46,532 bases of DNA from a virus, in the IMG/VR virus record IMGVR_UViG_3300025645_000012, positions 1-46,532 of that record. The stretch is one strand, 5' to 3'. How positions within the stretch are numbered: position 1 is the stretch's first letter; each line of letters starts with the position of its first letter. The position numbers were made by a program, and so were the translations under genes. The notes beneath the pieces were generated by a model. That model did no database searches and was not told where the DNA came from. It saw only the letters and a program-made list of their open reading frames with translations. Below, in pieces: positions 1 to 46,532 of the stretch.

Positions 1-127
1 CGTGTGCTTCAAGTTTAGCGGCTAACGTCTTCACTGTATCACGCGAACCGACTTCGATATCTTGCGCGTTACATAGTTCAATTAGATCGGCCTTACTCAT
101 TTGTTCGAATGCGCTTTGTTCAGCTTC
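1..127. repeat. Terminal direct repeat, left copy
   Basis: The first 127 bases are identical to bases 46406-46532. Both copies lie inside one coding sequence, so the window ends are arbitrary cuts of a circle rather than a functional end. An exact 127-base overlap is what a de Bruijn assembler run at k=127 leaves on a circular contig. A real short terminal repeat of the virion DNA is the less likely alternative. Confidence 0.95.
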
Positions 128-340
128 GTCAACAACTGGAGCGTTCGCATCGTCGTCACATTCAACAACTAACGACCCGTCAGCGATCAACGCTTTAACG
201 AATGAGTTATCACATAAAATGTTAGGCACTTCAACCGATGGGTTGTCACCTGGTTTAACCTGATAGGCTTCCGAACGTGTTCCGTTCTCAAACTTACCAT
301 TGATAGTGATCAGTCGTGCGATTGTGTTTCTTAATAACAT
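1..340 (-). CDS. HeH/SAP-like small structural protein (N-terminal 113 codons; wraps to 46398)
   Basis: The gene starts at ATG 340 (SD GAGGG nine bases upstream) and runs off the left edge; across the circle join it ends with TAA at 46398, giving 115 aa. The C-terminal 35 residues (MSKADLIELCNAQDIEV...TVKTLAAKLEAH) have the two-helix pattern of HeH/LEM-like or Rho-N-like domains that end many phage head proteins. It lies downstream of the capsid gene and upstream of small virion proteins, so a head or head-tail connection role is likely. The capsid transcript has a terminator at 1183-1205, and the antisense HNH gene 555-1184 now separates this gene from the capsid. Function is inferred from position; the domain call is by eye. 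Confidence 0.7.
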   Translation of the reverse strand, partial: MLLRNTIARLITINGKFENGTRSEAYQVKPGDNPSVEVPNILCDNSFVKALIADGSLVVECDDDANAPVVDEAEQSAFEQMSKADLIELCNAQDIEVGSRDTVKTLAAKLEAH

Positions 341-554
341 GATATTAGCCCTCGGCCCATTAATTAAATTGAGCCGCCCCGGTACAGTGGGCCTTCTGTA
401 TCGTTCCGAAGCGGCTACCAACAATATTAACACTATTGACATTAATCGCGCAAGTTTGTTACTGTGAGTTTGCGGATAGAACGGCCATTCGAAAAGCATC
501 TAGTCAATGCCTTCCGCAACATTTCTCGACTACCTTACGACTAAGGACCTCAAA

Positions 555-1184
555 ATGAAAATCATTTCCCGTTCGGAAGCTAAACTGCAAAAATTAACCC
601 ATTACTTCACAGGTGTGCCGTGTAAACGCAACCATGTCGACGAGAGATATGTATCGACGAGAACTTGTGTTTCGTGTCGTAAACATCATTTCGAAAAGAA
701 CAGTAACTGCCCTAACATTAACGAAAGGGAAAAAGCTAGACAACGTACCGACGAATACAGACGTAAAGTGAACGAGAGAAGGCGCACCGAAGAATACAAG
801 ATAAAAGCAGAAGTATATCGTAGAAATAACAACGATAAAATAAACGAGACAAGGCGTAATTATTATCACAATAATGAAAATTTCAGAATGTCGGTAATAT
901 GTAGGTCTATGTTGGGAAGGGTATTGAACCTAAGTGGCAATACTAAAAAAAGAGGGAGTTACGAAACATTAGGTTACACTGCCAGTGAATTAATTAGACA
1001 TTTAGGATCGCTGTTCACCGACGGTATGACGTGGGGTAATTACGGTGAATGGCATATCGATCACATTGTGCCCGTGTCTTGGTGGTTGAAGAACGGAGTA
1101 ACTGACCCGTCAATGGTAAACGCCCTGATAAACTTACAACCTTTGTGGGCTAAAGATAATCTAGCTAAAAGCGATAAGATATAA
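555..1184 (+). CDS. HNH homing endonuclease with N-terminal zinc module
   Basis: A 209-aa free-standing HNH endonuclease encoded opposite to the head operon into which it is inserted. I start it at ATG 555 (MKIISRSEA), which has SD AAGGA eight bases upstream and matches the start of the second HNH gene; an ATG at 507 has no SD. Residues 1-45 form a Y-F-T-G...C-x3-NH...R-Y-V...C-x2-C zinc module. The C-terminus carries the HNH core (GEWHIDHIVPVSWW, then NALINLQPLWA..N). A weak promoter (TTGACA 436-441) lies upstream. The family makes site-specific cuts and spreads its own gene. Location between capsid and HeH gene, in antisense, marks it as an insertion. AT-richer than its neighbours by eye. 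Confidence 0.85.
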   Translation: MKIISRSEAKLQKLTHYFTGVPCKRNHVDERYVSTRTCVSCRKHHFEKNSNCPNINEREKARQRTDEYRRKVNERRRTEEYKIKAEVYRRNNNDKINETRRNYYHNNENFRMSVICRSMLGRVLNLSGNTKKRGSYETLGYTASELIRHLGSLFTDGMTWGNYGEWHIDHIVPVSWWLKNGVTDPSMVNALINLQPLWAKDNLAKSDKI

Positions 1185-1205
1185 AAAAGGGCGCTTAATG
1201 CGCCC
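1183..1205 (-). terminator. Rho-independent terminator of the capsid transcript
   Basis: The 17-base hairpin GGGCGC-TTAAT-GCGCCC (1189-1205) is preceded on the plus strand by six A, which is a U-tract on the minus transcript. It lies 20 bases after the capsid stop and abuts the stop of the convergent HNH gene. The same hairpin recurs at 4079-4095 next to the other HNH gene. Confidence 0.8.
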
Positions 1206-1224
1206 AGTTACTAACGCATGCTCA

Positions 1225-2223
1225 TCAAATATGGTCGCGGTACGCACCCGAGAACACATAACGGAACTCAACACCCGAAACCTTATATTCACAAGGGACC
1301 AGGATATTAAGACCTTTCATTTGTGGAGCAAGTGCGCGCCAAGGGATAGGGTTAACCATACCTAAGTTGTCGTCGTTTAGCTCATACGCTAACATGCGAT
1401 CCCTACCACCAACACCTGCACCTCCAAGCTGTAAGCGTGGGAACACGCGTAACTGTTGACCGGTTGTCGTAGTATACAAGTTATTAAGCATGAAGAACTG
1501 CATAATAGTTGTGTCGGTGCCCGTATCCATACGACGAGACGTTAGAATGGCGTAACGAGCTGAGTCAATCGCTAACGCATTGGGTACATGCGTGTTAGCT
1601 GAGTCGATCCAAACTTTAATTAGCAGCGAGTTCATATCGTCCACTATTTCTTGACCTGTAGCGGTGGTCCAGTTAACAGTAGAGTTGTCGAGCGCTAAGT
1701 TAGGGTTATTGAATAAACCCGACATACCACGAGACGCGTCACCGAAGTAAGCTACACGCTGCGTATGTTCTTGTGAACCACGGAACGCGGCGCGACCTTT
1801 AGTGGCGTCAACTGGAATACGCAACTGTTGAGTTTTACGCAATTCGTCTAGTGAGTAGTCAAACGCGTTACCAGCGTAACCAATCGGCACAGATGTCTTG
1901 TTAGCAGATAGTGCAACAGTCGGAAGGTCGTCAGCACTTGAGCCGATGAACTTACCTAACGTCACTGCGTCGTATGAGATATAATCCCACGAATCAGCCC
2001 ACTCGGGTACGTTGGTATTAACCGGCACCATTTCTGCGAAATTGATATTAGTGTATTTAGCTTCGTAAATCTTAGCTTCAAGATTGGTGAGCTGGGAAAC
2101 GTAAAAACCCATGCCGTCATCCATTGTCGGAAGGTTATCGCGGAACGTCACGGTGTGACCTGCTGCAAAACCTAACTGCGGATATTCTGCGTCTAATACG
2201 ACGCTAATAAGATTCTTTTGCAT
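1225..2223 (-). CDS. Major capsid protein, DUF2184 family
   Basis: A 332-aa protein resembling the DUF2184 major capsid family (HK97 fold): N-terminal long helical/extended arm, a central stretch VPIGYAGNAFDYSLDELRK, then GDASRGMSGLFNNPNL and the C-terminal NPIPWRALAPQMKGLNILVP...Y. Length is normal for the family. It is the last of the minus-strand genes cement-capsid and is followed by a terminator. I favour ATG 2223 because SD AGGTGG lies five bases upstream; GTG 2232 would overlap the cement stop by eight bases and adds three residues. It would form the icosahedral shell after scaffold removal by the upstream protease. Confidence 0.88.
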   Translation of the reverse strand: MQKNLISVVLDAEYPQLGFAAGHTVTFRDNLPTMDDGMGFYVSQLTNLEAKIYEAKYTNINFAEMVPVNTNVPEWADSWDYISYDAVTLGKFIGSSADDLPTVALSANKTSVPIGYAGNAFDYSLDELRKTQQLRIPVDATKGRAAFRGSQEHTQRVAYFGDASRGMSGLFNNPNLALDNSTVNWTTATGQEIVDDMNSLLIKVWIDSANTHVPNALAIDSARYAILTSRRMDTGTDTTIMQFFMLNNLYTTTTGQQLRVFPRLQLGGAGVGGRDRMLAYELNDDNLGMVNPIPWRALAPQMKGLNILVPCEYKVSGVEFRYVFSGAYRDHI

Positions 2224-2224
2224 G

Positions 2225-2707
2225 TTAGCCACCTAAACCTAATGAAATTTTAACCAGCGAACCGGCTGCGCCACCACTTGTGAATTTAGCGTTAGGTAAT
2301 AGAACACCTAATGTTACACCTGTACCGACAATACCTGAGAAGTCACCAGCACCGGTCGCACCGACACGTAAATACACAGGTGCGTCTTTGGCTACAGTGT
2401 CGAGCACAGTTACCCAGATTTCACCGTGTGTTACTACGGTCATGTCGTAGTTAGCGACAGCGCCCGATTCGGTAGCTGTACGTGCGCGGTTTAATTCGTA
2501 TTTAACAACACCGTTAAATTGCGCTGCTGTTGATGCTGGCACGGGTAGTTTCGCGCCGTCTTCACCGTCGGTCACAACACCTTTACCGTAAGCGATGCCA
2601 ACGGTGCCTTTGTTTAGTTTCGATACTGCGTTACAAAGCTGTAGACTTGTAACTTGACCAGCGTACGCTACGCCATGGTCGATTGCATTGCCACCTAATA
2701 CGGCCAT
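2225..2707 (-). CDS. Capsid decoration/cement protein (DUF2190-like)
   Basis: A 160-aa protein rich in Gly, Ala, Val and Thr, with short beta-type blocks (GEIWVTVLDTVAKDAPVYLR) typical of small structural cement proteins that trim capsid capsomers in the DUF2190/gp24-like group. ATG 2707 has SD AAGGAG nine bases upstream. It sits between the protease-scaffold and the capsid gene, the normal place for a decoration protein, with only three bases to the protease stop and contact with the capsid start. No catalytic motif is visible. Assignment to decoration rests on family look and position. Confidence 0.7.
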   Translation of the reverse strand: MAVLGGNAIDHGVAYAGQVTSLQLCNAVSKLNKGTVGIAYGKGVVTDGEDGAKLPVPASTAAQFNGVVKYELNRARTATESGAVANYDMTVVTHGEIWVTVLDTVAKDAPVYLRVGATGAGDFSGIVGTGVTLGVLLPNAKFTSGGAAGSLVKISLGLGG

Positions 2708-2710
2708 GAC

Positions 2711-3247
2711 TTACGCTCCTTTCCAAGCATCGGCTTGAGATTGTTTAAACGATTGATATGCGTTCGGTTTCGGTTCGGCTTTATCCGTAACATCACGAGC
2801 GGCATCTTTAGCGAATTGTGAAAGCTGATCTGGCGCTGGTTGCTGCGTGCCGATATCTTCTAACGCTGCATCGAATGACGCTTGAACGTACACATCAGAT
2901 TTATCAGCCCAATCGACGGTAGGTCGTTTGGCTTTCAACGCTTCACGTTGAATCGTCATTGTGTCGACACTGTCACACTTGAACGAGTCGCCAACGATTT
3001 TAACGGCGTTGGTGCGTACCGCTGCGATGGCTTCGACACGTTCCGCGATTGCTGCGTCAGTGGTCTTCGCTTTTTCGGCTTCAAGTTCTTCTTCGGCTTT
3101 GTCAGCTTTCGCTTCGGCTTTGTCAGCTTTCGCTTCGGCGTCCTTTACTTTTTGGGCAGCTTCTTTCATTGCGTCAGTGACGAGCTTTGCGGCCGCCTCG
3201 TCTGCAACTTCAAGCGACTGTCCAGAATCAAGTATTACTTTGATCAT
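2711..3247 (-). CDS. Scaffold protein from internal start in the protease gene
   Basis: In-frame ATG at 3247 is preceded by AAGGAG with eight bases spacing, the best ribosome site in this gene. Initiation there gives a 178-aa protein containing only the coiled-coil scaffold (MIKVILDSGQSLEVADEAAAK onward). Lambda C/Nu3 and related protease-scaffold genes use the same nested arrangement to make scaffold in excess over protease. The SD and start are seen directly; expression is inferred. Confidence 0.65.
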   Translation of the reverse strand: MIKVILDSGQSLEVADEAAAKLVTDAMKEAAQKVKDAEAKADKAEAKADKAEEELEAEKAKTTDAAIAERVEAIAAVRTNAVKIVGDSFKCDSVDTMTIQREALKAKRPTVDWADKSDVYVQASFDAALEDIGTQQPAPDQLSQFAKDAARDVTDKAEPKPNAYQSFKQSQADAWKGA

Positions 3248-3823
3248 GGTAGTTACTCCTTGGTTGTCGTCGATACGGACTTGTGCGCCGCCACGACCGC
3301 GTTTAACAATTGCGACATGGTTGACATCAATTCCGGTTTGTTTAAATTCGTATGATTCACCTGTGTCAGTCGTTCCGTTCTCTTGAACGTACACGGCGGT
3401 ATAACCTGGTGATAATTGTGATTTGCCCGACTCGACATCGGCGATAGCTTGCGCGTCTTTGATGATTAATTCCACATCAACGAAGTCGCCAGATTGCGTC
3501 GCACCGATAACGTGACCGACGCTCGTCGATTTGTACGTTTTGGCGTCTACCATTGCCGACGGATGGTCGTTCGTTACGTCGACGTTAGCGTATGACGTTA
3601 GCGAGTCGGTGTTGAACACTTCGTCGGCTGGACGATAGACGTTAACAACATCATTCGGGGCGCGGTCGGTTAGACCTAGTTCGGACGCGAGGTATTGATA
3701 AACACCGGTTCGAGCCGCTTTACCTTTGACACGCAAAAAACCGTTGTCAGTGTAAACACGTGATGACGGTGCAAAATCGAACGTATCGCTAATAATGATG
3801 TGTTTCAAACGCTCTGTCTCCAA
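2711..3823 (-). CDS. Prohead protease fused to scaffold (DUF2213)
   Basis: A protein of up to 370 aa. Residues about 1-185 are the DUF2213 head-maturation protease: VTNDHPSAMV near residue 85, LSPGYTAVY near 137 and NHVAIVKRGRGG near 168 supply the His/Ser region. Residues about 193-370 form a charged coiled coil (KVKDAEAKADKAEAKADKAEEELEAEKAK) and a helical tail, the scaffold part. The protease would cut scaffold and itself during prohead maturation. The first codon is doubtful: TTG 3823 is the long form, but TTG 3808 has GGAG at good spacing. An internal SD and ATG at 3247 open the scaffold alone. Confidence 0.83.
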   Translation of the reverse strand: METERLKHIIISDTFDFAPSSRVYTDNGFLRVKGKAARTGVYQYLASELGLTDRAPNDVVNVYRPADEVFNTDSLTSYANVDVTNDHPSAMVDAKTYKSTSVGHVIGATQSGDFVDVELIIKDAQAIADVESGKSQLSPGYTAVYVQENGTTDTGESYEFKQTGIDVNHVAIVKRGRGGAQVRIDDNQGVTTMIKVILDSGQSLEVADEAAAKLVTDAMKEAAQKVKDAEAKADKAEAKADKAEEELEAEKAKTTDAAIAERVEAIAAVRTNAVKIVGDSFKCDSVDTMTIQREALKAKRPTVDWADKSDVYVQASFDAALEDIGTQQPAPDQLSQFAKDAARDVTDKAEPKPNAYQSFKQSQADAWKGA

Positions 3824-3875
3824 AGCAAAAAAGGTGCTACGTATTGTCGTTAGTATAACGTAATCGTTAAACGTG

Positions 3876-3918
3876 TTGCAAACTATAAATTAATGGTATA
3901 TATTGACGCTATTGTCAA
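3876..3918 (+). promoter_or_regulatory. Promoter with TTGAC-N6-GTCAA operator-like repeat
   Basis: -35 TTGCAA (3876-3881), 17-base spacer, -10 TATATT (3899-3904). Immediately downstream is the inverted repeat TTGAC-gctatt-GTCAA (3903-3918), where a repressor would cover the start site. It precedes the 44-aa ORF at 3939. The same repeat appears at 13211, 37393 and 42585 and in weaker form at 17139, 20924 and 34346. Confidence 0.6.
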
Positions 3919-3938
3919 TCAAATAAAGGTAGAAGGAT

Positions 3939-4073
3939 ATGAAAACTTGGTACGCTAAGAAGCGCGACGAGATGTATCACGCTTATCAAGCCGCTTTAGA
4001 ACTTGAAGAAATGGACAAAGCGGAACGACTTTTCAAAGAATATGAACGTTACGTTAAAATGGCTAACGCTTAA
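3939..4073 (+). CDS. Small charged protein (44 aa), unknown
   Basis: ATG 3939 with SD AGAAGGA two bases upstream of the TAT before the start, its own promoter-operator (3876-3918) and a terminator right after the stop (4079-4099), make this a self-contained one-gene unit on the plus strand inside the minus-strand head operon. The 44-aa product (MKTWYAKKRDEMYHAYQAAL...) is a helical, highly charged peptide with no membrane segment or Cys. I do not recognise it. As an early-type unit with an operator it could be a host-takeover or regulatory peptide. Confidence 0.65.
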   Translation: MKTWYAKKRDEMYHAYQAALELEEMDKAERLFKEYERYVKMANA

Positions 4074-4078
4074 CACTG

Positions 4079-4099
4079 GGGCGCTTAATGCGCCCTTTT
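4079..4099 (+). terminator. Rho-independent terminator after the 44-aa gene
   Basis: Hairpin GGGCGC-TTAAT-GCGCCC (4079-4095) followed by TTTT (4096-4099) on the plus strand. It is identical in stem and loop to the hairpin at 1189-1205. On the minus strand it directly follows the stop of the HNH gene 4099-4941 but has no U-tract in that direction. Confidence 0.75.
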
Positions 4100-4941
4100 C
4101 ATATTAATTTGTTGGACTTCTTTAAATTATCCCCTGCCCACAAAGGTTGTAAGTTTATTAACGCGTTTATCTGTGACGGGTCGGTTATTCCATTTTCCAA
4201 CCACCACGATACGGGTACGATATGATCAATGTGCCATTCCCCGTGATTTTCCCACGTCATACCTTCAGTAAATAAAGACTCCAAGTGATCTTTAAGTTCG
4301 ACAATAGTGTACTCGAGATATTCTAGCGTTTTTAGTTTTTTCTTTTTACCCGTGAGTTTACATATTCTTTTCACCATACCGGACATGGATTCCCTAACTA
4401 TGAAATCAGCGTCACCATTCGCACGCTGTGAACGTCTGGTTTCGTTTCTCTTATCGTAGGTTTTACGAATCGATAGGGCGTTCTTAACGGGGTTGTTTTT
4501 AGCCCATTGTTTTTTAATGTTGTTAGATTTAGTCCTGTTGTTTTTAGCCCATTCATTAGCTTTCATCGTAGACGCAAGTGACTTTTCATCGTCGTATGTC
4601 TCAAAATGATATTCTTTCGAACAATGAACACATGACGAGTTGACAACACTCCTGAATGCTATATGACCCCTAATACATTCATTACGCGTGAAATAATATT
4701 TAAGACCTAAACTTATAGCTTCTTTTCTAGATATGACATCACCCGTAAAAAACTGAGTAAAATGTAATGGTGTGACAACGGAACGTTTAATTACATTCTC
4801 TCGGTCGTTTAGTTTCTTACATGTCACACAAGTTCTACCGATTACGTTACGTTCAACAACGTGACCGTGCTTGCAAGTTTTACCTGTGAAATAAGTTTTA
4901 AGACCTTTCGCAATAGCGTCGTCGCGGGAAATGATTTGCAT
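4099..4941 (-). CDS. HNH homing endonuclease with two zinc modules
   Basis: A 280-aa HNH endonuclease, co-directional with the head genes and lying between MuF and the protease. ATG 4941 (MQIISRDDA) has GGTGG upstream; the open frame continues to a TTG at 5031 without an SD. Two tandem modules of the form ISR-x-A...Y-F-T...C-x2-GH...R...V...C-x2-C occupy residues about 1-43 and 64-108, a basic linker follows, and the HNH core GEWHIDHIVPVSWW...INALINLQPLWA..NL is at the C-terminus. It is paralogous to the gene at 555-1184 over the nuclease and zinc parts. Likely an invasive, self-spreading gene. Confidence 0.85.
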   Translation of the reverse strand: MQIISRDDAIAKGLKTYFTGKTCKHGHVVERNVIGRTCVTCKKLNDRENVIKRSVVTPLHFTQFFTGDVISRKEAISLGLKYYFTRNECIRGHIAFRSVVNSSCVHCSKEYHFETYDDEKSLASTMKANEWAKNNRTKSNNIKKQWAKNNPVKNALSIRKTYDKRNETRRSQRANGDADFIVRESMSGMVKRICKLTGKKKKLKTLEYLEYTIVELKDHLESLFTEGMTWENHGEWHIDHIVPVSWWLENGITDPSQINALINLQPLWAGDNLKKSNKLI

Positions 4942-5038
4942 AATAACCACCGTAGAGTAGTTGCGTAGAATTGAAAGGATTGTGGCGATCGGTTCTACGT
5001 TCCGACGTTCCCCCGCTAAAGGTAGCCACAATTTTATT

Positions 5039-5926
5039 TTAACGTTTTACGCTTGGATTAGTCAAACCTTTACGTTGATTCTCTTTAACTTCTTCTTCCG
5101 ACACTGGAATCATCACACATCGGCATTGTATTGGTTCACCCGGTAATTGGGGTAAGTTCTGATCAACTACTGGTGGATTGTCAAATCGATATACGCCGTT
5201 ACCGTAAGCTGTTATGCGTTTTGAAACGTCTTCGTGACGGTCACGGACGCGCTCGTCGTTGGACGTTTGCCACTTGAAATACTTAAACCCAGCATCTTTA
5301 ATTCGCATCGACGCTAAGTTTGAATTAATTTTATTAGCCTGGTCTCTCGCAATCATCTTAGCGCGCCGTTCCGTAACGCCTAGTTGTTGTTGCAGTGACT
5401 TAGCAATTGAAGCGGGACGACCACCAGCGCGAACGTTTGTCATCACGATTGATTCGACTTGCGTCAAATACTGGTCTGGTATTGATTGTATTAATCGCAC
5501 ATTATCAGCTATCGACGCCTGTACGTATTCGCTCAATTGCTGCGAGTCCGAATAGATGTTAATACCGAGGTCGCGTTCCGTGCGTCTCAAATTTGACGTG
5601 TTAGCTGTGTTAACAAACCGACGCGCTATGTCGATAGCTAACGCTTGAAACTGTGGCGACGAATAACGTTCACGAACCGTTCTCAACGCAGCGGTAAGCA
5701 CGTCGACCCACGAGTCGAGTGTCATAGCTGCGTCACGTTGATATTCGGGCGCCAGGTTACGTACGGTAGTCATCACCGTCGAATTAACGTCACGGTTAAC
5801 CGACCGTACTATTCGCTGTAACTCGACGTTGTACGACATGCCGTTCGATACGTCTTGTCGTACACCTTTCGGTTTGCGCTTGGTCGACACGTTAAGCTGT
5901 TGTTGAAGTAGTTCGGCGCTATTCAT
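5039..5926 (-). CDS. MuF-like head morphogenesis protein (SPP1 gp7 family)
   Basis: A 295-aa minor head protein. Helical N-terminal two thirds, then the MuF C-terminal domain: KYFKWQTSNDERVRDRHED, GNGVYRFDNPP and GEPIQCRCVMIPV, which contains the conserved W-x-T-S-x-D-E-R-V-R-D-x-H and Q-C-R-C signatures. Such proteins sit on the portal inside the head and may be ejected with DNA. I start at ATG 5926, which overlaps the portal stop by eight bases; a TTG at 5935 would add three residues. Neither has a strong SD, so coupling to portal translation is likely. Confidence 0.85.
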   Translation of the reverse strand: MNSAELLQQQLNVSTKRKPKGVRQDVSNGMSYNVELQRIVRSVNRDVNSTVMTTVRNLAPEYQRDAAMTLDSWVDVLTAALRTVRERYSSPQFQALAIDIARRFVNTANTSNLRRTERDLGINIYSDSQQLSEYVQASIADNVRLIQSIPDQYLTQVESIVMTNVRAGGRPASIAKSLQQQLGVTERRAKMIARDQANKINSNLASMRIKDAGFKYFKWQTSNDERVRDRHEDVSKRITAYGNGVYRFDNPPVVDQNLPQLPGEPIQCRCVMIPVSEEEVKENQRKGLTNPSVKR

Positions 5927-7274
5927 TCTGTTCAACGTAGTTAGCCGCGTAAGCTATCGGGTCGTTTTCGTCGACAGGTTCGTCGAACATATTACCTTCT
6001 TCGAGCGATTCGAGTTCGTCGAGTTCGTCCTCGTCGTATTGGTATTCTTCGTTAGCTTGTAGTTCGCGCATAATTTGCGACTTTTGAACGATACCGGCTT
6101 CGAGGTATGACAAATGTTTCTGTGACCGTAACTGCTCGGCCTGTGCGTTTTGTAGGTCGTCTGGTAACGATAGCGGATTCCACACATAATCAAACGTCTC
6201 GGGCCATACACCTAACGCGCTACGTACCATTACTTCGTCGAGCGTTCGCATCGGTTCGGCTAAGTACGCACGCTGACCAGCACGTATCGAATTGTTATAA
6301 TTCTTGTCGTCACCTTCACCCGTTGCGTTCATTCCCTTGGCGCTAGTGCCGAACATACGCGTAACGGGAATATCAGCCGCGCCGCTAATCCACGTCATGA
6401 ACTGTTCAATGATTGGAGCGACACCGGACAAGTTTAACGTCATACGGTCCAATTTCTCGTCACCGTCGAGTAACGCCATTTGGATGCTAGATTTCATCAA
6501 ACTAAACAGTTCGTAACGTTTAATAATCGCGTCGTCTTGGTCGGTGCTTAACTCGTCGGTCAACCCTTCACGTGTTATCACATCGATGTTCGCTTCCTGC
6601 ATTAACTCGGATATACCGTCTTTGGCCGCGACCATGTCGGTGATATCTTCGATACATTTACGTAATACCGAATCGCCCCAGCCTTGAGTTTGCGCCATTT
6701 GACGAAGTGGCAAACGCTCGCCGACGAAACGAGCAAAGTGTGAGTGGTGAACTTGCATCGAGCCGCCACGCACGCTGTAAAACTCTGGCTTGAGGTAATT
6801 CGACGCGAGCACGTCCCAAGTGTTAATCGTCTGCGCTGACATGTCGAAACGGTCCAACACGATAAGACGTTTCAAGTCACCTTTGCGGATAAGTTCGGGA
6901 CGTAACGGTTTTGTTAGGTCTTGATTTGTGATCATCAATATGCCGGCACCACCGTACAATCGCGCCCAGCTTGTAGCCTCTTGCACCAGGTTCGGTAATA
7001 GTAATTGATGTTCGAGCGCTTCAATATCTTCCGCGCCGTCACACTTGATGCGTCTCCATTCGCGCGTCATGTCTTCGGCTGGAATGTCACAAATCTTTCG
7101 AGCGATCCAATTCGTCTGATACGCCGCGTCGAGTTGTGCCCAATCGTTGAGGACCGCGTATTGCCAAGTATTATACGAACGCTTCGATTTGTTCGTACCG
7201 AGACCGGTCATAACGTTGGTTAACCCGTCGAGGTTCGTCAACGGTGGCGGGGCGATCGGTACGATGTCAGTCAT
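5919..7274 (-). CDS. Portal protein, DUF1073 family
   Basis: A 451-aa protein of the DUF1073 (phage portal 3) group: N-terminal Y-x-x-NWIARKICDIPAEDMTREWR, the central LYGGAGILMI and HHSHFARFVGERLP blocks, and GMNATGEGDDKNYNNSIRAGQ before an acidic Asp/Glu-rich tail. It forms the dodecameric ring for DNA entry and holds TerL during packaging. Its ATG overlaps the TerL stop by one base (TAATG), so the two are translationally coupled. Length and order (TerS-TerL-portal-MuF) are normal for the lineage. Confidence 0.9.
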   Translation of the reverse strand: MTDIVPIAPPPLTNLDGLTNVMTGLGTNKSKRSYNTWQYAVLNDWAQLDAAYQTNWIARKICDIPAEDMTREWRRIKCDGAEDIEALEHQLLLPNLVQEATSWARLYGGAGILMITNQDLTKPLRPELIRKGDLKRLIVLDRFDMSAQTINTWDVLASNYLKPEFYSVRGGSMQVHHSHFARFVGERLPLRQMAQTQGWGDSVLRKCIEDITDMVAAKDGISELMQEANIDVITREGLTDELSTDQDDAIIKRYELFSLMKSSIQMALLDGDEKLDRMTLNLSGVAPIIEQFMTWISGAADIPVTRMFGTSAKGMNATGEGDDKNYNNSIRAGQRAYLAEPMRTLDEVMVRSALGVWPETFDYVWNPLSLPDDLQNAQAEQLRSQKHLSYLEAGIVQKSQIMRELQANEEYQYDEDELDELESLEEGNMFDEPVDENDPIAYAANYVEQNE

Positions 7275-8776
7275 TATAAATACTCTTTTAGGTTCGGACG
7301 CTTCTTGTCCATCATTTGGTCGATGGCGTCAATCATCGGGTCGATTTGGTCATCGTGAGTTTTAAAGTCGTTTTGTAACCCTTCACACTCGGCTAAAAAA
7401 TCGTTAAGCCACGGTGCGTCGGCTGGTAATCTCACATAACCTGATTCGATATAACCTTGGACGTCCATAAACCTCGTTAGTTTATCAGTGTTTCGCTGAA
7501 TAGCCAACACGGGGATTAGCGGCTTGGTCGATTTGCGGATCTGTTGGATCAATCCCGTCCCGCTCGATTTGTCCTCGATAAGCATTTTACGACATGATGC
7601 GCCATGTGCCGCTTTTGCCTTTTGCCAAAACGCTACACATCGTTTCTTGAGTTCGTCCGATTCCCACTTGCCACGCACCAAGTCGATTAGGTACAAATAA
7701 CCGTCCTCACCTAGGCCCCAATGTTCGAACACTGAAAAGTCGTTACGCTCTTTGATTTTCTGCGCGGTGTCGCCGATGACGTACGAGAATTTTAACTTTG
7801 GTAAAACCTGGTACTCACCGAACCATTCCGATTTAATTAGCGAACCACCTTTGGCCGTTGGTCGTTGTTGATACAACGCGTTCCACGTTAACGAACCGGA
7901 TTGTTTACATTGTTCGACGAACCCACGCGGCATACGTTCGGGAAATAAAATATCGCCAGACTCGCGCAACTGGTACGTGACACCGTTCAGTGTGTGATAT
8001 TCAGGTTCGTCGCGGTCCCATTCCATCGGAAACGATACGACTCGCCACTGTTCGCCACCATCGCCAGCACGTGCGAGTAATTGCCCGGCTAAATCGTTTT
8101 TGTGCCAACGGGTCAGGATGATGATTATCCCGTTAACTTTCGGATCTCGACGAGTGTAAAACGTCGTGTCGTACCAATCGATAACGGTTTCTTGGTATGC
8201 GGGCGACGACGCTTGTTTGTAATCCTTCGCGGGGTCGTCAATGATGCCGATGTTCATACCTTGACCGGTAATACCACCACCAACACCAGCGGCACGATAC
8301 GAGCCACCACACAGAGCGCCGTCAGCGTCCACGGGTTCCCACAGTGTCGCAGTGTTCGACGCGCCACGTCCAGCGCTACGACCTTGCACGAGTCTAGTGT
8401 CAGGGAACACCGCCTCGTATTCTTTGGCGTCAATGATACGTTGTGTATCGCGTGACATGCGTTCGGCAAGTGGTGACGCATACGACGTCGAGATCACATT
8501 CCATTTTGGAAACTTACCCATGGCGTATGCGGGGAATCGACGCGACGCTAGTTCGGACTTACCCGAGCGTGGAGGCGCAAATATCATCAAACGAGGCGAT
8601 AAACCCGCTTCGACGTCTAACAGGAATTGATCGAGCTCGGCACATACCAGTTCGTTGTACCATCCTGTTTCGTAATCCTGTTTCGTAAATAACGTAAAAT
8701 CGAGCATCGACTCACGAGCCGAGTCGATAGCTTTGTCACGAAGCGTGTTGTACAACTCAGCGTTACTTATCGACAA
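7274..8776 (-). CDS. terL: Terminase large subunit
   Basis: A 500-aa packaging motor. The ATPase domain carries Walker A APPRSGKS (residues 67-74) and Walker B IGIIDD (176-181); the C-terminal RNase H-like nuclease has acidic residues at D336 (VIGDTAQ), E401/D402 (LIEDKSSGTG) and D475-D479 (HDDQID). It cuts concatemers and pumps DNA through the portal. The first codon seems to be TTG 8776, with SD AGGGGCG just upstream and a 14-base overlap with TerS; no ATG occurs before residue 24. Confidence 0.93.
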   Translation of the reverse strand: MSISNAELYNTLRDKAIDSARESMLDFTLFTKQDYETGWYNELVCAELDQFLLDVEAGLSPRLMIFAPPRSGKSELASRRFPAYAMGKFPKWNVISTSYASPLAERMSRDTQRIIDAKEYEAVFPDTRLVQGRSAGRGASNTATLWEPVDADGALCGGSYRAAGVGGGITGQGMNIGIIDDPAKDYKQASSPAYQETVIDWYDTTFYTRRDPKVNGIIIILTRWHKNDLAGQLLARAGDGGEQWRVVSFPMEWDRDEPEYHTLNGVTYQLRESGDILFPERMPRGFVEQCKQSGSLTWNALYQQRPTAKGGSLIKSEWFGEYQVLPKLKFSYVIGDTAQKIKERNDFSVFEHWGLGEDGYLYLIDLVRGKWESDELKKRCVAFWQKAKAAHGASCRKMLIEDKSSGTGLIQQIRKSTKPLIPVLAIQRNTDKLTRFMDVQGYIESGYVRLPADAPWLNDFLAECEGLQNDFKTHDDQIDPMIDAIDQMMDKKRPNLKEYL

Positions 8777-9236
8777 CTTTCGCCCCTAGTTGGTTATGGT
8801 AACGACCGAGGCCGAGCGCTTTGAGTTTCGTCTCGATTTCTTCGTCTGGTATTTCTTGCACCTGTAACGGCTTACCACCTGGGCCGGACAGTTCGATAAG
8901 TTGCTTGTCGAGTCCGAGTAATTTTGCTTTACCAAGTGACGCAGCTACCGCCGCCGACGTTTGGGGCGTCTCCGTTGCGTGTAACGCGATTTGCCGCGCT
9001 TCTTCGAGTTCCCCTAGGATATCATCAACGGTCACACGGTGACGCTGTCGGTGCTCCTCACGTAACTCTGCGATCCTTGCCGACACATTACCGTTTTTCA
9101 GCAGTTCACACGCCTTGACGTGTATCGTCTCTGGTTTCATCTTCGAAGCGTTGTACGACTGCCGATACGCCTCTGAATTGTTGTTTAATTCCACAACGAG
9201 GCGGCAAAATTTTTCTTGTTTCTCCGTCATCGCCAT
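8763..9236 (-). CDS. terS: Terminase small subunit (Terminase_2 type)
   Basis: A 157-aa protein with the Terminase_2 pattern: TEKQEKFCRLVVELNNNSEAYRQSY HTH-like N-terminus, KACELLKNGNVSARIAELRE, then a helical oligomerisation segment and a TerL-contacting tail. It recognises the packaging site and loads TerL. It is the first gene of the minus-strand head operon. ATG 9236 or ATG 9230 could be used; GAG upstream suits 9230 slightly better. The AT-rich repeat element at 9330-9504 lies just upstream and could hold the late promoter or the packaging site. Confidence 0.88.
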   Translation of the reverse strand: MAMTEKQEKFCRLVVELNNNSEAYRQSYNASKMKPETIHVKACELLKNGNVSARIAELREEHRQRHRVTVDDILGELEEARQIALHATETPQTSAAVAASLGKAKLLGLDKQLIELSGPGGKPLQVQEIPDEEIETKLKALGLGRYHNQLGAKVVDK

Positions 9237-9329
9237 CTCAATACCACATAGTTAATGTTCAATATCGTCAATAATGCCACACTTCGAGCCATTGCGCCAC
9301 GTACCCCAAACGAATTTCAAACAGGGTAA

Positions 9330-9504
9330 ATTTTGAGGTACTGTAAGTTATTGATTCTATACCCTATTACTACTATTACCTTAATACCCCTAATATATAT
9401 ATAATATCGTATAGTATAGTATGTTAATAACGTATATATAAGTATATATATAATACATCATCATAATAATAATATATGTATCATTAGCAATACTACTAGA
9501 GGGA
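9330..9504. repeat. AT-rich non-coding element, copy A
   Basis: This stretch matches 42334-42497 in the same orientation, with long identical blocks (for example CCTTAATACCCCTAATATAT and AGTATGTTAATAACGTATA) separated by small differences. It is made of runs of TA and ATA steps and has no ORF. It lies between the start of TerS (minus) and the start of the zinc-protein gene (plus). It could be a late-promoter region, a replication or packaging locus, or a recombination hot spot. Together with flanks it fills the 445-base gap 9237-9681. Confidence 0.85.
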
Positions 9505-9612
9505 GTATAGAAAATTTACGAGTTATTACGAAAAACGTCTGTGAGCCTTGGTGCATCTACGTTTCGACCACCTCACCCCATCGGGTAAACCTCGGGGTAA
9601 AACCAATAACAA

Positions 9613-9641
9613 TTGACATATTTAAAGTTTCGTAATATTCT
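9613..9641 (+). promoter_or_regulatory. Sigma70-like promoter for the zinc-protein gene
   Basis: -35 TTGACA (9613-9618), 17-base spacer, -10 TATTCT (9636-9641); a perfect TATAAT at 9641-9646 is too far from the -35 but may help. The start of the gene is 40 bases further on, with GAGG seven bases before the ATG. Confidence 0.5.
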
Positions 9642-9681
9642 ATAATTCAATATAACTCTTAATTATGACAACGAGGAAATT

Positions 9682-10590
9682 ATGGGGAAGCTATTCAGAT
9701 TAACGAACGGACAATTGGGACTACATCCCGACGACCGAAACGAGTCCGCACGCATTCGTCATCGCTTTTATATAGCAGATTGCAAGTGTGACATTTGTAA
9801 AACTAGCTCGTTACGCTTCACAAAGTCCGACAATTGTATGATGTGCCAGCGATACAAAATCGAAGTGACTCGTTATTATTCGAAGTTCAGCGACGATGAA
9901 TTGAACAACCAGGTGACGTTATTTCCTGAACATGTGCCGGACCAATACAACGACGCCGAGATACTAAAAGAAGCTGTCGAAATGCGTAAATTGTTGGTGA
10001 GCGGGCAAGGGTTCAGATTGCACAACGAACCATGTAAACAACACGGTCACATTCACATATCGAAGGACAGCGTCGGCACATGCTGGCAATGTAAACAAAT
10101 GGAAAAGCCGCAAGACGAGGCCGTGAAACGTAACGACCCGTTTTACGTCGCTAGTGGTCCGTGTGGCGGGTGTCGTGACATCACGTTACGTCACGCCGCT
10201 AACCGCGAATGTGTAGCTTGTGGATATGTACCGTCAACGGGTCGACTATCATCACCTACCGACTCGCCACGTCAAACAGCTATCGCTAACGGCGAGAAAT
10301 GGTATATGCCTATCGACCCATGCCCAAAGTGCGCCACCGTGTCGTTAAAGCGCGTTGATAACGGTATTTGCCAAGGATGCAACCCACCAGCCGAAACGGA
10401 CCAACGCGAAACGCCCGACTCGATAATGATGCGCGAAAACCCCGATATGATTATCAGTCGCGAAGACGCGCGAGCGTTCGACATGAAAGTGTACCGAACC
10501 GGCAACCCCTGCACACACGGCCACCAAGCGTGGCGCTACGTATCAACCGGTAATTGTATTGAGTGCTTGCGCACTAAGGGTGGTGAGTGA
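9682..10590 (+). CDS. Protein with five tandem zinc modules, unknown role
   Basis: A 302-aa protein built from five Cys/His modules: C36-x2-C39...C52-x2-C55; C118-x2-H121...C134-x2-C137; C161-x2-C164...C177-x2-C180; C214-x2-C217...C230-x2-C233; C277-(H279/H281)...C292-x2-C295. Four of the five begin with a P-C pair. The last module (ISREDA...YRTGNPCTHGH...RYVSTGNCIEC) is the same unit found at the N-termini of both HNH endonucleases in this genome, but no HNH motif is present here. A nucleic-acid-binding or regulatory role is plausible. ATG 9682 has GAGG; it is first in a plus-strand pair with the gene at 10590. Confidence 0.75.
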   Translation: MGKLFRLTNGQLGLHPDDRNESARIRHRFYIADCKCDICKTSSLRFTKSDNCMMCQRYKIEVTRYYSKFSDDELNNQVTLFPEHVPDQYNDAEILKEAVEMRKLLVSGQGFRLHNEPCKQHGHIHISKDSVGTCWQCKQMEKPQDEAVKRNDPFYVASGPCGGCRDITLRHAANRECVACGYVPSTGRLSSPTDSPRQTAIANGEKWYMPIDPCPKCATVSLKRVDNGICQGCNPPAETDQRETPDSIMMRENPDMIISREDARAFDMKVYRTGNPCTHGHQAWRYVSTGNCIECLRTKGGE

Positions 10591-10775
10591 TGATCAAACC
10601 ACAGGAATTTAACGCGACTTTAAATAAGATACGCGCACGTGAACTTAAAAAGCGTTATTACGAAATTGAAATATTGAAAGAAGATATAAAAGACGCGTCG
10701 AAAACTATAAATGTTTTGATATTCATCATTGTATCGTTACTCGCATTTATAGCTTTTCTACTGATTAAATCATAG
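10590..10775 (+). CDS. Small tail-anchored membrane protein (61 aa)
   Basis: ATG 10590 overlaps the stop of the zinc gene by one base (TGATG), implying translational coupling; a GTG at 10587 is the alternative start. Residues 1-40 are charged and helical (ARELKKRYYEIEILKEDIKDASKT), followed by one hydrophobic segment (INVLIFIIVSLLAFIAFLLI) and a Lys-Ser end. This is the layout of a C-tail anchored inner-membrane protein. I do not recognise a family. It may tether its partner to the membrane. Confidence 0.65.
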   Translation: MIKPQEFNATLNKIRARELKKRYYEIEILKEDIKDASKTINVLIFIIVSLLAFIAFLLIKS

Positions 10776-10780
10776 ACAAC

Positions 10781-10803
10781 AAAAAGCCCGCTCAACGGCG
10801 GGC
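10781..10803 (-). terminator. Terminator of the two-gene regulatory cassette
   Basis: GCCCGC-tcaacg-GCGGGC (10786-10803) with five A before it on the plus strand (U-tract on the minus transcript). It overlaps the last codons of the HTH-like gene. With the next 26 bases it forms a unit repeated at 11273-11325. Confidence 0.75.
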
Positions 10804-10977
10804 AATGTTTAACATCACATCTTCCCCTTTAACTTTCCTAATACTGTTTGGCGGGTACATTACCGCCTCACCATCAAGCACTCCGAACTTCCAACCCTTT
10901 TTAATTCGGTTCTCGATTACCTGGCGAGATTCGCCTTGTGACTCGGCGAACTCGCGTATGTTTTTTATTGATTTCAT
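10792..10977 (-). CDS. Small HTH-like protein, possible repressor (61 aa)
   Basis: ATG 10977 has a strong SD AAGGAG six bases upstream. The sequence KNIREFAESQGESRQVIENRIKKGWKFG looks like a helix-turn-helix of the MerR/excisionase or Cro type, followed by a wing-like GEAVMYPPNSIRK. It is second in a two-gene unit; the SD overlaps the stop of the first gene. The promoter of the unit carries two 15-bp palindromes, which is what an autoregulated repressor gene needs. The DNA-binding assignment is by eye and no nuclease or enzyme motif is present. Confidence 0.55.
   Translation of the reverse strand: MKSIKNIREFAESQGESRQVIENRIKKGWKFGVLDGEAVMYPPNSIRKVKGEDVMLNIARR
10806..10831. repeat. 26-bp direct repeat, copy 1
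   Basis: Identical to 11300-11325. Both copies follow a GCCCG..CGGGC terminator with an A-run. Here it encodes the end of the HTH-like protein (KGEDVMLN); in the other copy it encodes the end of the outer spanin in another frame. The pair bounds the regulatory cassette. Confidence 0.9.
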
Positions 10978-10978
10978 T

Positions 10979-11185
10979 TTAGCTCCTTGCTGCAACAAAT
11001 GTTTCAACGGCTAACAATCCGCGAACCTTTTTAAATCCAGGTAAGAAAGTGCCGCAATCGGTAACCGCGTAAACTGTGCCGTCAGTTAGACAATATTTAT
11101 CATCACCAAAATTAAATTCAACGCTGTCATTGCTGATGATTTTACCGTTGAACTTTTCCGCTACTGCTTTAACTAATTTGTTCAT
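10979..11185 (-). CDS. Small protein of unknown function in regulatory cassette (68 aa)
   Basis: First gene behind the double-operator promoter. ATG 11185 (MNKLVKAVAEKFNGK) has GGGAA upstream; the frame is open to 11251 but that start lies within the promoter. The product mixes a helical basic N-terminus with beta-like EFNFGDDKYCLTDGTVYAVTDCGTFLPGF and has no membrane segment. Its TAA overlaps the SD of the next gene. I do not recognise the family. Given the context it may be an anti-repressor, a superinfection or host-interaction factor; none of these is shown by the sequence. Confidence 0.6.
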   Translation of the reverse strand: MNKLVKAVAEKFNGKIISNDSVEFNFGDDKYCLTDGTVYAVTDCGTFLPGFKKVRGLLAVETFVAARS

Positions 11186-11222
11186 TTTATTTCCCGTTGG
11201 TATGTTTCGTTTCGATGTAGTA

Positions 11223-11262
11223 ACTATAGCAAACGTTATTTGCTTATGCAAACGATATTTGC
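11223..11262 (-). promoter_or_regulatory. Promoter with two tandem palindromic operators
   Basis: On the minus strand: -35 TTGCAT (11251-11246), 17-base spacer, -10 TATAGT (11228-11223). Two near-identical 15-bp palindromes, GCAAACGTTATTTGC (11229-11243) and GCAAACGATATTTGC (11248-11262), have centres 19 bp apart; the first fills the spacer and the second covers the -35. This is a classic repressed-promoter layout. It drives the genes 11185-10979 and 10977-10792. Confidence 0.75.
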
Positions 11263-11272
11263 ATTTAATTAT

Positions 11273-11297
11273 AAAAAAAGCCCGTCACGTGACGGGC
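11273..11297 (-). terminator. Terminator of the spanin operon
   Basis: An 18-bp perfect palindrome GCCCGTCACGTGACGGGC (11280-11297) preceded by seven A on the plus strand. It follows the outer-spanin stop by eleven bases and insulates the regulatory cassette that starts just beyond it. Confidence 0.85.
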
Positions 11298-11299
11298 AG

Positions 11300-11325
11300 T
11301 GTTTAACATCACATCTTCCCCTTTA
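11300..11325. repeat. 26-bp direct repeat, copy 2
   Basis: Identical to 10806-10831 and in the same relation to a terminator hairpin. It covers the last codons of the outer spanin (..KGKM, stop). Confidence 0.9.
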
Positions 11326-11578
11326 TCCATTCTTGTAAACGTATCAACCTGTCGCGCGTATCGGTAATAATCTCGCCGCGTTCGACCGCAACATCACCAG
11401 CCGTCTCGGCACCTTCGTAACGAGGTAATAAAACCGGAGCTATCATCAAGTCACTTGGCGGGTTCAGCGCTGGCGACTGTTGGTGCTGTGGCGTTGAGCA
11501 AGTCGAGCAACCCGCTATTGTCAATACACTTAACAACACTAGGAACCTCACGAACCACCGTACGATATTTATCGACAT
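11309..11578 (-). CDS. Outer-membrane spanin (Rz1-like lipoprotein)
   Basis: ATG 11578 has GGAGG nine bases upstream and lies inside the inner-spanin gene in another frame. The 89-aa product starts with a lipoprotein signal: basic start, hydrophobic FLVLLSVLTIAGC with lipobox T-I-A-G-C, then Cys, Ser and Pro-rich QHQQSPALNPPSD. The mature lipoprotein would sit in the outer membrane and pair with the inner spanin to fuse the membranes at lysis. The gene runs 142 bases past the inner-spanin stop, longer than the fully embedded lambda Rz1, with a helical tail (TRDRLIRLQEWIKGKM). Confidence 0.85.
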   Translation of the reverse strand: MSINIVRWFVRFLVLLSVLTIAGCSTCSTPQHQQSPALNPPSDLMIAPVLLPRYEGAETAGDVAVERGEIITDTRDRLIRLQEWIKGKM

Positions 11579-11819
11579 ATTTAATAACCTCCACGCGGCG
11601 CACCTCGGCGACACGTTGTTGTTCGACGAGTAACGCCTCGTCAGCGACACGTAATTTTCGCGCCAGTGTATCAATACTTCGATACATCGCGACGTCACGT
11701 TCAAGTGTGTCACGTTCAGCGCTCACAGTGGCCGTATGTTGACCATACAGGAAAGCGCCCCCAAGGGACGCTCCGACAACCAACACAGCAGCTAAATAAT
11801 TATACGGGAACGGTATCAT
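11451..11819 (-). CDS. Inner-membrane spanin (Rz-like)
   Basis: A 122-aa protein with an N-terminal membrane anchor (YLAAVLVVGASLGGAFLYG) and a long periplasmic helix (TVSAERDTLERDVAMYRSIDTLARKLRVADEALLVEQQRVAEV), the Rz topology. Its ATG overlaps the stop of the upstream small membrane protein (ATGA). The outer spanin starts within it in another frame. It acts in the last step of lysis with the outer spanin; the endolysin is encoded far away at 28485-28949. Confidence 0.85.
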   Translation of the reverse strand: MIPFPYNYLAAVLVVGASLGGAFLYGQHTATVSAERDTLERDVAMYRSIDTLARKLRVADEALLVEQQRVAEVRRVEVIKYVDKYRTVVREVPSVVKCIDNSGLLDLLNATAPTVASAEPAK

Positions 11820-11968
11820 AACCGACCCTCCGCAGTTAGTCGCACTACGAACGCGGCTGGTAACGACAATATGAAAGTAACGAACAGTATCGCAGCGATT
11901 GATAAACCACTACCCACAACGCTAACGATAAGACCGTACAATAGGAATATCAAACCATATCTAGTCAT
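11816..11968 (-). CDS. Small two-helix membrane protein, holin candidate (50 aa)
   Basis: This 50-aa ORF (MTRYGLIFLLYGLIV...) is hydrophobic over most of its length with two probable membrane helices (residues about 4-20 and 22-43) and a charged C-terminus (VRLTAEGRL). It overlaps the exonuclease gene upstream and the inner spanin downstream by ATGA at both ends, so it is a member of the operon. Its place directly before Rz suggests a holin or another lysis membrane protein. Other holin candidates lie at 27569-28341. Confidence 0.7.
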   Translation of the reverse strand: MTRYGLIFLLYGLIVSVVGSGLSIAAILFVTFILSLPAAFVVRLTAEGRL

Positions 11969-12492
11969 AAGTGCGGCCCCGTTAACATTTGCCAAATCGC
12001 CGACACGTATTTAGCTTGGTGAATAGAATCGGCTAGCGCGTCGTGCTTAACACCTTCGAACGGAAAATCGCGTTTTGGGTCGACACCAATAACACGCCCC
12101 AGTTCAACCATTGTTCGCACGTCTCGGTCGTTCCAAAACTCCCACGGCGCATAACCACGATACGCGGTACGTATAATCACATTATCGAATGCGATACCGT
12201 TACCCCACACTTGGCAATTGGGTTTAGCGAAGTCAGCAAACATCGCTAACACGTGTTCTAGTGGTTCAGCTTTACCATTGTTGTAAAACTTTGAACGTGC
12301 GTCGTCGTCTTGTTTCATCCACCAAATAACCGTCGAAGCGTCGATCACACCGTTCGAACTAATATCAACTTGCTCGTGAAACGTATTGCCGATTTCACCC
12401 GTTGACGGTTCAAAGTAACACGCGCCGATTGACATAATGGCCGCATTACTCGACGTACCCATCGTTTCGATATCTAACATTATATGATTCAT
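11965..12492 (-). CDS. DnaQ-like 3'-5' exonuclease (DexA/Rv2179c-like)
   Basis: A 175-aa DEDD-superfamily nuclease. Motif I is MLDIETMGTSSNAAIMSIGAC (D/E near residue 7), motif II VWGNGIAFDNVIIR (D near 98), motif III KHDALADSIHQAKYV (H and D near 150), so the DEDDh set is present. The group includes phage T4 DexA and processes DNA or RNA 3' ends. I use ATG 12492, which has GGAG nine bases upstream and overlaps the previous stop (ATGA); the frame extends to 12510. It could support genome replication, host DNA breakdown or RNA turnover. Confidence 0.82.
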   Translation of the reverse strand: MNHIMLDIETMGTSSNAAIMSIGACYFEPSTGEIGNTFHEQVDISSNGVIDASTVIWWMKQDDDARSKFYNNGKAEPLEHVLAMFADFAKPNCQVWGNGIAFDNVIIRTAYRGYAPWEFWNDRDVRTMVELGRVIGVDPKRDFPFEGVKHDALADSIHQAKYVSAIWQMLTGPHL

Positions 12493-12671
12493 TCGGCACA
12501 CTCCACACATAATTTAACACCAGGTAAAGCCACACGACGCCCCTGTGGAATTTCTTCACCACACGACACGCAATGTGTCGAACTCTTACCAGTGTAACGC
12601 ACACGATTCGCTATCGTAGCGTTAACGATTGTTTCTTCACGGTCTACCGTGCTATCAATAAAATCAGACAT
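12489..12671 (-). CDS. DksA/TraR-like zinc finger protein (60 aa)
   Basis: A 60-aa protein ending in the C4 zinc finger of the DksA/TraR family: HCVSCGEEIPQGRRVALPGVKLCVECAE (C-x2-C-x17-C-x2-C). TraR-type proteins bind the RNA polymerase secondary channel and mimic DksA-ppGpp, so this may redirect host transcription. The short helical N-terminus fits the compact phage versions. It is linked by ATGA to the exonuclease downstream. Confidence 0.82.
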   Translation of the reverse strand: MSDFIDSTVDREETIVNATIANRVRYTGKSSTHCVSCGEEIPQGRRVALPGVKLCVECAE

Positions 12672-12693
12672 ATTGCCACCATAATCAAAAGGG

Positions 12694-12969
12694 TCATGCT
12701 ATGAGCAGCCCTAAAATAACAGAACCTAATAAAACCCAAGTTACCCACGACGGACCACCAGACGCGAGTATATCCGACTCGCTCCACGGTCTGACGTACA
12801 CCGAACAACGATTATCACTTATTCTTTCGACTACAAGTTCCAGTGACTTACAATCGTAATGGTTCACTTCGGTAAACCAAAACAATTCAGCGTCGTCGGC
12901 ACTACAATTTAACACACACTGTCCGTCAGATGGTTGCATTGTGCGTAACGTGCGTATGATGTCACTCAT
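12694..12969 (-). CDS. C-tail anchored membrane protein (91 aa), unknown
   Basis: A soluble N-terminal part (residues 1-70, mixed alpha/beta, with QCVLNCSADDAELFWFTEV) is followed by one hydrophobic segment at the extreme C-terminus (WVTWVLLGSVILGLLIA). The start overlaps the stop of the 59-aa gene upstream (ATGA). No known family recognised. The topology suggests an inner-membrane-anchored cytoplasmic domain, perhaps an exclusion or host-membrane factor. Confidence 0.6.
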   Translation of the reverse strand: MSDIIRTLRTMQPSDGQCVLNCSADDAELFWFTEVNHYDCKSLELVVERISDNRCSVYVRPWSESDILASGGPSWVTWVLLGSVILGLLIA

Positions 12970-13145
12970 TTCCCGAACCCTCTGCTGTTTAAATTATTTA
13001 ATTTCCATTCCGAACGCGCTAACTGCTGTTGACGTGACATAGATATTTTCGCGACAGGATGTGGATCGTCTTCTCCGACTTCCCATCGTAACCCACACGA
13101 GCAAACCATTTCGTCACCTTCACGTGTTTTAATATGTCCGTTCAT
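12966..13145 (-). CDS. Small protein with Cys motif (59 aa), unknown
   Basis: ATG 13145 with SD GGAG; 59 aa (MNGHIKTREGDEMVCSCGLRW...). Residues 14-21 hold a C-S-C-G-x-x-W knuckle followed by EVGEDDPHP, a pattern I associate with short conserved phage proteins of unknown role. It is first behind the promoter at 13198-13226 and its 5' leader carries a hairpin (13164-13184). The stop overlaps the next start by ATGA. This gene is missing from simple length-based ORF calls. Confidence 0.65.
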   Translation of the reverse strand: MNGHIKTREGDEMVCSCGLRWEVGEDDPHPVAKISMSRQQQLARSEWKLNNLNSRGFGK

Positions 13146-13163
13146 AGTAACACTCCGTAAAAT

Positions 13164-13184
13164 AGCGCCTCACATCGAGACGCT
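13164..13184 (-). promoter_or_regulatory. 5'-leader hairpin
   Basis: In the minus transcript AGCGUCUC-GAUGU-GAGGCGCU forms an eight-pair stem with one U-G wobble. The plus-strand version would have a C-A mismatch at that position, so the sense RNA is the one that folds. A near-reverse copy is at 27281-27301, again before an SD. Confidence 0.5.
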
Positions 13185-13197
13185 TTATCTATAACTG

Positions 13198-13226
13198 ATA
13201 TTATACGCTCTTGACGATGTTGTCAA
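13198..13226 (-). promoter_or_regulatory. Promoter with operator-like repeat inside the 3' end of the primase gene
   Basis: On the minus strand TTGACA (13226-13221) is followed by TATAAT at 15 bases (13205-13200) or TAATAT at 17 bases (13203-13198). The repeat TTGAC-N6-GTCAA covers 13211-13226. It drives the operon from 13145 to 11309 and lies within the last codons of the primase gene. Confidence 0.7.
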
Positions 13227-15594
13227 CACTTGTCGAACTAGCGAGTGGATCACCTTGTGCCGCCGCGTAACATCGTGATATTTCCGCGCCGTTCGTTAAG
13301 TTAGCGTGAATGTGTCCCGCTTTGATATATAGTCTTGGTTTACCCGCTTCGATAGCGATGACGTTATTAACACGACCGTCTTTCAAACCTGGGTGATAGT
13401 CGTAACCAATTGAGCGCATCAACTCGCGACGTTTATTTCTTGGTACTTGACCACCTTTACGCATGTCATCAATGAGTCGGTCCAATGCGAACGAAGATAC
13501 CCAACCACCGCTAAACCCTGTACGACCTTCGTCAATCGCTTCGATAACTTCCTGTTCGACGCTACCCATACCCACACTAACAGCCTCTGCCGTGCTGGTG
13601 GTCTCTGGCGCCCGTTGACATTGTGTCGTCGGGTTCAGTTCGTCAGGTATCGCGTACTCGGTAAGATAGTGCGCAACATGAGCATAACCGCCAGCGTTTA
13701 ACCATGCGTACAGTGATGGGAAGTAATCGCCGGTCATACCGTCACGGATCAGGTCGATTGACTCTTGCTGTGCCGTATAAAACACACAGTAGCGTCGGTC
13801 GTTAAGTGTCTTTTTAACCGCGTCTTTGTGGTTCGAGTTGAGCAGGAAATTACAGCACACGTCGCGGGTAATTTGGTCGACGCCTTTGAATTGGATTTCA
13901 AGACCGTCACCACCAGTGATCATCGGCTTTAACGTTTCGAGAATTTCGCGACGATTATCGGGTACGTAGATATCCTCGACACCAATGAATAATTTGTTAA
14001 GTAACCAGCCGTTGAACTCACTGTCGATTTTACTAGCCTTGGGAAAATGTGTATAACGCTTACCGAGCGCATAAGCGACACAACGAGTGAACAGTGTTTT
14101 ACCGTTACCCTCACAACCTTGTAATAGTGGTGCCCATTGGATTTTATAACCCTTGTGCTGAACGCACGCCGCCATGTAAGCGAGTAATATTTGTCGGTCA
14201 CCCTCATGTGGTAAAACTTTTTTAAGGTGCGTCAGGAACGGGCCGACGTCACCGGGTTCGGAATGTACTTCGATATCAACGTAAGTGTTAACATAACGTC
14301 GACCTTCTTCGGTAACAATCGCGCCGGGTTTGATAGCTGGACGAAAACAAAACCCGTCAGCTTTTGGATTGTGTAAACACTGTGACTCGGTGAAGGCTTC
14401 CCACGCTTTTTTCGTTGTCTTCTCACCGTCGTTATCGATAACAAACGAATAACCACCGTACATCGCGTTAAATTGTTCTGATTTTAATAACGCCCCATTC
14501 GGTGTGAAAATACGGTTTAACTCTGCAACATATACACAACCGGCGAATATCTCGGTTTGTTGTGATGCGCTGACAAGTTGATACCCTTCACGAAATACCG
14601 GTACGATGATTTCGGACGTGTCGACCAGTTCAACAGGTTTACCGATATTGTAAAATGACGTCTGTCTCGAACATGCATTCGTAACGGTACGTTCAATATA
14701 CGACTTGTGATAGTCCCATTTATCACGCGCTAACCCACTGCGACGCATTAAGCGCTCGATACGTTCACAGTTGTTACCCGTCCAAAACGCTAAATGTTGA
14801 GCTAGTGCGGCGTCGGCGCTCGACGCGTCAAACTCCCGAACATCGTCAGGGTAATTAGCGGATAATACCTCGACGTTACGGTGCCATAAATCAGCGAAAC
14901 ACGTTTTAACGTTCTCACCGCCGAACATTTGCCCCGCTGTTGGTTTACCTGTTGACTTTAACGCTTTTTCAATCAGCTTATCGTCACTATCAACAGGGTT
15001 AGAATCTTCAACGTGTGTCGTCGTCCATTCTTGCGTGACACGTTCACTCGACGTAACAGGGAAGTATTGAGGGATAATGGCGTTTAACGACGCGGTATGA
15101 TCTGCCGACACTGTGCCAGTGATACCCGTACCCGTCAACGCCACGAAGCGACTCGATGTGTACAGTTCTAAATGTAGCGGTATATTTTTACAACCGTGTT
15201 CGGGTTCAACGCCACTGTACTGACCGAATATGTGTAATCCCGTTCCACTGTGTGACACTTCAATCGCAGCACCAGGGAACGCGTTACATAGTTGAGTCGC
15301 AAGCGGTGACCAGTTCGCACCGTCGTATGCGCCGTCGATATCAACGAAGAAAAACGGATCATTATCGGTAAACACGAAACCCACGCCGTAATCGATACCC
15401 GACAACGACGCAACCGTGACGGCCGTATCAGCGTCGACCCAATATTTCGGATCATGCGCATCGACGATATTACCTTCAATATCACACGGGAATTTATCAA
15501 ATTTACCCGGACGACGCTTAGACGGTACGGCTTTCCAAAGTATAAACTGGCTAAACGCACGCATCGCTGCGAGCGCCTCTGGTAATTTTTCCAT
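13201..15594 (-). CDS. Bifunctional primase-helicase (PrimPol + SF3-like DUF5906)
   Basis: A 797-aa replication protein. The N-terminal prim-pol domain shows VDIDG (84-88), SHSGTGLHI (114-122) and ELYTSSRFVALTG (143-155), the metal, nucleotide and basic motifs of AEP primases. The C-terminal SF3-type helicase shows Walker A GCEGNGKT (493-500), Walker B LFIGVED (535-541) and the sensor region NFLLNSNHKDAVKK. It would prime and unwind phage DNA. ATG 15594 has GGAG upstream; a 12-codon ORF lies in the leader. The last gene of the minus-strand replication block. Confidence 0.9.
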   Translation of the reverse strand: MEKLPEALAAMRAFSQFILWKAVPSKRRPGKFDKFPCDIEGNIVDAHDPKYWVDADTAVTVASLSGIDYGVGFVFTDNDPFFFVDIDGAYDGANWSPLATQLCNAFPGAAIEVSHSGTGLHIFGQYSGVEPEHGCKNIPLHLELYTSSRFVALTGTGITGTVSADHTASLNAIIPQYFPVTSSERVTQEWTTTHVEDSNPVDSDDKLIEKALKSTGKPTAGQMFGGENVKTCFADLWHRNVEVLSANYPDDVREFDASSADAALAQHLAFWTGNNCERIERLMRRSGLARDKWDYHKSYIERTVTNACSRQTSFYNIGKPVELVDTSEIIVPVFREGYQLVSASQQTEIFAGCVYVAELNRIFTPNGALLKSEQFNAMYGGYSFVIDNDGEKTTKKAWEAFTESQCLHNPKADGFCFRPAIKPGAIVTEEGRRYVNTYVDIEVHSEPGDVGPFLTHLKKVLPHEGDRQILLAYMAACVQHKGYKIQWAPLLQGCEGNGKTLFTRCVAYALGKRYTHFPKASKIDSEFNGWLLNKLFIGVEDIYVPDNRREILETLKPMITGGDGLEIQFKGVDQITRDVCCNFLLNSNHKDAVKKTLNDRRYCVFYTAQQESIDLIRDGMTGDYFPSLYAWLNAGGYAHVAHYLTEYAIPDELNPTTQCQRAPETTSTAEAVSVGMGSVEQEVIEAIDEGRTGFSGGWVSSFALDRLIDDMRKGGQVPRNKRRELMRSIGYDYHPGLKDGRVNNVIAIEAGKPRLYIKAGHIHANLTNGAEISRCYAAAQGDPLASSTSVDNIVKSV

Positions 15595-15597
15595 TCG

Positions 15598-15636
15598 TTA
15601 CTCCACTGCGTTCGTTATTAGTTGGCCCGTTGACAT
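15598..15636 (-). CDS. Possible leader peptide before the primase (12 aa)
   Basis: ATG 15636 is preceded by AAGGGG and encodes MSTGQLITNAVE, stopping one codon before the primase ATG; the primase SD lies inside it. It could couple or tune primase translation. A 12-codon ORF can arise by chance, so confidence is low. Confidence 0.22.
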   Translation of the reverse strand: MSTGQLITNAVE

Positions 15637-15640
15637 AGCG

Positions 15641-15964
15641 TTACCCCTTCTTAACGAGTGAGTCGAGCGCGGCGCGTTGTAACCATTCAGGTGCCTTGTG
15701 TGCTTCACTATCACCTTGCGCTAAACCTTGCGCAATGATTGACTTAATTTCACGGTTTACGGCGGCACGCATAACAGCGCGGCGCAATTGCGTCATCGTG
15801 TTAAAGATGTGGTTAACTTGACCCGTGGCGACACCAGCGTGTAACGCCACACCGTCACGCGTTAGTGAGTTAAAACCCGTTGTTGATGCGATATGTATCG
15901 CAGCCGAAAGGATTTGATCGCGACGAACTTCTGGTTTTAGTCTGGTACGTTGTTGTTCTGACAT
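15641..15964 (-). CDS. TetR-like HTH protein without ligand domain (107 aa)
   Basis: Residues 12-70 match the N-terminal DNA-binding domain of TetR-family regulators: RRDQILSAAIHIASTTGFNSLTRDGVALHAGVATGQVNHIF with the HTH at about 34-58. Normal TetR proteins have 180-220 aa; here only a 35-residue tail (AQGDSEAHKAPEWLQRAALDSLVKKG) remains, so the ligand-binding half is missing. It is a good candidate for the phage's early repressor and for binding the recurrent TTGAC-N6-GTCAA repeat. It lies just upstream of the primase-helicase gene. Confidence 0.78.
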   Translation of the reverse strand: MSEQQRTRLKPEVRRDQILSAAIHIASTTGFNSLTRDGVALHAGVATGQVNHIFNTMTQLRRAVMRAAVNREIKSIIAQGLAQGDSEAHKAPEWLQRAALDSLVKKG

Positions 15965-16015
15965 TTAGTGTATTTCCTATAATTAATAAAATGGCTCAGT
16001 CGTCAATATATATTG

Positions 16016-16201
16016 TTATGCCGCTGTCGTCAATACATTAGAACTCACAACGACACGCAACTCGCCACAATTCCACATCTTAATTGAACCCGCTTCGCTA
16101 TCTGGCTCACCGAAATATACCGACGGATCACCGTCACATTCGACAGACTCACCAACCGGAAGTATCGACCCGTTGTGAAAAATAGTTACGTGATGGGTCA
16201 T
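16016..16201 (-). CDS. Small soluble protein (61 aa), unknown
   Basis: Starts in an ATGA overlap with the PP-loop gene stop, so it is operon-linked. The product MTHHVTIFHNGSILPVGESVECDGD...WNCGELRVVVSS is beta-rich with two Cys and a hydrophobic C-terminus (SSNVLTTAA). No family recognised. It may be a small partner of the PP-loop enzyme. Confidence 0.6.
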   Translation of the reverse strand: MTHHVTIFHNGSILPVGESVECDGDPSVYFGEPDSEAGSIKMWNCGELRVVVSSNVLTTAA

Positions 16202-17121
16202 AATGGTTTTTCACCCGTTAGAATTACAGAACCGTCGTAAATAACTAAATCGATGTTCGATTCTATTGGCGAGCCAAGATAGGGGATCATAGCTCGCTGT
16301 ATTTGAAACGATTCACCATCTGGTAATGTTAACCACGGGTTCGGGTTACGAACCAAGAATGGGATATTAACAACGTCATTAATCAATGGGTGTGGTACAT
16401 CAGTGAACTTAATTTCACAAAAACTACCGCAGTCGGGCATGATAACCTCTAGATCGCGCCCTCGCTCAGGGTCTAAATCTTTCAGGTATACCCCGTTGAT
16501 ACAAGACGCTCCGATATCTTCTTCTGCGTCAACCATCTGTTGAAATATGTCTGGAAAATCGACTCGTATTTTATTCCAGTAGCCCATACCGCCTTTTACG
16601 CAACCTTTACAATTGTTATTCGGATAACCAAGAGAATACATCGCCGGTCGCTTAATACCGTTACTTTCTAAATAGTGTAAACAAGCTGGTTTGTCCATAC
16701 CTCTTTCGATAAGTGGAAATATCGCCAACGCATCGGGATATTGATCCTGAAAACGTAACGCTCGGTTGATTTCTTTCAATGTATACTCGAAACCAAAACA
16801 TTGACCGTCGTAGTCCGTCTCTCTTTCTATTTTTAAACGTACGTTCTTTTTTAATTCAGTTGTACAACGCGCCCCACCTGGTCCGTTAATCCATCTCACG
16901 TCTTCGATCACATCAAATTGATCTTTATACTTAGGCGACCCAGCGACTTCGATTTCTTTACCGTACCATTGTTCACACTCTCGCTTGAACCTGTCGTTGT
17001 CCTCGTGTGCCGTTCCAATCTTAAAATAAATCAAACGCACATTATCGGCTCCGTAAGTTTCAATTAAGAACTTACACGCCACAGCACTAGTTACGCCAGC
17101 ACTCCACCACCCTATGTACAT
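16198..17121 (-). CDS. PP-loop enzyme of the PAPS reductase / DndC-like superfamily
   Basis: A 307-aa protein. The PP-loop is GWWSAGVTSAVA (residues 4-15), a phage-type variant of SGGxDS. RCTTELKK (85-92) corresponds to the Cys-Thr-x2-Lys site of DndC/PAPS-reductase-like proteins, and NNNCKGCVKGGMGYW (168-182) adds a C-x2-C pair. Such enzymes activate a substrate with ATP, as in sulfur transfer, PAPS reduction or base modification. The C-terminal 80 residues are an extra beta-rich part. ATG 17121 has GAGG. The substrate cannot be read from sequence; DNA or tRNA modification and nucleotide-sulfate metabolism are all possible. Confidence 0.75.
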   Translation of the reverse strand: MYIGWWSAGVTSAVACKFLIETYGADNVRLIYFKIGTAHEDNDRFKRECEQWYGKEIEVAGSPKYKDQFDVIEDVRWINGPGGARCTTELKKNVRLKIERETDYDGQCFGFEYTLKEINRALRFQDQYPDALAIFPLIERGMDKPACLHYLESNGIKRPAMYSLGYPNNNCKGCVKGGMGYWNKIRVDFPDIFQQMVDAEEDIGASCINGVYLKDLDPERGRDLEVIMPDCGSFCEIKFTDVPHPLINDVVNIPFLVRNPNPWLTLPDGESFQIQRAMIPYLGSPIESNIDLVIYDGSVILTGEKPL

Positions 17122-17138
17122 AACTCAACCTCTTATTA

Positions 17139-17154
17139 TTGACAATACCGTCAC
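17139..17154. promoter_or_regulatory. Operator-like repeat (four of five in right arm)
   Basis: TTGAC-aatacc-GTCAC in the 41-base gap between the VRR-NUC and PP-loop genes. It matches the recurrent TTGAC-N6-GTCAA motif except for the last base. No convincing -10 was found in the direction of the downstream gene. Confidence 0.4.
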
Positions 17155-17162
17155 TGTATCAT

Positions 17163-17648
17163 TCATAGCGAACCTTCGCAAGTGACAAAACACGCATCGC
17201 CACCTAGCCCGACGACCAATTCCATGAATCGCAACTGTGCACCCTCACGGTCTGGATCTTCACCGAACGACCAATCTCCTTTTTTACATTCGCGCGCTAC
17301 GAACTGACCGATAGTCGAACCGACCATTTCACCAGTGATTAACACAGGTTTAATACCGATTAAATCAGACGACTTTAACTGCTGGTTCATCTGCTTTGTC
17401 GTATTACACAAACCGTAACGTATTAGTCGCCCTCGTTCGTCTTTACAAGCGCCGACATTATTGCGCCACAATCTAGCACCGACACGCGACGCCTCAAGTG
17501 TGACATTATTAACGACCGCCGCTTCACTAATCCCCGTTATGATCCGCGACGGGTCGGTATTGGGCTCGGTAAACATCGCTTGTAACTCAGCAAGCGCGAC
17601 ATGCGACACACCGTGACGGATCGCCCATTGTGTTATGTTGTGGTTCAT
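17163..17648 (-). CDS. VRR-NUC domain nuclease
   Basis: A 161-aa protein. After an N-terminal helical part, residues about 56-161 show the VRR-NUC (PD-D/ExK-type) pattern: ASRVGARLWRNNVGACKDERGR, SSDLIGIKPVLI with the metal Asp, FVARECKKGDW with the E-x-K pair, and REGAQLRFMELVVGLGGDACFV. Phage members of this family are single-domain endonucleases associated with helicases, probably acting on branched DNA. ATG 17648 overlaps the helicase stop (TGATG); GTG 17651 is a weaker option. Confidence 0.85.
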   Translation of the reverse strand: MNHNITQWAIRHGVSHVALAELQAMFTEPNTDPSRIITGISEAAVVNNVTLEASRVGARLWRNNVGACKDERGRLIRYGLCNTTKQMNQQLKSSDLIGIKPVLITGEMVGSTIGQFVARECKKGDWSFGEDPDREGAQLRFMELVVGLGGDACFVTCEGSL

Positions 17649-20600
17649 CACTCAATACTCCCAATATCATTTGCAACACGTTCACCGAGCGTCAACGCTG
17701 CGTCGGCGTCTAGCGCTTGTGCGCTCAACCAATCCACGCCGTAACGCAAGTAAAACCGTCTAAATATTTCCGAGTCGTCTCGACCCGCTGCGCGATGGTG
17801 CCCACCCAGTAAAGCCATTACCTCACGTAACGCACCGATTGCGGTTTGTTGTTTTTCGAATTTAGCAGCAAACCGTTTAGCATGTGCCATTACGCCAATC
17901 GTCGGTGTGTGACGTCGCATTAAATCGGCGCGATACTCTGCGATTGCTTCGTCCATTGGTCGGTCAACTTTCGCCACTTCGCCGCGCATTTTAGCGAGTG
18001 TTTCCTCGTCGAGTTCGTACAAATCGCCGTCGACAAATTCCGGTCCGCTTCGTTCCGTTGGTGTTGGTGGTTGTATCTCAAGTCCACAAAACGGACATAC
18101 TTTTAAAAAGCGTTCAAACGCCGAATAACAACCCTGTGCCGTAACGACACCGTTGACTTTATGATCGACACACGCCCGAATAGGTGTGATATCACCGTCA
18201 ACACCGCCGCGTTTTTCACGTCGTTCAAGCGACCATTCGCGTTTAGCATCGGGCAAACCGTGGCGAGTGACGTTACCCGCATGGTCTGAATAAATACCGT
18301 ATTTCTTACCGTCCATTAATCGAAGCATACGCCCGAACCGTTGACAAAATAAACCGTACGATTGTGTCGGGTAAGCGTCCTGAACAACTTCGATAGCTGG
18401 AAGGTCGAAGCCCTCGTCGAATAGAGCGACGTTAATTAACACTAGTAATTCACGGCGTGCGAATTTACGTATCGAACTGACTCGAACCTCGTCGGGCGTA
18501 TTACCGTTCAGTGATTTAGCGGGTACACCCGACTCGATAAACTGTCGTTCTAGTTCCTCGGCCGACGTCACGCTCGGTACGAACACGACGGATAGCATGT
18601 TTTTAAATTTGTCATGATACGTTTGGACCACGTCACCGACGACACGGTTTGACTTCTCGTCCACTTCCACCAGTGAAGAATGTTCAACAGCGTCGCGAAC
18701 CTGGTTGATGTTATAATCACCGGTTGAAGCGCTAATTTTAACCGCACCCATTCGATTCGATAAATCACTCGGTGGTGCGAAAATGCGATATTCAGTCAAA
18801 AATTTGTTATCGATTAACCAACGCATAGTCGGCCCGATAACCATCGAATGAAATACACCGTCGTTATCAGCACCAAGACCCGCACCGTCGGCACGACATG
18901 GCGTGGCGGTCACACCTAGACCTTTAGCGTTGATAAACAAATCGGTCGCTTTCATCCATTTGTTACGCTTACCGCCATTCGCCCCGAGGTGATGCGCTTC
19001 ATCAGTAACCCACAATGTGACATTAGGTGCCCAACGACGAATAGAGTCGGACATGTCTTTCGGTGGTCGCTTACCTTGTAACGCGCCGTGCGGGTGTGCG
19101 TCCACCTTAACAGGTTGACCCCACGAACCGTTACGTTTTGGTCCGTACAACCACTTGATACCGTTTGGTGCGTCTTGAACGTACATGTCACCGTCGACAC
19201 CAGTTCCACACCATGACATAACCGTATCGACACCAGCTACGGCGGCGCGAGCATTAGGATCATAAAATGACGTCCCAACCTCAACCATGTGCATTTGTAC
19301 AATGGAACGGATCAACTTGTTCGGTCCAATGATACGATGACGCACACCATTACGAGCAAACGCGATAGATATTTGCGAAACGAGTTCTTGACGGTGCGCG
19401 ATAGTACAAGACGAACCGACATGGTCTTTCACTATAGCCGACAATACCCTGGTATTGTGAGTAACTGTGAAGTCCCCCAGCATAAACAGATGATCACCAT
19501 CTATTTCAAAACCATAATAGTCATCGACACCTATCGGTTCGACTTTCAAACCCGTGACTAACACTGATTTTTTCTGTTTTCTAGGTTTAAAATCATTACG
19601 AACCAGTTTGGTGGGTATACAAGTAAAGTCCCCGCTGATACTCACACGGTAGTAATCCCCCGTCACACCGTTGTTAGTACAGATTTTACGGCACGGTTTG
19701 ATATACGCAGCGAACCCCAGTGATCGAGCCACGTACGCTAAGTCACTAGCTAACACTTCTAACTTGAACACCGCGTCATAGCTTTTACCATCGTAATGAC
19801 CGTCGCTATCTAGTAAGCCCGCCAATAATTCCAGTCGTTGACGTCTTGAACCCGTTTTATAAATTAACGGGACGTGCTTGTTATGTAATAACCCTAGTGA
19901 ACGTAAAGACCGATGCATGCTGTTAGGTTTATGGCTGTTACTTATACCGTAGTTCGACGAAGCGTTATCGATCATGTCCTTTTTATTGACATTGAAGCCA
20001 CGGGATTTAGCGTAGTCGTTAATATAATCGACAATCTCTTTATCAGCAGTAGTGATGGTCGAACTTTTAGAATATCCGTCACCCAACCATAGACCCAACA
20101 TGTAAGGCGGTAGGTTTTCATCGTGTTTTTTATCGTCCCACTCAACGCCACTGCGCCAACCTTTATGCGTGTGTTTGAACGTTTTAGACGACTTAATATA
20201 ATCGAGAACAGGTATATTAACGATGTCACCCTTACCGTTGTGACAAGGGTATTTAGGATTAGATTTAATACCTGTCTGTTTGAGGCTCAATATGTGACTT
20301 TCATTAACAACATAACTGTCACCTTTGGTTGGTGTGACACGGTACATCATTTCGCGACCTCTGGCGATAGTTAACACTCTGCGATGGGTGCTATCAGGAC
20401 CCATTAATAGATCGCCAGTTTTCACTTGTTCGACGGGTAATATAGAACCGTCGAACATTAGTACACCTGTTCCTTTAGCCAGGCATTTACCCGCGCCGGT
20501 TGGCATCACAGCCAACACGTTACGATGACCTGAACACCATTCGTTTTGAATATCGTTATAAAGTTTTAATTGGTAATCCCGTAACCCAGTATCGGAACAT

Positions 20601-20653
20601 ACCGTTTTGACCGCGTACGCCACTTGTGACAATACGGGTATGTGATTAATCAT
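17648..20653 (-). CDS. SF2 DEAH-type helicase containing an intein
   Basis: The 1001-aa precursor is a 657-aa extein plus a 344-aa intein (residues 57-400). Extein motifs: Walker A PTGAGK|T split by the intein, DEAH at 551-554, TATP at 582-585, GFDLP at 748-752 and QRFGRMLR at 771-778, as in UvsW/RAD25-like SF2 helicases. A zinc ribbon-like CPFCG near residue 860 and a helical C-terminal domain follow. It probably unwinds replication or recombination intermediates together with the VRR-NUC next to it. Without protein splicing the ATP site is interrupted, so helicase activity depends on the intein. Confidence 0.92.
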   Translation of the reverse strand: MINHIPVLSQVAYAVKTVCSDTGLRDYQLKLYNDIQNEWCSGHRNVLAVMPTGAGKCLAKGTGVLMFDGSILPVEQVKTGDLLMGPDSTHRRVLTIARGREMMYRVTPTKGDSYVVNESHILSLKQTGIKSNPKYPCHNGKGDIVNIPVLDYIKSSKTFKHTHKGWRSGVEWDDKKHDENLPPYMLGLWLGDGYSKSSTITTADKEIVDYINDYAKSRGFNVNKKDMIDNASSNYGISNSHKPNSMHRSLRSLGLLHNKHVPLIYKTGSRRQRLELLAGLLDSDGHYDGKSYDAVFKLEVLASDLAYVARSLGFAAYIKPCRKICTNNGVTGDYYRVSISGDFTCIPTKLVRNDFKPRKQKKSVLVTGLKVEPIGVDDYYGFEIDGDHLFMLGDFTVTHNTRVLSAIVKDHVGSSCTIAHRQELVSQISIAFARNGVRHRIIGPNKLIRSIVQMHMVEVGTSFYDPNARAAVAGVDTVMSWCGTGVDGDMYVQDAPNGIKWLYGPKRNGSWGQPVKVDAHPHGALQGKRPPKDMSDSIRRWAPNVTLWVTDEAHHLGANGGKRNKWMKATDLFINAKGLGVTATPCRADGAGLGADNDGVFHSMVIGPTMRWLIDNKFLTEYRIFAPPSDLSNRMGAVKISASTGDYNINQVRDAVEHSSLVEVDEKSNRVVGDVVQTYHDKFKNMLSVVFVPSVTSAEELERQFIESGVPAKSLNGNTPDEVRVSSIRKFARRELLVLINVALFDEGFDLPAIEVVQDAYPTQSYGLFCQRFGRMLRLMDGKKYGIYSDHAGNVTRHGLPDAKREWSLERREKRGGVDGDITPIRACVDHKVNGVVTAQGCYSAFERFLKVCPFCGLEIQPPTPTERSGPEFVDGDLYELDEETLAKMRGEVAKVDRPMDEAIAEYRADLMRRHTPTIGVMAHAKRFAAKFEKQQTAIGALREVMALLGGHHRAAGRDDSEIFRRFYLRYGVDWLSAQALDADAALTLGERVANDIGSIE
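19454..20485 (-). mobile_element. Intein with LAGLIDADG homing endonuclease domain
   Basis: The 344-aa intein begins at Cys57 (CLAKGTGVLMFDGS, block A) and ends in FTVTHN (block G, terminal His-Asn) before the +1 Thr. Block B is seen in ESHILSLK; block F in GFEIDGDHLFMLGDF. Two dodecapeptides, PPYMLGLWLGDG (intein 126-137) and LLAGLLDSDGHY (220-231), with acidic residues, show a LAGLIDADG endonuclease. Insertion is between Lys and Thr of Walker A, a known hot spot in P-loop proteins. All splicing residues are intact, so it is probably active. Confidence 0.95.
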
Positions 20654-20655
20654 AT

Positions 20656-20889
20656 TTATCTATTCCTCGGTAATACGGTTATTATCGTGTTGGTTTGCGG
20701 CGATACAACGAATATACACAGTTCGGTAACGTAATATCGTCGAGTAGTATCGATACGAATATTAAGTTTTCGAACCTGGTTAAACTTCCATTTCGTCGCG
20801 CGTTTGAACTCACTATGTAGGTTGACCAAAGCTGAACGTTTACCGAACCGCTCGACCCATCGTTGCACAGCGTGGTTAGTTACCCTCAT
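20656..20889 (-). CDS. Small basic protein (77 aa), unknown
   Basis: Begins MRVTNHAVQRWVERFGKRSALVNLHSEFKRATKWKF and ends with a beta-rich YYVTELCIFVVSPQTNTIITVLPR. Size, charge and fold pattern recall small RelE/BrnT-like or other toxin-like proteins that open with an H-A-x-x-R-W motif, but I cannot assign a family. It is first in the minus-strand replication block, two bases before the helicase start. No strong SD. Confidence 0.6.
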   Translation of the reverse strand: MRVTNHAVQRWVERFGKRSALVNLHSEFKRATKWKFNQVRKLNIRIDTTRRYYVTELCIFVVSPQTNTIITVLPRNR

Positions 20890-20923
20890 TTTAAAAGTTC
20901 CATAAATTTTTATCTCGTTGCTG

Positions 20924-20953
20924 TTGACAATGTGGTCATACTACAGTTAAAGT
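20924..20953 (+). promoter_or_regulatory. Promoter with operator-like repeat for the plus-strand replication block
   Basis: -35 TTGACA (20924-20929), 18-base spacer, -10 TAAAGT (20948-20953). The repeat TTGAC-aatgtg-GTCAT (20924-20939) overlaps the -35. The 100-base gap is divergent: the other side serves the minus-strand genes from 20889. Confidence 0.5.
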
Positions 20954-20989
20954 GGCGTTGTCGTCAACAAACAAATAGGAAATTTAACG

Positions 20990-21877
20990 ATGAAACTTGA
21001 ACTACCAGATGATAACGCAACTGTACTTTACCACATGGGTACGGCGTTACGTAATATCGCCATTGATAACGGTCATGTCGTCGTCGAGACGCTATCCTTA
21101 ACGACAACGGACAATTCATCTAAGTCATTAGACGAGCTAGCCAATTCTATGGGTATCGTTCGCCAACAAGCCGATGAACCTGTCGTTACTCCACCAGAAG
21201 CGATTGACCACATCGGTAATGCTGATGATAATCCAATGAGTGACGTTGCTGAAACTAACGACACGATTGACGTTAATGGTTTACCATGGGATCAACGTAT
21301 TCACAGTCGCGGTAAAACTCGTAACGCAGATGACACATGGCGTAACGCTCGTAAGCCGAAAGATAAGACCGACGAAGAATGGGCGGTTTATGTTGAAGAA
21401 GTCGAAACCGAACTAAAAGCGTTGATGGAAATTCCTGTCGCTAGTGGTGAGTCATTAGACGAGCTAGCCGTCGCCGATACAATCAGCGCGGAACAAGCGT
21501 TCTCGACACCACCTGTCGTTACTGAGACACCACCTGTCGTTACTGAGACGCCACCGGTCGTTACTGAGACACCACCGGTCGTTACTGAGACACCACCGGT
21601 CGTTACTGAGACGCCACCTGTCGTTACTGAGACACCACCTGTCGTTACTGAGACGCCACCGGTCGTTACTGAGACGCCACCAGTCGTTGCCGAACCGAGC
21701 GTGAAAACGTTCCCCGAGTTGATGAAGTTCATCACGTCGAATAATAAAGTGTTGGATAAAGACAAAGTGAACGAAGTGTTATCCGGTAACGGTTTAGCGT
21801 CAATCACTCTACTCGCTGCACGCGCCGATTTAATCCCACAAATTCACGCCGCGTTATTGAAAGTGGTGAACTCATGA
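20990..21877 (+). CDS. Repeat-containing acidic protein with RIH motif, unknown
   Basis: A 295-aa protein in four parts: a beta-like N-terminus (MKLELPDDNATVLYHMGTALRN), a segment with GLPWDQRIHSRGKTRNADDTW (residues about 98-118), nine heptapeptides TPPVV(T/A)E (about 173-235) and a helical C-terminus (FPELMKFITSNNKVLDKDKVNEVL). The RIH motif is also in the C-terminal part of this phage's polymerase. The repeat is a likely extended linker. The gene is first in the plus-strand replication block and overlaps the DUF2800 nuclease by ATGA, so a DNA-metabolism adaptor role is plausible. Confidence 0.75.
   Translation: MKLELPDDNATVLYHMGTALRNIAIDNGHVVVETLSLTTTDNSSKSLDELANSMGIVRQQADEPVVTPPEAIDHIGNADDNPMSDVAETNDTIDVNGLPWDQRIHSRGKTRNADDTWRNARKPKDKTDEEWAVYVEEVETELKALMEIPVASGESLDELAVADTISAEQAFSTPPVVTETPPVVTETPPVVTETPPVVTETPPVVTETPPVVTETPPVVTETPPVVTETPPVVAEPSVKTFPELMKFITSNNKVLDKDKVNEVLSGNGLASITLLAARADLIPQIHAALLKVVNS
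21506..21694 (+). repeat. Nine 21-bp tandem repeats (coding)
   Basis: Nine in-frame 21-bp units encode TPPVVTE eight times and TPPVVAE once. Units differ mainly at third positions (acaccacct, acgccaccg), so the array is not freshly expanded but is prone to slippage. Confidence 0.95.
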
Positions 21878-23049
21878 ATAAATCGTCACTCTTAGCGAGT
21901 TCGGCTGATACGTGGGTGAATTGTACCGGTAGCGTCGCGATGGCGCTGCAGTATCCAGCTATTGAAACGGGTGACAGCACATCGGAGGCGCGTCTCGAAG
22001 GGCGCGCGTTCCATGAAGTCGCACAACGAATACTAGAATCGTTTAAATCACCAAACCGTGACTTAGTATCGTCGGGTAGTATCGTCGGTACACAAAGTAA
22101 AGACGGTATCATCATCACCGATGAAATTTACGACAGTGCGTTAGAATACGCTAACGACGTGTTGCGTGTGGCTAACATAAACGGCACGATGCGCGATATG
22201 TGCATTGAGGAACACATCGACCTATCGTGTATTTATGCCGGTATGTACGGTTATATCGATTGCTGGTTACTCGACAAAGCGTCAATGACGTTATATGTGT
22301 GGGAAGGTAAATTCGGTCACCGACACGTCCCAGCGTTCGAAAACTGGCAATTAATATCATACGTTGAGGGGATACTCGAAAAACTAGGCATTAACGGTTA
22401 TGTCGACCAAAACCTAAACGTATCAATGCGTGTTGCTCAACCGCGGTCATATCGTAGCGCGGGCCCCGTTGACGAATGGGTGTGTAAAGCGTCGGATTTA
22501 AGGTCGTATGTAAATACACTGAAAGCCGCCGCCGAAGACGCTCACACGCCGAACGCACAATGTGTGGTTGGTCGTCAATGTGATGTGTGCCCCGCTCGTT
22601 ACGCTTGTGAAGCGTTGCAGCAAGTCGCGTACAGTGGTGTTGATTATCTGAGTAACACCGAAGGCGTGACGTTAACGGGTCATGGTTTAGCGCTCGAACT
22701 GCGCATTTTAAAACGTGCGGACCGTGCGATGAAAGCTCGGCTATCTGGTCTTGAAGAACAAGCGTTAAGTGAAATCCGTGGCGGTAAAATATTGCCTGGT
22801 TTTATTGGTCAACAAGGTTACGGTCGTAAACGCTGGTGTAAAGACACGGATCAGTCAGAAGTTATTATGATGGGTGATATGATGGGTTTTGACCTTCGTA
22901 AACCTGCCGAACTCGACACACCAGCGCAAGCAATTAAAAAAGGTGTTGACGAATCCGTCATTGCGGCTTATAGTGAAACTCCAACGACGGGTTTAAAGCT
23001 CGTTGAAGATAACGGCGCTAAGGCGCGTAACGTATTTAGAAAAGGATAA
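21874..23049 (+). CDS. DUF2800 RecB-like PD-(D/E)XK nuclease
   Basis: A 391-aa protein of the DUF2800 family. Near the start, SSLLASSADTWVNCTGSVAM; then LEGRAFHEVAQRIL (helical His motif), GYIDCWLLDKASMTLYVWEGKFGH with the D...E-x-K catalytic triad (about residues 125-150), NWQLISYVEGIL (the Q-x-x-x-Y motif), and CVVGRQCDVCPARYACEAL with four Cys typical of an iron-sulfur or zinc site. Such proteins belong to phage recombination modules next to SSB-like genes, as here. It overlaps the gene upstream by ATGA. Confidence 0.85.
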   Translation: MNKSSLLASSADTWVNCTGSVAMALQYPAIETGDSTSEARLEGRAFHEVAQRILESFKSPNRDLVSSGSIVGTQSKDGIIITDEIYDSALEYANDVLRVANINGTMRDMCIEEHIDLSCIYAGMYGYIDCWLLDKASMTLYVWEGKFGHRHVPAFENWQLISYVEGILEKLGINGYVDQNLNVSMRVAQPRSYRSAGPVDEWVCKASDLRSYVNTLKAAAEDAHTPNAQCVVGRQCDVCPARYACEALQQVAYSGVDYLSNTEGVTLTGHGLALELRILKRADRAMKARLSGLEEQALSEIRGGKILPGFIGQQGYGRKRWCKDTDQSEVIMMGDMMGFDLRKPAELDTPAQAIKKGVDESVIAAYSETPTTGLKLVEDNGAKARNVFRKG

Positions 23050-23053
23050 AATC

Positions 23054-23917
23054 ATGTCAGATATCTTAACACCAGTTGGTCGTCTTGTTTCAGGTCACCC
23101 AATGGAAATGCACGCAGTAACGGACGACAAAACCAAAATCCAAAAAACATTCGCCGACGGTTCGCCGATGTTTAATCAATCGGTTGGTGTTGCGTTCCCT
23201 AAAAACGGTACAACACATTGGGAACAAACAGAATGGGGCGCAGCAATCAAAGCCGCTGCGGTAGCTGCATATCCACGCGGCGAACACGGAATGAAAACGT
23301 TCTCGTGGAAGATCACCGACGGCGATTCAACCGAACCGAACAAGAAAATGGTTACGCCAGCTAGTCGTGAAGGTTATCCGGGTCATTGGGTACTATTCGC
23401 GTCGTCATGTTTCCCGACACCTTGTTATCACGTCGGAAAGTACGCGCCGCACGAAGTGATCCAGAATAAGGACGAGATTAAACGCGGCGACTATGTTCGT
23501 CTAGTGTTCAACACTAAAATGAACGGTTCGACTGACAGCCCAGGTATGTACATCAACCCTGTGATGTTAGAACTCGCTCGTGCAGGTCAACAAATCATGT
23601 CAGCCAACGCACCAGACGCGGCGGCGGCGTTCGGTGGTAGCGCTCCGGTTATCCCACAAGGTGCGTTAGTCGATACCGGTGTTGCAGCGCCTGTTACACC
23701 TGCGGCGACTACTCCACCACCACAAGCCGTCGTTACACCAGCGCATGATTTGGTGCAACCACAACCAACACCGGGCGCTACTACACCGCCGCCAGTGTTA
23801 GCGACGCCACCTGTCGAAGAACGCTTCGACGTTAACGGCACCGCGTACACCAAAGCGCAATTGTTAGCGATGCCCGGTTGGACCGAGGCACATTTAGCGA
23901 ACCTAACCCGCGTTTAA
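23054..23917 (+). CDS. ssDNA-binding-like protein (DUF2815-type) with Pro-rich tail
   Basis: ATG 23054 with SD AAGGA seven bases upstream, four bases after the nuclease stop. Residues about 1-175 form the conserved domain (MSDILTPVGRLVSGHPMEMH, YPGHWVLFASSCFPTPC, GDYVRLVFNTKMNGSTDSPGMYINPVML), which I take as the DUF2815/gp2.5-like OB-fold group. A Pro/Ala/Thr-rich flexible segment (about 205-255) leads to a short C-terminal helix domain (YTKAQLLAMPGWTEAHLANL). Role: cover ssDNA during replication and recombination. A terminator follows. Family call moderately sure. Confidence 0.72.
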   Translation: MSDILTPVGRLVSGHPMEMHAVTDDKTKIQKTFADGSPMFNQSVGVAFPKNGTTHWEQTEWGAAIKAAAVAAYPRGEHGMKTFSWKITDGDSTEPNKKMVTPASREGYPGHWVLFASSCFPTPCYHVGKYAPHEVIQNKDEIKRGDYVRLVFNTKMNGSTDSPGMYINPVMLELARAGQQIMSANAPDAAAAFGGSAPVIPQGALVDTGVAAPVTPAATTPPPQAVVTPAHDLVQPQPTPGATTPPPVLATPPVEERFDVNGTAYTKAQLLAMPGWTEAHLANLTRV

Positions 23918-23931
23918 TAACGTGACAACTG

Positions 23932-23962
23932 GCCCCACGCTTAACGGTTGTGGGGCTTTTTT
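23932..23962 (+). terminator. Rho-independent terminator after the SSB-like gene
   Basis: GCCCCAC (23932-23938), an 11-base loop, GTGGGGC (23950-23956) and six T. It closes the transcript of the three genes from 20990. Confidence 0.88.
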
Positions 23963-23982
23963 AATATTTGGAGTTATAACCG

Positions 23983-24393
23983 ATGATTAATAATCAACTA
24001 AATAACGCGGCGTTACCTGTATTATTTGAGCGTTTCACACAATGGCACCACGACCGCAATCTAATCGACGGTACGACAAGTCAGGTTCAATTTAAAAAAC
24101 TACTCGAAGAAGTTATCGAGCTTTACATGGCGTTATACCCAGGCGTTACACCAGACATAGCGACCATGCAAATAATACAGATGACATTAGGTTTAAATAG
24201 TGCCGGACGTATTAAAACGTGTGACGGTTCCGGTTTACCTGATGCCATAGGTGACATTAACGTCGTGCTTGACAATATCGCAGAACGTGAAGGTTATACA
24301 ATGGCGTCGTGTCTGTCGAGCGCGTATGATGACATTAAGGACCGTAAAGGTCAGATGATTGATGGTACGTTCGTCAAGGAGTCAGATTTATGA
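23983..24393 (+). CDS. MazG-like nucleotide pyrophosphohydrolase
   Basis: A 136-aa all-alpha protein with the MazG/all-alpha NTP-PPase arrangement: FTQWHHDRNLI, FKKLLEEVIELYMAL (E-x2-E-type metal site, residues about 44-52) and GLPDAIGDINVVLDNIAEREG (D-x3-D site, about 81-90), then a helical end with KDRKGQMIDGTFVKESDL. Phage MazG-like enzymes hydrolyse (d)NTPs or ppGpp-like signals. GGAG lies ten bases before the ATG. Its stop overlaps the polymerase start (ATGA). Confidence 0.8.
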   Translation: MINNQLNNAALPVLFERFTQWHHDRNLIDGTTSQVQFKKLLEEVIELYMALYPGVTPDIATMQIIQMTLGLNSAGRIKTCDGSGLPDAIGDINVVLDNIAEREGYTMASCLSSAYDDIKDRKGQMIDGTFVKESDL

Positions 24394-25916
24394 AATACTT
24401 GTCAAAATGTGACGAGCTGAACGGATGCGGTAAGACGTTCCCCGGTGATATGTCACACTGTCCACATTGCGGAACACCCGAACAGTTTTCGACACAAGCG
24501 TTCGTTAACCCTCGTGACTATGCTTACGATGAAGAAACTTATCCTAATTGTTTCACCGCTCGGTTTATTCACATTGCTACCGACACACGTTGGAAGTTTG
24601 AGATCTCCGAATTTGTCGACAACTCGGATGAACTAATCGCGTTCGTAATGCAACTTAAAGCGTGTAACGCTCGTGGCGTTGGTTACAACAACGTCGGGTT
24701 CGATTACCCAGTATTACATTACATCGTCCAAAACCACATTAACGACCCTCGTCTAATTTACGACTTCGCAATGGTGTTAATCAAAGGGACCAAAGACGAA
24801 AAGTTCGCGCGCCAAGTGTGGGACAGCGACCGCCTATTCGAACAGTTAGATTTATACAAAATTAAACACTTCGACAATGTGGCACGTGCTACGAGTTTGA
24901 AGTCACTCGAAATTGCCATGCGCATGGATAACATCGAAGATTTACCGTTCCCCGTCGGCACCGTTCTCACTCGTGACGAAATTGAAGTATTGCACACATA
25001 TAACGAACACGACGTTATAGCCACGATATTGTTTTACGTTCGTTGCATTCCTGAGATTGAATTTCGAGAAGTATTGACCGATCGTTACGGTCGTAATTTT
25101 ATGAACCATAACGACACTAAAATTGGTAAAGATTACTTCATTATGAAACTCGAAGATAGTGGTGTCGAATGCTTCGAAAAAACGCCATCTGGACGAGTGC
25201 CACGTCAAACGATACGTCCGTCTATTAAGTTAGGGGACGTGATATTCCCTTATGTGAAATTAGAACATCCCGAGTTTAAACGTATACACAAGGAATTAGC
25301 ATCTAAAACAATAACCGAGACTAAAGGGTCGATCAAAGACCTGAAGTGTATTGTCGACGGTATCAGCTATAAATTCGGCACCGGTGGCCTGCACGCTTCG
25401 GATGATTGCAAGATATTTAGAAGTGATGACGAAATGTCGATCGAAATGCGAGACGTAATATCATACTACCCGTCAATGGCGATAGTTAACAACTTACGAC
25501 CGCTACATCTAGGGGAAAATTTCCCATTGATTTACGGTGACATGTTCAAACAGCGCCGTTCATATCCTAAAGGAACACCGGAAAACGCAATGTTAAAATT
25601 AGCATTGAACGGTACTTACGGGGACTCTAACAATGTGTATTCACCGTTCTACGACCCTGTTTTTACAATGGCGATAACATTGAACGGTCAGCTTTTATTG
25701 TGCATGTTGGTTGAACAGTTAATTAAGACACCAAACCTACGCATGATTAACGTCAACACTGACGGCGTGGGGTTCATATATCCGCGTAAATACAGATCGC
25801 ACGTAGATGCTGTGTGTGCGTGGTGGGAAAAATTAACAGCGTTGGGGCTTGAAACCGAAGAATATTCGATGTTTGCTCAACGGGACTGTAATAATTACAT
25901 CGGTGTTGAGGCTTAA
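24390..25916 (+). CDS. Family B DNA polymerase, N-terminal part (split gene)
   Basis: 508 aa. A short zinc ribbon (C7...C13, C24-x2-C27), then the 3'-5' exonuclease: Exo I YDEETYPNCF (D47, E49), Exo II YNNVGFDYP (about 100-107), Exo III YNEHD (204-208). Polymerase motif A DVISYYPS (D355), motif B KLALNGTYG (403-411), motif C NTDGVGF (D458). The frame stops at 25914 after NNYIGVEA, where a family B enzyme would continue to its thumb. The rest is encoded at 26655-27260. A GIY-YIG gene fills the gap. The two products must associate, or the phage relies on another polymerase. Confidence 0.9.
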   Translation: MKYLSKCDELNGCGKTFPGDMSHCPHCGTPEQFSTQAFVNPRDYAYDEETYPNCFTARFIHIATDTRWKFEISEFVDNSDELIAFVMQLKACNARGVGYNNVGFDYPVLHYIVQNHINDPRLIYDFAMVLIKGTKDEKFARQVWDSDRLFEQLDLYKIKHFDNVARATSLKSLEIAMRMDNIEDLPFPVGTVLTRDEIEVLHTYNEHDVIATILFYVRCIPEIEFREVLTDRYGRNFMNHNDTKIGKDYFIMKLEDSGVECFEKTPSGRVPRQTIRPSIKLGDVIFPYVKLEHPEFKRIHKELASKTITETKGSIKDLKCIVDGISYKFGTGGLHASDDCKIFRSDDEMSIEMRDVISYYPSMAIVNNLRPLHLGENFPLIYGDMFKQRRSYPKGTPENAMLKLALNGTYGDSNNVYSPFYDPVFTMAITLNGQLLLCMLVEQLIKTPNLRMINVNTDGVGFIYPRKYRSHVDAVCAWWEKLTALGLETEEYSMFAQRDCNNYIGVEA

Positions 25917-25918
25917 TC

Positions 25919-26674
25919 ATGACCGTGGGTATTTATGCAATTATAAACAATGTGGACGGCAAGTGTTATGTTGGTAAATCTATCAATGTAGAGAGACGGA
26001 TTACACATCATAAATACCACCTTAGAAAATCCGAACGGTCGGTTAAACAAACTAACAGACATTTATTCAACGCAGTTAAAAAACACGGTATCGATAATTT
26101 CACTTTCGCCGTGATAGAAGATTTTGACAAAATAGACGAAGATTTAATTTCGGAACGTGAGTTATTCTGGATGTTACATTTCAAATCTACCGAAAGAGAC
26201 CATGGGTATAATTTGAGAGCTGATTCGTCCACTCGAATGATTGTTCACGATGATACACGCGAAAAGATTTCGCAGAATAATAGAGGCATTAATAACCCTA
26301 ACTACGGTAATAGATGGGATGACCGAAAGAAACTTCACATGTCTGAATTAAAATCCAAACAACATCGTAAGGGTGTCTACGGTGACGAGTGGAAATCTAA
26401 AATATCTACAAAATCGTCTGAGTTTTGGAGTAATAACCCAGACGTTAAAAAGCAGATGGCAATTAAAGTTAAAGTCAAGAAACAAAAGTACAATTTCATT
26501 CAGATGGACGAAGGTTTGAACATTATAAAAGCGTGGCCTTCTGTAGAGTCAATTATAAATGAAAACCCCGATTGGAAATGGCAGAACATTTACTCTGTGT
26601 GTAATGGTCACAAGAAACGAATATACGGTTATAAATGGAAAAAGGTGTTGAAAGATGGGAAAAATAAAACGTAA
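25919..26674 (+). CDS. GIY-YIG homing endonuclease splitting the polymerase gene
   Basis: 251 aa, starting two bases after the polymerase N stop. The GIY-YIG domain has GIY (4-6), YVG (17-19), basic R26/R27 and the metal Glu in SERELFWM (about E81). A NUMOD3-type DNA-binding motif (NNRGINNPNYGNRW, about 116-130) and a C-terminal repeat resembling IENR1/NUMOD (AWPSVESIINENPDWKWQNIYSVCNGHKKRIYGYKWK) follow. Its 3' end overlaps the start of the polymerase C part by 20 bases. More AT-rich and Lys/Asn-rich than neighbours, as expected for a recent insertion. No room for an intron core. Confidence 0.92.
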   Translation: MTVGIYAIINNVDGKCYVGKSINVERRITHHKYHLRKSERSVKQTNRHLFNAVKKHGIDNFTFAVIEDFDKIDEDLISERELFWMLHFKSTERDHGYNLRADSSTRMIVHDDTREKISQNNRGINNPNYGNRWDDRKKLHMSELKSKQHRKGVYGDEWKSKISTKSSEFWSNNPDVKKQMAIKVKVKKQKYNFIQMDEGLNIIKAWPSVESIINENPDWKWQNIYSVCNGHKKRIYGYKWKKVLKDGKNKT

Positions 26675-27260
26675 AGGTGCATACGAATACAATGTACAGT
26701 GGCACCAGGATTGTAGCGCGCTCGTCGTTGCTAAAGCGGCCGAGGCGGCGCTCGTACGTGGTGAGGATATACGAACGTTCATTATGAACCATGCCGATAA
26801 TTACGACTTTATGTGTCGCGCCAAAGTACCGCGTTCGAATCGTCTCGTTATGCGTTGGCCAGAGTATGACGATACCGAAATCGAGATGAATAGTATTATT
26901 CGTTATTACGTGTCTAACCACGGTGGGTCACTCGTTAAGATTGCTCCACCAACGGGCGAGGTCGGAACGTGGAAACGTGCAGCGAAGGTCAGTGACACGT
27001 TATATTCACAGGTGCTTGCTGAGTTGGACATGTGGGACTTATCGCCTAACATGGATGCGGCTGGGATACCACACGACGAACGTATTCACACGAAGAACAA
27101 GTCGAAACATGACAAGCGTGAAATGGGTATCTGTGTCGGCTGGCGTGTAACTGACTGTTCGAACGTGGGGAACTTCGACCGCTCAACAGTGAATTACGAC
27201 TATTACGTCGAACAAGCTGAAAAACTCGTTAAACCACTCTTGACGGACGTGTCAAAGTAG
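26655..27260 (+). CDS. Family B DNA polymerase, C-terminal part (split gene)
   Basis: 201 aa. Starts MGKIKRKGAYEYNVQWHQDCSALVVAKAAEAALVRG, which is how the region just after motif C continues in full-length phage family B polymerases (thumb side). ATG 26655 lies inside the endonuclease gene with AAGGTG ten bases upstream. With the N part it makes 709 residues, a normal size. Near the C-terminus AAGIPHDERIHTKNKSKHDKRE carries the RIH motif seen in the repeat protein at 20990. Alone it has no catalytic residue. Confidence 0.85.
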   Translation: MGKIKRKGAYEYNVQWHQDCSALVVAKAAEAALVRGEDIRTFIMNHADNYDFMCRAKVPRSNRLVMRWPEYDDTEIEMNSIIRYYVSNHGGSLVKIAPPTGEVGTWKRAAKVSDTLYSQVLAELDMWDLSPNMDAAGIPHDERIHTKNKSKHDKREMGICVGWRVTDCSNVGNFDRSTVNYDYYVEQAEKLVKPLLTDVSK

Positions 27261-27280
27261 AGTAACGTTAACTGTATCGA

Positions 27281-27301
27281 AGCGCTTCACATCGGGGCGC
27301 T
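27281..27301 (+). promoter_or_regulatory. 5'-leader hairpin
   Basis: AGCGCUUC-ACAUC-GGGGCGCU forms an eight-pair stem with two U-G wobbles in the plus transcript (C-A mismatches in the antisense). It lies 17 bases before the start of the 87-aa gene. Its sequence matches 13164-13184 read on the plus strand at 18 of 21 positions. It might also be a weak terminator of the polymerase unit, but only three T-A steps follow. Confidence 0.45.
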
Positions 27302-27318
27302 AATTTAAAGAGGTGTAA

Positions 27319-27582
27319 ATGATGGGCGATAAGGTAATTGAAATATACGACGCTGGTTTTCAAGACGGTCGAAAAGAGCGCGACTACGACCCTCAATCCC
27401 ATAGTGTGGTTTACGATGTGCAACAACGTATCGAAGCGCTTGAAGCGGCGTTAACTGAAGCGCATCGTGTCATACTTCACGAACTTGATTCGGGTCGCAC
27501 GCCGTTCATGTTGAAAGCTGAAAACGGCGGTAAGGGTTTGGGATATTTTGAAGATGTGTTGAGTGGGGTTAATCGCCCTTAG
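27319..27582 (+). CDS. Small helical protein (87 aa), unknown
   Basis: SD GAGGTG precedes ATG 27319 (a second ATG follows directly). The product has a helical middle (VVYDVQQRIEALEAALTEAHRVILHELDSG) and GYFEDVLSGVNRP at the end, a shape common among small phage proteins of the replication region. Not recognised. It is convergent with the minus-strand gene ending at 27569 and overlaps it by 14 bases. Confidence 0.65.
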   Translation: MMGDKVIEIYDAGFQDGRKERDYDPQSHSVVYDVQQRIEALEAALTEAHRVILHELDSGRTPFMLKAENGGKGLGYFEDVLSGVNRP

Positions 27583-27895
27583 CGCTCATCACTTTTATCA
27601 ATTCGACGCGTAATGCCTCATGAGCTTGCGCGTTTTGTCTTAGTTCTTCTTGCATCTGTTCACGTTGAAGTTGTAACGCTTCTTGGTGATGACGCTCAAC
27701 AATCGCTTGGTTTTTACGTTCCGAACGTATTTTGAAATACACACCAATGACTAACGACACAAACGATAAAACCAGACCGATGATCACAGCGTTCTCGTTC
27801 AGCCAACCAACCGCACCACTAGCTGTCGTCGCCACTGCGATCCCGCCCGAGCTTGTAATCCCCACATTGCCAGCATCTGGTGTGTGTACGCTCAT
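27569..27895 (-). CDS. Membrane protein with coiled coil, holin candidate (108 aa)
   Basis: A Gly/Ala/Thr-rich N-terminus (residues 1-33), one membrane segment (ENAVIIGLVLSFVSLVIGVYFKI, about 34-56) and a charged coiled coil (RSERKNQAIVERHHQEALQLQREQMQEELRQNAQAHEALRVEL). One-helix proteins with a charged C-terminal tail, ending VYFKIR-type, include phage holins of the P2/HP1 neighbourhood. It lies next to other membrane proteins and 0.6 kb from the lysozyme. The topology also fits an inner spanin, but that role is already filled at 11451. Confidence 0.65.
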   Translation of the reverse strand: MSVHTPDAGNVGITSSGGIAVATTASGAVGWLNENAVIIGLVLSFVSLVIGVYFKIRSERKNQAIVERHHQEALQLQREQMQEELRQNAQAHEALRVELIKVMSAKGD

Positions 27896-28010
27896 GTTCT
27901 GTTATGCCCTTGTATATTGACCAACCCAACGCGACGACTTGAATTAAAATCACGATAAGCAGCCCATAATGTTGGAAAAATTCCAAGAAGTTGACATCCA
28001 ACCAGTCCAT
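27819..28010 (-). CDS. Possible overlapping small membrane protein (63 aa)
   Basis: ATG 28010 has GAGG nine bases upstream. The product MDWLDVNFLEFFQHYGLLIVILIQVVALGWSIYKG... has one membrane helix and a Cys-rich charged tail. It overlaps the 149-aa gene by 119 bases and the 108-aa gene by 77 bases, in a third frame. Overlapping lysis-type membrane genes are common, but the ORF could be chance. Confidence 0.35.
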   Translation of the reverse strand: MDWLDVNFLEFFQHYGLLIVILIQVVALGWSIYKGITEHERTHTRCWQCGDYKLGRDRSGDDS

Positions 28011-28341
28011 AGATAAACGCCTCGTAATTATTATAAATAAGAATGTGCCGTCCATGTGCAACATCATACGCAAGCGCTGCATATGTTACGAGTGTGGCGA
28101 GTAATACTATAGCTTGATAAAACGACAACCATGACCGAGGTCTTATAAGTAGGCATGTGCCAGCTACCGTTGTGATAACTGCCCTATTCCAATATCGACA
28201 AACACCTTCAACGTCAGTAAATTGAACGTTAAACCACTGTAATAACATACAAGCGGAAACTATCAACCATATCGAACGATGGTCTTTGTGTAATACACCA
28301 ATGACGGCATATCCGATACTAGAATAAAACAGATAATCCAC
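27892..28341 (-). CDS. Multi-pass membrane protein (149 aa)
   Basis: Four probable membrane segments: SSIGYAVIGVL, SIWLIVSACMLLQWF, WLSFYQAIVLLATLVTYAALAY and EAFIYGLVGCQLLGIFPTLWAAY, with short loops. Start is GTG 28341, four bases after the stop of the 23-aa ORF. It ends by overlapping the 108-aa gene (ATGA). No family recognised; context with holin-type genes and the lysozyme suggests a role in lysis or membrane alteration. Confidence 0.6.
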   Translation of the reverse strand: MDYLFYSSIGYAVIGVLHKDHRSIWLIVSACMLLQWFNVQFTDVEGVCRYWNRAVITTVAGTCLLIRPRSWLSFYQAIVLLATLVTYAALAYDVAHGRHILIYNNYEAFIYGLVGCQLLGIFPTLWAAYRDFNSSRRVGLVNIQGHNRT

Positions 28342-28344
28342 TTG

Positions 28345-28416
28345 TTATTTCTTCTTAGCTGGTTGACTTGAGTCTTTTTGTTTAACTGGTAAAGTCGGTT
28401 TGCTTGCGTCAGGCAT
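28345..28416 (-). CDS. Lys/Pro-rich micro-protein (23 aa)
   Basis: ATG 28416 with GGAG eight bases upstream encodes MPDASKPTLPVKQKDSSQPA and three lysines. It sits just before the 149-aa membrane gene. Short basic peptides like this precede lysis genes in several phages, but function is unknown and the ORF is very short. Confidence 0.4.
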   Translation of the reverse strand: MPDASKPTLPVKQKDSSQPAKKK

Positions 28417-28484
28417 GGTAATTACTCCAATGTGAATTTATGGTATATTGTTCATTAATATAGTAACACAACAGGGTGTTAAAA

Positions 28485-28949
28485 ATGAACAATAAATTAA
28501 TAGGCGGGACCTTGATCGCAGCATTGGCACTCACTGCAGCACACGAAGGTTTAAAAACCGAACCGTACCAGGACGTCGGCGGCGTATGGACCGATTGTTA
28601 TGGTCGAACTAAAGGTGTTACGCCAGGTACGAAAGCGACCATCGATGAATGTGACAGCGCGTTAATGAAAGAACTTGTCGAACACGCTAAACCGCTCGAA
28701 CGCATACCGTACCCGCTACCCGATAACGTGATCATCGCGTGGGCTGACTTTTGCTATAACGTTGGTGTCGGTGCGTGTCAGAATTCCACAGGTTACAAGA
28801 TGTTGAAGCGTGGTGACATTAACGGCGCGTGTGCTCAGTTGTTACGTTGGAAATACGTCGACGGGAAAGACTGTTCGGTTCGAGCCAACGGGTGTTACGG
28901 GATATGGAAAAGACGGCTCGTTGAGAACCGTCTTTGTGTTGGTGGTTAG
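28485..28949 (+). CDS. SAR endolysin, GH24 lysozyme
   Basis: 154 aa from ATG 28485 (SD AGGGTG). Catalytic E21-x8-D30-x5-T36 matches the T4 lysozyme triad. The N-terminus MNNKLIGGTLIAALALTAAHEG is a weakly hydrophobic, Gly/Ala-rich segment with a basic start and no signal-peptidase site: a signal-anchor-release domain, which keeps the enzyme tethered until the membrane is depolarised. Seven Cys may take part in disulfide switching. It hydrolyses peptidoglycan. It is encoded opposite to the tail fibre and far from the spanins. Confidence 0.92.
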   Translation: MNNKLIGGTLIAALALTAAHEGLKTEPYQDVGGVWTDCYGRTKGVTPGTKATIDECDSALMKELVEHAKPLERIPYPLPDNVIIAWADFCYNVGVGACQNSTGYKMLKRGDINGACAQLLRWKYVDGKDCSVRANGCYGIWKRRLVENRLCVGG

Positions 28950-28956
28950 TGATTAT

Positions 28957-31002
28957 TTACTTTCTCACTAGACTGAGTTTATACTCCGCAACAGAATTTA
29001 TCGTTTTTCCTGTAACTACCGGTTCCGGTTTTCCGGTGTTAGACCTGCCGAAATACATCTTAATGGCCCAACTTGAATACCCAGACATAGACGATGCGCC
29101 ACTGAGGTTTGTTGCCATACCTGCGAAGGTGTCTCCGTATTCGTAAATACCAACTGATAAGTCCGTGATCCTTAACTGAGTACTTATTGAGTATTTACCA
29201 GGATCGGAGGAAGGAACCCCAGCCGACCCTGTTGGTCGGTAGATTTCCCCAAAAGCGTTCATTTGATAATCTTTCTCTTTACCGACGATTGGGTTTACTA
29301 CCCCAGAATAATCAAGAAGATCCTTATAACCCGCTTGTGGTGTTTGCATTGTATCAAAAGATTTCTTGAAGTTAACCGCGTTGTAAGCAGTGAGAGGCCA
29401 CATTGCTGGATAATAAAACCCAAATTCACCATCCAGTAAGTATTTTTGAGTATGACTTACAATGACCTTACCATTAACTAAGCTATGAACAAGTATCGTA
29501 TCAGCCAATGGTTCATTAACTGATACTGTCCCATAATAGGCTTTAATTGTTTGCCTAAACTGAATCTGGTCACCTACTATGAATTTCCCAGTAGAGGGTT
29601 GCCTATTAAACCCATCGGCGTAAATTTCAACACTTGATTGAAGGTACTCATTCCCGTGTACACTGCCACCTACATCCTGATAAGCGACATCGCCAGTTTT
29701 TCTGAACTCGTAGGCATACTCAAGTTGACTTCCCTGAGATTGAATCACATCATAATTATCCTCAGAGAGGATAAAGGACGATTGAGACAGCCTCACGAAA
29801 GTTGCCGTGCCATTTGTGGCCGAACCAGATGCGTGGCTAGGAGCTGTAGCACCAGTAGTGCCAGCAATAGAGCACACATATATCGCACCATTAGCGCCTA
29901 CGACCTCTTCATATCGTGCAACAGGAACCGTAGCTGTGAAGGGTTTTGGTCTAACCCCCTCATTCCACGGTGATCCAAAACTTCCACCGGAAACCACAAT
30001 GCCATTGAATCCGAATACATTAAATACAGTAGACGCTAGAGGGTTTTTTGATGCACTTAATGTGAACCTAATAACATACGACCCAACTTTAGCGGGAAGG
30101 TTAGTAGCTAAAAGTTGTCTTTGTCTATATTCAGTGGTCGCAGAGTATGTATCTACAGTTGTTGCCTCATTCAAAAGTGCGGTAGATCCGTCTATTGTTA
30201 CGTCAACTATATTACCTTCTATTCTTGAATTATAAAGTAGAGATAATTCTGCTCCGTCAACTGTATTATCAAAAGTGATCTCGATGTAATTGTTAATTAT
30301 TGTTGATTGTGCAGCGCGATGTCCATAATACGGCAAAGCGTTTACAGTGCTCAAATCTGTCCAAGTTCCATTAGCCACAACACCAGAATCACCGAAAATA
30401 ATGGCCTCTGACAGGTCTTGGACTATAGTCTGATTCCAGCCATAAGGGGTTATCCTACCTTCTGAGTCAAGACCTTGGTTTTGCAATAACCCTACTTGCC
30501 AAGTTTGACCACCCAAATGAGTGTAATGCAAAAACTCTGTGTCGCTTGATTTCACAATGGCACTTTTTTTAGTTGGAACGACTCCATTTATATCAGAATA
30601 TTGCAAAGACTGACCTATGGTTTTATTTATTTTATTTATTTTCAATGCACTATCATTTAACGCATCTTCAACTGTACCGAGACTATCCGTATCTATAGCA
30701 CTCGCTTTATGTGCTCCAGCAGGGTTTCGGTTCGGACCTATGTGGGCAAGGTTACCCGCAATCTGCTTCATCGCCTCCAATCGCTGCGAGTTTACAGCCG
30801 TGTCAGCGTTACCACTCGGCACGATGCCCGCTTCGGCAAGTAACGCAGCGTCAAAACCCGCGTAATCATTACCCCACTCAGCATCCAACGGCGTACCATC
30901 TTTAGCGCCCGGTACTGATTCGTTTTTAATCGAACCGTACGGATAATTACCGTCGGCTGGATTAGCGCGCGGTGAGAACTTCTCAAAAATTTTAATTGTC
31001 AT
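28957..31002 (-). CDS. Tail fibre / receptor-binding protein
   Basis: A 681-aa protein, last in the tail operon. The N-terminal 150 residues (FSPRANPADGNYPYGSIKNESVPGAKDGTPLDAEWGNDYAGFDAALLAEAG) are a common phage fibre attachment domain; the rest is a Ser/Thr/Gly/Asn-rich beta structure with repeated Y-x-G and T-x-T steps. No chaperone gene or catalytic motif follows. By eye codon choice changes after about 30650 toward fewer CG steps, which suggests that the distal part was exchanged. It would decide host binding. Confidence 0.8.
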   Translation of the reverse strand: MTIKIFEKFSPRANPADGNYPYGSIKNESVPGAKDGTPLDAEWGNDYAGFDAALLAEAGIVPSGNADTAVNSQRLEAMKQIAGNLAHIGPNRNPAGAHKASAIDTDSLGTVEDALNDSALKINKINKTIGQSLQYSDINGVVPTKKSAIVKSSDTEFLHYTHLGGQTWQVGLLQNQGLDSEGRITPYGWNQTIVQDLSEAIIFGDSGVVANGTWTDLSTVNALPYYGHRAAQSTIINNYIEITFDNTVDGAELSLLYNSRIEGNIVDVTIDGSTALLNEATTVDTYSATTEYRQRQLLATNLPAKVGSYVIRFTLSASKNPLASTVFNVFGFNGIVVSGGSFGSPWNEGVRPKPFTATVPVARYEEVVGANGAIYVCSIAGTTGATAPSHASGSATNGTATFVRLSQSSFILSEDNYDVIQSQGSQLEYAYEFRKTGDVAYQDVGGSVHGNEYLQSSVEIYADGFNRQPSTGKFIVGDQIQFRQTIKAYYGTVSVNEPLADTILVHSLVNGKVIVSHTQKYLLDGEFGFYYPAMWPLTAYNAVNFKKSFDTMQTPQAGYKDLLDYSGVVNPIVGKEKDYQMNAFGEIYRPTGSAGVPSSDPGKYSISTQLRITDLSVGIYEYGDTFAGMATNLSGASSMSGYSSWAIKMYFGRSNTGKPEPVVTGKTINSVAEYKLSLVRK

Positions 31003-31007
31003 TGTGG

Positions 31008-31643
31008 TTATGCTCCGAAGTATAAACCGAAATTAGCCCGTGTATCGCCCCAACTGAACGAACCACCAAACTGTGTAATTGCCGTTTCTTCAATGTACCC
31101 AAGGAACTCAACGCCTTGTGGTCGTGGTACGATGTCGAACGTATTAAAAACGAACCGTTCAATGTCGGTAAGTTCCGATCCGAATGACACGCTGAACGTC
31201 ATATCCTCGTTATCAACGACTCGAATAGGGCTCGACGATGTGATGTAACTCAACGCGTCAACAACACCATCTAATGACGCGTCGCTATTGTTCTTTGCTA
31301 TTTTAGCACGTATCAGCACGCGGAATATAGCGTCACTAACTTCTTGTGACAGTACGTCGCCTGCCGACTCAAATTGCGAATCAACACCACCGAACTGGCA
31401 AGCATCACCAGAGCCGCCGAAATACGTATCTGGATCGAATACAACGAACGATTCGAAACCCCTGTCAATAACAACAATACGCCCAATAACGTCAAGCTGT
31501 TCGCCAACCGCCGAGTCGATGTCGTATGACATTCTAACCGCTTCGTACGCTGATTCTACCTCGTCGGCGATGGTCGGCGTAATACCGTACCACGCGACAG
31601 CTTTCGGTTTATCTGCGTACTGTGCGTAAATACGATTAGGCAT
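31008..31643 (-). CDS. Baseplate protein, DUF2612
   Basis: 211 aa resembling DUF2612 proteins: QYADKPKAVAWYGITPTIADEVESAYEAVRMSYDIDSAVGEQLDVIGRIVVIDRG with the typical L-D-x-I-G motif, a Gly-rich insert, then FRVLIRAKIAKNNSDASLDGVVDAL. DUF2612 members occupy the place of Mu gp48/P2 gpI as baseplate wedge-end or fibre-joining components. It overlaps the J-like gene upstream by eight bases and precedes the fibre gene, fitting that role. Confidence 0.85.
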   Translation of the reverse strand: MPNRIYAQYADKPKAVAWYGITPTIADEVESAYEAVRMSYDIDSAVGEQLDVIGRIVVIDRGFESFVVFDPDTYFGGSGDACQFGGVDSQFESAGDVLSQEVSDAIFRVLIRAKIAKNNSDASLDGVVDALSYITSSSPIRVVDNEDMTFSVSFGSELTDIERFVFNTFDIVPRPQGVEFLGYIEETAITQFGGSFSWGDTRANFGLYFGA

Positions 31644-32841
31644 TTATCACCACCGTGATATTAGCATCGGTCCATCGTGACAACTCGTTAAACGCGATAG
31701 GTACTTGACCAACAGTCAATGTATTGACGACTAGCCCCGTTACGTAAGCGTTACCGTACCGACCTATAACTTGGTTGATAGGCGTGTAAATACGCGACAC
31801 TGGCACTTCTTCACCGATGTCAAAACCGAGCACGTTAAACCCACATTCAGCGGCTACGAGGTCGCCCGCCGAATAATTTAGTATGGCCTGTTTAATTTGT
31901 TCGTCGGCGTCGTTCGGTAACGAGCCGTCGTTTTGAATGGTGACGGCTACAATCATGTCGACGTAAGTTGGTCGACTGAAAGTGATGTCTTTAATGTTAC
32001 TCGGGTATTTATCGAATACGTCGGTAACCGTCACTGGTGTACCAGCGGCATGTAACGCGCAACCTGGGTTCTTTTTACGGAATATAGCGAGCGCGACGTC
32101 CGCATCGGTCCCACCGTCTACGATTGGTACTTCGCTGTGCGCGGGCAATCCGTTAGCGTCGACAACACCTGTGAAGTTTTCGAGCACGATAGCACGACGC
32201 ACACCCGACACGGCGAATATCTCGCCGAGCATATTATCAATCTGATTAGAACCGGGTCGAGCTACCGCTTTCGCACGTTCGAGACGTAACGACGAGTCGT
32301 TTTGTCGATTCGTACCTGGGGTCGCTACCGACGCGTTAGTGACGGTTTGCCATCCTCCCACTGTCGACACGATGCGCGTCAATGTACCGATGCTAGCCTG
32401 TGTCGCTCCGTTAACCGTACACGTTGCCGTAACGCTAACCGTGCCGCCACCACCGATAGTCACGTTAGTATCGGTGCGCCATTGTGAGCCGTCGACAGTA
32501 GATTCGACGAGTTTACCCGCGATTATCACAGTGCCAGGAACGCCACCCAACGTTAATTCCACATTGCTCGGCGTTCCTTGACTGCGTATCGTACCGGTAA
32601 GTGAACAAATAATATTGAGGTCGACACCTTTCGCTTTGTTCGGGTCTTTCGAGTTGTACGCACGTTGGCCGATTTCGTCTAGATTCGCCCATATTTCAGC
32701 GTCCGACGCGAGTTTTAACCCGTCAGGCGTTGATGGGTCTAGGTTCCATTTCGGATCGATGTCGATGTATAACTGGCGCTCTTGCGCGTACCAATCGTTT
32801 TGAGTTTTTAGAACGTAGCCCGTCGGCGTTAGACTAGCCAT
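31636..32841 (-). CDS. Baseplate wedge protein, gpJ-like
   Basis: 401 aa of the baseplate J family. Visible: TPTGYVLKTQNDWYAQERQLYIDIDPKWNLDPSTPDGLK at the N-terminus, the repeated beta domain GTPSNVELTLGGVPGTVIIAG, R-x-x-S-L-R-L-E-R-A-K (residues about 190) and DKYPSNIKDITFSRPTYVDMIVAVTIQ. It forms the wedge rim that opens during sheath contraction. Overlaps both neighbours by eight bases, which implies translational coupling. Confidence 0.88.
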   Translation of the reverse strand: MASLTPTGYVLKTQNDWYAQERQLYIDIDPKWNLDPSTPDGLKLASDAEIWANLDEIGQRAYNSKDPNKAKGVDLNIICSLTGTIRSQGTPSNVELTLGGVPGTVIIAGKLVESTVDGSQWRTDTNVTIGGGGTVSVTATCTVNGATQASIGTLTRIVSTVGGWQTVTNASVATPGTNRQNDSSLRLERAKAVARPGSNQIDNMLGEIFAVSGVRRAIVLENFTGVVDANGLPAHSEVPIVDGGTDADVALAIFRKKNPGCALHAAGTPVTVTDVFDKYPSNIKDITFSRPTYVDMIVAVTIQNDGSLPNDADEQIKQAILNYSAGDLVAAECGFNVLGFDIGEEVPVSRIYTPINQVIGRYGNAYVTGLVVNTLTVGQVPIAFNELSRWTDANITVVINA

Positions 32842-33187
32842 TTGATACCGTTAATTCAGTTATGCCAAATGTGGTTAGTATACCAGCGTTGACAGTATAA
32901 ACGCGAGTATTGATATCGAAGTCGGTCGAGAACGACACGAGGCGAACGACACCGTCTGTCCGTAATATGCGCGATTTAATGATCGCTTCTTTACTCGATA
33001 GCGTTCCGTCTTTACCGAGAATTGACTCCCACCACGGCGTACCGTCGGTGACGTCTCGGAAATATTCACCGAGGAATAAACGCAATCGAGTTTTGACAGT
33101 TTGCGCTATTTCTTCGACGCCGCTGATAAATTGGTCACCGCTTGTGACTATATCACCCGTGTCGGGGTCTATTAATCTCACAGTCAT
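32834..33187 (-). CDS. gp25-like baseplate wedge protein
   Basis: 117 aa with the gpW/gp25 pattern: SGVEEIAQTVKTRLRLFLGEYFRDVTDGTPWWESILGKDG, the R-L-x-L-F-x-x-E-x-F and D-x-G-x-P-W core, and RILRTDGVVRLVSFSTDFD. It initiates sheath assembly on the baseplate. Start overlaps the spike gene stop by one base (TAATG). Confidence 0.88.
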   Translation of the reverse strand: MTVRLIDPDTGDIVTSGDQFISGVEEIAQTVKTRLRLFLGEYFRDVTDGTPWWESILGKDGTLSSKEAIIKSRILRTDGVVRLVSFSTDFDINTRVYTVNAGILTTFGITELTVSNG

Positions 33188-33849
33188 TAGATTGGATCCC
33201 CTGAGTTGTCAACCACTGGCGTACCGTTGATGTTATACGTTCCGGCTTCATGCTTGTGGTCGTCACCAACATTAGTACCGTTATGTGTAAACGTTGGTGA
33301 GTCAATGTTAAAACCGGTAAAAGTACCGTTAAACGCACCGCTAGCGTCTAGCGTGAACGAACCCGACGCGTTAGCGACTTCAATCGAGTCGTCATTTTTT
33401 AACCAAAAATACTGAGTACCGTCGGCGTTGCGTAATCGTATACCGTTATTCGCAAAATCGTTGATCACGTTAGGTTGTGAACGTACACCGGGTAAAAACA
33501 CGGCGTCGCTAAGGTCGTGAAATCTCATTATAGGATTTTCAGCAACACCACCCGTTGTCATCCAACCATCGATACAACGTTGTGAGAACAGGATAAACCC
33601 CTCGTCACCTACGTCGATTTGATGTTCAACCGTGAATTTACCACCCTGAAAATGTACCGGAACTTCAATTAACGGTGGCGGCGTAAAGGGTTTACCGTTG
33701 ACGTCCTTGCGTACGATACCGATTTGTATTTGGGCGAGTTGAGTCGCCGGATCGAACGCCAAGACGTGACCCGGTATTGATGTCGCTACGTCTTTCATCA
33801 TTTCGAAAAACGAACGTTTAGTTAATTCAGTGAGTGTCGCTATTTGCAT
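33187..33849 (-). CDS. Baseplate spike protein, Gp138/gpV-like
   Basis: 220 aa. N-terminal OB-type Gp138 domain (PGHVLAFDPATQLAQIQIGIVRKD, IEVPVHFQGGKFTVEHQIDVGDEGFILFSQRCIDGW), then a narrow beta-helix with short repeats and a C-terminal HKHEAGTYNINGTPV, where the H-x-H binds the apical iron in such tips. It pierces the outer membrane. It has no clear SD; upstream is a 500-base non-coding gap with a terminator, unlike the tight spacing elsewhere in the operon. Confidence 0.85.
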   Translation of the reverse strand: MQIATLTELTKRSFFEMMKDVATSIPGHVLAFDPATQLAQIQIGIVRKDVNGKPFTPPPLIEVPVHFQGGKFTVEHQIDVGDEGFILFSQRCIDGWMTTGGVAENPIMRFHDLSDAVFLPGVRSQPNVINDFANNGIRLRNADGTQYFWLKNDDSIEVANASGSFTLDASGAFNGTFTGFNIDSPTFTHNGTNVGDDHKHEAGTYNINGTPVVDNSGDPI

Positions 33850-33864
33850 TATTTGAGTTTAACA

Positions 33865-33889
33865 CAAAAAAATGCCCTCACATAGAGGG
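33865..33889 (-). terminator. Terminator at the end of the candidate ncRNA
   Basis: CCCTC-TATGT-GAGGG (minus strand, 33889-33875) followed by C, A and seven T (33872-33866). It is 16 bases before the spike start. Confidence 0.8.
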
Positions 33890-34069
33890 GAAATGGCAGG
33901 GATTAAATTGCCTCGGTTACGTCTCACGACGTTACGTGGCTGCAAGGTGTCAGTGCCTTGCCACTTACGGATCACCCCCTGTTGGACAGTGTGCCGAGAT
34001 AATGTGATATCTCACCCTACGTTATGCAAAAATGACGTATATCATAACGGAGTTTGTTACGTCTACTAT

Positions 34070-34088
34070 CACATTGCGAAAGTGTTTA
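34070..34088. repeat. 19-bp perfect inverted repeat, arm 1
   Basis: CACATTGCGAAAGTGTTTA is the exact reverse complement of 34187-34205, 98 bases away. The arm can also fold on itself with a GCGA tetraloop, so two alternative structures are possible. Confidence 0.95.
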
Positions 34089-34186
34089 TATGTGTGACAC
34101 GCTCCGATATTCATTAGGGCTTAAAAAGCCTCGGACTTAAGTCACCTTTCGCCTATGCACTCGATACCGTTATCGTTACGGACTCG

Positions 34187-34205
34187 TAAACACTTTCGCA
34201 ATGTG
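34187..34205. repeat. 19-bp perfect inverted repeat, arm 2
   Basis: TAAACACTTTCGCAATGTG, reverse complement of 34070-34088. The ten-base core CACTTTCGCA recurs at 34211-34220. Confidence 0.95.
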
Positions 34206-34332
34206 CCCCACACTTTCGCAGTGGGTGCGGAATATCTCTATTCAACGAAGGTTCAATGTTGACATTACATCAACGAGTTCATTTTAATCACCACTGTGGT
34301 CAAGTGAGAATAACAACTAACCTTGAGTCATC

Positions 34333-34361
34333 AGTATTGACCAACGTGACGATTATGTCAA
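34333..34361 (-). promoter_or_regulatory. Promoter with operator-like repeat for the candidate ncRNA
   Basis: -35 TTGACA (34361-34356), 17-base spacer, -10 AATACT (34338-34333). The repeat TTGAC-ataatc-GTCAC spans 34361-34346. The -35 overlaps the last codons and stop of the hub gene. Confidence 0.5.
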
Positions 34362-35219
34362 CCCTCTAATACCCGTTATTTTCGTTGACCATGCGTCACC
34401 CCATGTATCGCCGCTGTGCGTTAGTTTAAATATTTTATATTCGCCAACACCGGCCGATTCGGGTATGTCCACAAAGTATAGATTACTAAAATTGAACGTG
34501 GCGAGGTCTGACTCGATACGATACCGACCGCCTATTTTAATTTTCGGGTTTAATCGCGTCACAACATCGACACCATTTTCCGTAATTTCGGGTATACCTT
34601 CCATCCCTGTAAACTGCGATACGACATGTACATCACCTTTTCGGGCGTAACCTTGTCGTACCACCACGAGTCGTTCGTTTTCGATTACGTAGTCGAACCC
34701 GTGCGTTTTCGCCAGGTTGTCGAGATAGACACGTGGATCACCCGCCAGCGTATAACCGTATGGATACGGGTCGATGTCTGCGAATTGTTCGTCATCAATG
34801 ACTATGGGATAACCCATCGACGTAACGCACGTTTTAATAATGTCAGTTACTTTCGTATCTTTTCCCAACGTCTCGTTAACTTGAGTTTGGTCATCAAGTA
34901 ATTTACCACCGCGACAAATCAAACGGGTGATAGTGGTTGGCCCTTGTCGCTCACGTAATACGTTTTGTATCGTGCCGACAAATATCGAATCAATTGAATC
35001 AGCATAACCAGCACGTAACGTTAACACGACGCCGCGTTTTAGAGTCTTGTTCGTTGCGTCAGCGCTCATGTTATACAGTGCGATATCGGCGTAACTCGTA
35101 TAACCGCCAAAATCATGCAGCACTTCAAAAGTGCATTTGAACTGTCGACCGTCCGTTACTTCAATGAACGGTTCGTCGTCGAGCGATATTGACCACTGTC
35201 GTTTGTTATAACTGCTCAT
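34353..35219 (-). CDS. Baseplate hub protein (gpD/gp44-like)
   Basis: 288 aa from ATG 35219 (GTG 35225 also possible). N-terminal beta domain (KRQWSISLDDEPFIEVTDGRQFKCTFEVLHDFGGYTSYADIALYNMS), then GVVLTLRAGYADSIDSIFVGTIQNVLRERQGPTTITRLICRGG and LDNLAKTHGFDYVIENERLVVVRQ, the layout of tube-like hub proteins (Mu gp44, P2 gpD). It joins tail tube and spike. The start overlaps the plug gene by 14 bases. Followed by the 503-base non-coding gap. Confidence 0.82.
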   Translation of the reverse strand: MSSYNKRQWSISLDDEPFIEVTDGRQFKCTFEVLHDFGGYTSYADIALYNMSADATNKTLKRGVVLTLRAGYADSIDSIFVGTIQNVLRERQGPTTITRLICRGGKLLDDQTQVNETLGKDTKVTDIIKTCVTSMGYPIVIDDEQFADIDPYPYGYTLAGDPRVYLDNLAKTHGFDYVIENERLVVVRQGYARKGDVHVVSQFTGMEGIPEITENGVDVVTRLNPKIKIGGRYRIESDLATFNFSNLYFVDIPESAGVGEYKIFKLTHSGDTWGDAWSTKITGIRGLT

Positions 35220-35511
35220 CGTCACTCACCCAAACTAGACGGTTATTAACACCGAGGTTATCTAACGTTACATCGTCGCCGATGAACACGAGTTTTCCGA
35301 TACCCGCTTCGTAACCGTCCGTAATTACCGCGTTCGGTTCGAGCATTGCGCCCGATATCAATGTAACACCCTCCCGAGATATATCCACACTCCAAGCTGG
35401 ACCAGCTACCGTTACATAATTTAACGTGAACTGTAAAAAGTTATCACCGAGTTGAATCGTAAATATCTGGTGAGCGTTACTCGCGCCATTTTTTAACGGT
35501 ATTGTGATCAT
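35206..35511 (-). CDS. Baseplate plug-like protein (DUF6983/Pam3 plug type)
   Basis: 101 aa, all-beta: ITIPLKNGASNAHQIFTIQLGDNFLQFTLNYVTVAGPAWSVDIS, then GAMLEPNAVITDGYEAGIGKLVFIGDDVTLDNLGVNNRLVWV. This matches the small baseplate plug proteins of Pam3-like phages, which also lie between the Dit-like and hub genes. The start overlaps the upstream stop (ATGA). Confidence 0.75.
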   Translation of the reverse strand: MITIPLKNGASNAHQIFTIQLGDNFLQFTLNYVTVAGPAWSVDISREGVTLISGAMLEPNAVITDGYEAGIGKLVFIGDDVTLDNLGVNNRLVWVSDDEQL

Positions 35512-36143
35512 CCTAAAACCCCCGTGACGTTGGTCGTCGTTAACGCCGTTGGCTCGACGCCTTTAATCTCGCCGATGTTATTCGTTGCGCTCGCTTGCGA
35601 TGAACTAGGGTCGTTTGGGTTCAATTGTGACGATAGCGGTTGGTTTTTGGTGATTACAGTAGATAGTGTCGGATATTCTTGTAAATCCGCTTCGAATATC
35701 AAGCCACCTTCGTTAACGGGGTCTTTGGTTCGTCGTATGCGAGCAATGACCATATTAGTCAATTGTATGTCACCCGCGTCGATGTCGAACGGCTCACCTG
35801 TGGTTAATAAGCCGACAAGAAATTCTAACGTGGCACTACCTCGCGTTTCGTTACTACCAGCTAGAAAACTGGACGACAACCCGAAGGCGGTCGACACGAG
35901 CGGCGAGTCGATGAAACTCGTAGCAAAATCTCCTAACCCTAGTGACAACGGCGTGTTACTCACCGCGCCGACAATGGACCAGCGAAACGGATTTACGATT
36001 CGGTGATCGCTTGCGCGCGCACCTAGTTCAATCGGATAACCTGTTAAGTCTGCTGACGCTTCGAAAGTGTCCTCTAATACCGCGTCAAACTCGTAACCCG
36101 CTATCGTCGGTGACTTGGGTGTAAATATACTTAATAGCGACAC
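35508..36143 (-). CDS. Dit-like baseplate protein
   Basis: 211 aa. N-terminal GYEFDAVLEDTFEASADLTGYPIELGARASDHRI is the Dit-like N-terminal domain (LysM-like lineage in some myoviruses); FDIDAGDIQLTNMVIARIRRTKDPVNEGGLIFEADLQEY follows; the last 45 residues are Ser/Asn/Thr-rich and probably flexible. Start is GTG 36143 with GGGGG seven bases before it. Its location after the tape measure is the usual Dit position. Confidence 0.8.
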   Translation of the reverse strand: MSLLSIFTPKSPTIAGYEFDAVLEDTFEASADLTGYPIELGARASDHRIVNPFRWSIVGAVSNTPLSLGLGDFATSFIDSPLVSTAFGLSSSFLAGSNETRGSATLEFLVGLLTTGEPFDIDAGDIQLTNMVIARIRRTKDPVNEGGLIFEADLQEYPTLSTVITKNQPLSSQLNPNDPSSSQASATNNIGEIKGVEPTALTTTNVTGVLG

Positions 36144-36144
36144 G

Positions 36145-37317
36145 TTAACCCCCTGTACTTGACGATATATCGTCTATTGCCGTTTGTGCCATACTGTCAA
36201 TGACTCTCACGACTTTACGATCGATAATAGCACCGTCCATTTCTAAACTCACATTGATTGTTTGTGTCGATGGCGCCTGACCGCTACGGAATTGATCGAC
36301 CTGTGTCGATGGTGCCTGACCGCTACGGTACTGACCGGACGGTACGACAATGTTAGTTCCAGTACCGCCGCTGAACGGTTGCATAAATGACTGATAAGCG
36401 TCACCAGCGGTTACCGTTAACGGTTGTGTCATCCATTCAGGTAGACCGATGTCTTGGCCGACGTTCGTCATCTGCTCGCCAATCGGCGTAAACAACCACT
36501 CAGGTAAACCGGTCGCTTCGGCCGCTTGTGATGGTTCACCAATACCCAACGCAGCTTTAGTCAGTTCACCAATGGCTCGTATTTTTCCGAGCCTGTCCTC
36601 ACTGAACCAAGAATTAACCGACCTCGTAATATCGTTAATCACGGGTAATAATTCGGCACTTATCGCATCGGCGAATGATCCTAGGTTAGCTTTCGCCTCG
36701 ACCCATTGTCGATTAAACTCTGCCGCGTCGGCTGTCATACCTGTCGTTAGTGGTCGGATGTTTCGATATTTATCGACAAGACCATCAACGGCACTGCGCC
36801 CCTGAGATAATAGTCTAATACTTGATTCGTCCAATCCTAGCGCTTCGGCGGCGTTAATGCGTTGCTGTGTGTTCATTCCTGCGAACGCATCGGCTAACCC
36901 TAGGTACGCGTCCGTCGCGGTTCGTGCGTCAGCTATCGCGTTAGGGTCAAGTCCGGCTTTACCCGCTGGCGCAAAAAACCCAACATCACCGACACGAATA
37001 CGCGCTCGCGCTCGTTCAATTGATTCAAGTTGAGACATAAACGATTCGAGCGAACCACCCTCGGTCGCCAAAGCATTACCGAACGCTTGCATGTCGTTAG
37101 CGGTCACGCCGAACACTTCGCTGAATTTACCCAACATGTCAGCACTTGACGCGAAATCGGACGTCAACGCTTTTATACCGAACGCGCCGGCGACAACCGA
37201 TCCGAGTTGTAACGCTTTGGACTTGATAGAGTCCATACCCGATTCGATTTGCTGCGCTGATTTTTTGTCGTACTCGAAACCGATACCGACGAGTAAACTT
37301 GATATGACGTTAGCCAT
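36145..37317 (-). CDS. Tape measure protein (short)
   Basis: 390 aa from ATG 37317 (AGGTG seven bases upstream; GTG 37326 is the longest form). Begins MANVISSLLVGIGFEYDKKSAQQIESGMDSIKSKALQLGSVVAGAFG with a hydrophobic membrane-like part, then long helical segments (SQLESIERARARIR). Near the C-terminus RSGQAPSTQ occurs twice. Tape measure length sets tail length at about 0.15 nm per residue, so a tail of some 55-60 nm is expected, short for a myovirus. It is separated from its chaperone genes by a plus-strand island. Confidence 0.83.
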   Translation of the reverse strand: MANVISSLLVGIGFEYDKKSAQQIESGMDSIKSKALQLGSVVAGAFGIKALTSDFASSADMLGKFSEVFGVTANDMQAFGNALATEGGSLESFMSQLESIERARARIRVGDVGFFAPAGKAGLDPNAIADARTATDAYLGLADAFAGMNTQQRINAAEALGLDESSIRLLSQGRSAVDGLVDKYRNIRPLTTGMTADAAEFNRQWVEAKANLGSFADAISAELLPVINDITRSVNSWFSEDRLGKIRAIGELTKAALGIGEPSQAAEATGLPEWLFTPIGEQMTNVGQDIGLPEWMTQPLTVTAGDAYQSFMQPFSGGTGTNIVVPSGQYRSGQAPSTQVDQFRSGQAPSTQTINVSLEMDGAIIDRKVVRVIDSMAQTAIDDISSSTGG

Positions 37318-37335
37318 TTTACGCACCTGATTAAA

Positions 37336-37364
37336 ATATTACGTCAAGTATAACACGAGGTGAA
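37336..37364 (-). promoter_or_regulatory. Possible promoter for the tape measure unit
   Basis: On the minus strand TTCACC (37364-37359), 17 bases, TAATAT (37341-37336). Both boxes match four of six. A promoter is expected here because a terminator (38584-38605) blocks read-through from the tail chaperone. Confidence 0.3.
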
Positions 37365-37392
37365 CGATTAAAAAATAATTGTAATCGAACGC

Positions 37393-37420
37393 TTGACACG
37401 ACCGTCAATAGTGTTAATAT
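37393..37420 (+). promoter_or_regulatory. Promoter with operator-like repeat for the clamp island
   Basis: -35 TTGACA (37393-37398), 16-base spacer, -10 TAATAT (37415-37420); the repeat TTGAC-acgacc-GTCAA covers 37393-37408. It drives the three plus-strand genes 37454-38585. Confidence 0.7.
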
Positions 37421-37453
37421 GACGTATCGACAAAATAATGAGGTAATGTAGAT

Positions 37454-38008
37454 ATGATAAAAACACTTAAAGGTTTGTTAACTATCGCAGCAAAAAAAGA
37501 TATTCGTTACTATTTGAACGGTATTCACGTCACGTGCGGTAACGACGGGATTGTTAAAATGGAAGCGTCGGACGGTCACAGTGGTATGATTCTGACAATT
37601 AAATCAAACATGTTTAATGTCGAACCTGGTACGGACGTGATTTTATGTGGTACGTCATTAACTAAATTGTTGAAGTTATTCGGACCAAAAGATAAACCTA
37701 CGTTTAGCATCAGTAACGAGTCAGCTCGAATCGGTGAATATAACGTTGAATTGATTGACGGTCGCTATCCTGACTTATCTCGCGCCATGCGTGTTAATGG
37801 TGGCGAAACAAGAAAACCGTGTAATGAGATAGGTCTTGATTTGAGTAAGCTCGCTGCGGTGTGTAAAGCGTGTGAACTCGTATTACATGACGATACTTTC
37901 AAAGCCGGTAAGTTTACTTTACGTGAAGCTAGCGACTCAATACTAATCACTCGAGTATTTAACGATGTCGACACGCTTCAAGTTGCGTTAATGCCGACAC
38001 GTCTTTAA
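37454..38008 (+). CDS. Short DnaN-like sliding clamp
   Basis: 184 aa resembling the middle and last domains of the bacterial beta clamp. KMEASDGHSGMIL aligns with the clamp's ATDGHRLA, and YNVELIDGRYPDLSRAMR with the LVDGRFPDYRRVLP strand; GTSLTKLLKLFGPKDKPTFSI lies between as expected, and the C-terminal KLAAVCKACELV...FKAGKFTLREASDSILI matches the start of the last domain. A bacterial clamp has about 366 aa in three domains; about half is present here, so the ring must be built from more subunits. Probably a processivity factor for the phage polymerase. Encoded inside the tail operon under its own promoter. Confidence 0.72.
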   Translation: MIKTLKGLLTIAAKKDIRYYLNGIHVTCGNDGIVKMEASDGHSGMILTIKSNMFNVEPGTDVILCGTSLTKLLKLFGPKDKPTFSISNESARIGEYNVELIDGRYPDLSRAMRVNGGETRKPCNEIGLDLSKLAAVCKACELVLHDDTFKAGKFTLREASDSILITRVFNDVDTLQVALMPTRL

Positions 38009-38031
38009 CTAACCATAATGGAGTAAACCAA

Positions 38032-38199
38032 ATGAGATCGGAACCGACCGGACAACTATCACGGGCACGTTGTGAAATTGCGAGATTACGTATGGCGCTA
38101 TCGGTATTTATCGCGCTATCTGTCACGCTTGGTTTGTGTGCTACTGCAATCGCGTTTGAAGTTTTACGTCTGCGTGACGTTATCGACGGTGTACTATGA
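38032..38199 (+). CDS. Small single-pass membrane protein (55 aa)
   Basis: ATG 38032 with GGAG upstream. MRSEPTGQLSRARCEIARLRMALSVF... gives a basic N-terminus, one membrane helix (MALSVFIALSVTLGLCATAIAF) and a short charged tail (EVLRLRDVIDGVL). Its stop overlaps the next start (ATGA). No family recognised. Present with the clamp gene as one transcript. Confidence 0.65.
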   Translation: MRSEPTGQLSRARCEIARLRMALSVFIALSVTLGLCATAIAFEVLRLRDVIDGVL

Positions 38200-38585
38200 C
38201 CAAGACAGTAGCCGACGCCGTTAAACACCATGGCGGGGAATGGCCTAATTTGAACCATGGTAAAAATTGGATAGTTTACCGCAACAGCGACGGGTTCGAT
38301 AACTGGTCACTGTGGGACGATTCGGATTTAAACCCCACATGGCAAAGAGTTTGCAATCGTGAACAGTTCGAACAACACACCAGTCGTAAACCGTATGATT
38401 TTGACCGTCACGTTAGTGTTAACGTCGAATATATGCAAGGTGACGTTAAAGAGTTTTACAAGGACGGACAGCGCGCGCGCGAAGGTGAAAAGAACCCGTA
38501 CTGTCGTAAATCACAAGTTAGGGCGTTTTACTCTTGGTCGGCTGGTTACTGCGACAAACACGGAACATTACCGAAGGAGAGTTAA
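38196..38585 (+). CDS. Soluble protein (129 aa), unknown
   Basis: Starts MTKTVADAVKHHGGEWPNLNHGKNWIVYRNSDGFDNWSLWDDSDLNPTWQRVCNREQFEQH; rich in Trp, Tyr, Asp and Lys, with two Cys near the C-terminus (YCRKSQ...GYCDKHG). Proteins with a W-P...VYR..DG..W.LW pattern are often found in phage accessory regions without known role. Third gene of the plus-strand island; its stop abuts the minus-strand terminator at 38584. Confidence 0.65.
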   Translation: MTKTVADAVKHHGGEWPNLNHGKNWIVYRNSDGFDNWSLWDDSDLNPTWQRVCNREQFEQHTSRKPYDFDRHVSVNVEYMQGDVKEFYKDGQRAREGEKNPYCRKSQVRAFYSWSAGYCDKHGTLPKES

Positions 38586-38605
38586 AAAAAGCCCCGTTAT
38601 GGGGC
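38584..38605 (-). terminator. Terminator after the tail chaperone gene
   Basis: GCCCC-GTTAT-GGGGC (38591-38605) with seven A on its left (U-tract on the minus strand). It overlaps the stop of the frameshifted chaperone and closes the head-proximal tail unit before the convergent clamp island. Confidence 0.8.
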
Positions 38606-39165
38606 GTTCTGCATTGCGGCGTTACGTGCCGCGATTAACTCGTCAAGTACGTGATGAAACCGAAGTACGTCAGCGAGTGAATATGTTCCGTTAAGTAATT
38701 CGGCGTATGTGCAAAGCGGTTGGCATAACCCCACTACACCGACACATGGTCGCATGAAAAACCAATCCGTTACGCCTGTTTGACTTTTCCCGCTACTCGA
38801 CGAGCGTCGTTTTCGCTGTCGAGCCAGGTAAAAAAATCATCAAGGTTAAACGCTACCGCTTCGGCGACTAGTCGGAAATAAGCCAACATCCCACCTTGAA
38901 ACGACTTAGCGTCAACTGGTGTTGTCTGGCCAGCGACGAACGCTTGACGAAGTACGATACCCGCAACTTCATCGAACGTCGTTTCCGGTAACGACAACAT
39001 CGAACCGACAAGGAAATTCACATCGATTTTTTCGACGTTACCCGCCGCACTATTGAACGCGATTTTAGCGCCAAGTGATAACATCAATTTCTTTTGGTCA
39101 ACCGCCGAGGCTTGTGCCACGTTGTATTGAACGTCGTTTACTGTAATGGCCCGTATTTGTGACAT
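38597..39165 (-). CDS. Frameshifted tail assembly chaperone (gpGT-like, 189 aa)
   Basis: Ribosomes reading the 131-aa gpG-like gene meet the slippery heptamer G-GGA-AAA (38791-38785) in the correct frame. A -1 slip after Lys127 continues as SQTGVTDWFFMRPCVGVVGL...TYAELLNGTYSLADVLRFHHVLDELIAARNAAMQNAP for 62 more residues and stops at TAA 38597, the next terminator. The continuation is open over its whole length and looks like the T part of other myovirus chaperones (C-x-x-L...L-x-D-G-T-like, L-x-D-x-L). gpGT binds the tape measure during tail assembly. Read as join(39165..38785, 38785..38597). Confidence 0.85.
38770..39165 (-). CDS. Tail assembly chaperone (gpG-like, 131 aa)
   Basis: MSQIRAITVNDVQYNVAQASAVDQKKLMLSLGAKIAFNSAAG, then VLRQAFVAGQTTPVDAKSFQGGMLAYFRLVAEAVAFNLDDFFTWLDSEND; helical, acidic C-terminus, ending before the slippery site by four residues. 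It follows the tube gene by two bases. It is the unshifted and more abundant product; together with the frameshift form it chaperones the tape measure. Typical member for size and position. Confidence 0.83.
   Translation of the reverse strand: MSQIRAITVNDVQYNVAQASAVDQKKLMLSLGAKIAFNSAAGNVEKIDVNFLVGSMLSLPETTFDEVAGIVLRQAFVAGQTTPVDAKSFQGGMLAYFRLVAEAVAFNLDDFFTWLDSENDARRVAGKVKQA
38785..38791 (-). other. Programmed -1 ribosomal frameshift site GGGAAAA
   Basis: The heptamer is in the X-XXY-YYZ register (GTA GCG GGA AAA GTC), equal in type to the GGGAAAG of lambda G-GT. Only the -1 frame is open downstream, for 62 codons. Confidence 0.82.
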
Positions 39166-39167
39166 TG

Positions 39168-39581
39168 TTATTCACCGCCCTTGGTTGCTTTCCACACGTT
39201 GAATTCGAACGTGTACTGGTCGTCGCTCACCGTAGTACCGGCGCGGTTCATTGCTGCGTCGTTGGTGATAACACCGTCCGTACCGATAGCGGCTTCAAGT
39301 GTACCAATCTGAGTCCACGACAACACTATGTTAGCGTTCGCGTTGAATAACCCCTGTACATGCGCGCTATCTGGTGAACCTGGGTTCAAGTAGATGTTAA
39401 CCGTACGACCCGGGTTAATACGATTCAAACGAACCGCTCTACCACCCTGACCGCGACGAAGCGTTACTTTTGGGTCGATAGGCGCATCGCTGAACGGTGA
39501 CGCCGTTTCACCAAAATCGCTAATCACTCGACCGTTAATAGTTAGTACCGAGTTGTCGGGACCGAAATTTGCTAATGACAT
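39168..39581 (-). CDS. Tail tube protein, DUF3277
   Basis: 137 aa with DUF3277 features: SLANFGPDNSVLTINGRVISDFGE at the start, a basic loop (KVTLRRGQGGRAVRLNRINPGRTVNIYLNPGSPDSAHVQGLFN) and DDQYTFEFNVWKATKGGE. It would polymerise into the inner tube through which DNA passes. SD GAGGG. The gene follows the sheath gene as usual. Confidence 0.87.
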   Translation of the reverse strand: MSLANFGPDNSVLTINGRVISDFGETASPFSDAPIDPKVTLRRGQGGRAVRLNRINPGRTVNIYLNPGSPDSAHVQGLFNANANIVLSWTQIGTLEAAIGTDGVITNDAAMNRAGTTVSDDQYTFEFNVWKATKGGE

Positions 39582-39596
39582 TTTCTAGCCCTCTTA

Positions 39597-40739
39597 TTAA
39601 TAGACGTCGACGTCAACTGGCACGGAATGGATCGCACCTTTACGGAAAATACGAATTCGTAACGGTGCGGATTTACGCGCGGCACGATCCGGACCGGTTA
39701 AGTTCAAGATATCTTCCGGTTTGGTTAATATTTCATAACCCGCGGTGTATTTCTCGATACCGTCGTCAGGGTCAATATAGTTACGTGGACCTAAATAACC
39801 GTTAGCAATGTACTGTTCACAGGTAGCTTTAGCCGCACCGATTAACACCGATTGACCAATAGGGTCTTGGCCGAGTTTGGTCGTCTGATTGAACACTGTG
39901 TTATATAACGTCACACCAAGTGCGTTAGTAAACGCCGACAAGTTAATCACGTCGTCCATGTATTCACCGAATGATGAATGTGACCACGAATTAATTACAC
40001 GCCCAGCGTCCACACTACCTTTATTCTCGACTCTTGTGTAGAACTGACATTTTTTAGTTGGTTGACGCATCGCAGCGTAAGCCGTACCTGTCAGATTTTC
40101 ACCAGCTACGCCAGATAATACTTTACCTTCACCAGTGATGGTCGAGTTTGTCGCGCTGTAATTCACCTTGGCGAATGGTACACATAGTTTAATACCAGCA
40201 TACGGATCGGTCGCGTGAGACATTGTTCCCGCGAAACGATAACCCGACGTGGTTAATGTCGTCGCGATATCTGTCGTCGAACCAGGGTCACGAATGTCTG
40301 TCGAGTTTGCTCCGGTTTGACAGTTCTCAAACCACGATTCGTTATCGTTACACCATTCGGCAATATCTTCAACGTCAGTCAATGACGCGTACACCGCTTC
40401 TGTGAAGAACGAGAAGAACCACCAAAATTCGTTACGCGCTTTGTTCAATGTGGTCAACCACGTTGCGTCGGCGTCGGCGGTGCCCCATACGGTTAATTCG
40501 GCCATTTTTGGTGTACCACTTAACCAGTAACGAGCCGCTTTGTACGTTTCGGTTGTGTCAGGGAAGTCGACGGCTAAATCAGTTAGCGTCGAATACACTC
40601 GTCGAGTGTCGACTAAAAAGCCGACGGGTAATTCAGATTCAGGCGCGAATAACGCAGCCGAACCGAAGTTAGCAAAACCGAGCCCTTGCGGTGAAATCCG
40701 CACGTTAATAGGCACGATATTGTCAATATTATATGACAT
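39597..40739 (-). CDS. Tail sheath protein, DUF3383
   Basis: 380 aa matching DUF3383 sheath proteins: MSYNIDNIVPINVRISPQGLGFANFGSAALFAPESE, then AARYWLSGTPKMAELTVWG, WWFFSFFTEAVYASLTDVEDIAEWCNDN, and the C-terminal KKCQFYTRVENKGSVDAGRVINSW...RIRIFRKGAIHSVPVDVDVY, which closes the handshake domain. Contracts at infection. ATG 40739 has AGGA ten bases upstream. It establishes that the phage is a myovirus. Confidence 0.9.
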   Translation of the reverse strand: MSYNIDNIVPINVRISPQGLGFANFGSAALFAPESELPVGFLVDTRRVYSTLTDLAVDFPDTTETYKAARYWLSGTPKMAELTVWGTADADATWLTTLNKARNEFWWFFSFFTEAVYASLTDVEDIAEWCNDNESWFENCQTGANSTDIRDPGSTTDIATTLTTSGYRFAGTMSHATDPYAGIKLCVPFAKVNYSATNSTITGEGKVLSGVAGENLTGTAYAAMRQPTKKCQFYTRVENKGSVDAGRVINSWSHSSFGEYMDDVINLSAFTNALGVTLYNTVFNQTTKLGQDPIGQSVLIGAAKATCEQYIANGYLGPRNYIDPDDGIEKYTAGYEILTKPEDILNLTGPDRAARKSAPLRIRIFRKGAIHSVPVDVDVY

Positions 40740-40776
40740 GGTTTAGATCCTCGTGATTGCAATCTTGATTAGTATA

Positions 40777-41322
40777 TCACTCGACTGTACCAGACGCCAC
40801 AACCTGCCCGTCTTCGTACTGTACTTGATAACTCGCCGATTCGATATTGTTAATCGTGACGCTGTCCGTCGTTTCGTAATACAAATACAAATAAACCTGT
40901 GCGCGCTGTTCGGGATTACCCGATTGTAAACGCGTTAAATTATTCGGCGTGCTCGCTCGCTGCCAACCGAGTTTAGCCGCACGTAACGTATTGCTAATGT
41001 CTGGACGCTTGTTACATTGTAGGAGACGTTCAACACGACTCACCGCGTCAACACCACGGAAAACATTTATAGACGCTTCTACGATGATTTGAGCGCGTAC
41101 ATCGGTATCAATCGCCCTCGGTGCGGCACTTGTCGAACGGTAAATATTAGCTTGACCACGTTGCGTCACTGATTGCTTCGGTTCGATTGTGGCGTATTCA
41201 CCGGACGGAGCGGGTAAACCCTTACCTTTCGAGTCGACCTGATCTGCTAATATCACAGTGGGTACGCCTGTCACGGTCTGTACAATCGGACGTAATATGT
41301 TGAATAGTTCTAGTCGGTTCAT
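40777..41322 (-). CDS. Neck / tail terminator protein
   Basis: 181 aa, beginning MNRLELFNILRPIVQTVTGVPTVILADQ; the rest alternates strands and helices (ATIEPKQSVTQRGQANIY, VRAQIIVEASINVFRGVDAVSRVERLL). It resembles the LIC_12616/tail-terminator group, which caps the tube below the connector. Placement directly before the sheath supports this. ATGA overlap with the gene upstream. Confidence 0.7.
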   Translation of the reverse strand: MNRLELFNILRPIVQTVTGVPTVILADQVDSKGKGLPAPSGEYATIEPKQSVTQRGQANIYRSTSAAPRAIDTDVRAQIIVEASINVFRGVDAVSRVERLLQCNKRPDISNTLRAAKLGWQRASTPNNLTRLQSGNPEQRAQVYLYLYYETTDSVTINNIESASYQVQYEDGQVVASGTVE

Positions 41323-41675
41323 TGGTCATCAATCCTCGACACGATAGCTTTACAGTAGTTACGCCACGGACGGTTATCTAATTTGTGACATTTCCACAGT
41401 TGGCCAGCAAATTCCCACGTGTCCGACTCGCGAATGCTCGCGTCGATACCGTCGTTTACGTAAATTCGTCGCGCATCGACGATACGTTCACCGCCTTTTT
41501 CAATCGCGTCAATTTCTCGGTCAGTGGCGGGCTGTATGTTCACGGTGTGCGATGTGGTCGTTGTCGTACCTTCGACCCATATACCATCAACGTAACCGCC
41601 ACCGGTCGAAGCGGTGCGTGTCGCCGGTATCGATTTGAACACGCCGTCGACGTGTCCACGCATGTCTAGTGACAT
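41319..41675 (-). CDS. Head-tail connector (head-closure) protein
   Basis: 118 aa, all-beta: MSLDMRGHVDGVFKSIPATRTASTGGGYVDGIWVEGTTTTTSHTVNIQPATDREIDAIEKGGERIVDARRIYVN followed by SDTWEFAGQLWKCHKLDNRPWRNYCKAIVSRIDDQ. The I-Q-P-A-T-x-x-E and W-x-F-x-G-x-x-W-K patterns are those of small head-closure proteins. Position between gp10-like and terminator proteins agrees. SD GAGGGG. Confidence 0.7.
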   Translation of the reverse strand: MSLDMRGHVDGVFKSIPATRTASTGGGYVDGIWVEGTTTTTSHTVNIQPATDREIDAIEKGGERIVDARRIYVNDGIDASIRESDTWEFAGQLWKCHKLDNRPWRNYCKAIVSRIDDQ

Positions 41676-41676
41676 T

Positions 41677-42288
41677 CTATAACCCCTCGGTCGGTTTACT
41701 GGTTGTTATTTTGTACGTCACGCTTTGACGTAACGCGCCGCTGTCAATCAACGGGTTGCTAGACCCTTTCTTTTTAATCGTGCTCGGCGCGTTTGGTGGT
41801 GTACGTAAATCCGTCATGTATTTTTGAACCATGCCGACGGCTACGACACCGACACGATTTAGCGCTGTGTCCATTGTACCACCGTCGGCCATTGTCTGTT
41901 CGATGATTTTAAGGTACTCGGTATTACCCGACGCGACACCAGGGTTAAGCCACGGTCGCGCCGGTATGTTTATTTGATGTGGGCCAGTAACGCCAATTTC
42001 CATGTAACCACTGCCCGATTTTAAAAATCGCACTTCGTTACGGTTCGCCGCTGCTTTACTCGCGTAACCGTAGGACGTGCCGCCGGGGTGGTCGATATTG
42101 GCACCGAACTCGTGAACAGCACCTAACGCGGCGTTCGTGATGTCGTCCGACTCGTGTTGTCCGGCGTCTTCATGAATTCCGACCGTTACGGTGTTGTCGG
42201 TCATTAGCTCACGTAACGCTTTGTTAATCGCGTCTCGCGCTTGCTGTACACCTGTTATCGTCACTTTTGGTTTAATCATGTCGGTCAT
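41677..42288 (-). CDS. HK97 gp10 / Mu gpG-like virion morphogenesis protein
   Basis: 203 aa. TVTVGIHEDAGQHESDDITNAALGAVHEFGANIDHPGGTSYGY and INIPARPWLNPGVASGNTEYLKIIEQTM are the signature parts of the tail-completion / phage morphogenesis family; a basic end (TPPNAPSTIKKKGSSNPLIDSGALRQSVTYKI) follows. First gene of the neck-tail unit, with repeat element B upstream. Needed for joining heads to tails. Confidence 0.82.
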   Translation of the reverse strand: MTDMIKPKVTITGVQQARDAINKALRELMTDNTVTVGIHEDAGQHESDDITNAALGAVHEFGANIDHPGGTSYGYASKAAANRNEVRFLKSGSGYMEIGVTGPHQINIPARPWLNPGVASGNTEYLKIIEQTMADGGTMDTALNRVGVVAVGMVQKYMTDLRTPPNAPSTIKKKGSSNPLIDSGALRQSVTYKITTSKPTEGL

Positions 42289-42333
42289 TATAACACCGAT
42301 AAATTAACCCCGCACTAACCCCACAATAAAATC

Positions 42334-42497
42334 ATTTTGAGGTGCGTTAAGTTGTTGATTCATTACCCTATTATTACCATTACCTTAATACCCCTAATAT
42401 ATATCATATCGTATAGTACAGTATGTTAATAACGTATATACATATATACAATCATACTCATAATATATAATACATCACAGTAATTACTATAGAGAGC
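42334..42497. repeat. AT-rich non-coding element, copy B
   Basis: Same orientation and block order as 9330-9504, with several insertions and substitutions between shared blocks. It lies between the first gene of the tail unit (minus) and the 76-aa gene (plus). Together with a promoter it fills the 375-base gap 42289-42663; nothing else recognisable is there. Confidence 0.85.
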
Positions 42498-42584
42498 CAC
42501 CACGATACGGGTTATTACATTGCGTCGGGTTAACACTGTGAAATCAACACGTTACGCCACCTCAAACACCACCCCGACAAATGA

Positions 42585-42613
42585 TTGACAATCGCGTCAA
42601 CAACGATTAGTAT
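42585..42613 (+). promoter_or_regulatory. Promoter with operator-like repeat
   Basis: -35 TTGACA (42585-42590), 17-base spacer, -10 TAGTAT (42608-42613); TTGAC-aatcgc-GTCAA covers 42585-42600. It drives the 76-aa gene at 42664. Confidence 0.65.
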
Positions 42614-42663
42614 TAATTACAGACGACGAGCATACGGTTCGTTGATTTATTGAGGTGTGTCGT

Positions 42664-42894
42664 ATGAGTGACATAACGCAAGATGAAGTGGATTCGATTT
42701 TCCGTGAAATAAAAAACGAGTGGGATAGGGTAGTATCTGAAAGTGGAAAATCTGAAAAGATGTTTATTATAACTGATAGAACGGGACATGTAAGTGAGTT
42801 CATGTTTAATTACGCACAAGCGAAAGAACATGTCGAAAGCCTTGGTTTGGTCGTGCCAGCTTTTATCGATGGGCTTGAGGTTGCTATTTCATAG
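42664..42894 (+). CDS. Small acidic protein (76 aa), unknown
   Basis: ATG 42664 with GAGGTG eight bases upstream (GTG 42655 is the longer form). MSDITQDEVDSIFREIKNEWDRVVSESGKSEKMFIITDRTGHVSEFMF... is helical then beta, no membrane segment, acidic. It is a one-gene plus-strand unit with its own promoter-operator and a strong hairpin after it, placed between the two late blocks like the 44-aa gene at 3939. Not recognised. Confidence 0.68.
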   Translation: MSDITQDEVDSIFREIKNEWDRVVSESGKSEKMFIITDRTGHVSEFMFNYAQAKEHVESLGLVVPAFIDGLEVAIS

Positions 42895-42923
42895 TAACGA
42901 TGAATCGAACCACCCTAGTGTTA

Positions 42924-42958
42924 AACACGACACGCTATGTTACATAGCGTGTCGTGTT
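42924..42958. terminator. Perfect 16-bp inverted repeat, likely two-way terminator
   Basis: AACACGACACGCTATG, three-base loop TTA, and the exact complement. It lies between the convergent ends of the 76-aa gene (42894) and the DUF4054 gene (42965). T-rich tracts are short, so it may terminate weakly or only protect 3' ends. Confidence 0.6.
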
Positions 42959-42964
42959 ATCCCA

Positions 42965-43396
42965 TCACACTATTCGAGCACCCATAGCCGCACGACGACG
43001 TAAACGCAGATATTGAACACCATATGTTGTCAACGATAGGAAGTCGTTAGCGGTCGATTCAATACCTGTAATACGATACGTTATTGATTCGTCACCGACT
43101 GATTTCGACGAAAGATTTAATCTGGCCGCCGAGTCGATGTCGTTCGGATCGGTGGCACCCGAGGCAGTGTTGTACGTAATGCTCAACCAGTGAGCAGCGT
43201 AGAAGAACACGCCGCGTCGTTTAAAGTTCTGACAGTCATCGACAACGAACGCGCCCCATCCACGACCACCGCATTCGGGGAACGCTTCACATAACGCATC
43301 TGTGATCACACTATCAGGCCATTTCGTTTCGTCGCTGAACGCTGGCATAGCGTCACGAAACGCGGCGATAATTTCCGGTGTTATTGGTTCGCTCAT
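42965..43396 (-). CDS. Head-tail adaptor, DUF4054
   Basis: 143 aa with DUF4054 signs: FRDAMPAFSDETKWPDSVITDALCEAFPECGG at the N-terminus (repeated helix of gp6-type adaptors), FKRRGVFFYAAHWLSITYN in the middle, STANDFLSLTTYGVQYLRLRRRAAMGARIV at the end. It would dock below the portal. The start overlaps the gene upstream by ATGA. Confidence 0.83.
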   Translation of the reverse strand: MSEPITPEIIAAFRDAMPAFSDETKWPDSVITDALCEAFPECGGRGWGAFVVDDCQNFKRRGVFFYAAHWLSITYNTASGATDPNDIDSAARLNLSSKSVGDESITYRITGIESTANDFLSLTTYGVQYLRLRRRAAMGARIV

Positions 43397-43998
43397 GTTA
43401 GATCCCCATTAGGCACGTCGAGTTCACCCTCGAACCCTTCTATGCGTGCAGCTATTGTTTGATTCTGTGAGTCCTTACTCCAAAACTTAAGCAAGTAAGA
43501 ACTGTTAGGTGCCAATATATAGTTTTCACCATATACAGCATTACTCTCACCTTTCGACTGTTGCGAACTTGAACCCAGTGCATAAATTGTAGCTGCGAAT
43601 TTATCACCCTCGCTGGTCAACGTAAAACCTGTCAATATCTGCAACTCGAACACGTGTGGTGTTACTGCATTCGCGTTGTATATCGGATCAGGTGAGCCAC
43701 CAGTGTAAACAGGGTTTTCAAATATATCGGCGTTTAAACCTGTGCCGCTGTACGCAAATTGTCGTTGTTTCAAATCCACAGGTAAAGAGCCTGTTTTAAT
43801 AATTGAATAATAAACACCCGTTGAGTTAATAATACCGGTGCTAGGGACCGCCGCTTCGATTATTCGTGACGCTGACCATTGCAGGCCTCGTTTACGATTC
43901 ATCTCACTGTACGATTGAGTACAAAACGCGCGAAAACCGTTAATGACTCTAAGTATCATGTTATCGGTGTTATTGATAAGCCAAAATTTAGGGTTCAT
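43393..43998 (-). CDS. Putative virion protein (201 aa), unknown
   Basis: ATG 43998 with AAGGGG seven bases upstream. MNPKFWLINNTDNMILRVINGFRAFCTQSYSEMNRKRGLQWSASRIIEAA, then beta-rich segments ending FELQILTGFTLTSEGDKFAATIYALGSSSQQSKGESNAVYGENYILAPNSSYLLKFWSKD. No enzymatic motif; composition fits a structural protein such as a head fibre or fibre base. It overlaps the 45-aa gene upstream by 11 bases and the adaptor downstream by four. Confidence 0.6.
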   Translation of the reverse strand: MNPKFWLINNTDNMILRVINGFRAFCTQSYSEMNRKRGLQWSASRIIEAAVPSTGIINSTGVYYSIIKTGSLPVDLKQRQFAYSGTGLNADIFENPVYTGGSPDPIYNANAVTPHVFELQILTGFTLTSEGDKFAATIYALGSSSQQSKGESNAVYGENYILAPNSSYLLKFWSKDSQNQTIAARIEGFEGELDVPNGDLT

Positions 43999-44125
43999 TG
44001 TCTGCCCCTTCTTGCACTGGCATAAACGCAGGGTGATTAGCATATAGATACTGACCTAAACCCTCGCTGATTATCCCGCCAACATCCGACGGAGTTAAAC
44101 CAAAATCACCAATATTAAAACTCAT
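43988..44125 (-). CDS. Small protein in the head-fibre cluster (45 aa)
   Basis: ATG 44125 with SD AGAGGA. MSFNIGDFGLTPSDVGGIIS... then EGLGQYLYANHPAFMPVQEGADNEP. Short, acidic, with Gly- and Asp-rich turns; shares a general look with the 35-aa gene at 45950 in that both precede or follow fibre-type genes. The SD and overlap with its neighbour make it credible although it is too short for routine calls. Confidence 0.6.
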   Translation of the reverse strand: MSFNIGDFGLTPSDVGGIISEGLGQYLYANHPAFMPVQEGADNEP

Positions 44126-44198
44126 AATTATTCCTCTATCATAGTAAACTGTATTGCTTCATTCCACGTTAACAACATGGGTGGTTTTTGTTTAGCTT

Positions 44199-44221
44199 AG
44201 CCGCTGGTTAGGCGGCTTTTT
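44199..44221 (+). terminator. Stem-loop with T-tract, plus strand
   Basis: AGCCGC-tggttag-GCGGCT (44199-44217) followed by TTTTT. The T-tract is on the plus strand although the genes here are on the minus strand; the hairpin lies just after the SGNH gene stop. It may block antisense read-through. Confidence 0.6.
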
Positions 44222-44224
44222 GTA

Positions 44225-45946
44225 TTACAATATAGACTTATTCGCTATCACTACATCACGGGCGTAATCGCTAGCATACCCTTCTTCTGGATGCAACGCA
44301 TCAACTGACATAGTTGCCTTGATAGTTGAACCAGCGGCGTGAGCTTTAGTTAAGTTTTTACCTAGACTAACTCGCCATACTCCACCACCCTGATCAACAA
44401 CTGCCGTGATTGGTATCTGCGTTGATTCAACAAGAGATAAAGTGCCAGCATTTAAAACTGGAACTATCCCTAATGGTGGCTCAGCTAAAACATCTATAAA
44501 GTTTTGACCTATGTTTGCGCTAGCACTCAATGTAGATGAATACGGAATAACTCTCCACTCTGTACCACTCACCGAACCTGTCCAAGCTTCGCGCACATCA
44601 ATATGATTGGTTATTGGTGTAGGGTTGGTTTTAATCCAGTCAGCAACAAACCATCTATCAGCATTTGCAGGTGTTAATGTGGCAGCAGCCATAACACTAG
44701 CGTCAGTCTGAATGTATGTTGTGTTGTTGGTGACTCTCGGTGTGTAAGTGGTCTGAATGATTGGGACTCCCGCCCACTCGCTAGCTATAAAGTCTAGATA
44801 AGTCTGCATCTTGGCTTGCAGTGATGGGCCGTTAGTCCCACTTGCATCATTCACACCTATCTCACTAATGATTGAGTCAAATGGTAAAACTCCACCGTTA
44901 ATAGTTTTTAGTTGGTCAACGATAGATAATCGAGTGCCATATTTTATAGCAGTATCTTGATTACTTGGTTTCGTGCCGTGAATGGCGAAGTTGCAATAAC
45001 TGACATAGCCACCGGCTACATTATTTAGAGCGTCAGTTATCCACGAATTACCTAATGCGTTGTCATTACCTGCTGCAATTGAATCGCCAGTAACTAGCAC
45101 CGTTCTTATACCAGTACGGTTATCGTATGCCATAGCTACAGCGTTAAAGGCGTATGTATTTGGAAAACCACTGTTTCCATTCGGCATTGCCGAGCCATCT
45201 ACCATTGCGGCAAGTGCTGTTGCCTGTGACGATGTGGCATACACCCTCGTATCAATATTGTTGTTACTACGTCTACCCGCCCTAGTACCCCCAACCGGAA
45301 GCTCGCTGTAACATCGGATAGTTGGATTTACTGCATTAATTATTAAACTAGCATCAATAGCATCAGACCACACCACTTGCTGAGGCGTCATTGTAAAACT
45401 AGATAATGTGCTTACATTTATATCTGCAAGTTTTGTGTTACCATCAAATAAGGCTGCTTGGACAATAATATTTGTCGGAGGTACGCCTTCTGGGGTAGCT
45501 TCGCCACTACTGCCTGTCCATCCATGTTGAAATGCTATGCGAACGTTATTAGCAGACCATCTAGGTTTAGCTACTGTAATCTGGGTAACATGATACGTCT
45601 GAACAGACCCATCTGTCACCGATGTAGTATTGAGCCTGTAGTTTGGCGCAATTCCTTGGCTATCAAAATAGTACGCAGCAGTGTTTGCGCCGGACTCAAC
45701 TAACCCGTACCCAGTAAATGATTTAAAGGTTAACTCATTGCCAGTTGAATAGTTATCGCCATAAACAATTACACCTTGACCATCAGTGCCAGCAGTACCG
45801 ATATCAAGCTCAACATTCCCAAGCGCATCACTAACAAGCGTTTCACCCTCAAATAATTCAACTCGCGATAAATCGGTTACGCGAGCATAGGCATTGCTTA
45901 GGGCGCTTGATAATCCATTTATTTTAAACTTGACCACGTTACTCAT
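44225..45946 (-). CDS. SGNH/GDSL-hydrolase fibre or spike protein
   Basis: 573 aa. The C-terminal half has the SGNH esterase blocks: VLVTGDSIAAGNDN (Ser in GDS), ISEIGVNDASG (Gly/Asn-Asp) and DALHPEEGYASDYARDV (D-x-x-H). The N-terminal half is a beta-rich region (FKINGLSSALSNAYARVTDLSRVELFEGE, ITVAKPRWSANNVRIAFQHGW). It likely removes acetyl groups from capsule or O-antigen on the host. Encoded in the head block near small virion genes, not with the tail fibre. By eye its base use differs from the neighbours (fewer CG steps), suggesting acquisition. Confidence 0.8.
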   Translation of the reverse strand: MSNVVKFKINGLSSALSNAYARVTDLSRVELFEGETLVSDALGNVELDIGTAGTDGQGVIVYGDNYSTGNELTFKSFTGYGLVESGANTAAYYFDSQGIAPNYRLNTTSVTDGSVQTYHVTQITVAKPRWSANNVRIAFQHGWTGSSGEATPEGVPPTNIIVQAALFDGNTKLADINVSTLSSFTMTPQQVVWSDAIDASLIINAVNPTIRCYSELPVGGTRAGRRSNNNIDTRVYATSSQATALAAMVDGSAMPNGNSGFPNTYAFNAVAMAYDNRTGIRTVLVTGDSIAAGNDNALGNSWITDALNNVAGGYVSYCNFAIHGTKPSNQDTAIKYGTRLSIVDQLKTINGGVLPFDSIISEIGVNDASGTNGPSLQAKMQTYLDFIASEWAGVPIIQTTYTPRVTNNTTYIQTDASVMAAATLTPANADRWFVADWIKTNPTPITNHIDVREAWTGSVSGTEWRVIPYSSTLSASANIGQNFIDVLAEPPLGIVPVLNAGTLSLVESTQIPITAVVDQGGGVWRVSLGKNLTKAHAAGSTIKATMSVDALHPEEGYASDYARDVVIANKSIL

Positions 45947-45949
45947 TTT

Positions 45950-46057
45950 TTAACCCCACGCAAACTGTTCTTTCCAGACGAAATCGTAATCGATCACTAC
46001 ACCACCACCGAAAAATAATGGTCCGACTTCTGGCGGGTTATCCGCTAACCACGCCAT
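45950..46057 (-). CDS. Micro-protein in the head-fibre cluster (35 aa)
   Basis: ATG 46057, preceded by GGTGGTG, encodes MAWLADNPPEVGPLFFGGGV... rich in Gly, Phe and Trp and ending in KEQFAWG. It begins one base after the stop of the 90-aa gene and ends just before the SGNH start, so all three are tightly packed. No family known. Confidence 0.5.
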   Translation of the reverse strand: MAWLADNPPEVGPLFFGGGVVIDYDFVWKEQFAWG

Positions 46058-46058
46058 A

Positions 46059-46331
46059 TTACACCACCAAGTTCACGTTGACGGCAGACGGTAACGTACT
46101 CCACGCCCACGCACCCGCATCGCCAGAGTCGTTTTTGGCCGTAATTCCTGGTCGTAATAACGCCGAACCGCTTGTCGCCATGTTTGGTGACGTAGCTCCC
46201 GAATAAACACGAACGTCACCTGTGGTTGTGTTCTGTACTGATATTTGCGTACCGACTGCGATACCTGTCGCAGCGTATAAATCCACTGGTGTTTTTGCTG
46301 GTAAAATGACGTTAGTTAATGTGTCTGACAT
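46059..46331 (-). CDS. Small beta-rich virion protein (90 aa)
   Basis: MSDTLTNVILPAKTPVDLYAATGIAVGTQISVQNTTTGDVRVYSGA then SGDAGAWAWSTLPSAVNVNLVV. The I-x-V-Q-N-x-x-x-x-x-V-x-V-Y-x-G pattern occurs in small phage structural proteins next to head fibres. SD AAAGGT. It is first after the terminator of the HeH gene and leads the fibre cluster. Function inferred from place only. Confidence 0.65.
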   Translation of the reverse strand: MSDTLTNVILPAKTPVDLYAATGIAVGTQISVQNTTTGDVRVYSGATSPNMATSGSALLRPGITAKNDSGDAGAWAWSTLPSAVNVNLVV

Positions 46332-46348
46332 TTTGTAATACCTTTTAT

Positions 46349-46374
46349 AAAAATGGCCGCAATCAAGCAGCCAT
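46349..46374 (-). terminator. Terminator after the HeH-like gene
   Basis: ATGGCTGC-ttgatt-GCGGCCAT on the minus strand (46374-46353), eight pairs with one G-T wobble, then TTTTT. It lies 24 bases after the HeH gene stop. Confidence 0.7.
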
Positions 46375-46397
46375 TAAGTTCATGTGGTTTTGTGCGA

Positions 46398-46532
46398 TTA
46401 CTCGACGTGTGCTTCAAGTTTAGCGGCTAACGTCTTCACTGTATCACGCGAACCGACTTCGATATCTTGCGCGTTACATAGTTCAATTAGATCGGCCTTA
46501 CTCATTTGTTCGAATGCGCTTTGTTCAGCTTC
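46398..46532 (-). CDS. HeH/SAP-like protein, C-terminal part (second copy of the cut gene)
   Basis: Right-hand continuation of the gene that begins at 340. Bases 46406-46532 repeat 1-127; the new information is the last codons and TAA at 46398. It supplies the C-terminus ...KLEAHVE. Confidence 0.85.
   Translation of the reverse strand, partial: EAEQSAFEQMSKADLIELCNAQDIEVGSRDTVKTLAAKLEAHVE
46406..46532. repeat. Terminal direct repeat, right copy
   Basis: Exact copy of bases 1-127. Removing one copy gives a 46,405-bp circle with an intact gene over the join. Confidence 0.95.

Follow-up and report, generated by a model that had tools for sequence, protein, structure and literature searches.

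A metagenomic virus carries a family B DNA polymerase gene divided by a freestanding GIY-YIG homing endonuclease gene at a recurrently interrupted site

In the DNA analysed here, the 46,532-base IMG/VR record IMGVR_UViG_3300025645_000012 (the window), a family B DNA polymerase is spread over two genes with an endonuclease gene between them. This raises the question of whether the two parts are rejoined at the RNA or protein level, whether the polymerase is decaying, or whether both parts work together as separate polypeptides. We favour the last answer. With a probability that we put at about 0.88, a freestanding GIY-YIG gene has inserted without an intron or intein at a hairpin turn of the polymerase, the halves probably form a two-subunit enzyme, and the insert spreads by homing.

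All features of the locus lie on the plus strand. The N-terminal polymerase cistron polN (508 aa) occupies 24390..25916, the endonuclease gene (251 aa) 25919..26674 and the C-terminal cistron polC (201 aa) 26655..27260. These are exactly the coordinates of the original prediction, which had also noted that the endonuclease ORF starts 2 bases past the polN stop and overlaps the polC ORF by 20 bases. PolN comprises an N-terminal zinc ribbon (CxxxxxCGK..CPHCG), a 3'-5' exonuclease and the palm and fingers with motif A (D355-VISYYP, 25452..25472), motif B (KLALNGTYG, residues 403-411, 25596..25622) and motif C (NTDG, residues 456-459, 25755..25766). D355, S358, Y360 and P361 of motif A, K403-N407 and G411 of motif B and the whole of motif C are invariant in our alignment A2. 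The profile of PHROG 1252, 'DNA polymerase', matches polN over its positions 23-507 (E = 1.5e-151) and polC over positions 511-653 (E = 2.8e-31), so the two are collinear halves of one protein, as had been predicted. PolC also matches PHROG 15833 (E = 1.1e-60), and the Pfam family PF10108 scores 23 bits against polN, just short of its cut-off of 24. The identity as a family B polymerase of PHROG 1252 is borne out by motifs A, B and C and by the PolB fold. A second complete polymerase, the presence of which had been raised as a counter-argument, is absent from the 46,532-base record, which has one polymerase place only.

Alignment to intact polymerases, a check proposed beforehand, located the insertion point. 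Edwardsiella phage MSW-3 and most of the surveyed relatives encode the polymerase in one ORF, and the last polN codon and the first polC codon are adjacent in these intact genes. The junction (25911..26657) consists of the last polN codon, the stop, the endonuclease gene and the first polC codon; it aligns with zero gaps, 0 residues being gained or lost relative to most intact relatives. The break comes after polN residue 508, about 50 residues past motif C and not just after it, as first stated. PolN ends in NNYIGVEA and the stop, while polC opens with the second hairpin strand (GKIKRKGAYEY) and runs on into the thumb side; the thumb-side continuation indeed starts at 26655, within the 3' end of the endonuclease gene. 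In an HMM alignment based on a profile of 45 sequences, the split place aligns with the stretch KKYAVIDEEGKITTRG of KOD-type archaeal PolB. For the closest intact relative (L014, 724 aa), an AlphaFold model with a mean pLDDT of 90.9 places strands at 507-512 and 517-520 and the split at 513/514, in the hairpin turn; a Foldseek search with this model retrieves archaeal PolB and pol alpha (prob 1.00, E = 2e-14, TM about 0.45). According to the model, the cut falls after motif C, in the turn of a KKRY-type beta-hairpin located between palm and thumb.

The position of the junction also bears on the idea that a split intein joins the halves post-translationally. Such a 'fractured gene', with a freestanding endonuclease between the intein halves, has been reported for the PolB of phage MIJ3 (PMC6892783). 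In the window, however, the end of polN and the start of polC both correspond to residues of the intact enzyme, and neither has an additional stretch in which an intein half could lie; Pfam detected no Hint domain in any of the three ORFs, although it found one in the helicase of the window. The lack of intein sequence at both junctions refutes this reading, to which we assign practically no weight.

The intervening gene was rightly recognised as that of a GIY-YIG homing endonuclease. Its product passes the Pfam cut-offs for GIY-YIG and NUMOD3 as well as the NCBIfam cut-off for TIGR01453, and it resembles the catalytic domain of I-TevI (1ln0/1mk0, E = 1e-6). Both the catalytic residues and the DNA-binding modules of such enzymes are present: GIY (4-6), YVG (17-19), the Arg region ERRI (25-28), the catalytic Glu in SERELFW (78-84), GYN (96-98), NUMOD3 at residues 112-132 and an HTH-like C-terminus with GYKWKKV. 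A single-sequence fold reached a pLDDT of 35 only and was set aside.

The helicase gene mentioned above (17648-20653, minus strand, 1001 aa) has its Walker A motif interrupted by an intein that contains a LAGLIDADG endonuclease (boundaries, marked by slashes, MPTGAGK/CLAKGTG...FTVTHN/TRVLSA; domains Hom_end_hint, Hom_end and LAGLIDADG_3). The window thus contains two homing elements of different types in two replication genes. Also on the minus strand, opposite to the split polymerase, a primase gene (13201-15594) with an NrS-1-type helix-bundle domain and DUF5906 (PHROG 1829) lies beside a second replication module, and a phosphoadenosine phosphosulfate reductase-like gene (16198-17121, PHROG 424) may serve in auxiliary metabolism or DNA modification.

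Splicing would be another way to restore the polymerase, if the insert were a group I intron filled by the endonuclease ORF. In NCBIfam the endonuclease family bears the name 'group I intron endonuclease', a relative in Flavobacterium phage FpV21 lies in a group I intron of the same gene at motif A, and phage ICP1 splices genes interrupted by homing endonuclease genes (PMC10448857). Nevertheless, an Rfam search of the 951-base junction gave no match to Intron_gpI up to E = 10, nor at the gathering threshold, and a P3-P7 catalytic core was not found. An equally small search detected the FpV21 insert as RF00028 (E = 2.9e-10, slightly short of the gathering score), together with its 3' part (0.0032). 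Since this control succeeded only with the search confined to about 1 kb, negative results for whole loci are weak evidence; seven other split loci were also negative at this less sensitive setting, and Rfam can miss very divergent introns. The non-coding room amounts to 2 bases on the 5' side and an overlap on the 3' side. Moreover, polC has gained a start codon and a Shine-Dalgarno-like site, which are needless for a spliced exon. We therefore regard an intron as improbable, and the earlier claim that there is no intron core held at a sensitivity that detects the intron of a related endonuclease.

The FpV21 endonuclease is 34% identical to that of the window and is located in a related polymerase gene, but it lies in a group I intron at motif A, whereas the window's is freestanding at the hairpin turn. 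In FpV21 (L176, 4029-4981) the intron splits motif A as DV/AGYYPS, and the GenBank annotation lists two 'putative DNA polymerase' genes and a hypothetical protein only.

The start of polC was compared across split and intact genes. Its first codon is ATG or GTG in 26 of 26 split genes, while the same codon in 104 intact genes specifies Asp, Gly, Ser, Asn or Lys and is never a start codon. The anti-Shine-Dalgarno energy upstream of polC has a median of -7.3 kcal/mol in the splits versus -1.9 kcal/mol in the 104 intact genes (p = 4e-13, which is optimistic because related rows are not independent). A Shine-Dalgarno-like site is found in nearly all splits and is absent from intact genes. The site in the window, aaaaaggtgttgaaag (26638..26654, within the 3' end of the endonuclease gene), is modest, with an anti-SD duplex of -4.4 kcal/mol. 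One split locus, L076, lacks such a site and has a 20-base overlap as in the window, which in both cases would suit re-initiation. RNA folding around the polC start revealed nothing unusual (z = 0.72). Compared with relatives, dN/dS is about 0.06-0.1 in both halves (about 0.1 for polC), which indicates purifying selection on each of them; to judge from the sequences, both parts are kept by selection and separately translatable.

This purifying selection, together with the integrity of all polymerase motifs, speaks against a polymerase that has been inactivated and is decaying. The contig is metagenomic, and the split might for that reason be attributed to an assembly error, but the same arrangement occurs in two other metagenome contigs, with endonucleases 90% and 67% identical to the window's, and the split site recurs in cultured phages. 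Decay or misassembly is hence very improbable.

The insert appears to have a history of its own. Between the window and its nearest relative, IMG/VR 3300019762_000036, rough NG86 values of dS are 2.27 and 2.05, that is saturated, for the polymerase halves and 0.37 for the endonuclease gene, and third-position identity is 0.82 for the endonuclease versus 0.52 and 0.49 for the halves (p below 1e-12). The far lower dS indicates that the endonuclease gene moved between these phages long after their polymerases diverged, recently and separately from the flanking sequence. The tract of raised identity (25905..26692; about 0.9, vs about 0.8 upstream and 0.65-0.8 downstream) reaches from about 10 bases before the polN stop to about 35 bases into polC, so that the moved unit would include a few polN and about 12 polC codons. 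In three split/intact pairs with otherwise nearly identical polymerases, divergence clusters beside the junction, over about 60 bases 5' and 120 bases 3' in L117/L122, about 600 bases 5' and at most 60 bases 3' in PVN06/PEi21, and about 60 bases 5' and 240 bases 3' in L076/L090. This footprint is co-conversion-like, of the kind that homing leaves when exon flanks are co-converted.

The halves could be separate polypeptides and the endonuclease still be a passenger that replaced another endonuclease in an older split. Several endonuclease families occupy the one split site on very similar polymerases of Jedunavirus, from which it follows that replacement happens. On the other hand, a single endonuclease lineage is shared by the three members of the window clade, and the closest outgroups are intact. 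We consider a passenger unlikely here, though a good deal less so than splicing.

For the favoured two-subunit reading we propose the following course of events. A freestanding GIY-YIG homing endonuclease gene would enter the family B polymerase gene at the KKRY-type hairpin turn, the inserted sequence itself supplying the polN stop, the endonuclease ORF and then the ribosome-binding site and start codon of polC. PolC would probably be translated by re-initiation over the 20-base overlap, and the 508-aa and 201-aa halves most likely come together as a working two-subunit polymerase. The target of the endonuclease is most likely the uninterrupted allele of a co-infecting phage, into which repair after cleavage would copy the endonuclease gene and short exon flanks.

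What the original prediction overlooked is that many phages with available sequences have their polymerase split here, by endonucleases of several families; the event in the window is thus not an isolated one. We surveyed 189 loci with about 140 distinct polymerases. Every intron-less interruption by a homing endonuclease gene alone falls at one place, residues 503-511 of MSW-3, and the sole other interruption is the group I intron in motif A of FpV21. The split phages include Edwardsiella phage PVN06, many Klebsiella Jedunavirus and IMG/VR contigs. Their endonucleases form four groups with no mutual similarity by BLASTP: GIY-YIG/NUMOD3 (the window, its two IMG/VR sisters, KpTRp1, L034 and L117), HNH_3, in some cases with AP2 (PVN06, L036, L055-57, BUCT_49532 and others), T5orf172/MUG113 with zinc modules (JD001, KpV79, FZ14, JustaPhage and others), and an orphan Cys-rich protein in L076 that looks HNH-like by eye and has no Pfam match. 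Among the best 60 GenBank matches to an intact Jedunavirus-type polymerase, 29 are in two pieces, some being RefSeq duplicates.

Split and intact rows alternate in a 112-row 'quick' tree, with 7 changes, all forced by well supported branches. A careful 59-row tree has 8 state changes between split and intact (bootstrap 7-8), and a single origin of the split occurs in 0 of 200 bootstrap trees. The changes may be new insertions, homing of the split allele or losses, among which the tree does not distinguish. We rejected the view that the splits are fully separate insertions, as a split allele can be handed on by homing and one endonuclease can take the place of another at an existing split. A scan of GTDB genomes gave one distant match only and nothing on host or prophage state.

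It seems somewhat more probable than the contrary that the KKRY-hairpin turn is a general safe landing site for at least four unrelated endonuclease families, that the split outlasts decay of the endonuclease, and that two-subunit PolB is stable and recurring. The endonuclease gene would be hard to lose because the ribosome-binding site and the start of the second polymerase half lie in it. Persistence of the split after endonuclease decay would be exemplified by two Klebsiella phages, RCIP0033 and RCIP0093. The zinc-repeat T5orf172 endonuclease is broken into two ORFs in RCIP0033 (L185) and reduced to 164 aa through loss of repeats in RCIP0093 (L183); the polymerase halves are open in both. 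The number of zinc repeats in the split-site endonuclease differs among Jedunavirus. In PVN06 (L002, 1895-4597) both polymerase halves are present; the genome paper states that no DNA polymerase is encoded (PMC8465730).

Arrangements of this kind are already known. A review covers mobE in nrdA, mobA in gene 60 and seg43 with the split gene 43; activity has been demonstrated for split NrdA and split gp43, and the Aeh1 ribonucleotide reductase works as two polypeptides (PMC2988022). HNH genes are linked with split DNA polymerase genes in Vequintavirinae (PMC8472413), and homing endonuclease genes near or within essential phage genes have been surveyed (PMC10448857). In nrdA/mobE of Aeromonas phage Aeh1 and gene 60/mobA of T4, a freestanding endonuclease likewise splits an essential gene into two cistrons, but the genes are others, the endonucleases are of the Mob type and not GIY-YIG, and these are single cases rather than many families at one site. 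Closer is the split gene 43 with seg43 of Aeromonas phage 25 (and 44RR), also a two-cistron family B polymerase with a freestanding GIY-YIG (Seg-type) gene. The halves from phage 25 reportedly co-purify with polymerase activity. In 44RR, gene 43 is said to be split by an untranslated intercistronic stretch, so the endonuclease may have come later; in contrast, the window's endonuclease abuts or overlaps both halves and many relatives have an empty site. Gene 43 encodes a T4-type polymerase and the window one of PHROG 1252. The prediction of an event separate from those in Aeromonas T4-like phages is supported. JD001, KpV79, FZ14, BUCT_49532, KpTRp1 and PVN06 (Jedunavirus, Yokohamavirus) share the polymerase family, the identical split site and, in GenBank, the annotation as separate ORFs, though mostly with other endonuclease families (T5orf172/MUG113, HNH_3). 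In the open-access literature we found no paper describing these polymerases as split and no description of convergence at this polymerase hairpin. The new part is the intron-less convergence of four families on one hairpin turn.

Overall, the locus belongs to a replicated natural experiment on breaking an essential polymerase, in which the same gene is cut at the same turn in several lineages by several nucleases, with close intact controls. It makes testable whether homing endonucleases pick such sites for their conserved target DNA, for structural tolerance or for both reasons, how a nuclease that is freestanding and lacks an intron spares its host gene, and whether the split turns irreversible. 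A natural point at which family B polymerases can be split is identified as well, and annotation errors like the published claim about PVN06 are explained. If the turn is indeed a safe landing site, two-subunit PolB would be a stable and recurring natural state and not a one-off.

Follow-up and report, generated by a model that had tools for sequence, protein, structure and literature searches.

What occupies the 503 nt that separate the hub and spike genes in the baseplate operon of this virus? In the window, by which we mean the whole stretch of 46,532 nt that was analysed, the hub gene, on the minus strand, runs down to 34353 and the spike gene, on the same strand, begins at 33849. The interval between them (33850-34352), to which the first-pass annotation had drawn attention, was found to contain no plausible gene. 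The hub protein matches PHROG 196 and Pfam PF22759, and the genes next after the spike encode baseplate wedge proteins; the identities of hub and wedge were confirmed with PHROGs and Pfam. The spike protein matches PF18352, and its label is taken from annotated relatives. Inspection of the letters alone had led to the proposal of a dedicated RNA of about 460 nt. The explanation that we consider likely is that the gap is a self-contained minus-strand cassette for a structured noncoding RNA of this length, which belongs to an undescribed RNA family of marine phages and carries its own promoter and terminator; its expression is inferred. The predicted RNA spans 33868-34326 on the minus strand, with approximate ends, and is placed by the positions of promoter and terminator, by its fold (z -3.6), and by syntenic cassettes. 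Three further stretches of the window (10591-11308, 12511-13200, and 42289-42964), of 676-718 nt, also lack an ORF of 100 aa.

A small protein gene or a decayed coding sequence was judged to be a most improbable occupant of the gap. Three relatives (L016, L018, and L019) have an ATG after GGAGG with the frame WQGTDTLQPRNV open, but the corresponding codon reads AAG in the window, L020, and L034, changes in loop length shift the frame, and the cores of Shewanella-type members contain stops. Pfam searches with the ORFs of the gap gave nothing above the cut-off. A protein reading frame conserved across the gap, which would have refuted the RNA proposal, was looked for in the homologues and was not found.

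Relatives were viral contigs fetched with the hub and spike proteins. The slot between hub and spike is empty in L013, L014, L035, L049, L052, and the phages phiPLPE and K375, and in L021 and L012 it holds a reverse-strand gene of 178 aa instead of the RNA (L021, 3861-4397). In most of the others, including the V. cholerae phages CP-T1 and 138, it is filled by an ORF-free cassette of 300-1033 nt, and the hub proteins of relatives with same-slot cassettes are 43-78% identical. The RNA runs along the operon direction in the window, L016, L018, L019, L020, and L034, and against it in L022, L025, L027, L029-L031, L036, and L037. Promoter-like sites, terminators, the core motif, and the strand of any tRNA folds served to determine the orientation, and they agree. 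Direct BLAST of the window gap against phages gave no match, and the family was found through neighbouring genes and modules. The same-slot gaps of L004/CP-T1, L038, and L050 were not tied to the family by sequence or model.

The borders of the cassette are marked by predicted transcription signals. A minus-strand promoter and a strong terminator had both been proposed in the first reading, and a promoter-like site and the terminator are indeed present. The promoter-like site TTGACA-17-AATACT (34333-34361, minus strand) has 10/12 matches, and its -35 box coincides with the last two sense codons of the hub gene. Because such sites occur in the region at about chance frequency (22 found versus 18 expected), the site is weak evidence alone, and it counts only because relatives repeat it at the cassette border: in most of them the 5′ border carries a TTGAC-type site (TTGAC-about 17-TANNNT), whose spacer often includes GTCAC. 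The intrinsic terminator (33865-33889, minus strand) consists of a stem at 33889-33875 followed by CATTTTTTT, and the same element is found in L016 and L018. Directly upstream of the spike ATG lies an extended -10 element (TGTTAAACT, 33856-33864, minus strand), which is the probable spike promoter. Where the slot is filled, most relatives have an extended -10 of the TGTTATACT type directly behind the cassette, and none of five empty-slot relatives has one; therefore, the cassette appears to bring with it a way to restart the operon. The closeness of this element to the spike start codon in the window (33856-33864) suggests a nearly leaderless spike transcript.

The minus strand of the gap folds better than 100/100 shuffles (z -3.6); folding was among the checks that had been suggested for the proposed RNA. 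The plus strand folds nearly as well (z -3.4), so that folding energy cannot assign the strand. The RNA strand is the minus strand, as judged from the promoter, the terminator, fixed G-U pairs, and the strand of the embedded tRNAs.

Two long-range helices, P1 and P2, are built around one shared strand, AATGTGAT, in ten RNAs. In the window, P1 is the perfect 19-nt inverted repeat that had been noticed at the outset (arms 34070-34088 and 34187-34205, 98 nt between them), with CACATTGCGAAAGTGTTTA (34187-34205, minus strand) as the 5′ strand and TAAACACTTTCGCAATGTG (34070-34088, minus strand) as the 3′ strand. P2 pairs AATGTGATA (34067-34075, minus strand), which overlaps the end of P1, with TATCACATT (34001-34009, minus strand). 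At P1 pairs 4-16, standard pairs fill 136/143 cells (95%), versus 51-74 (36-52%) when one strand is slid; compensatory changes occur at pairs 9, 10, 11, 13, and 14, and the helix covaries in 11 sites. Pairs 3, 5, and 14 are mostly G-U, which fits an RNA made from the minus strand.

The first-pass annotation had suggested a bistable RNA, in which each 19-nt arm could also fold alone, and had pointed to three repeats of a GCGAAAG core. The three copies are indeed on the minus strand of the window, but the core is not common to the relatives, and the arms pair together as the covarying P1 rather than each alone; bistability of that kind was dropped. The competition is placed instead between P1 and P2. 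Because P2 and fully extended P1 both use the strand AATGTGAT, they are mutually exclusive, and a switch is possible, unlike the one proposed earlier; model energies in the window are -147.0 kcal/mol for extended P1 and -138.2 kcal/mol for P2. Such a switch, together with the terminator that precedes the spike in the window, might act as a regulatory leader or attenuator of the baseplate operon that sets the amounts of spike and wedge proteins. This reading was considered improbable, given that the cassette lies on the opposite strand in many relatives, that the spike has its own promoter-like site behind the cassette, and that gapless relatives manage without it.

The conserved 3′ core (33910-33979, minus strand) comprises the hairpins H5, which contains GGGGGTGATCC, H6, and H7. 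In the window, H7 is formed by GTAACGTC-GTGA-GACGTAAC (33916-33935, minus strand), with an A.A mismatch and a GNRA loop. In the alignment, 98.7% of its cells are paired, versus 14-46% when slid, four pairs are changed on both sides, and its covariation score was not reached in 500 shuffles or in the slid controls. The shuffles ignore relatedness, and the weight is therefore placed on the slid controls. R1, a covariance model built from the core, was applied to 61 loci totalling 0.48 Mb. Its score of 81.6 bits for the window is not independent, since the window is one of its seeds. Beyond seeds and duplicates, R1 gave nine hits at E up to 1 in these loci, eight of which (L085, L065, L080, L037, L036, L094, L096, and L095) fall on the expected strand of an ORF-free cassette; the ninth, in L005, does not. 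Expected-strand cassettes make up 3.3% of the sequence of the nine loci. The eight hits are not fully independent of each other, and some were fetched by a pattern in the same core, so that a binomial value overstates the case; chance is nevertheless no sensible explanation for them. Covariation among homologous gaps, the check named for the initial proposal, was thus found in P1 and H7, and the model recovers members outside its seeds. The membership features of the proposed family, namely P1 and P2 sharing AATGTGAT and the H5-H7 core, are all present in the window, itself a source of the model. For the 5′ domain, RNAalifold on a MAFFT alignment gave one hairpin only; further helices, picked out by eye, are not put forward as tested. 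The 5′ domain of the window has diverged from that of its relatives.

The core also bears on the proposal that the RNA binds ribosomes, through a motif, GGRGGUGRUCC, complementary to the 3′ end of 16S rRNA, and occupies 30S subunits. The motif is found in the RNA sense in most hub/spike members, as GGGGGTGATCC in the window, and GOLLD has been reported to be ribosome-bound in pull-downs (PMC12286853). Pairing with 16S rRNA was attractive at first, and lost ground because H5 sequesters the motif in a helix in most folds predicted for its group and because other members retain only GGTGRT or less; the motif is also absent from three same-slot gaps. Ribosome binding through this motif is thus regarded as doubtful.

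The interiors of P1 and P2 differ among relatives, and contain true tRNAs, degenerate tRNA-like folds, or a pseudoknot module. In the window they are occupied by plug-in module 1 (34089-34186, minus strand), inside P1, where relatives have other modules, and plug-in module 2 (34010-34066, minus strand), inside P2, where L018 has a tRNA-Arg fold whose acceptor stem is P2 itself. Neither module of the window contains a recognizable tRNA, and ARAGORN and Rfam gave no tRNA or tmRNA match in the window. Members also contain a tRNA-Ser (L018) and a tRNA-Asp (L027), and degenerate tRNA-like folds with a T-loop motif were found in L016, L020, L027, and L030. Trailing tRNAs lie behind the RNA in L085 (Gly), L089 (Met, Ser, Arg), and L090 (Gly, Trp). 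BLAST matches of L018 to T5-like phages were due to its tRNA-Ser.

The module M1 is present in L019, L029-L031, L065, L067, L079, and L085. It also directly follows the four-tRNA array of Vibrio phage K172 (L077, 2474-2590), where it is unannotated and lies upstream of a terminator, and it was found behind the tRNA array in about 190 related Vibrio phages. The pseudoknot predicted for M1 is supported by five different triplet pairs, all complementary, an arrangement matched by 1/120 permutations, and its inner stem exhibits all four Watson-Crick pairs at one position; the pseudoknot module covaries on its own. Other modules are common to L018 and L020, and to L027 and L034. In Pseudoalteromonas phage H101 (L076, 2501-2586), module M2 of L031 lies between small genes, apparently alone. 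Through module M4, L018 and L090 are connected with a tRNA-rich Klebsiella phage locus and with ORF-less gaps in three other phages: CUS-3 of E. coli (the gap between Q and S), one of Aeromonas, and one of Acinetobacter. The stretch of CUS-3 with M4 (L099, 900-1510) is ORF-less, unannotated, and probably structured; parts of it are present, as a mosaic, in 729/5426 complete E. coli genomes. It offers a tractable laboratory model for such an RNA.

Related cassettes were also found in Shewanella phages 1/41 and 3/49, Pseudoalteromonas phages SL25 and HS5, and contigs L065 and L085-L096 except L087, where they sit among structural or late genes. L087 is coding and was rejected as a chance hit. 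In Shewanella phage 3/49 the RNA is reduced to a minimal form of about 260 nt that lacks P1 and P2. When 84,980 bacterial and archaeal genomes were scanned with patterns, no convincing member came to light, and the M1 pattern had no hit in bacterial genomes; the single bacterial hit of a 5′-domain pattern is without the remainder of the motif and was attributed to chance. The family shows that conserved RNA genes can lie in structural-operon gaps left empty in annotations.

The dedicated RNA proposed at the outset is strongly supported by synteny, covariation, the lack of a conserved frame, and the border promoters and terminators of the relatives, with transcription unproven. The reading favoured is a structured RNA of modular build, one of the ornate RNAs of phages but a new family among them. 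At the level of sequence comparison, a bordered cassette, a covarying scaffold, module exchange, and tRNAs inside some members are established; independent transcription, stability as RNA, and late timing are inferences made without expression data. According to this model, the minus-strand RNA would be transcribed apart from the baseplate operon, probably late, and would accumulate as a stable RNA, and the spike gene would receive a fresh promoter behind the cassette. The scaffold would consist of the 5′ domain, P1, P2, and the 3′ core with its GNRA-capped hairpin, and P1 and P2 would serve as plug-in sites for interchangeable tRNAs, tRNA-like folds, and pseudoknots, whose turnover by recombination may suit the RNA to the host.

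The function is most likely that of a GOLLD/ROOL-like, non-essential accessory RNA around translation or tRNA metabolism, a suggestion that rests on analogy, is weakly supported, and remains tentative. It is conceivable, with no more assurance, that phages share a plug-in RNA platform, whose scaffold provides sockets for tRNAs and modules traded across hosts, and which is dedicated to taking over or shielding translation. An equally speculative alternative is an RNA decoy against host defence, in which tRNA and tRNA-like modules are bait or replacements against anticodon nucleases and the like, and an arms race drives the change of modules. High turnover of modules between phages, the mixture of intact and degenerate tRNA folds, and the moron-like character of the cassette, which is absent, reversed, or swapped for a protein gene in some phages, fit a decoy; conservation of the scaffold exceeds the need of a mere carrier, and no defence system or target was identified. 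The decoy differs from the accessory RNA in function only, and is compatible with the anatomy of the modular structured RNA. Natural module swaps, relatives with an empty slot, and the minimal 3/49 member make the roles of scaffold and modules separable by test.

How this RNA relates to known classes was also addressed. GOLLD, ROOL, and other large phage RNAs are elaborate and sometimes very abundant, and to our knowledge they have no known function; a homo-oligomeric RNA cage is a feature of GOLLD. The earlier statement that no known class could be recognized held against Rfam 15, in which no family other than tRNA (in some relatives) reached the cut-off for the window and its relatives, GOLLD and ROOL included. 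Even with permissive filters and E values up to 5, the GOLLD and ROOL models failed to match the window gap, and they matched none of the relatives. Weak hits below the cut-off to CRISPR-DR57, RpsF_leader, tmRNA, Vax2os1, and Histone3 were judged to be due to chance. No description of the family was found in the open-access papers that were searched. Like the new RNA, GOLLD is a large ornate RNA of phages and prophages, lies near tRNA genes, and has a conserved 3′ region and a variable 5′ region, sometimes with tRNAs inside, in its linker (PMC12286853). A tRNA inside the variable region or close by is likewise found in relatives, though not in the window's own copy. The window RNA differs from GOLLD in having no match to its Rfam model and about half its length, and the new family differs in its two defined plug-in stems and in the lack of a convincing bacterial genome hit by two patterns. 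ROOL, too, is large, structured, and found in phages, often close to tRNA islands, and its function is unknown (PMC12286853), whereas the new family has no match to the ROOL Rfam model, and ROOL is described as a single elaborate fold rather than as interchangeable modules. The RNA of about 800 nt between gp139 and gp140 of ICP1, the most abundant ICP1 transcript, is similar in being an abundant ORF-less transcript of a Vibrio phage (PMC7567579), but R1, the only means of comparison, had no hit in that region. Phage tRNA arrays resemble the new family in carrying tRNAs, and M1 lies directly behind such an array in K172; in the new family, unlike in these arrays, the tRNAs and tRNA-like folds sit inside the stems of a larger conserved RNA.
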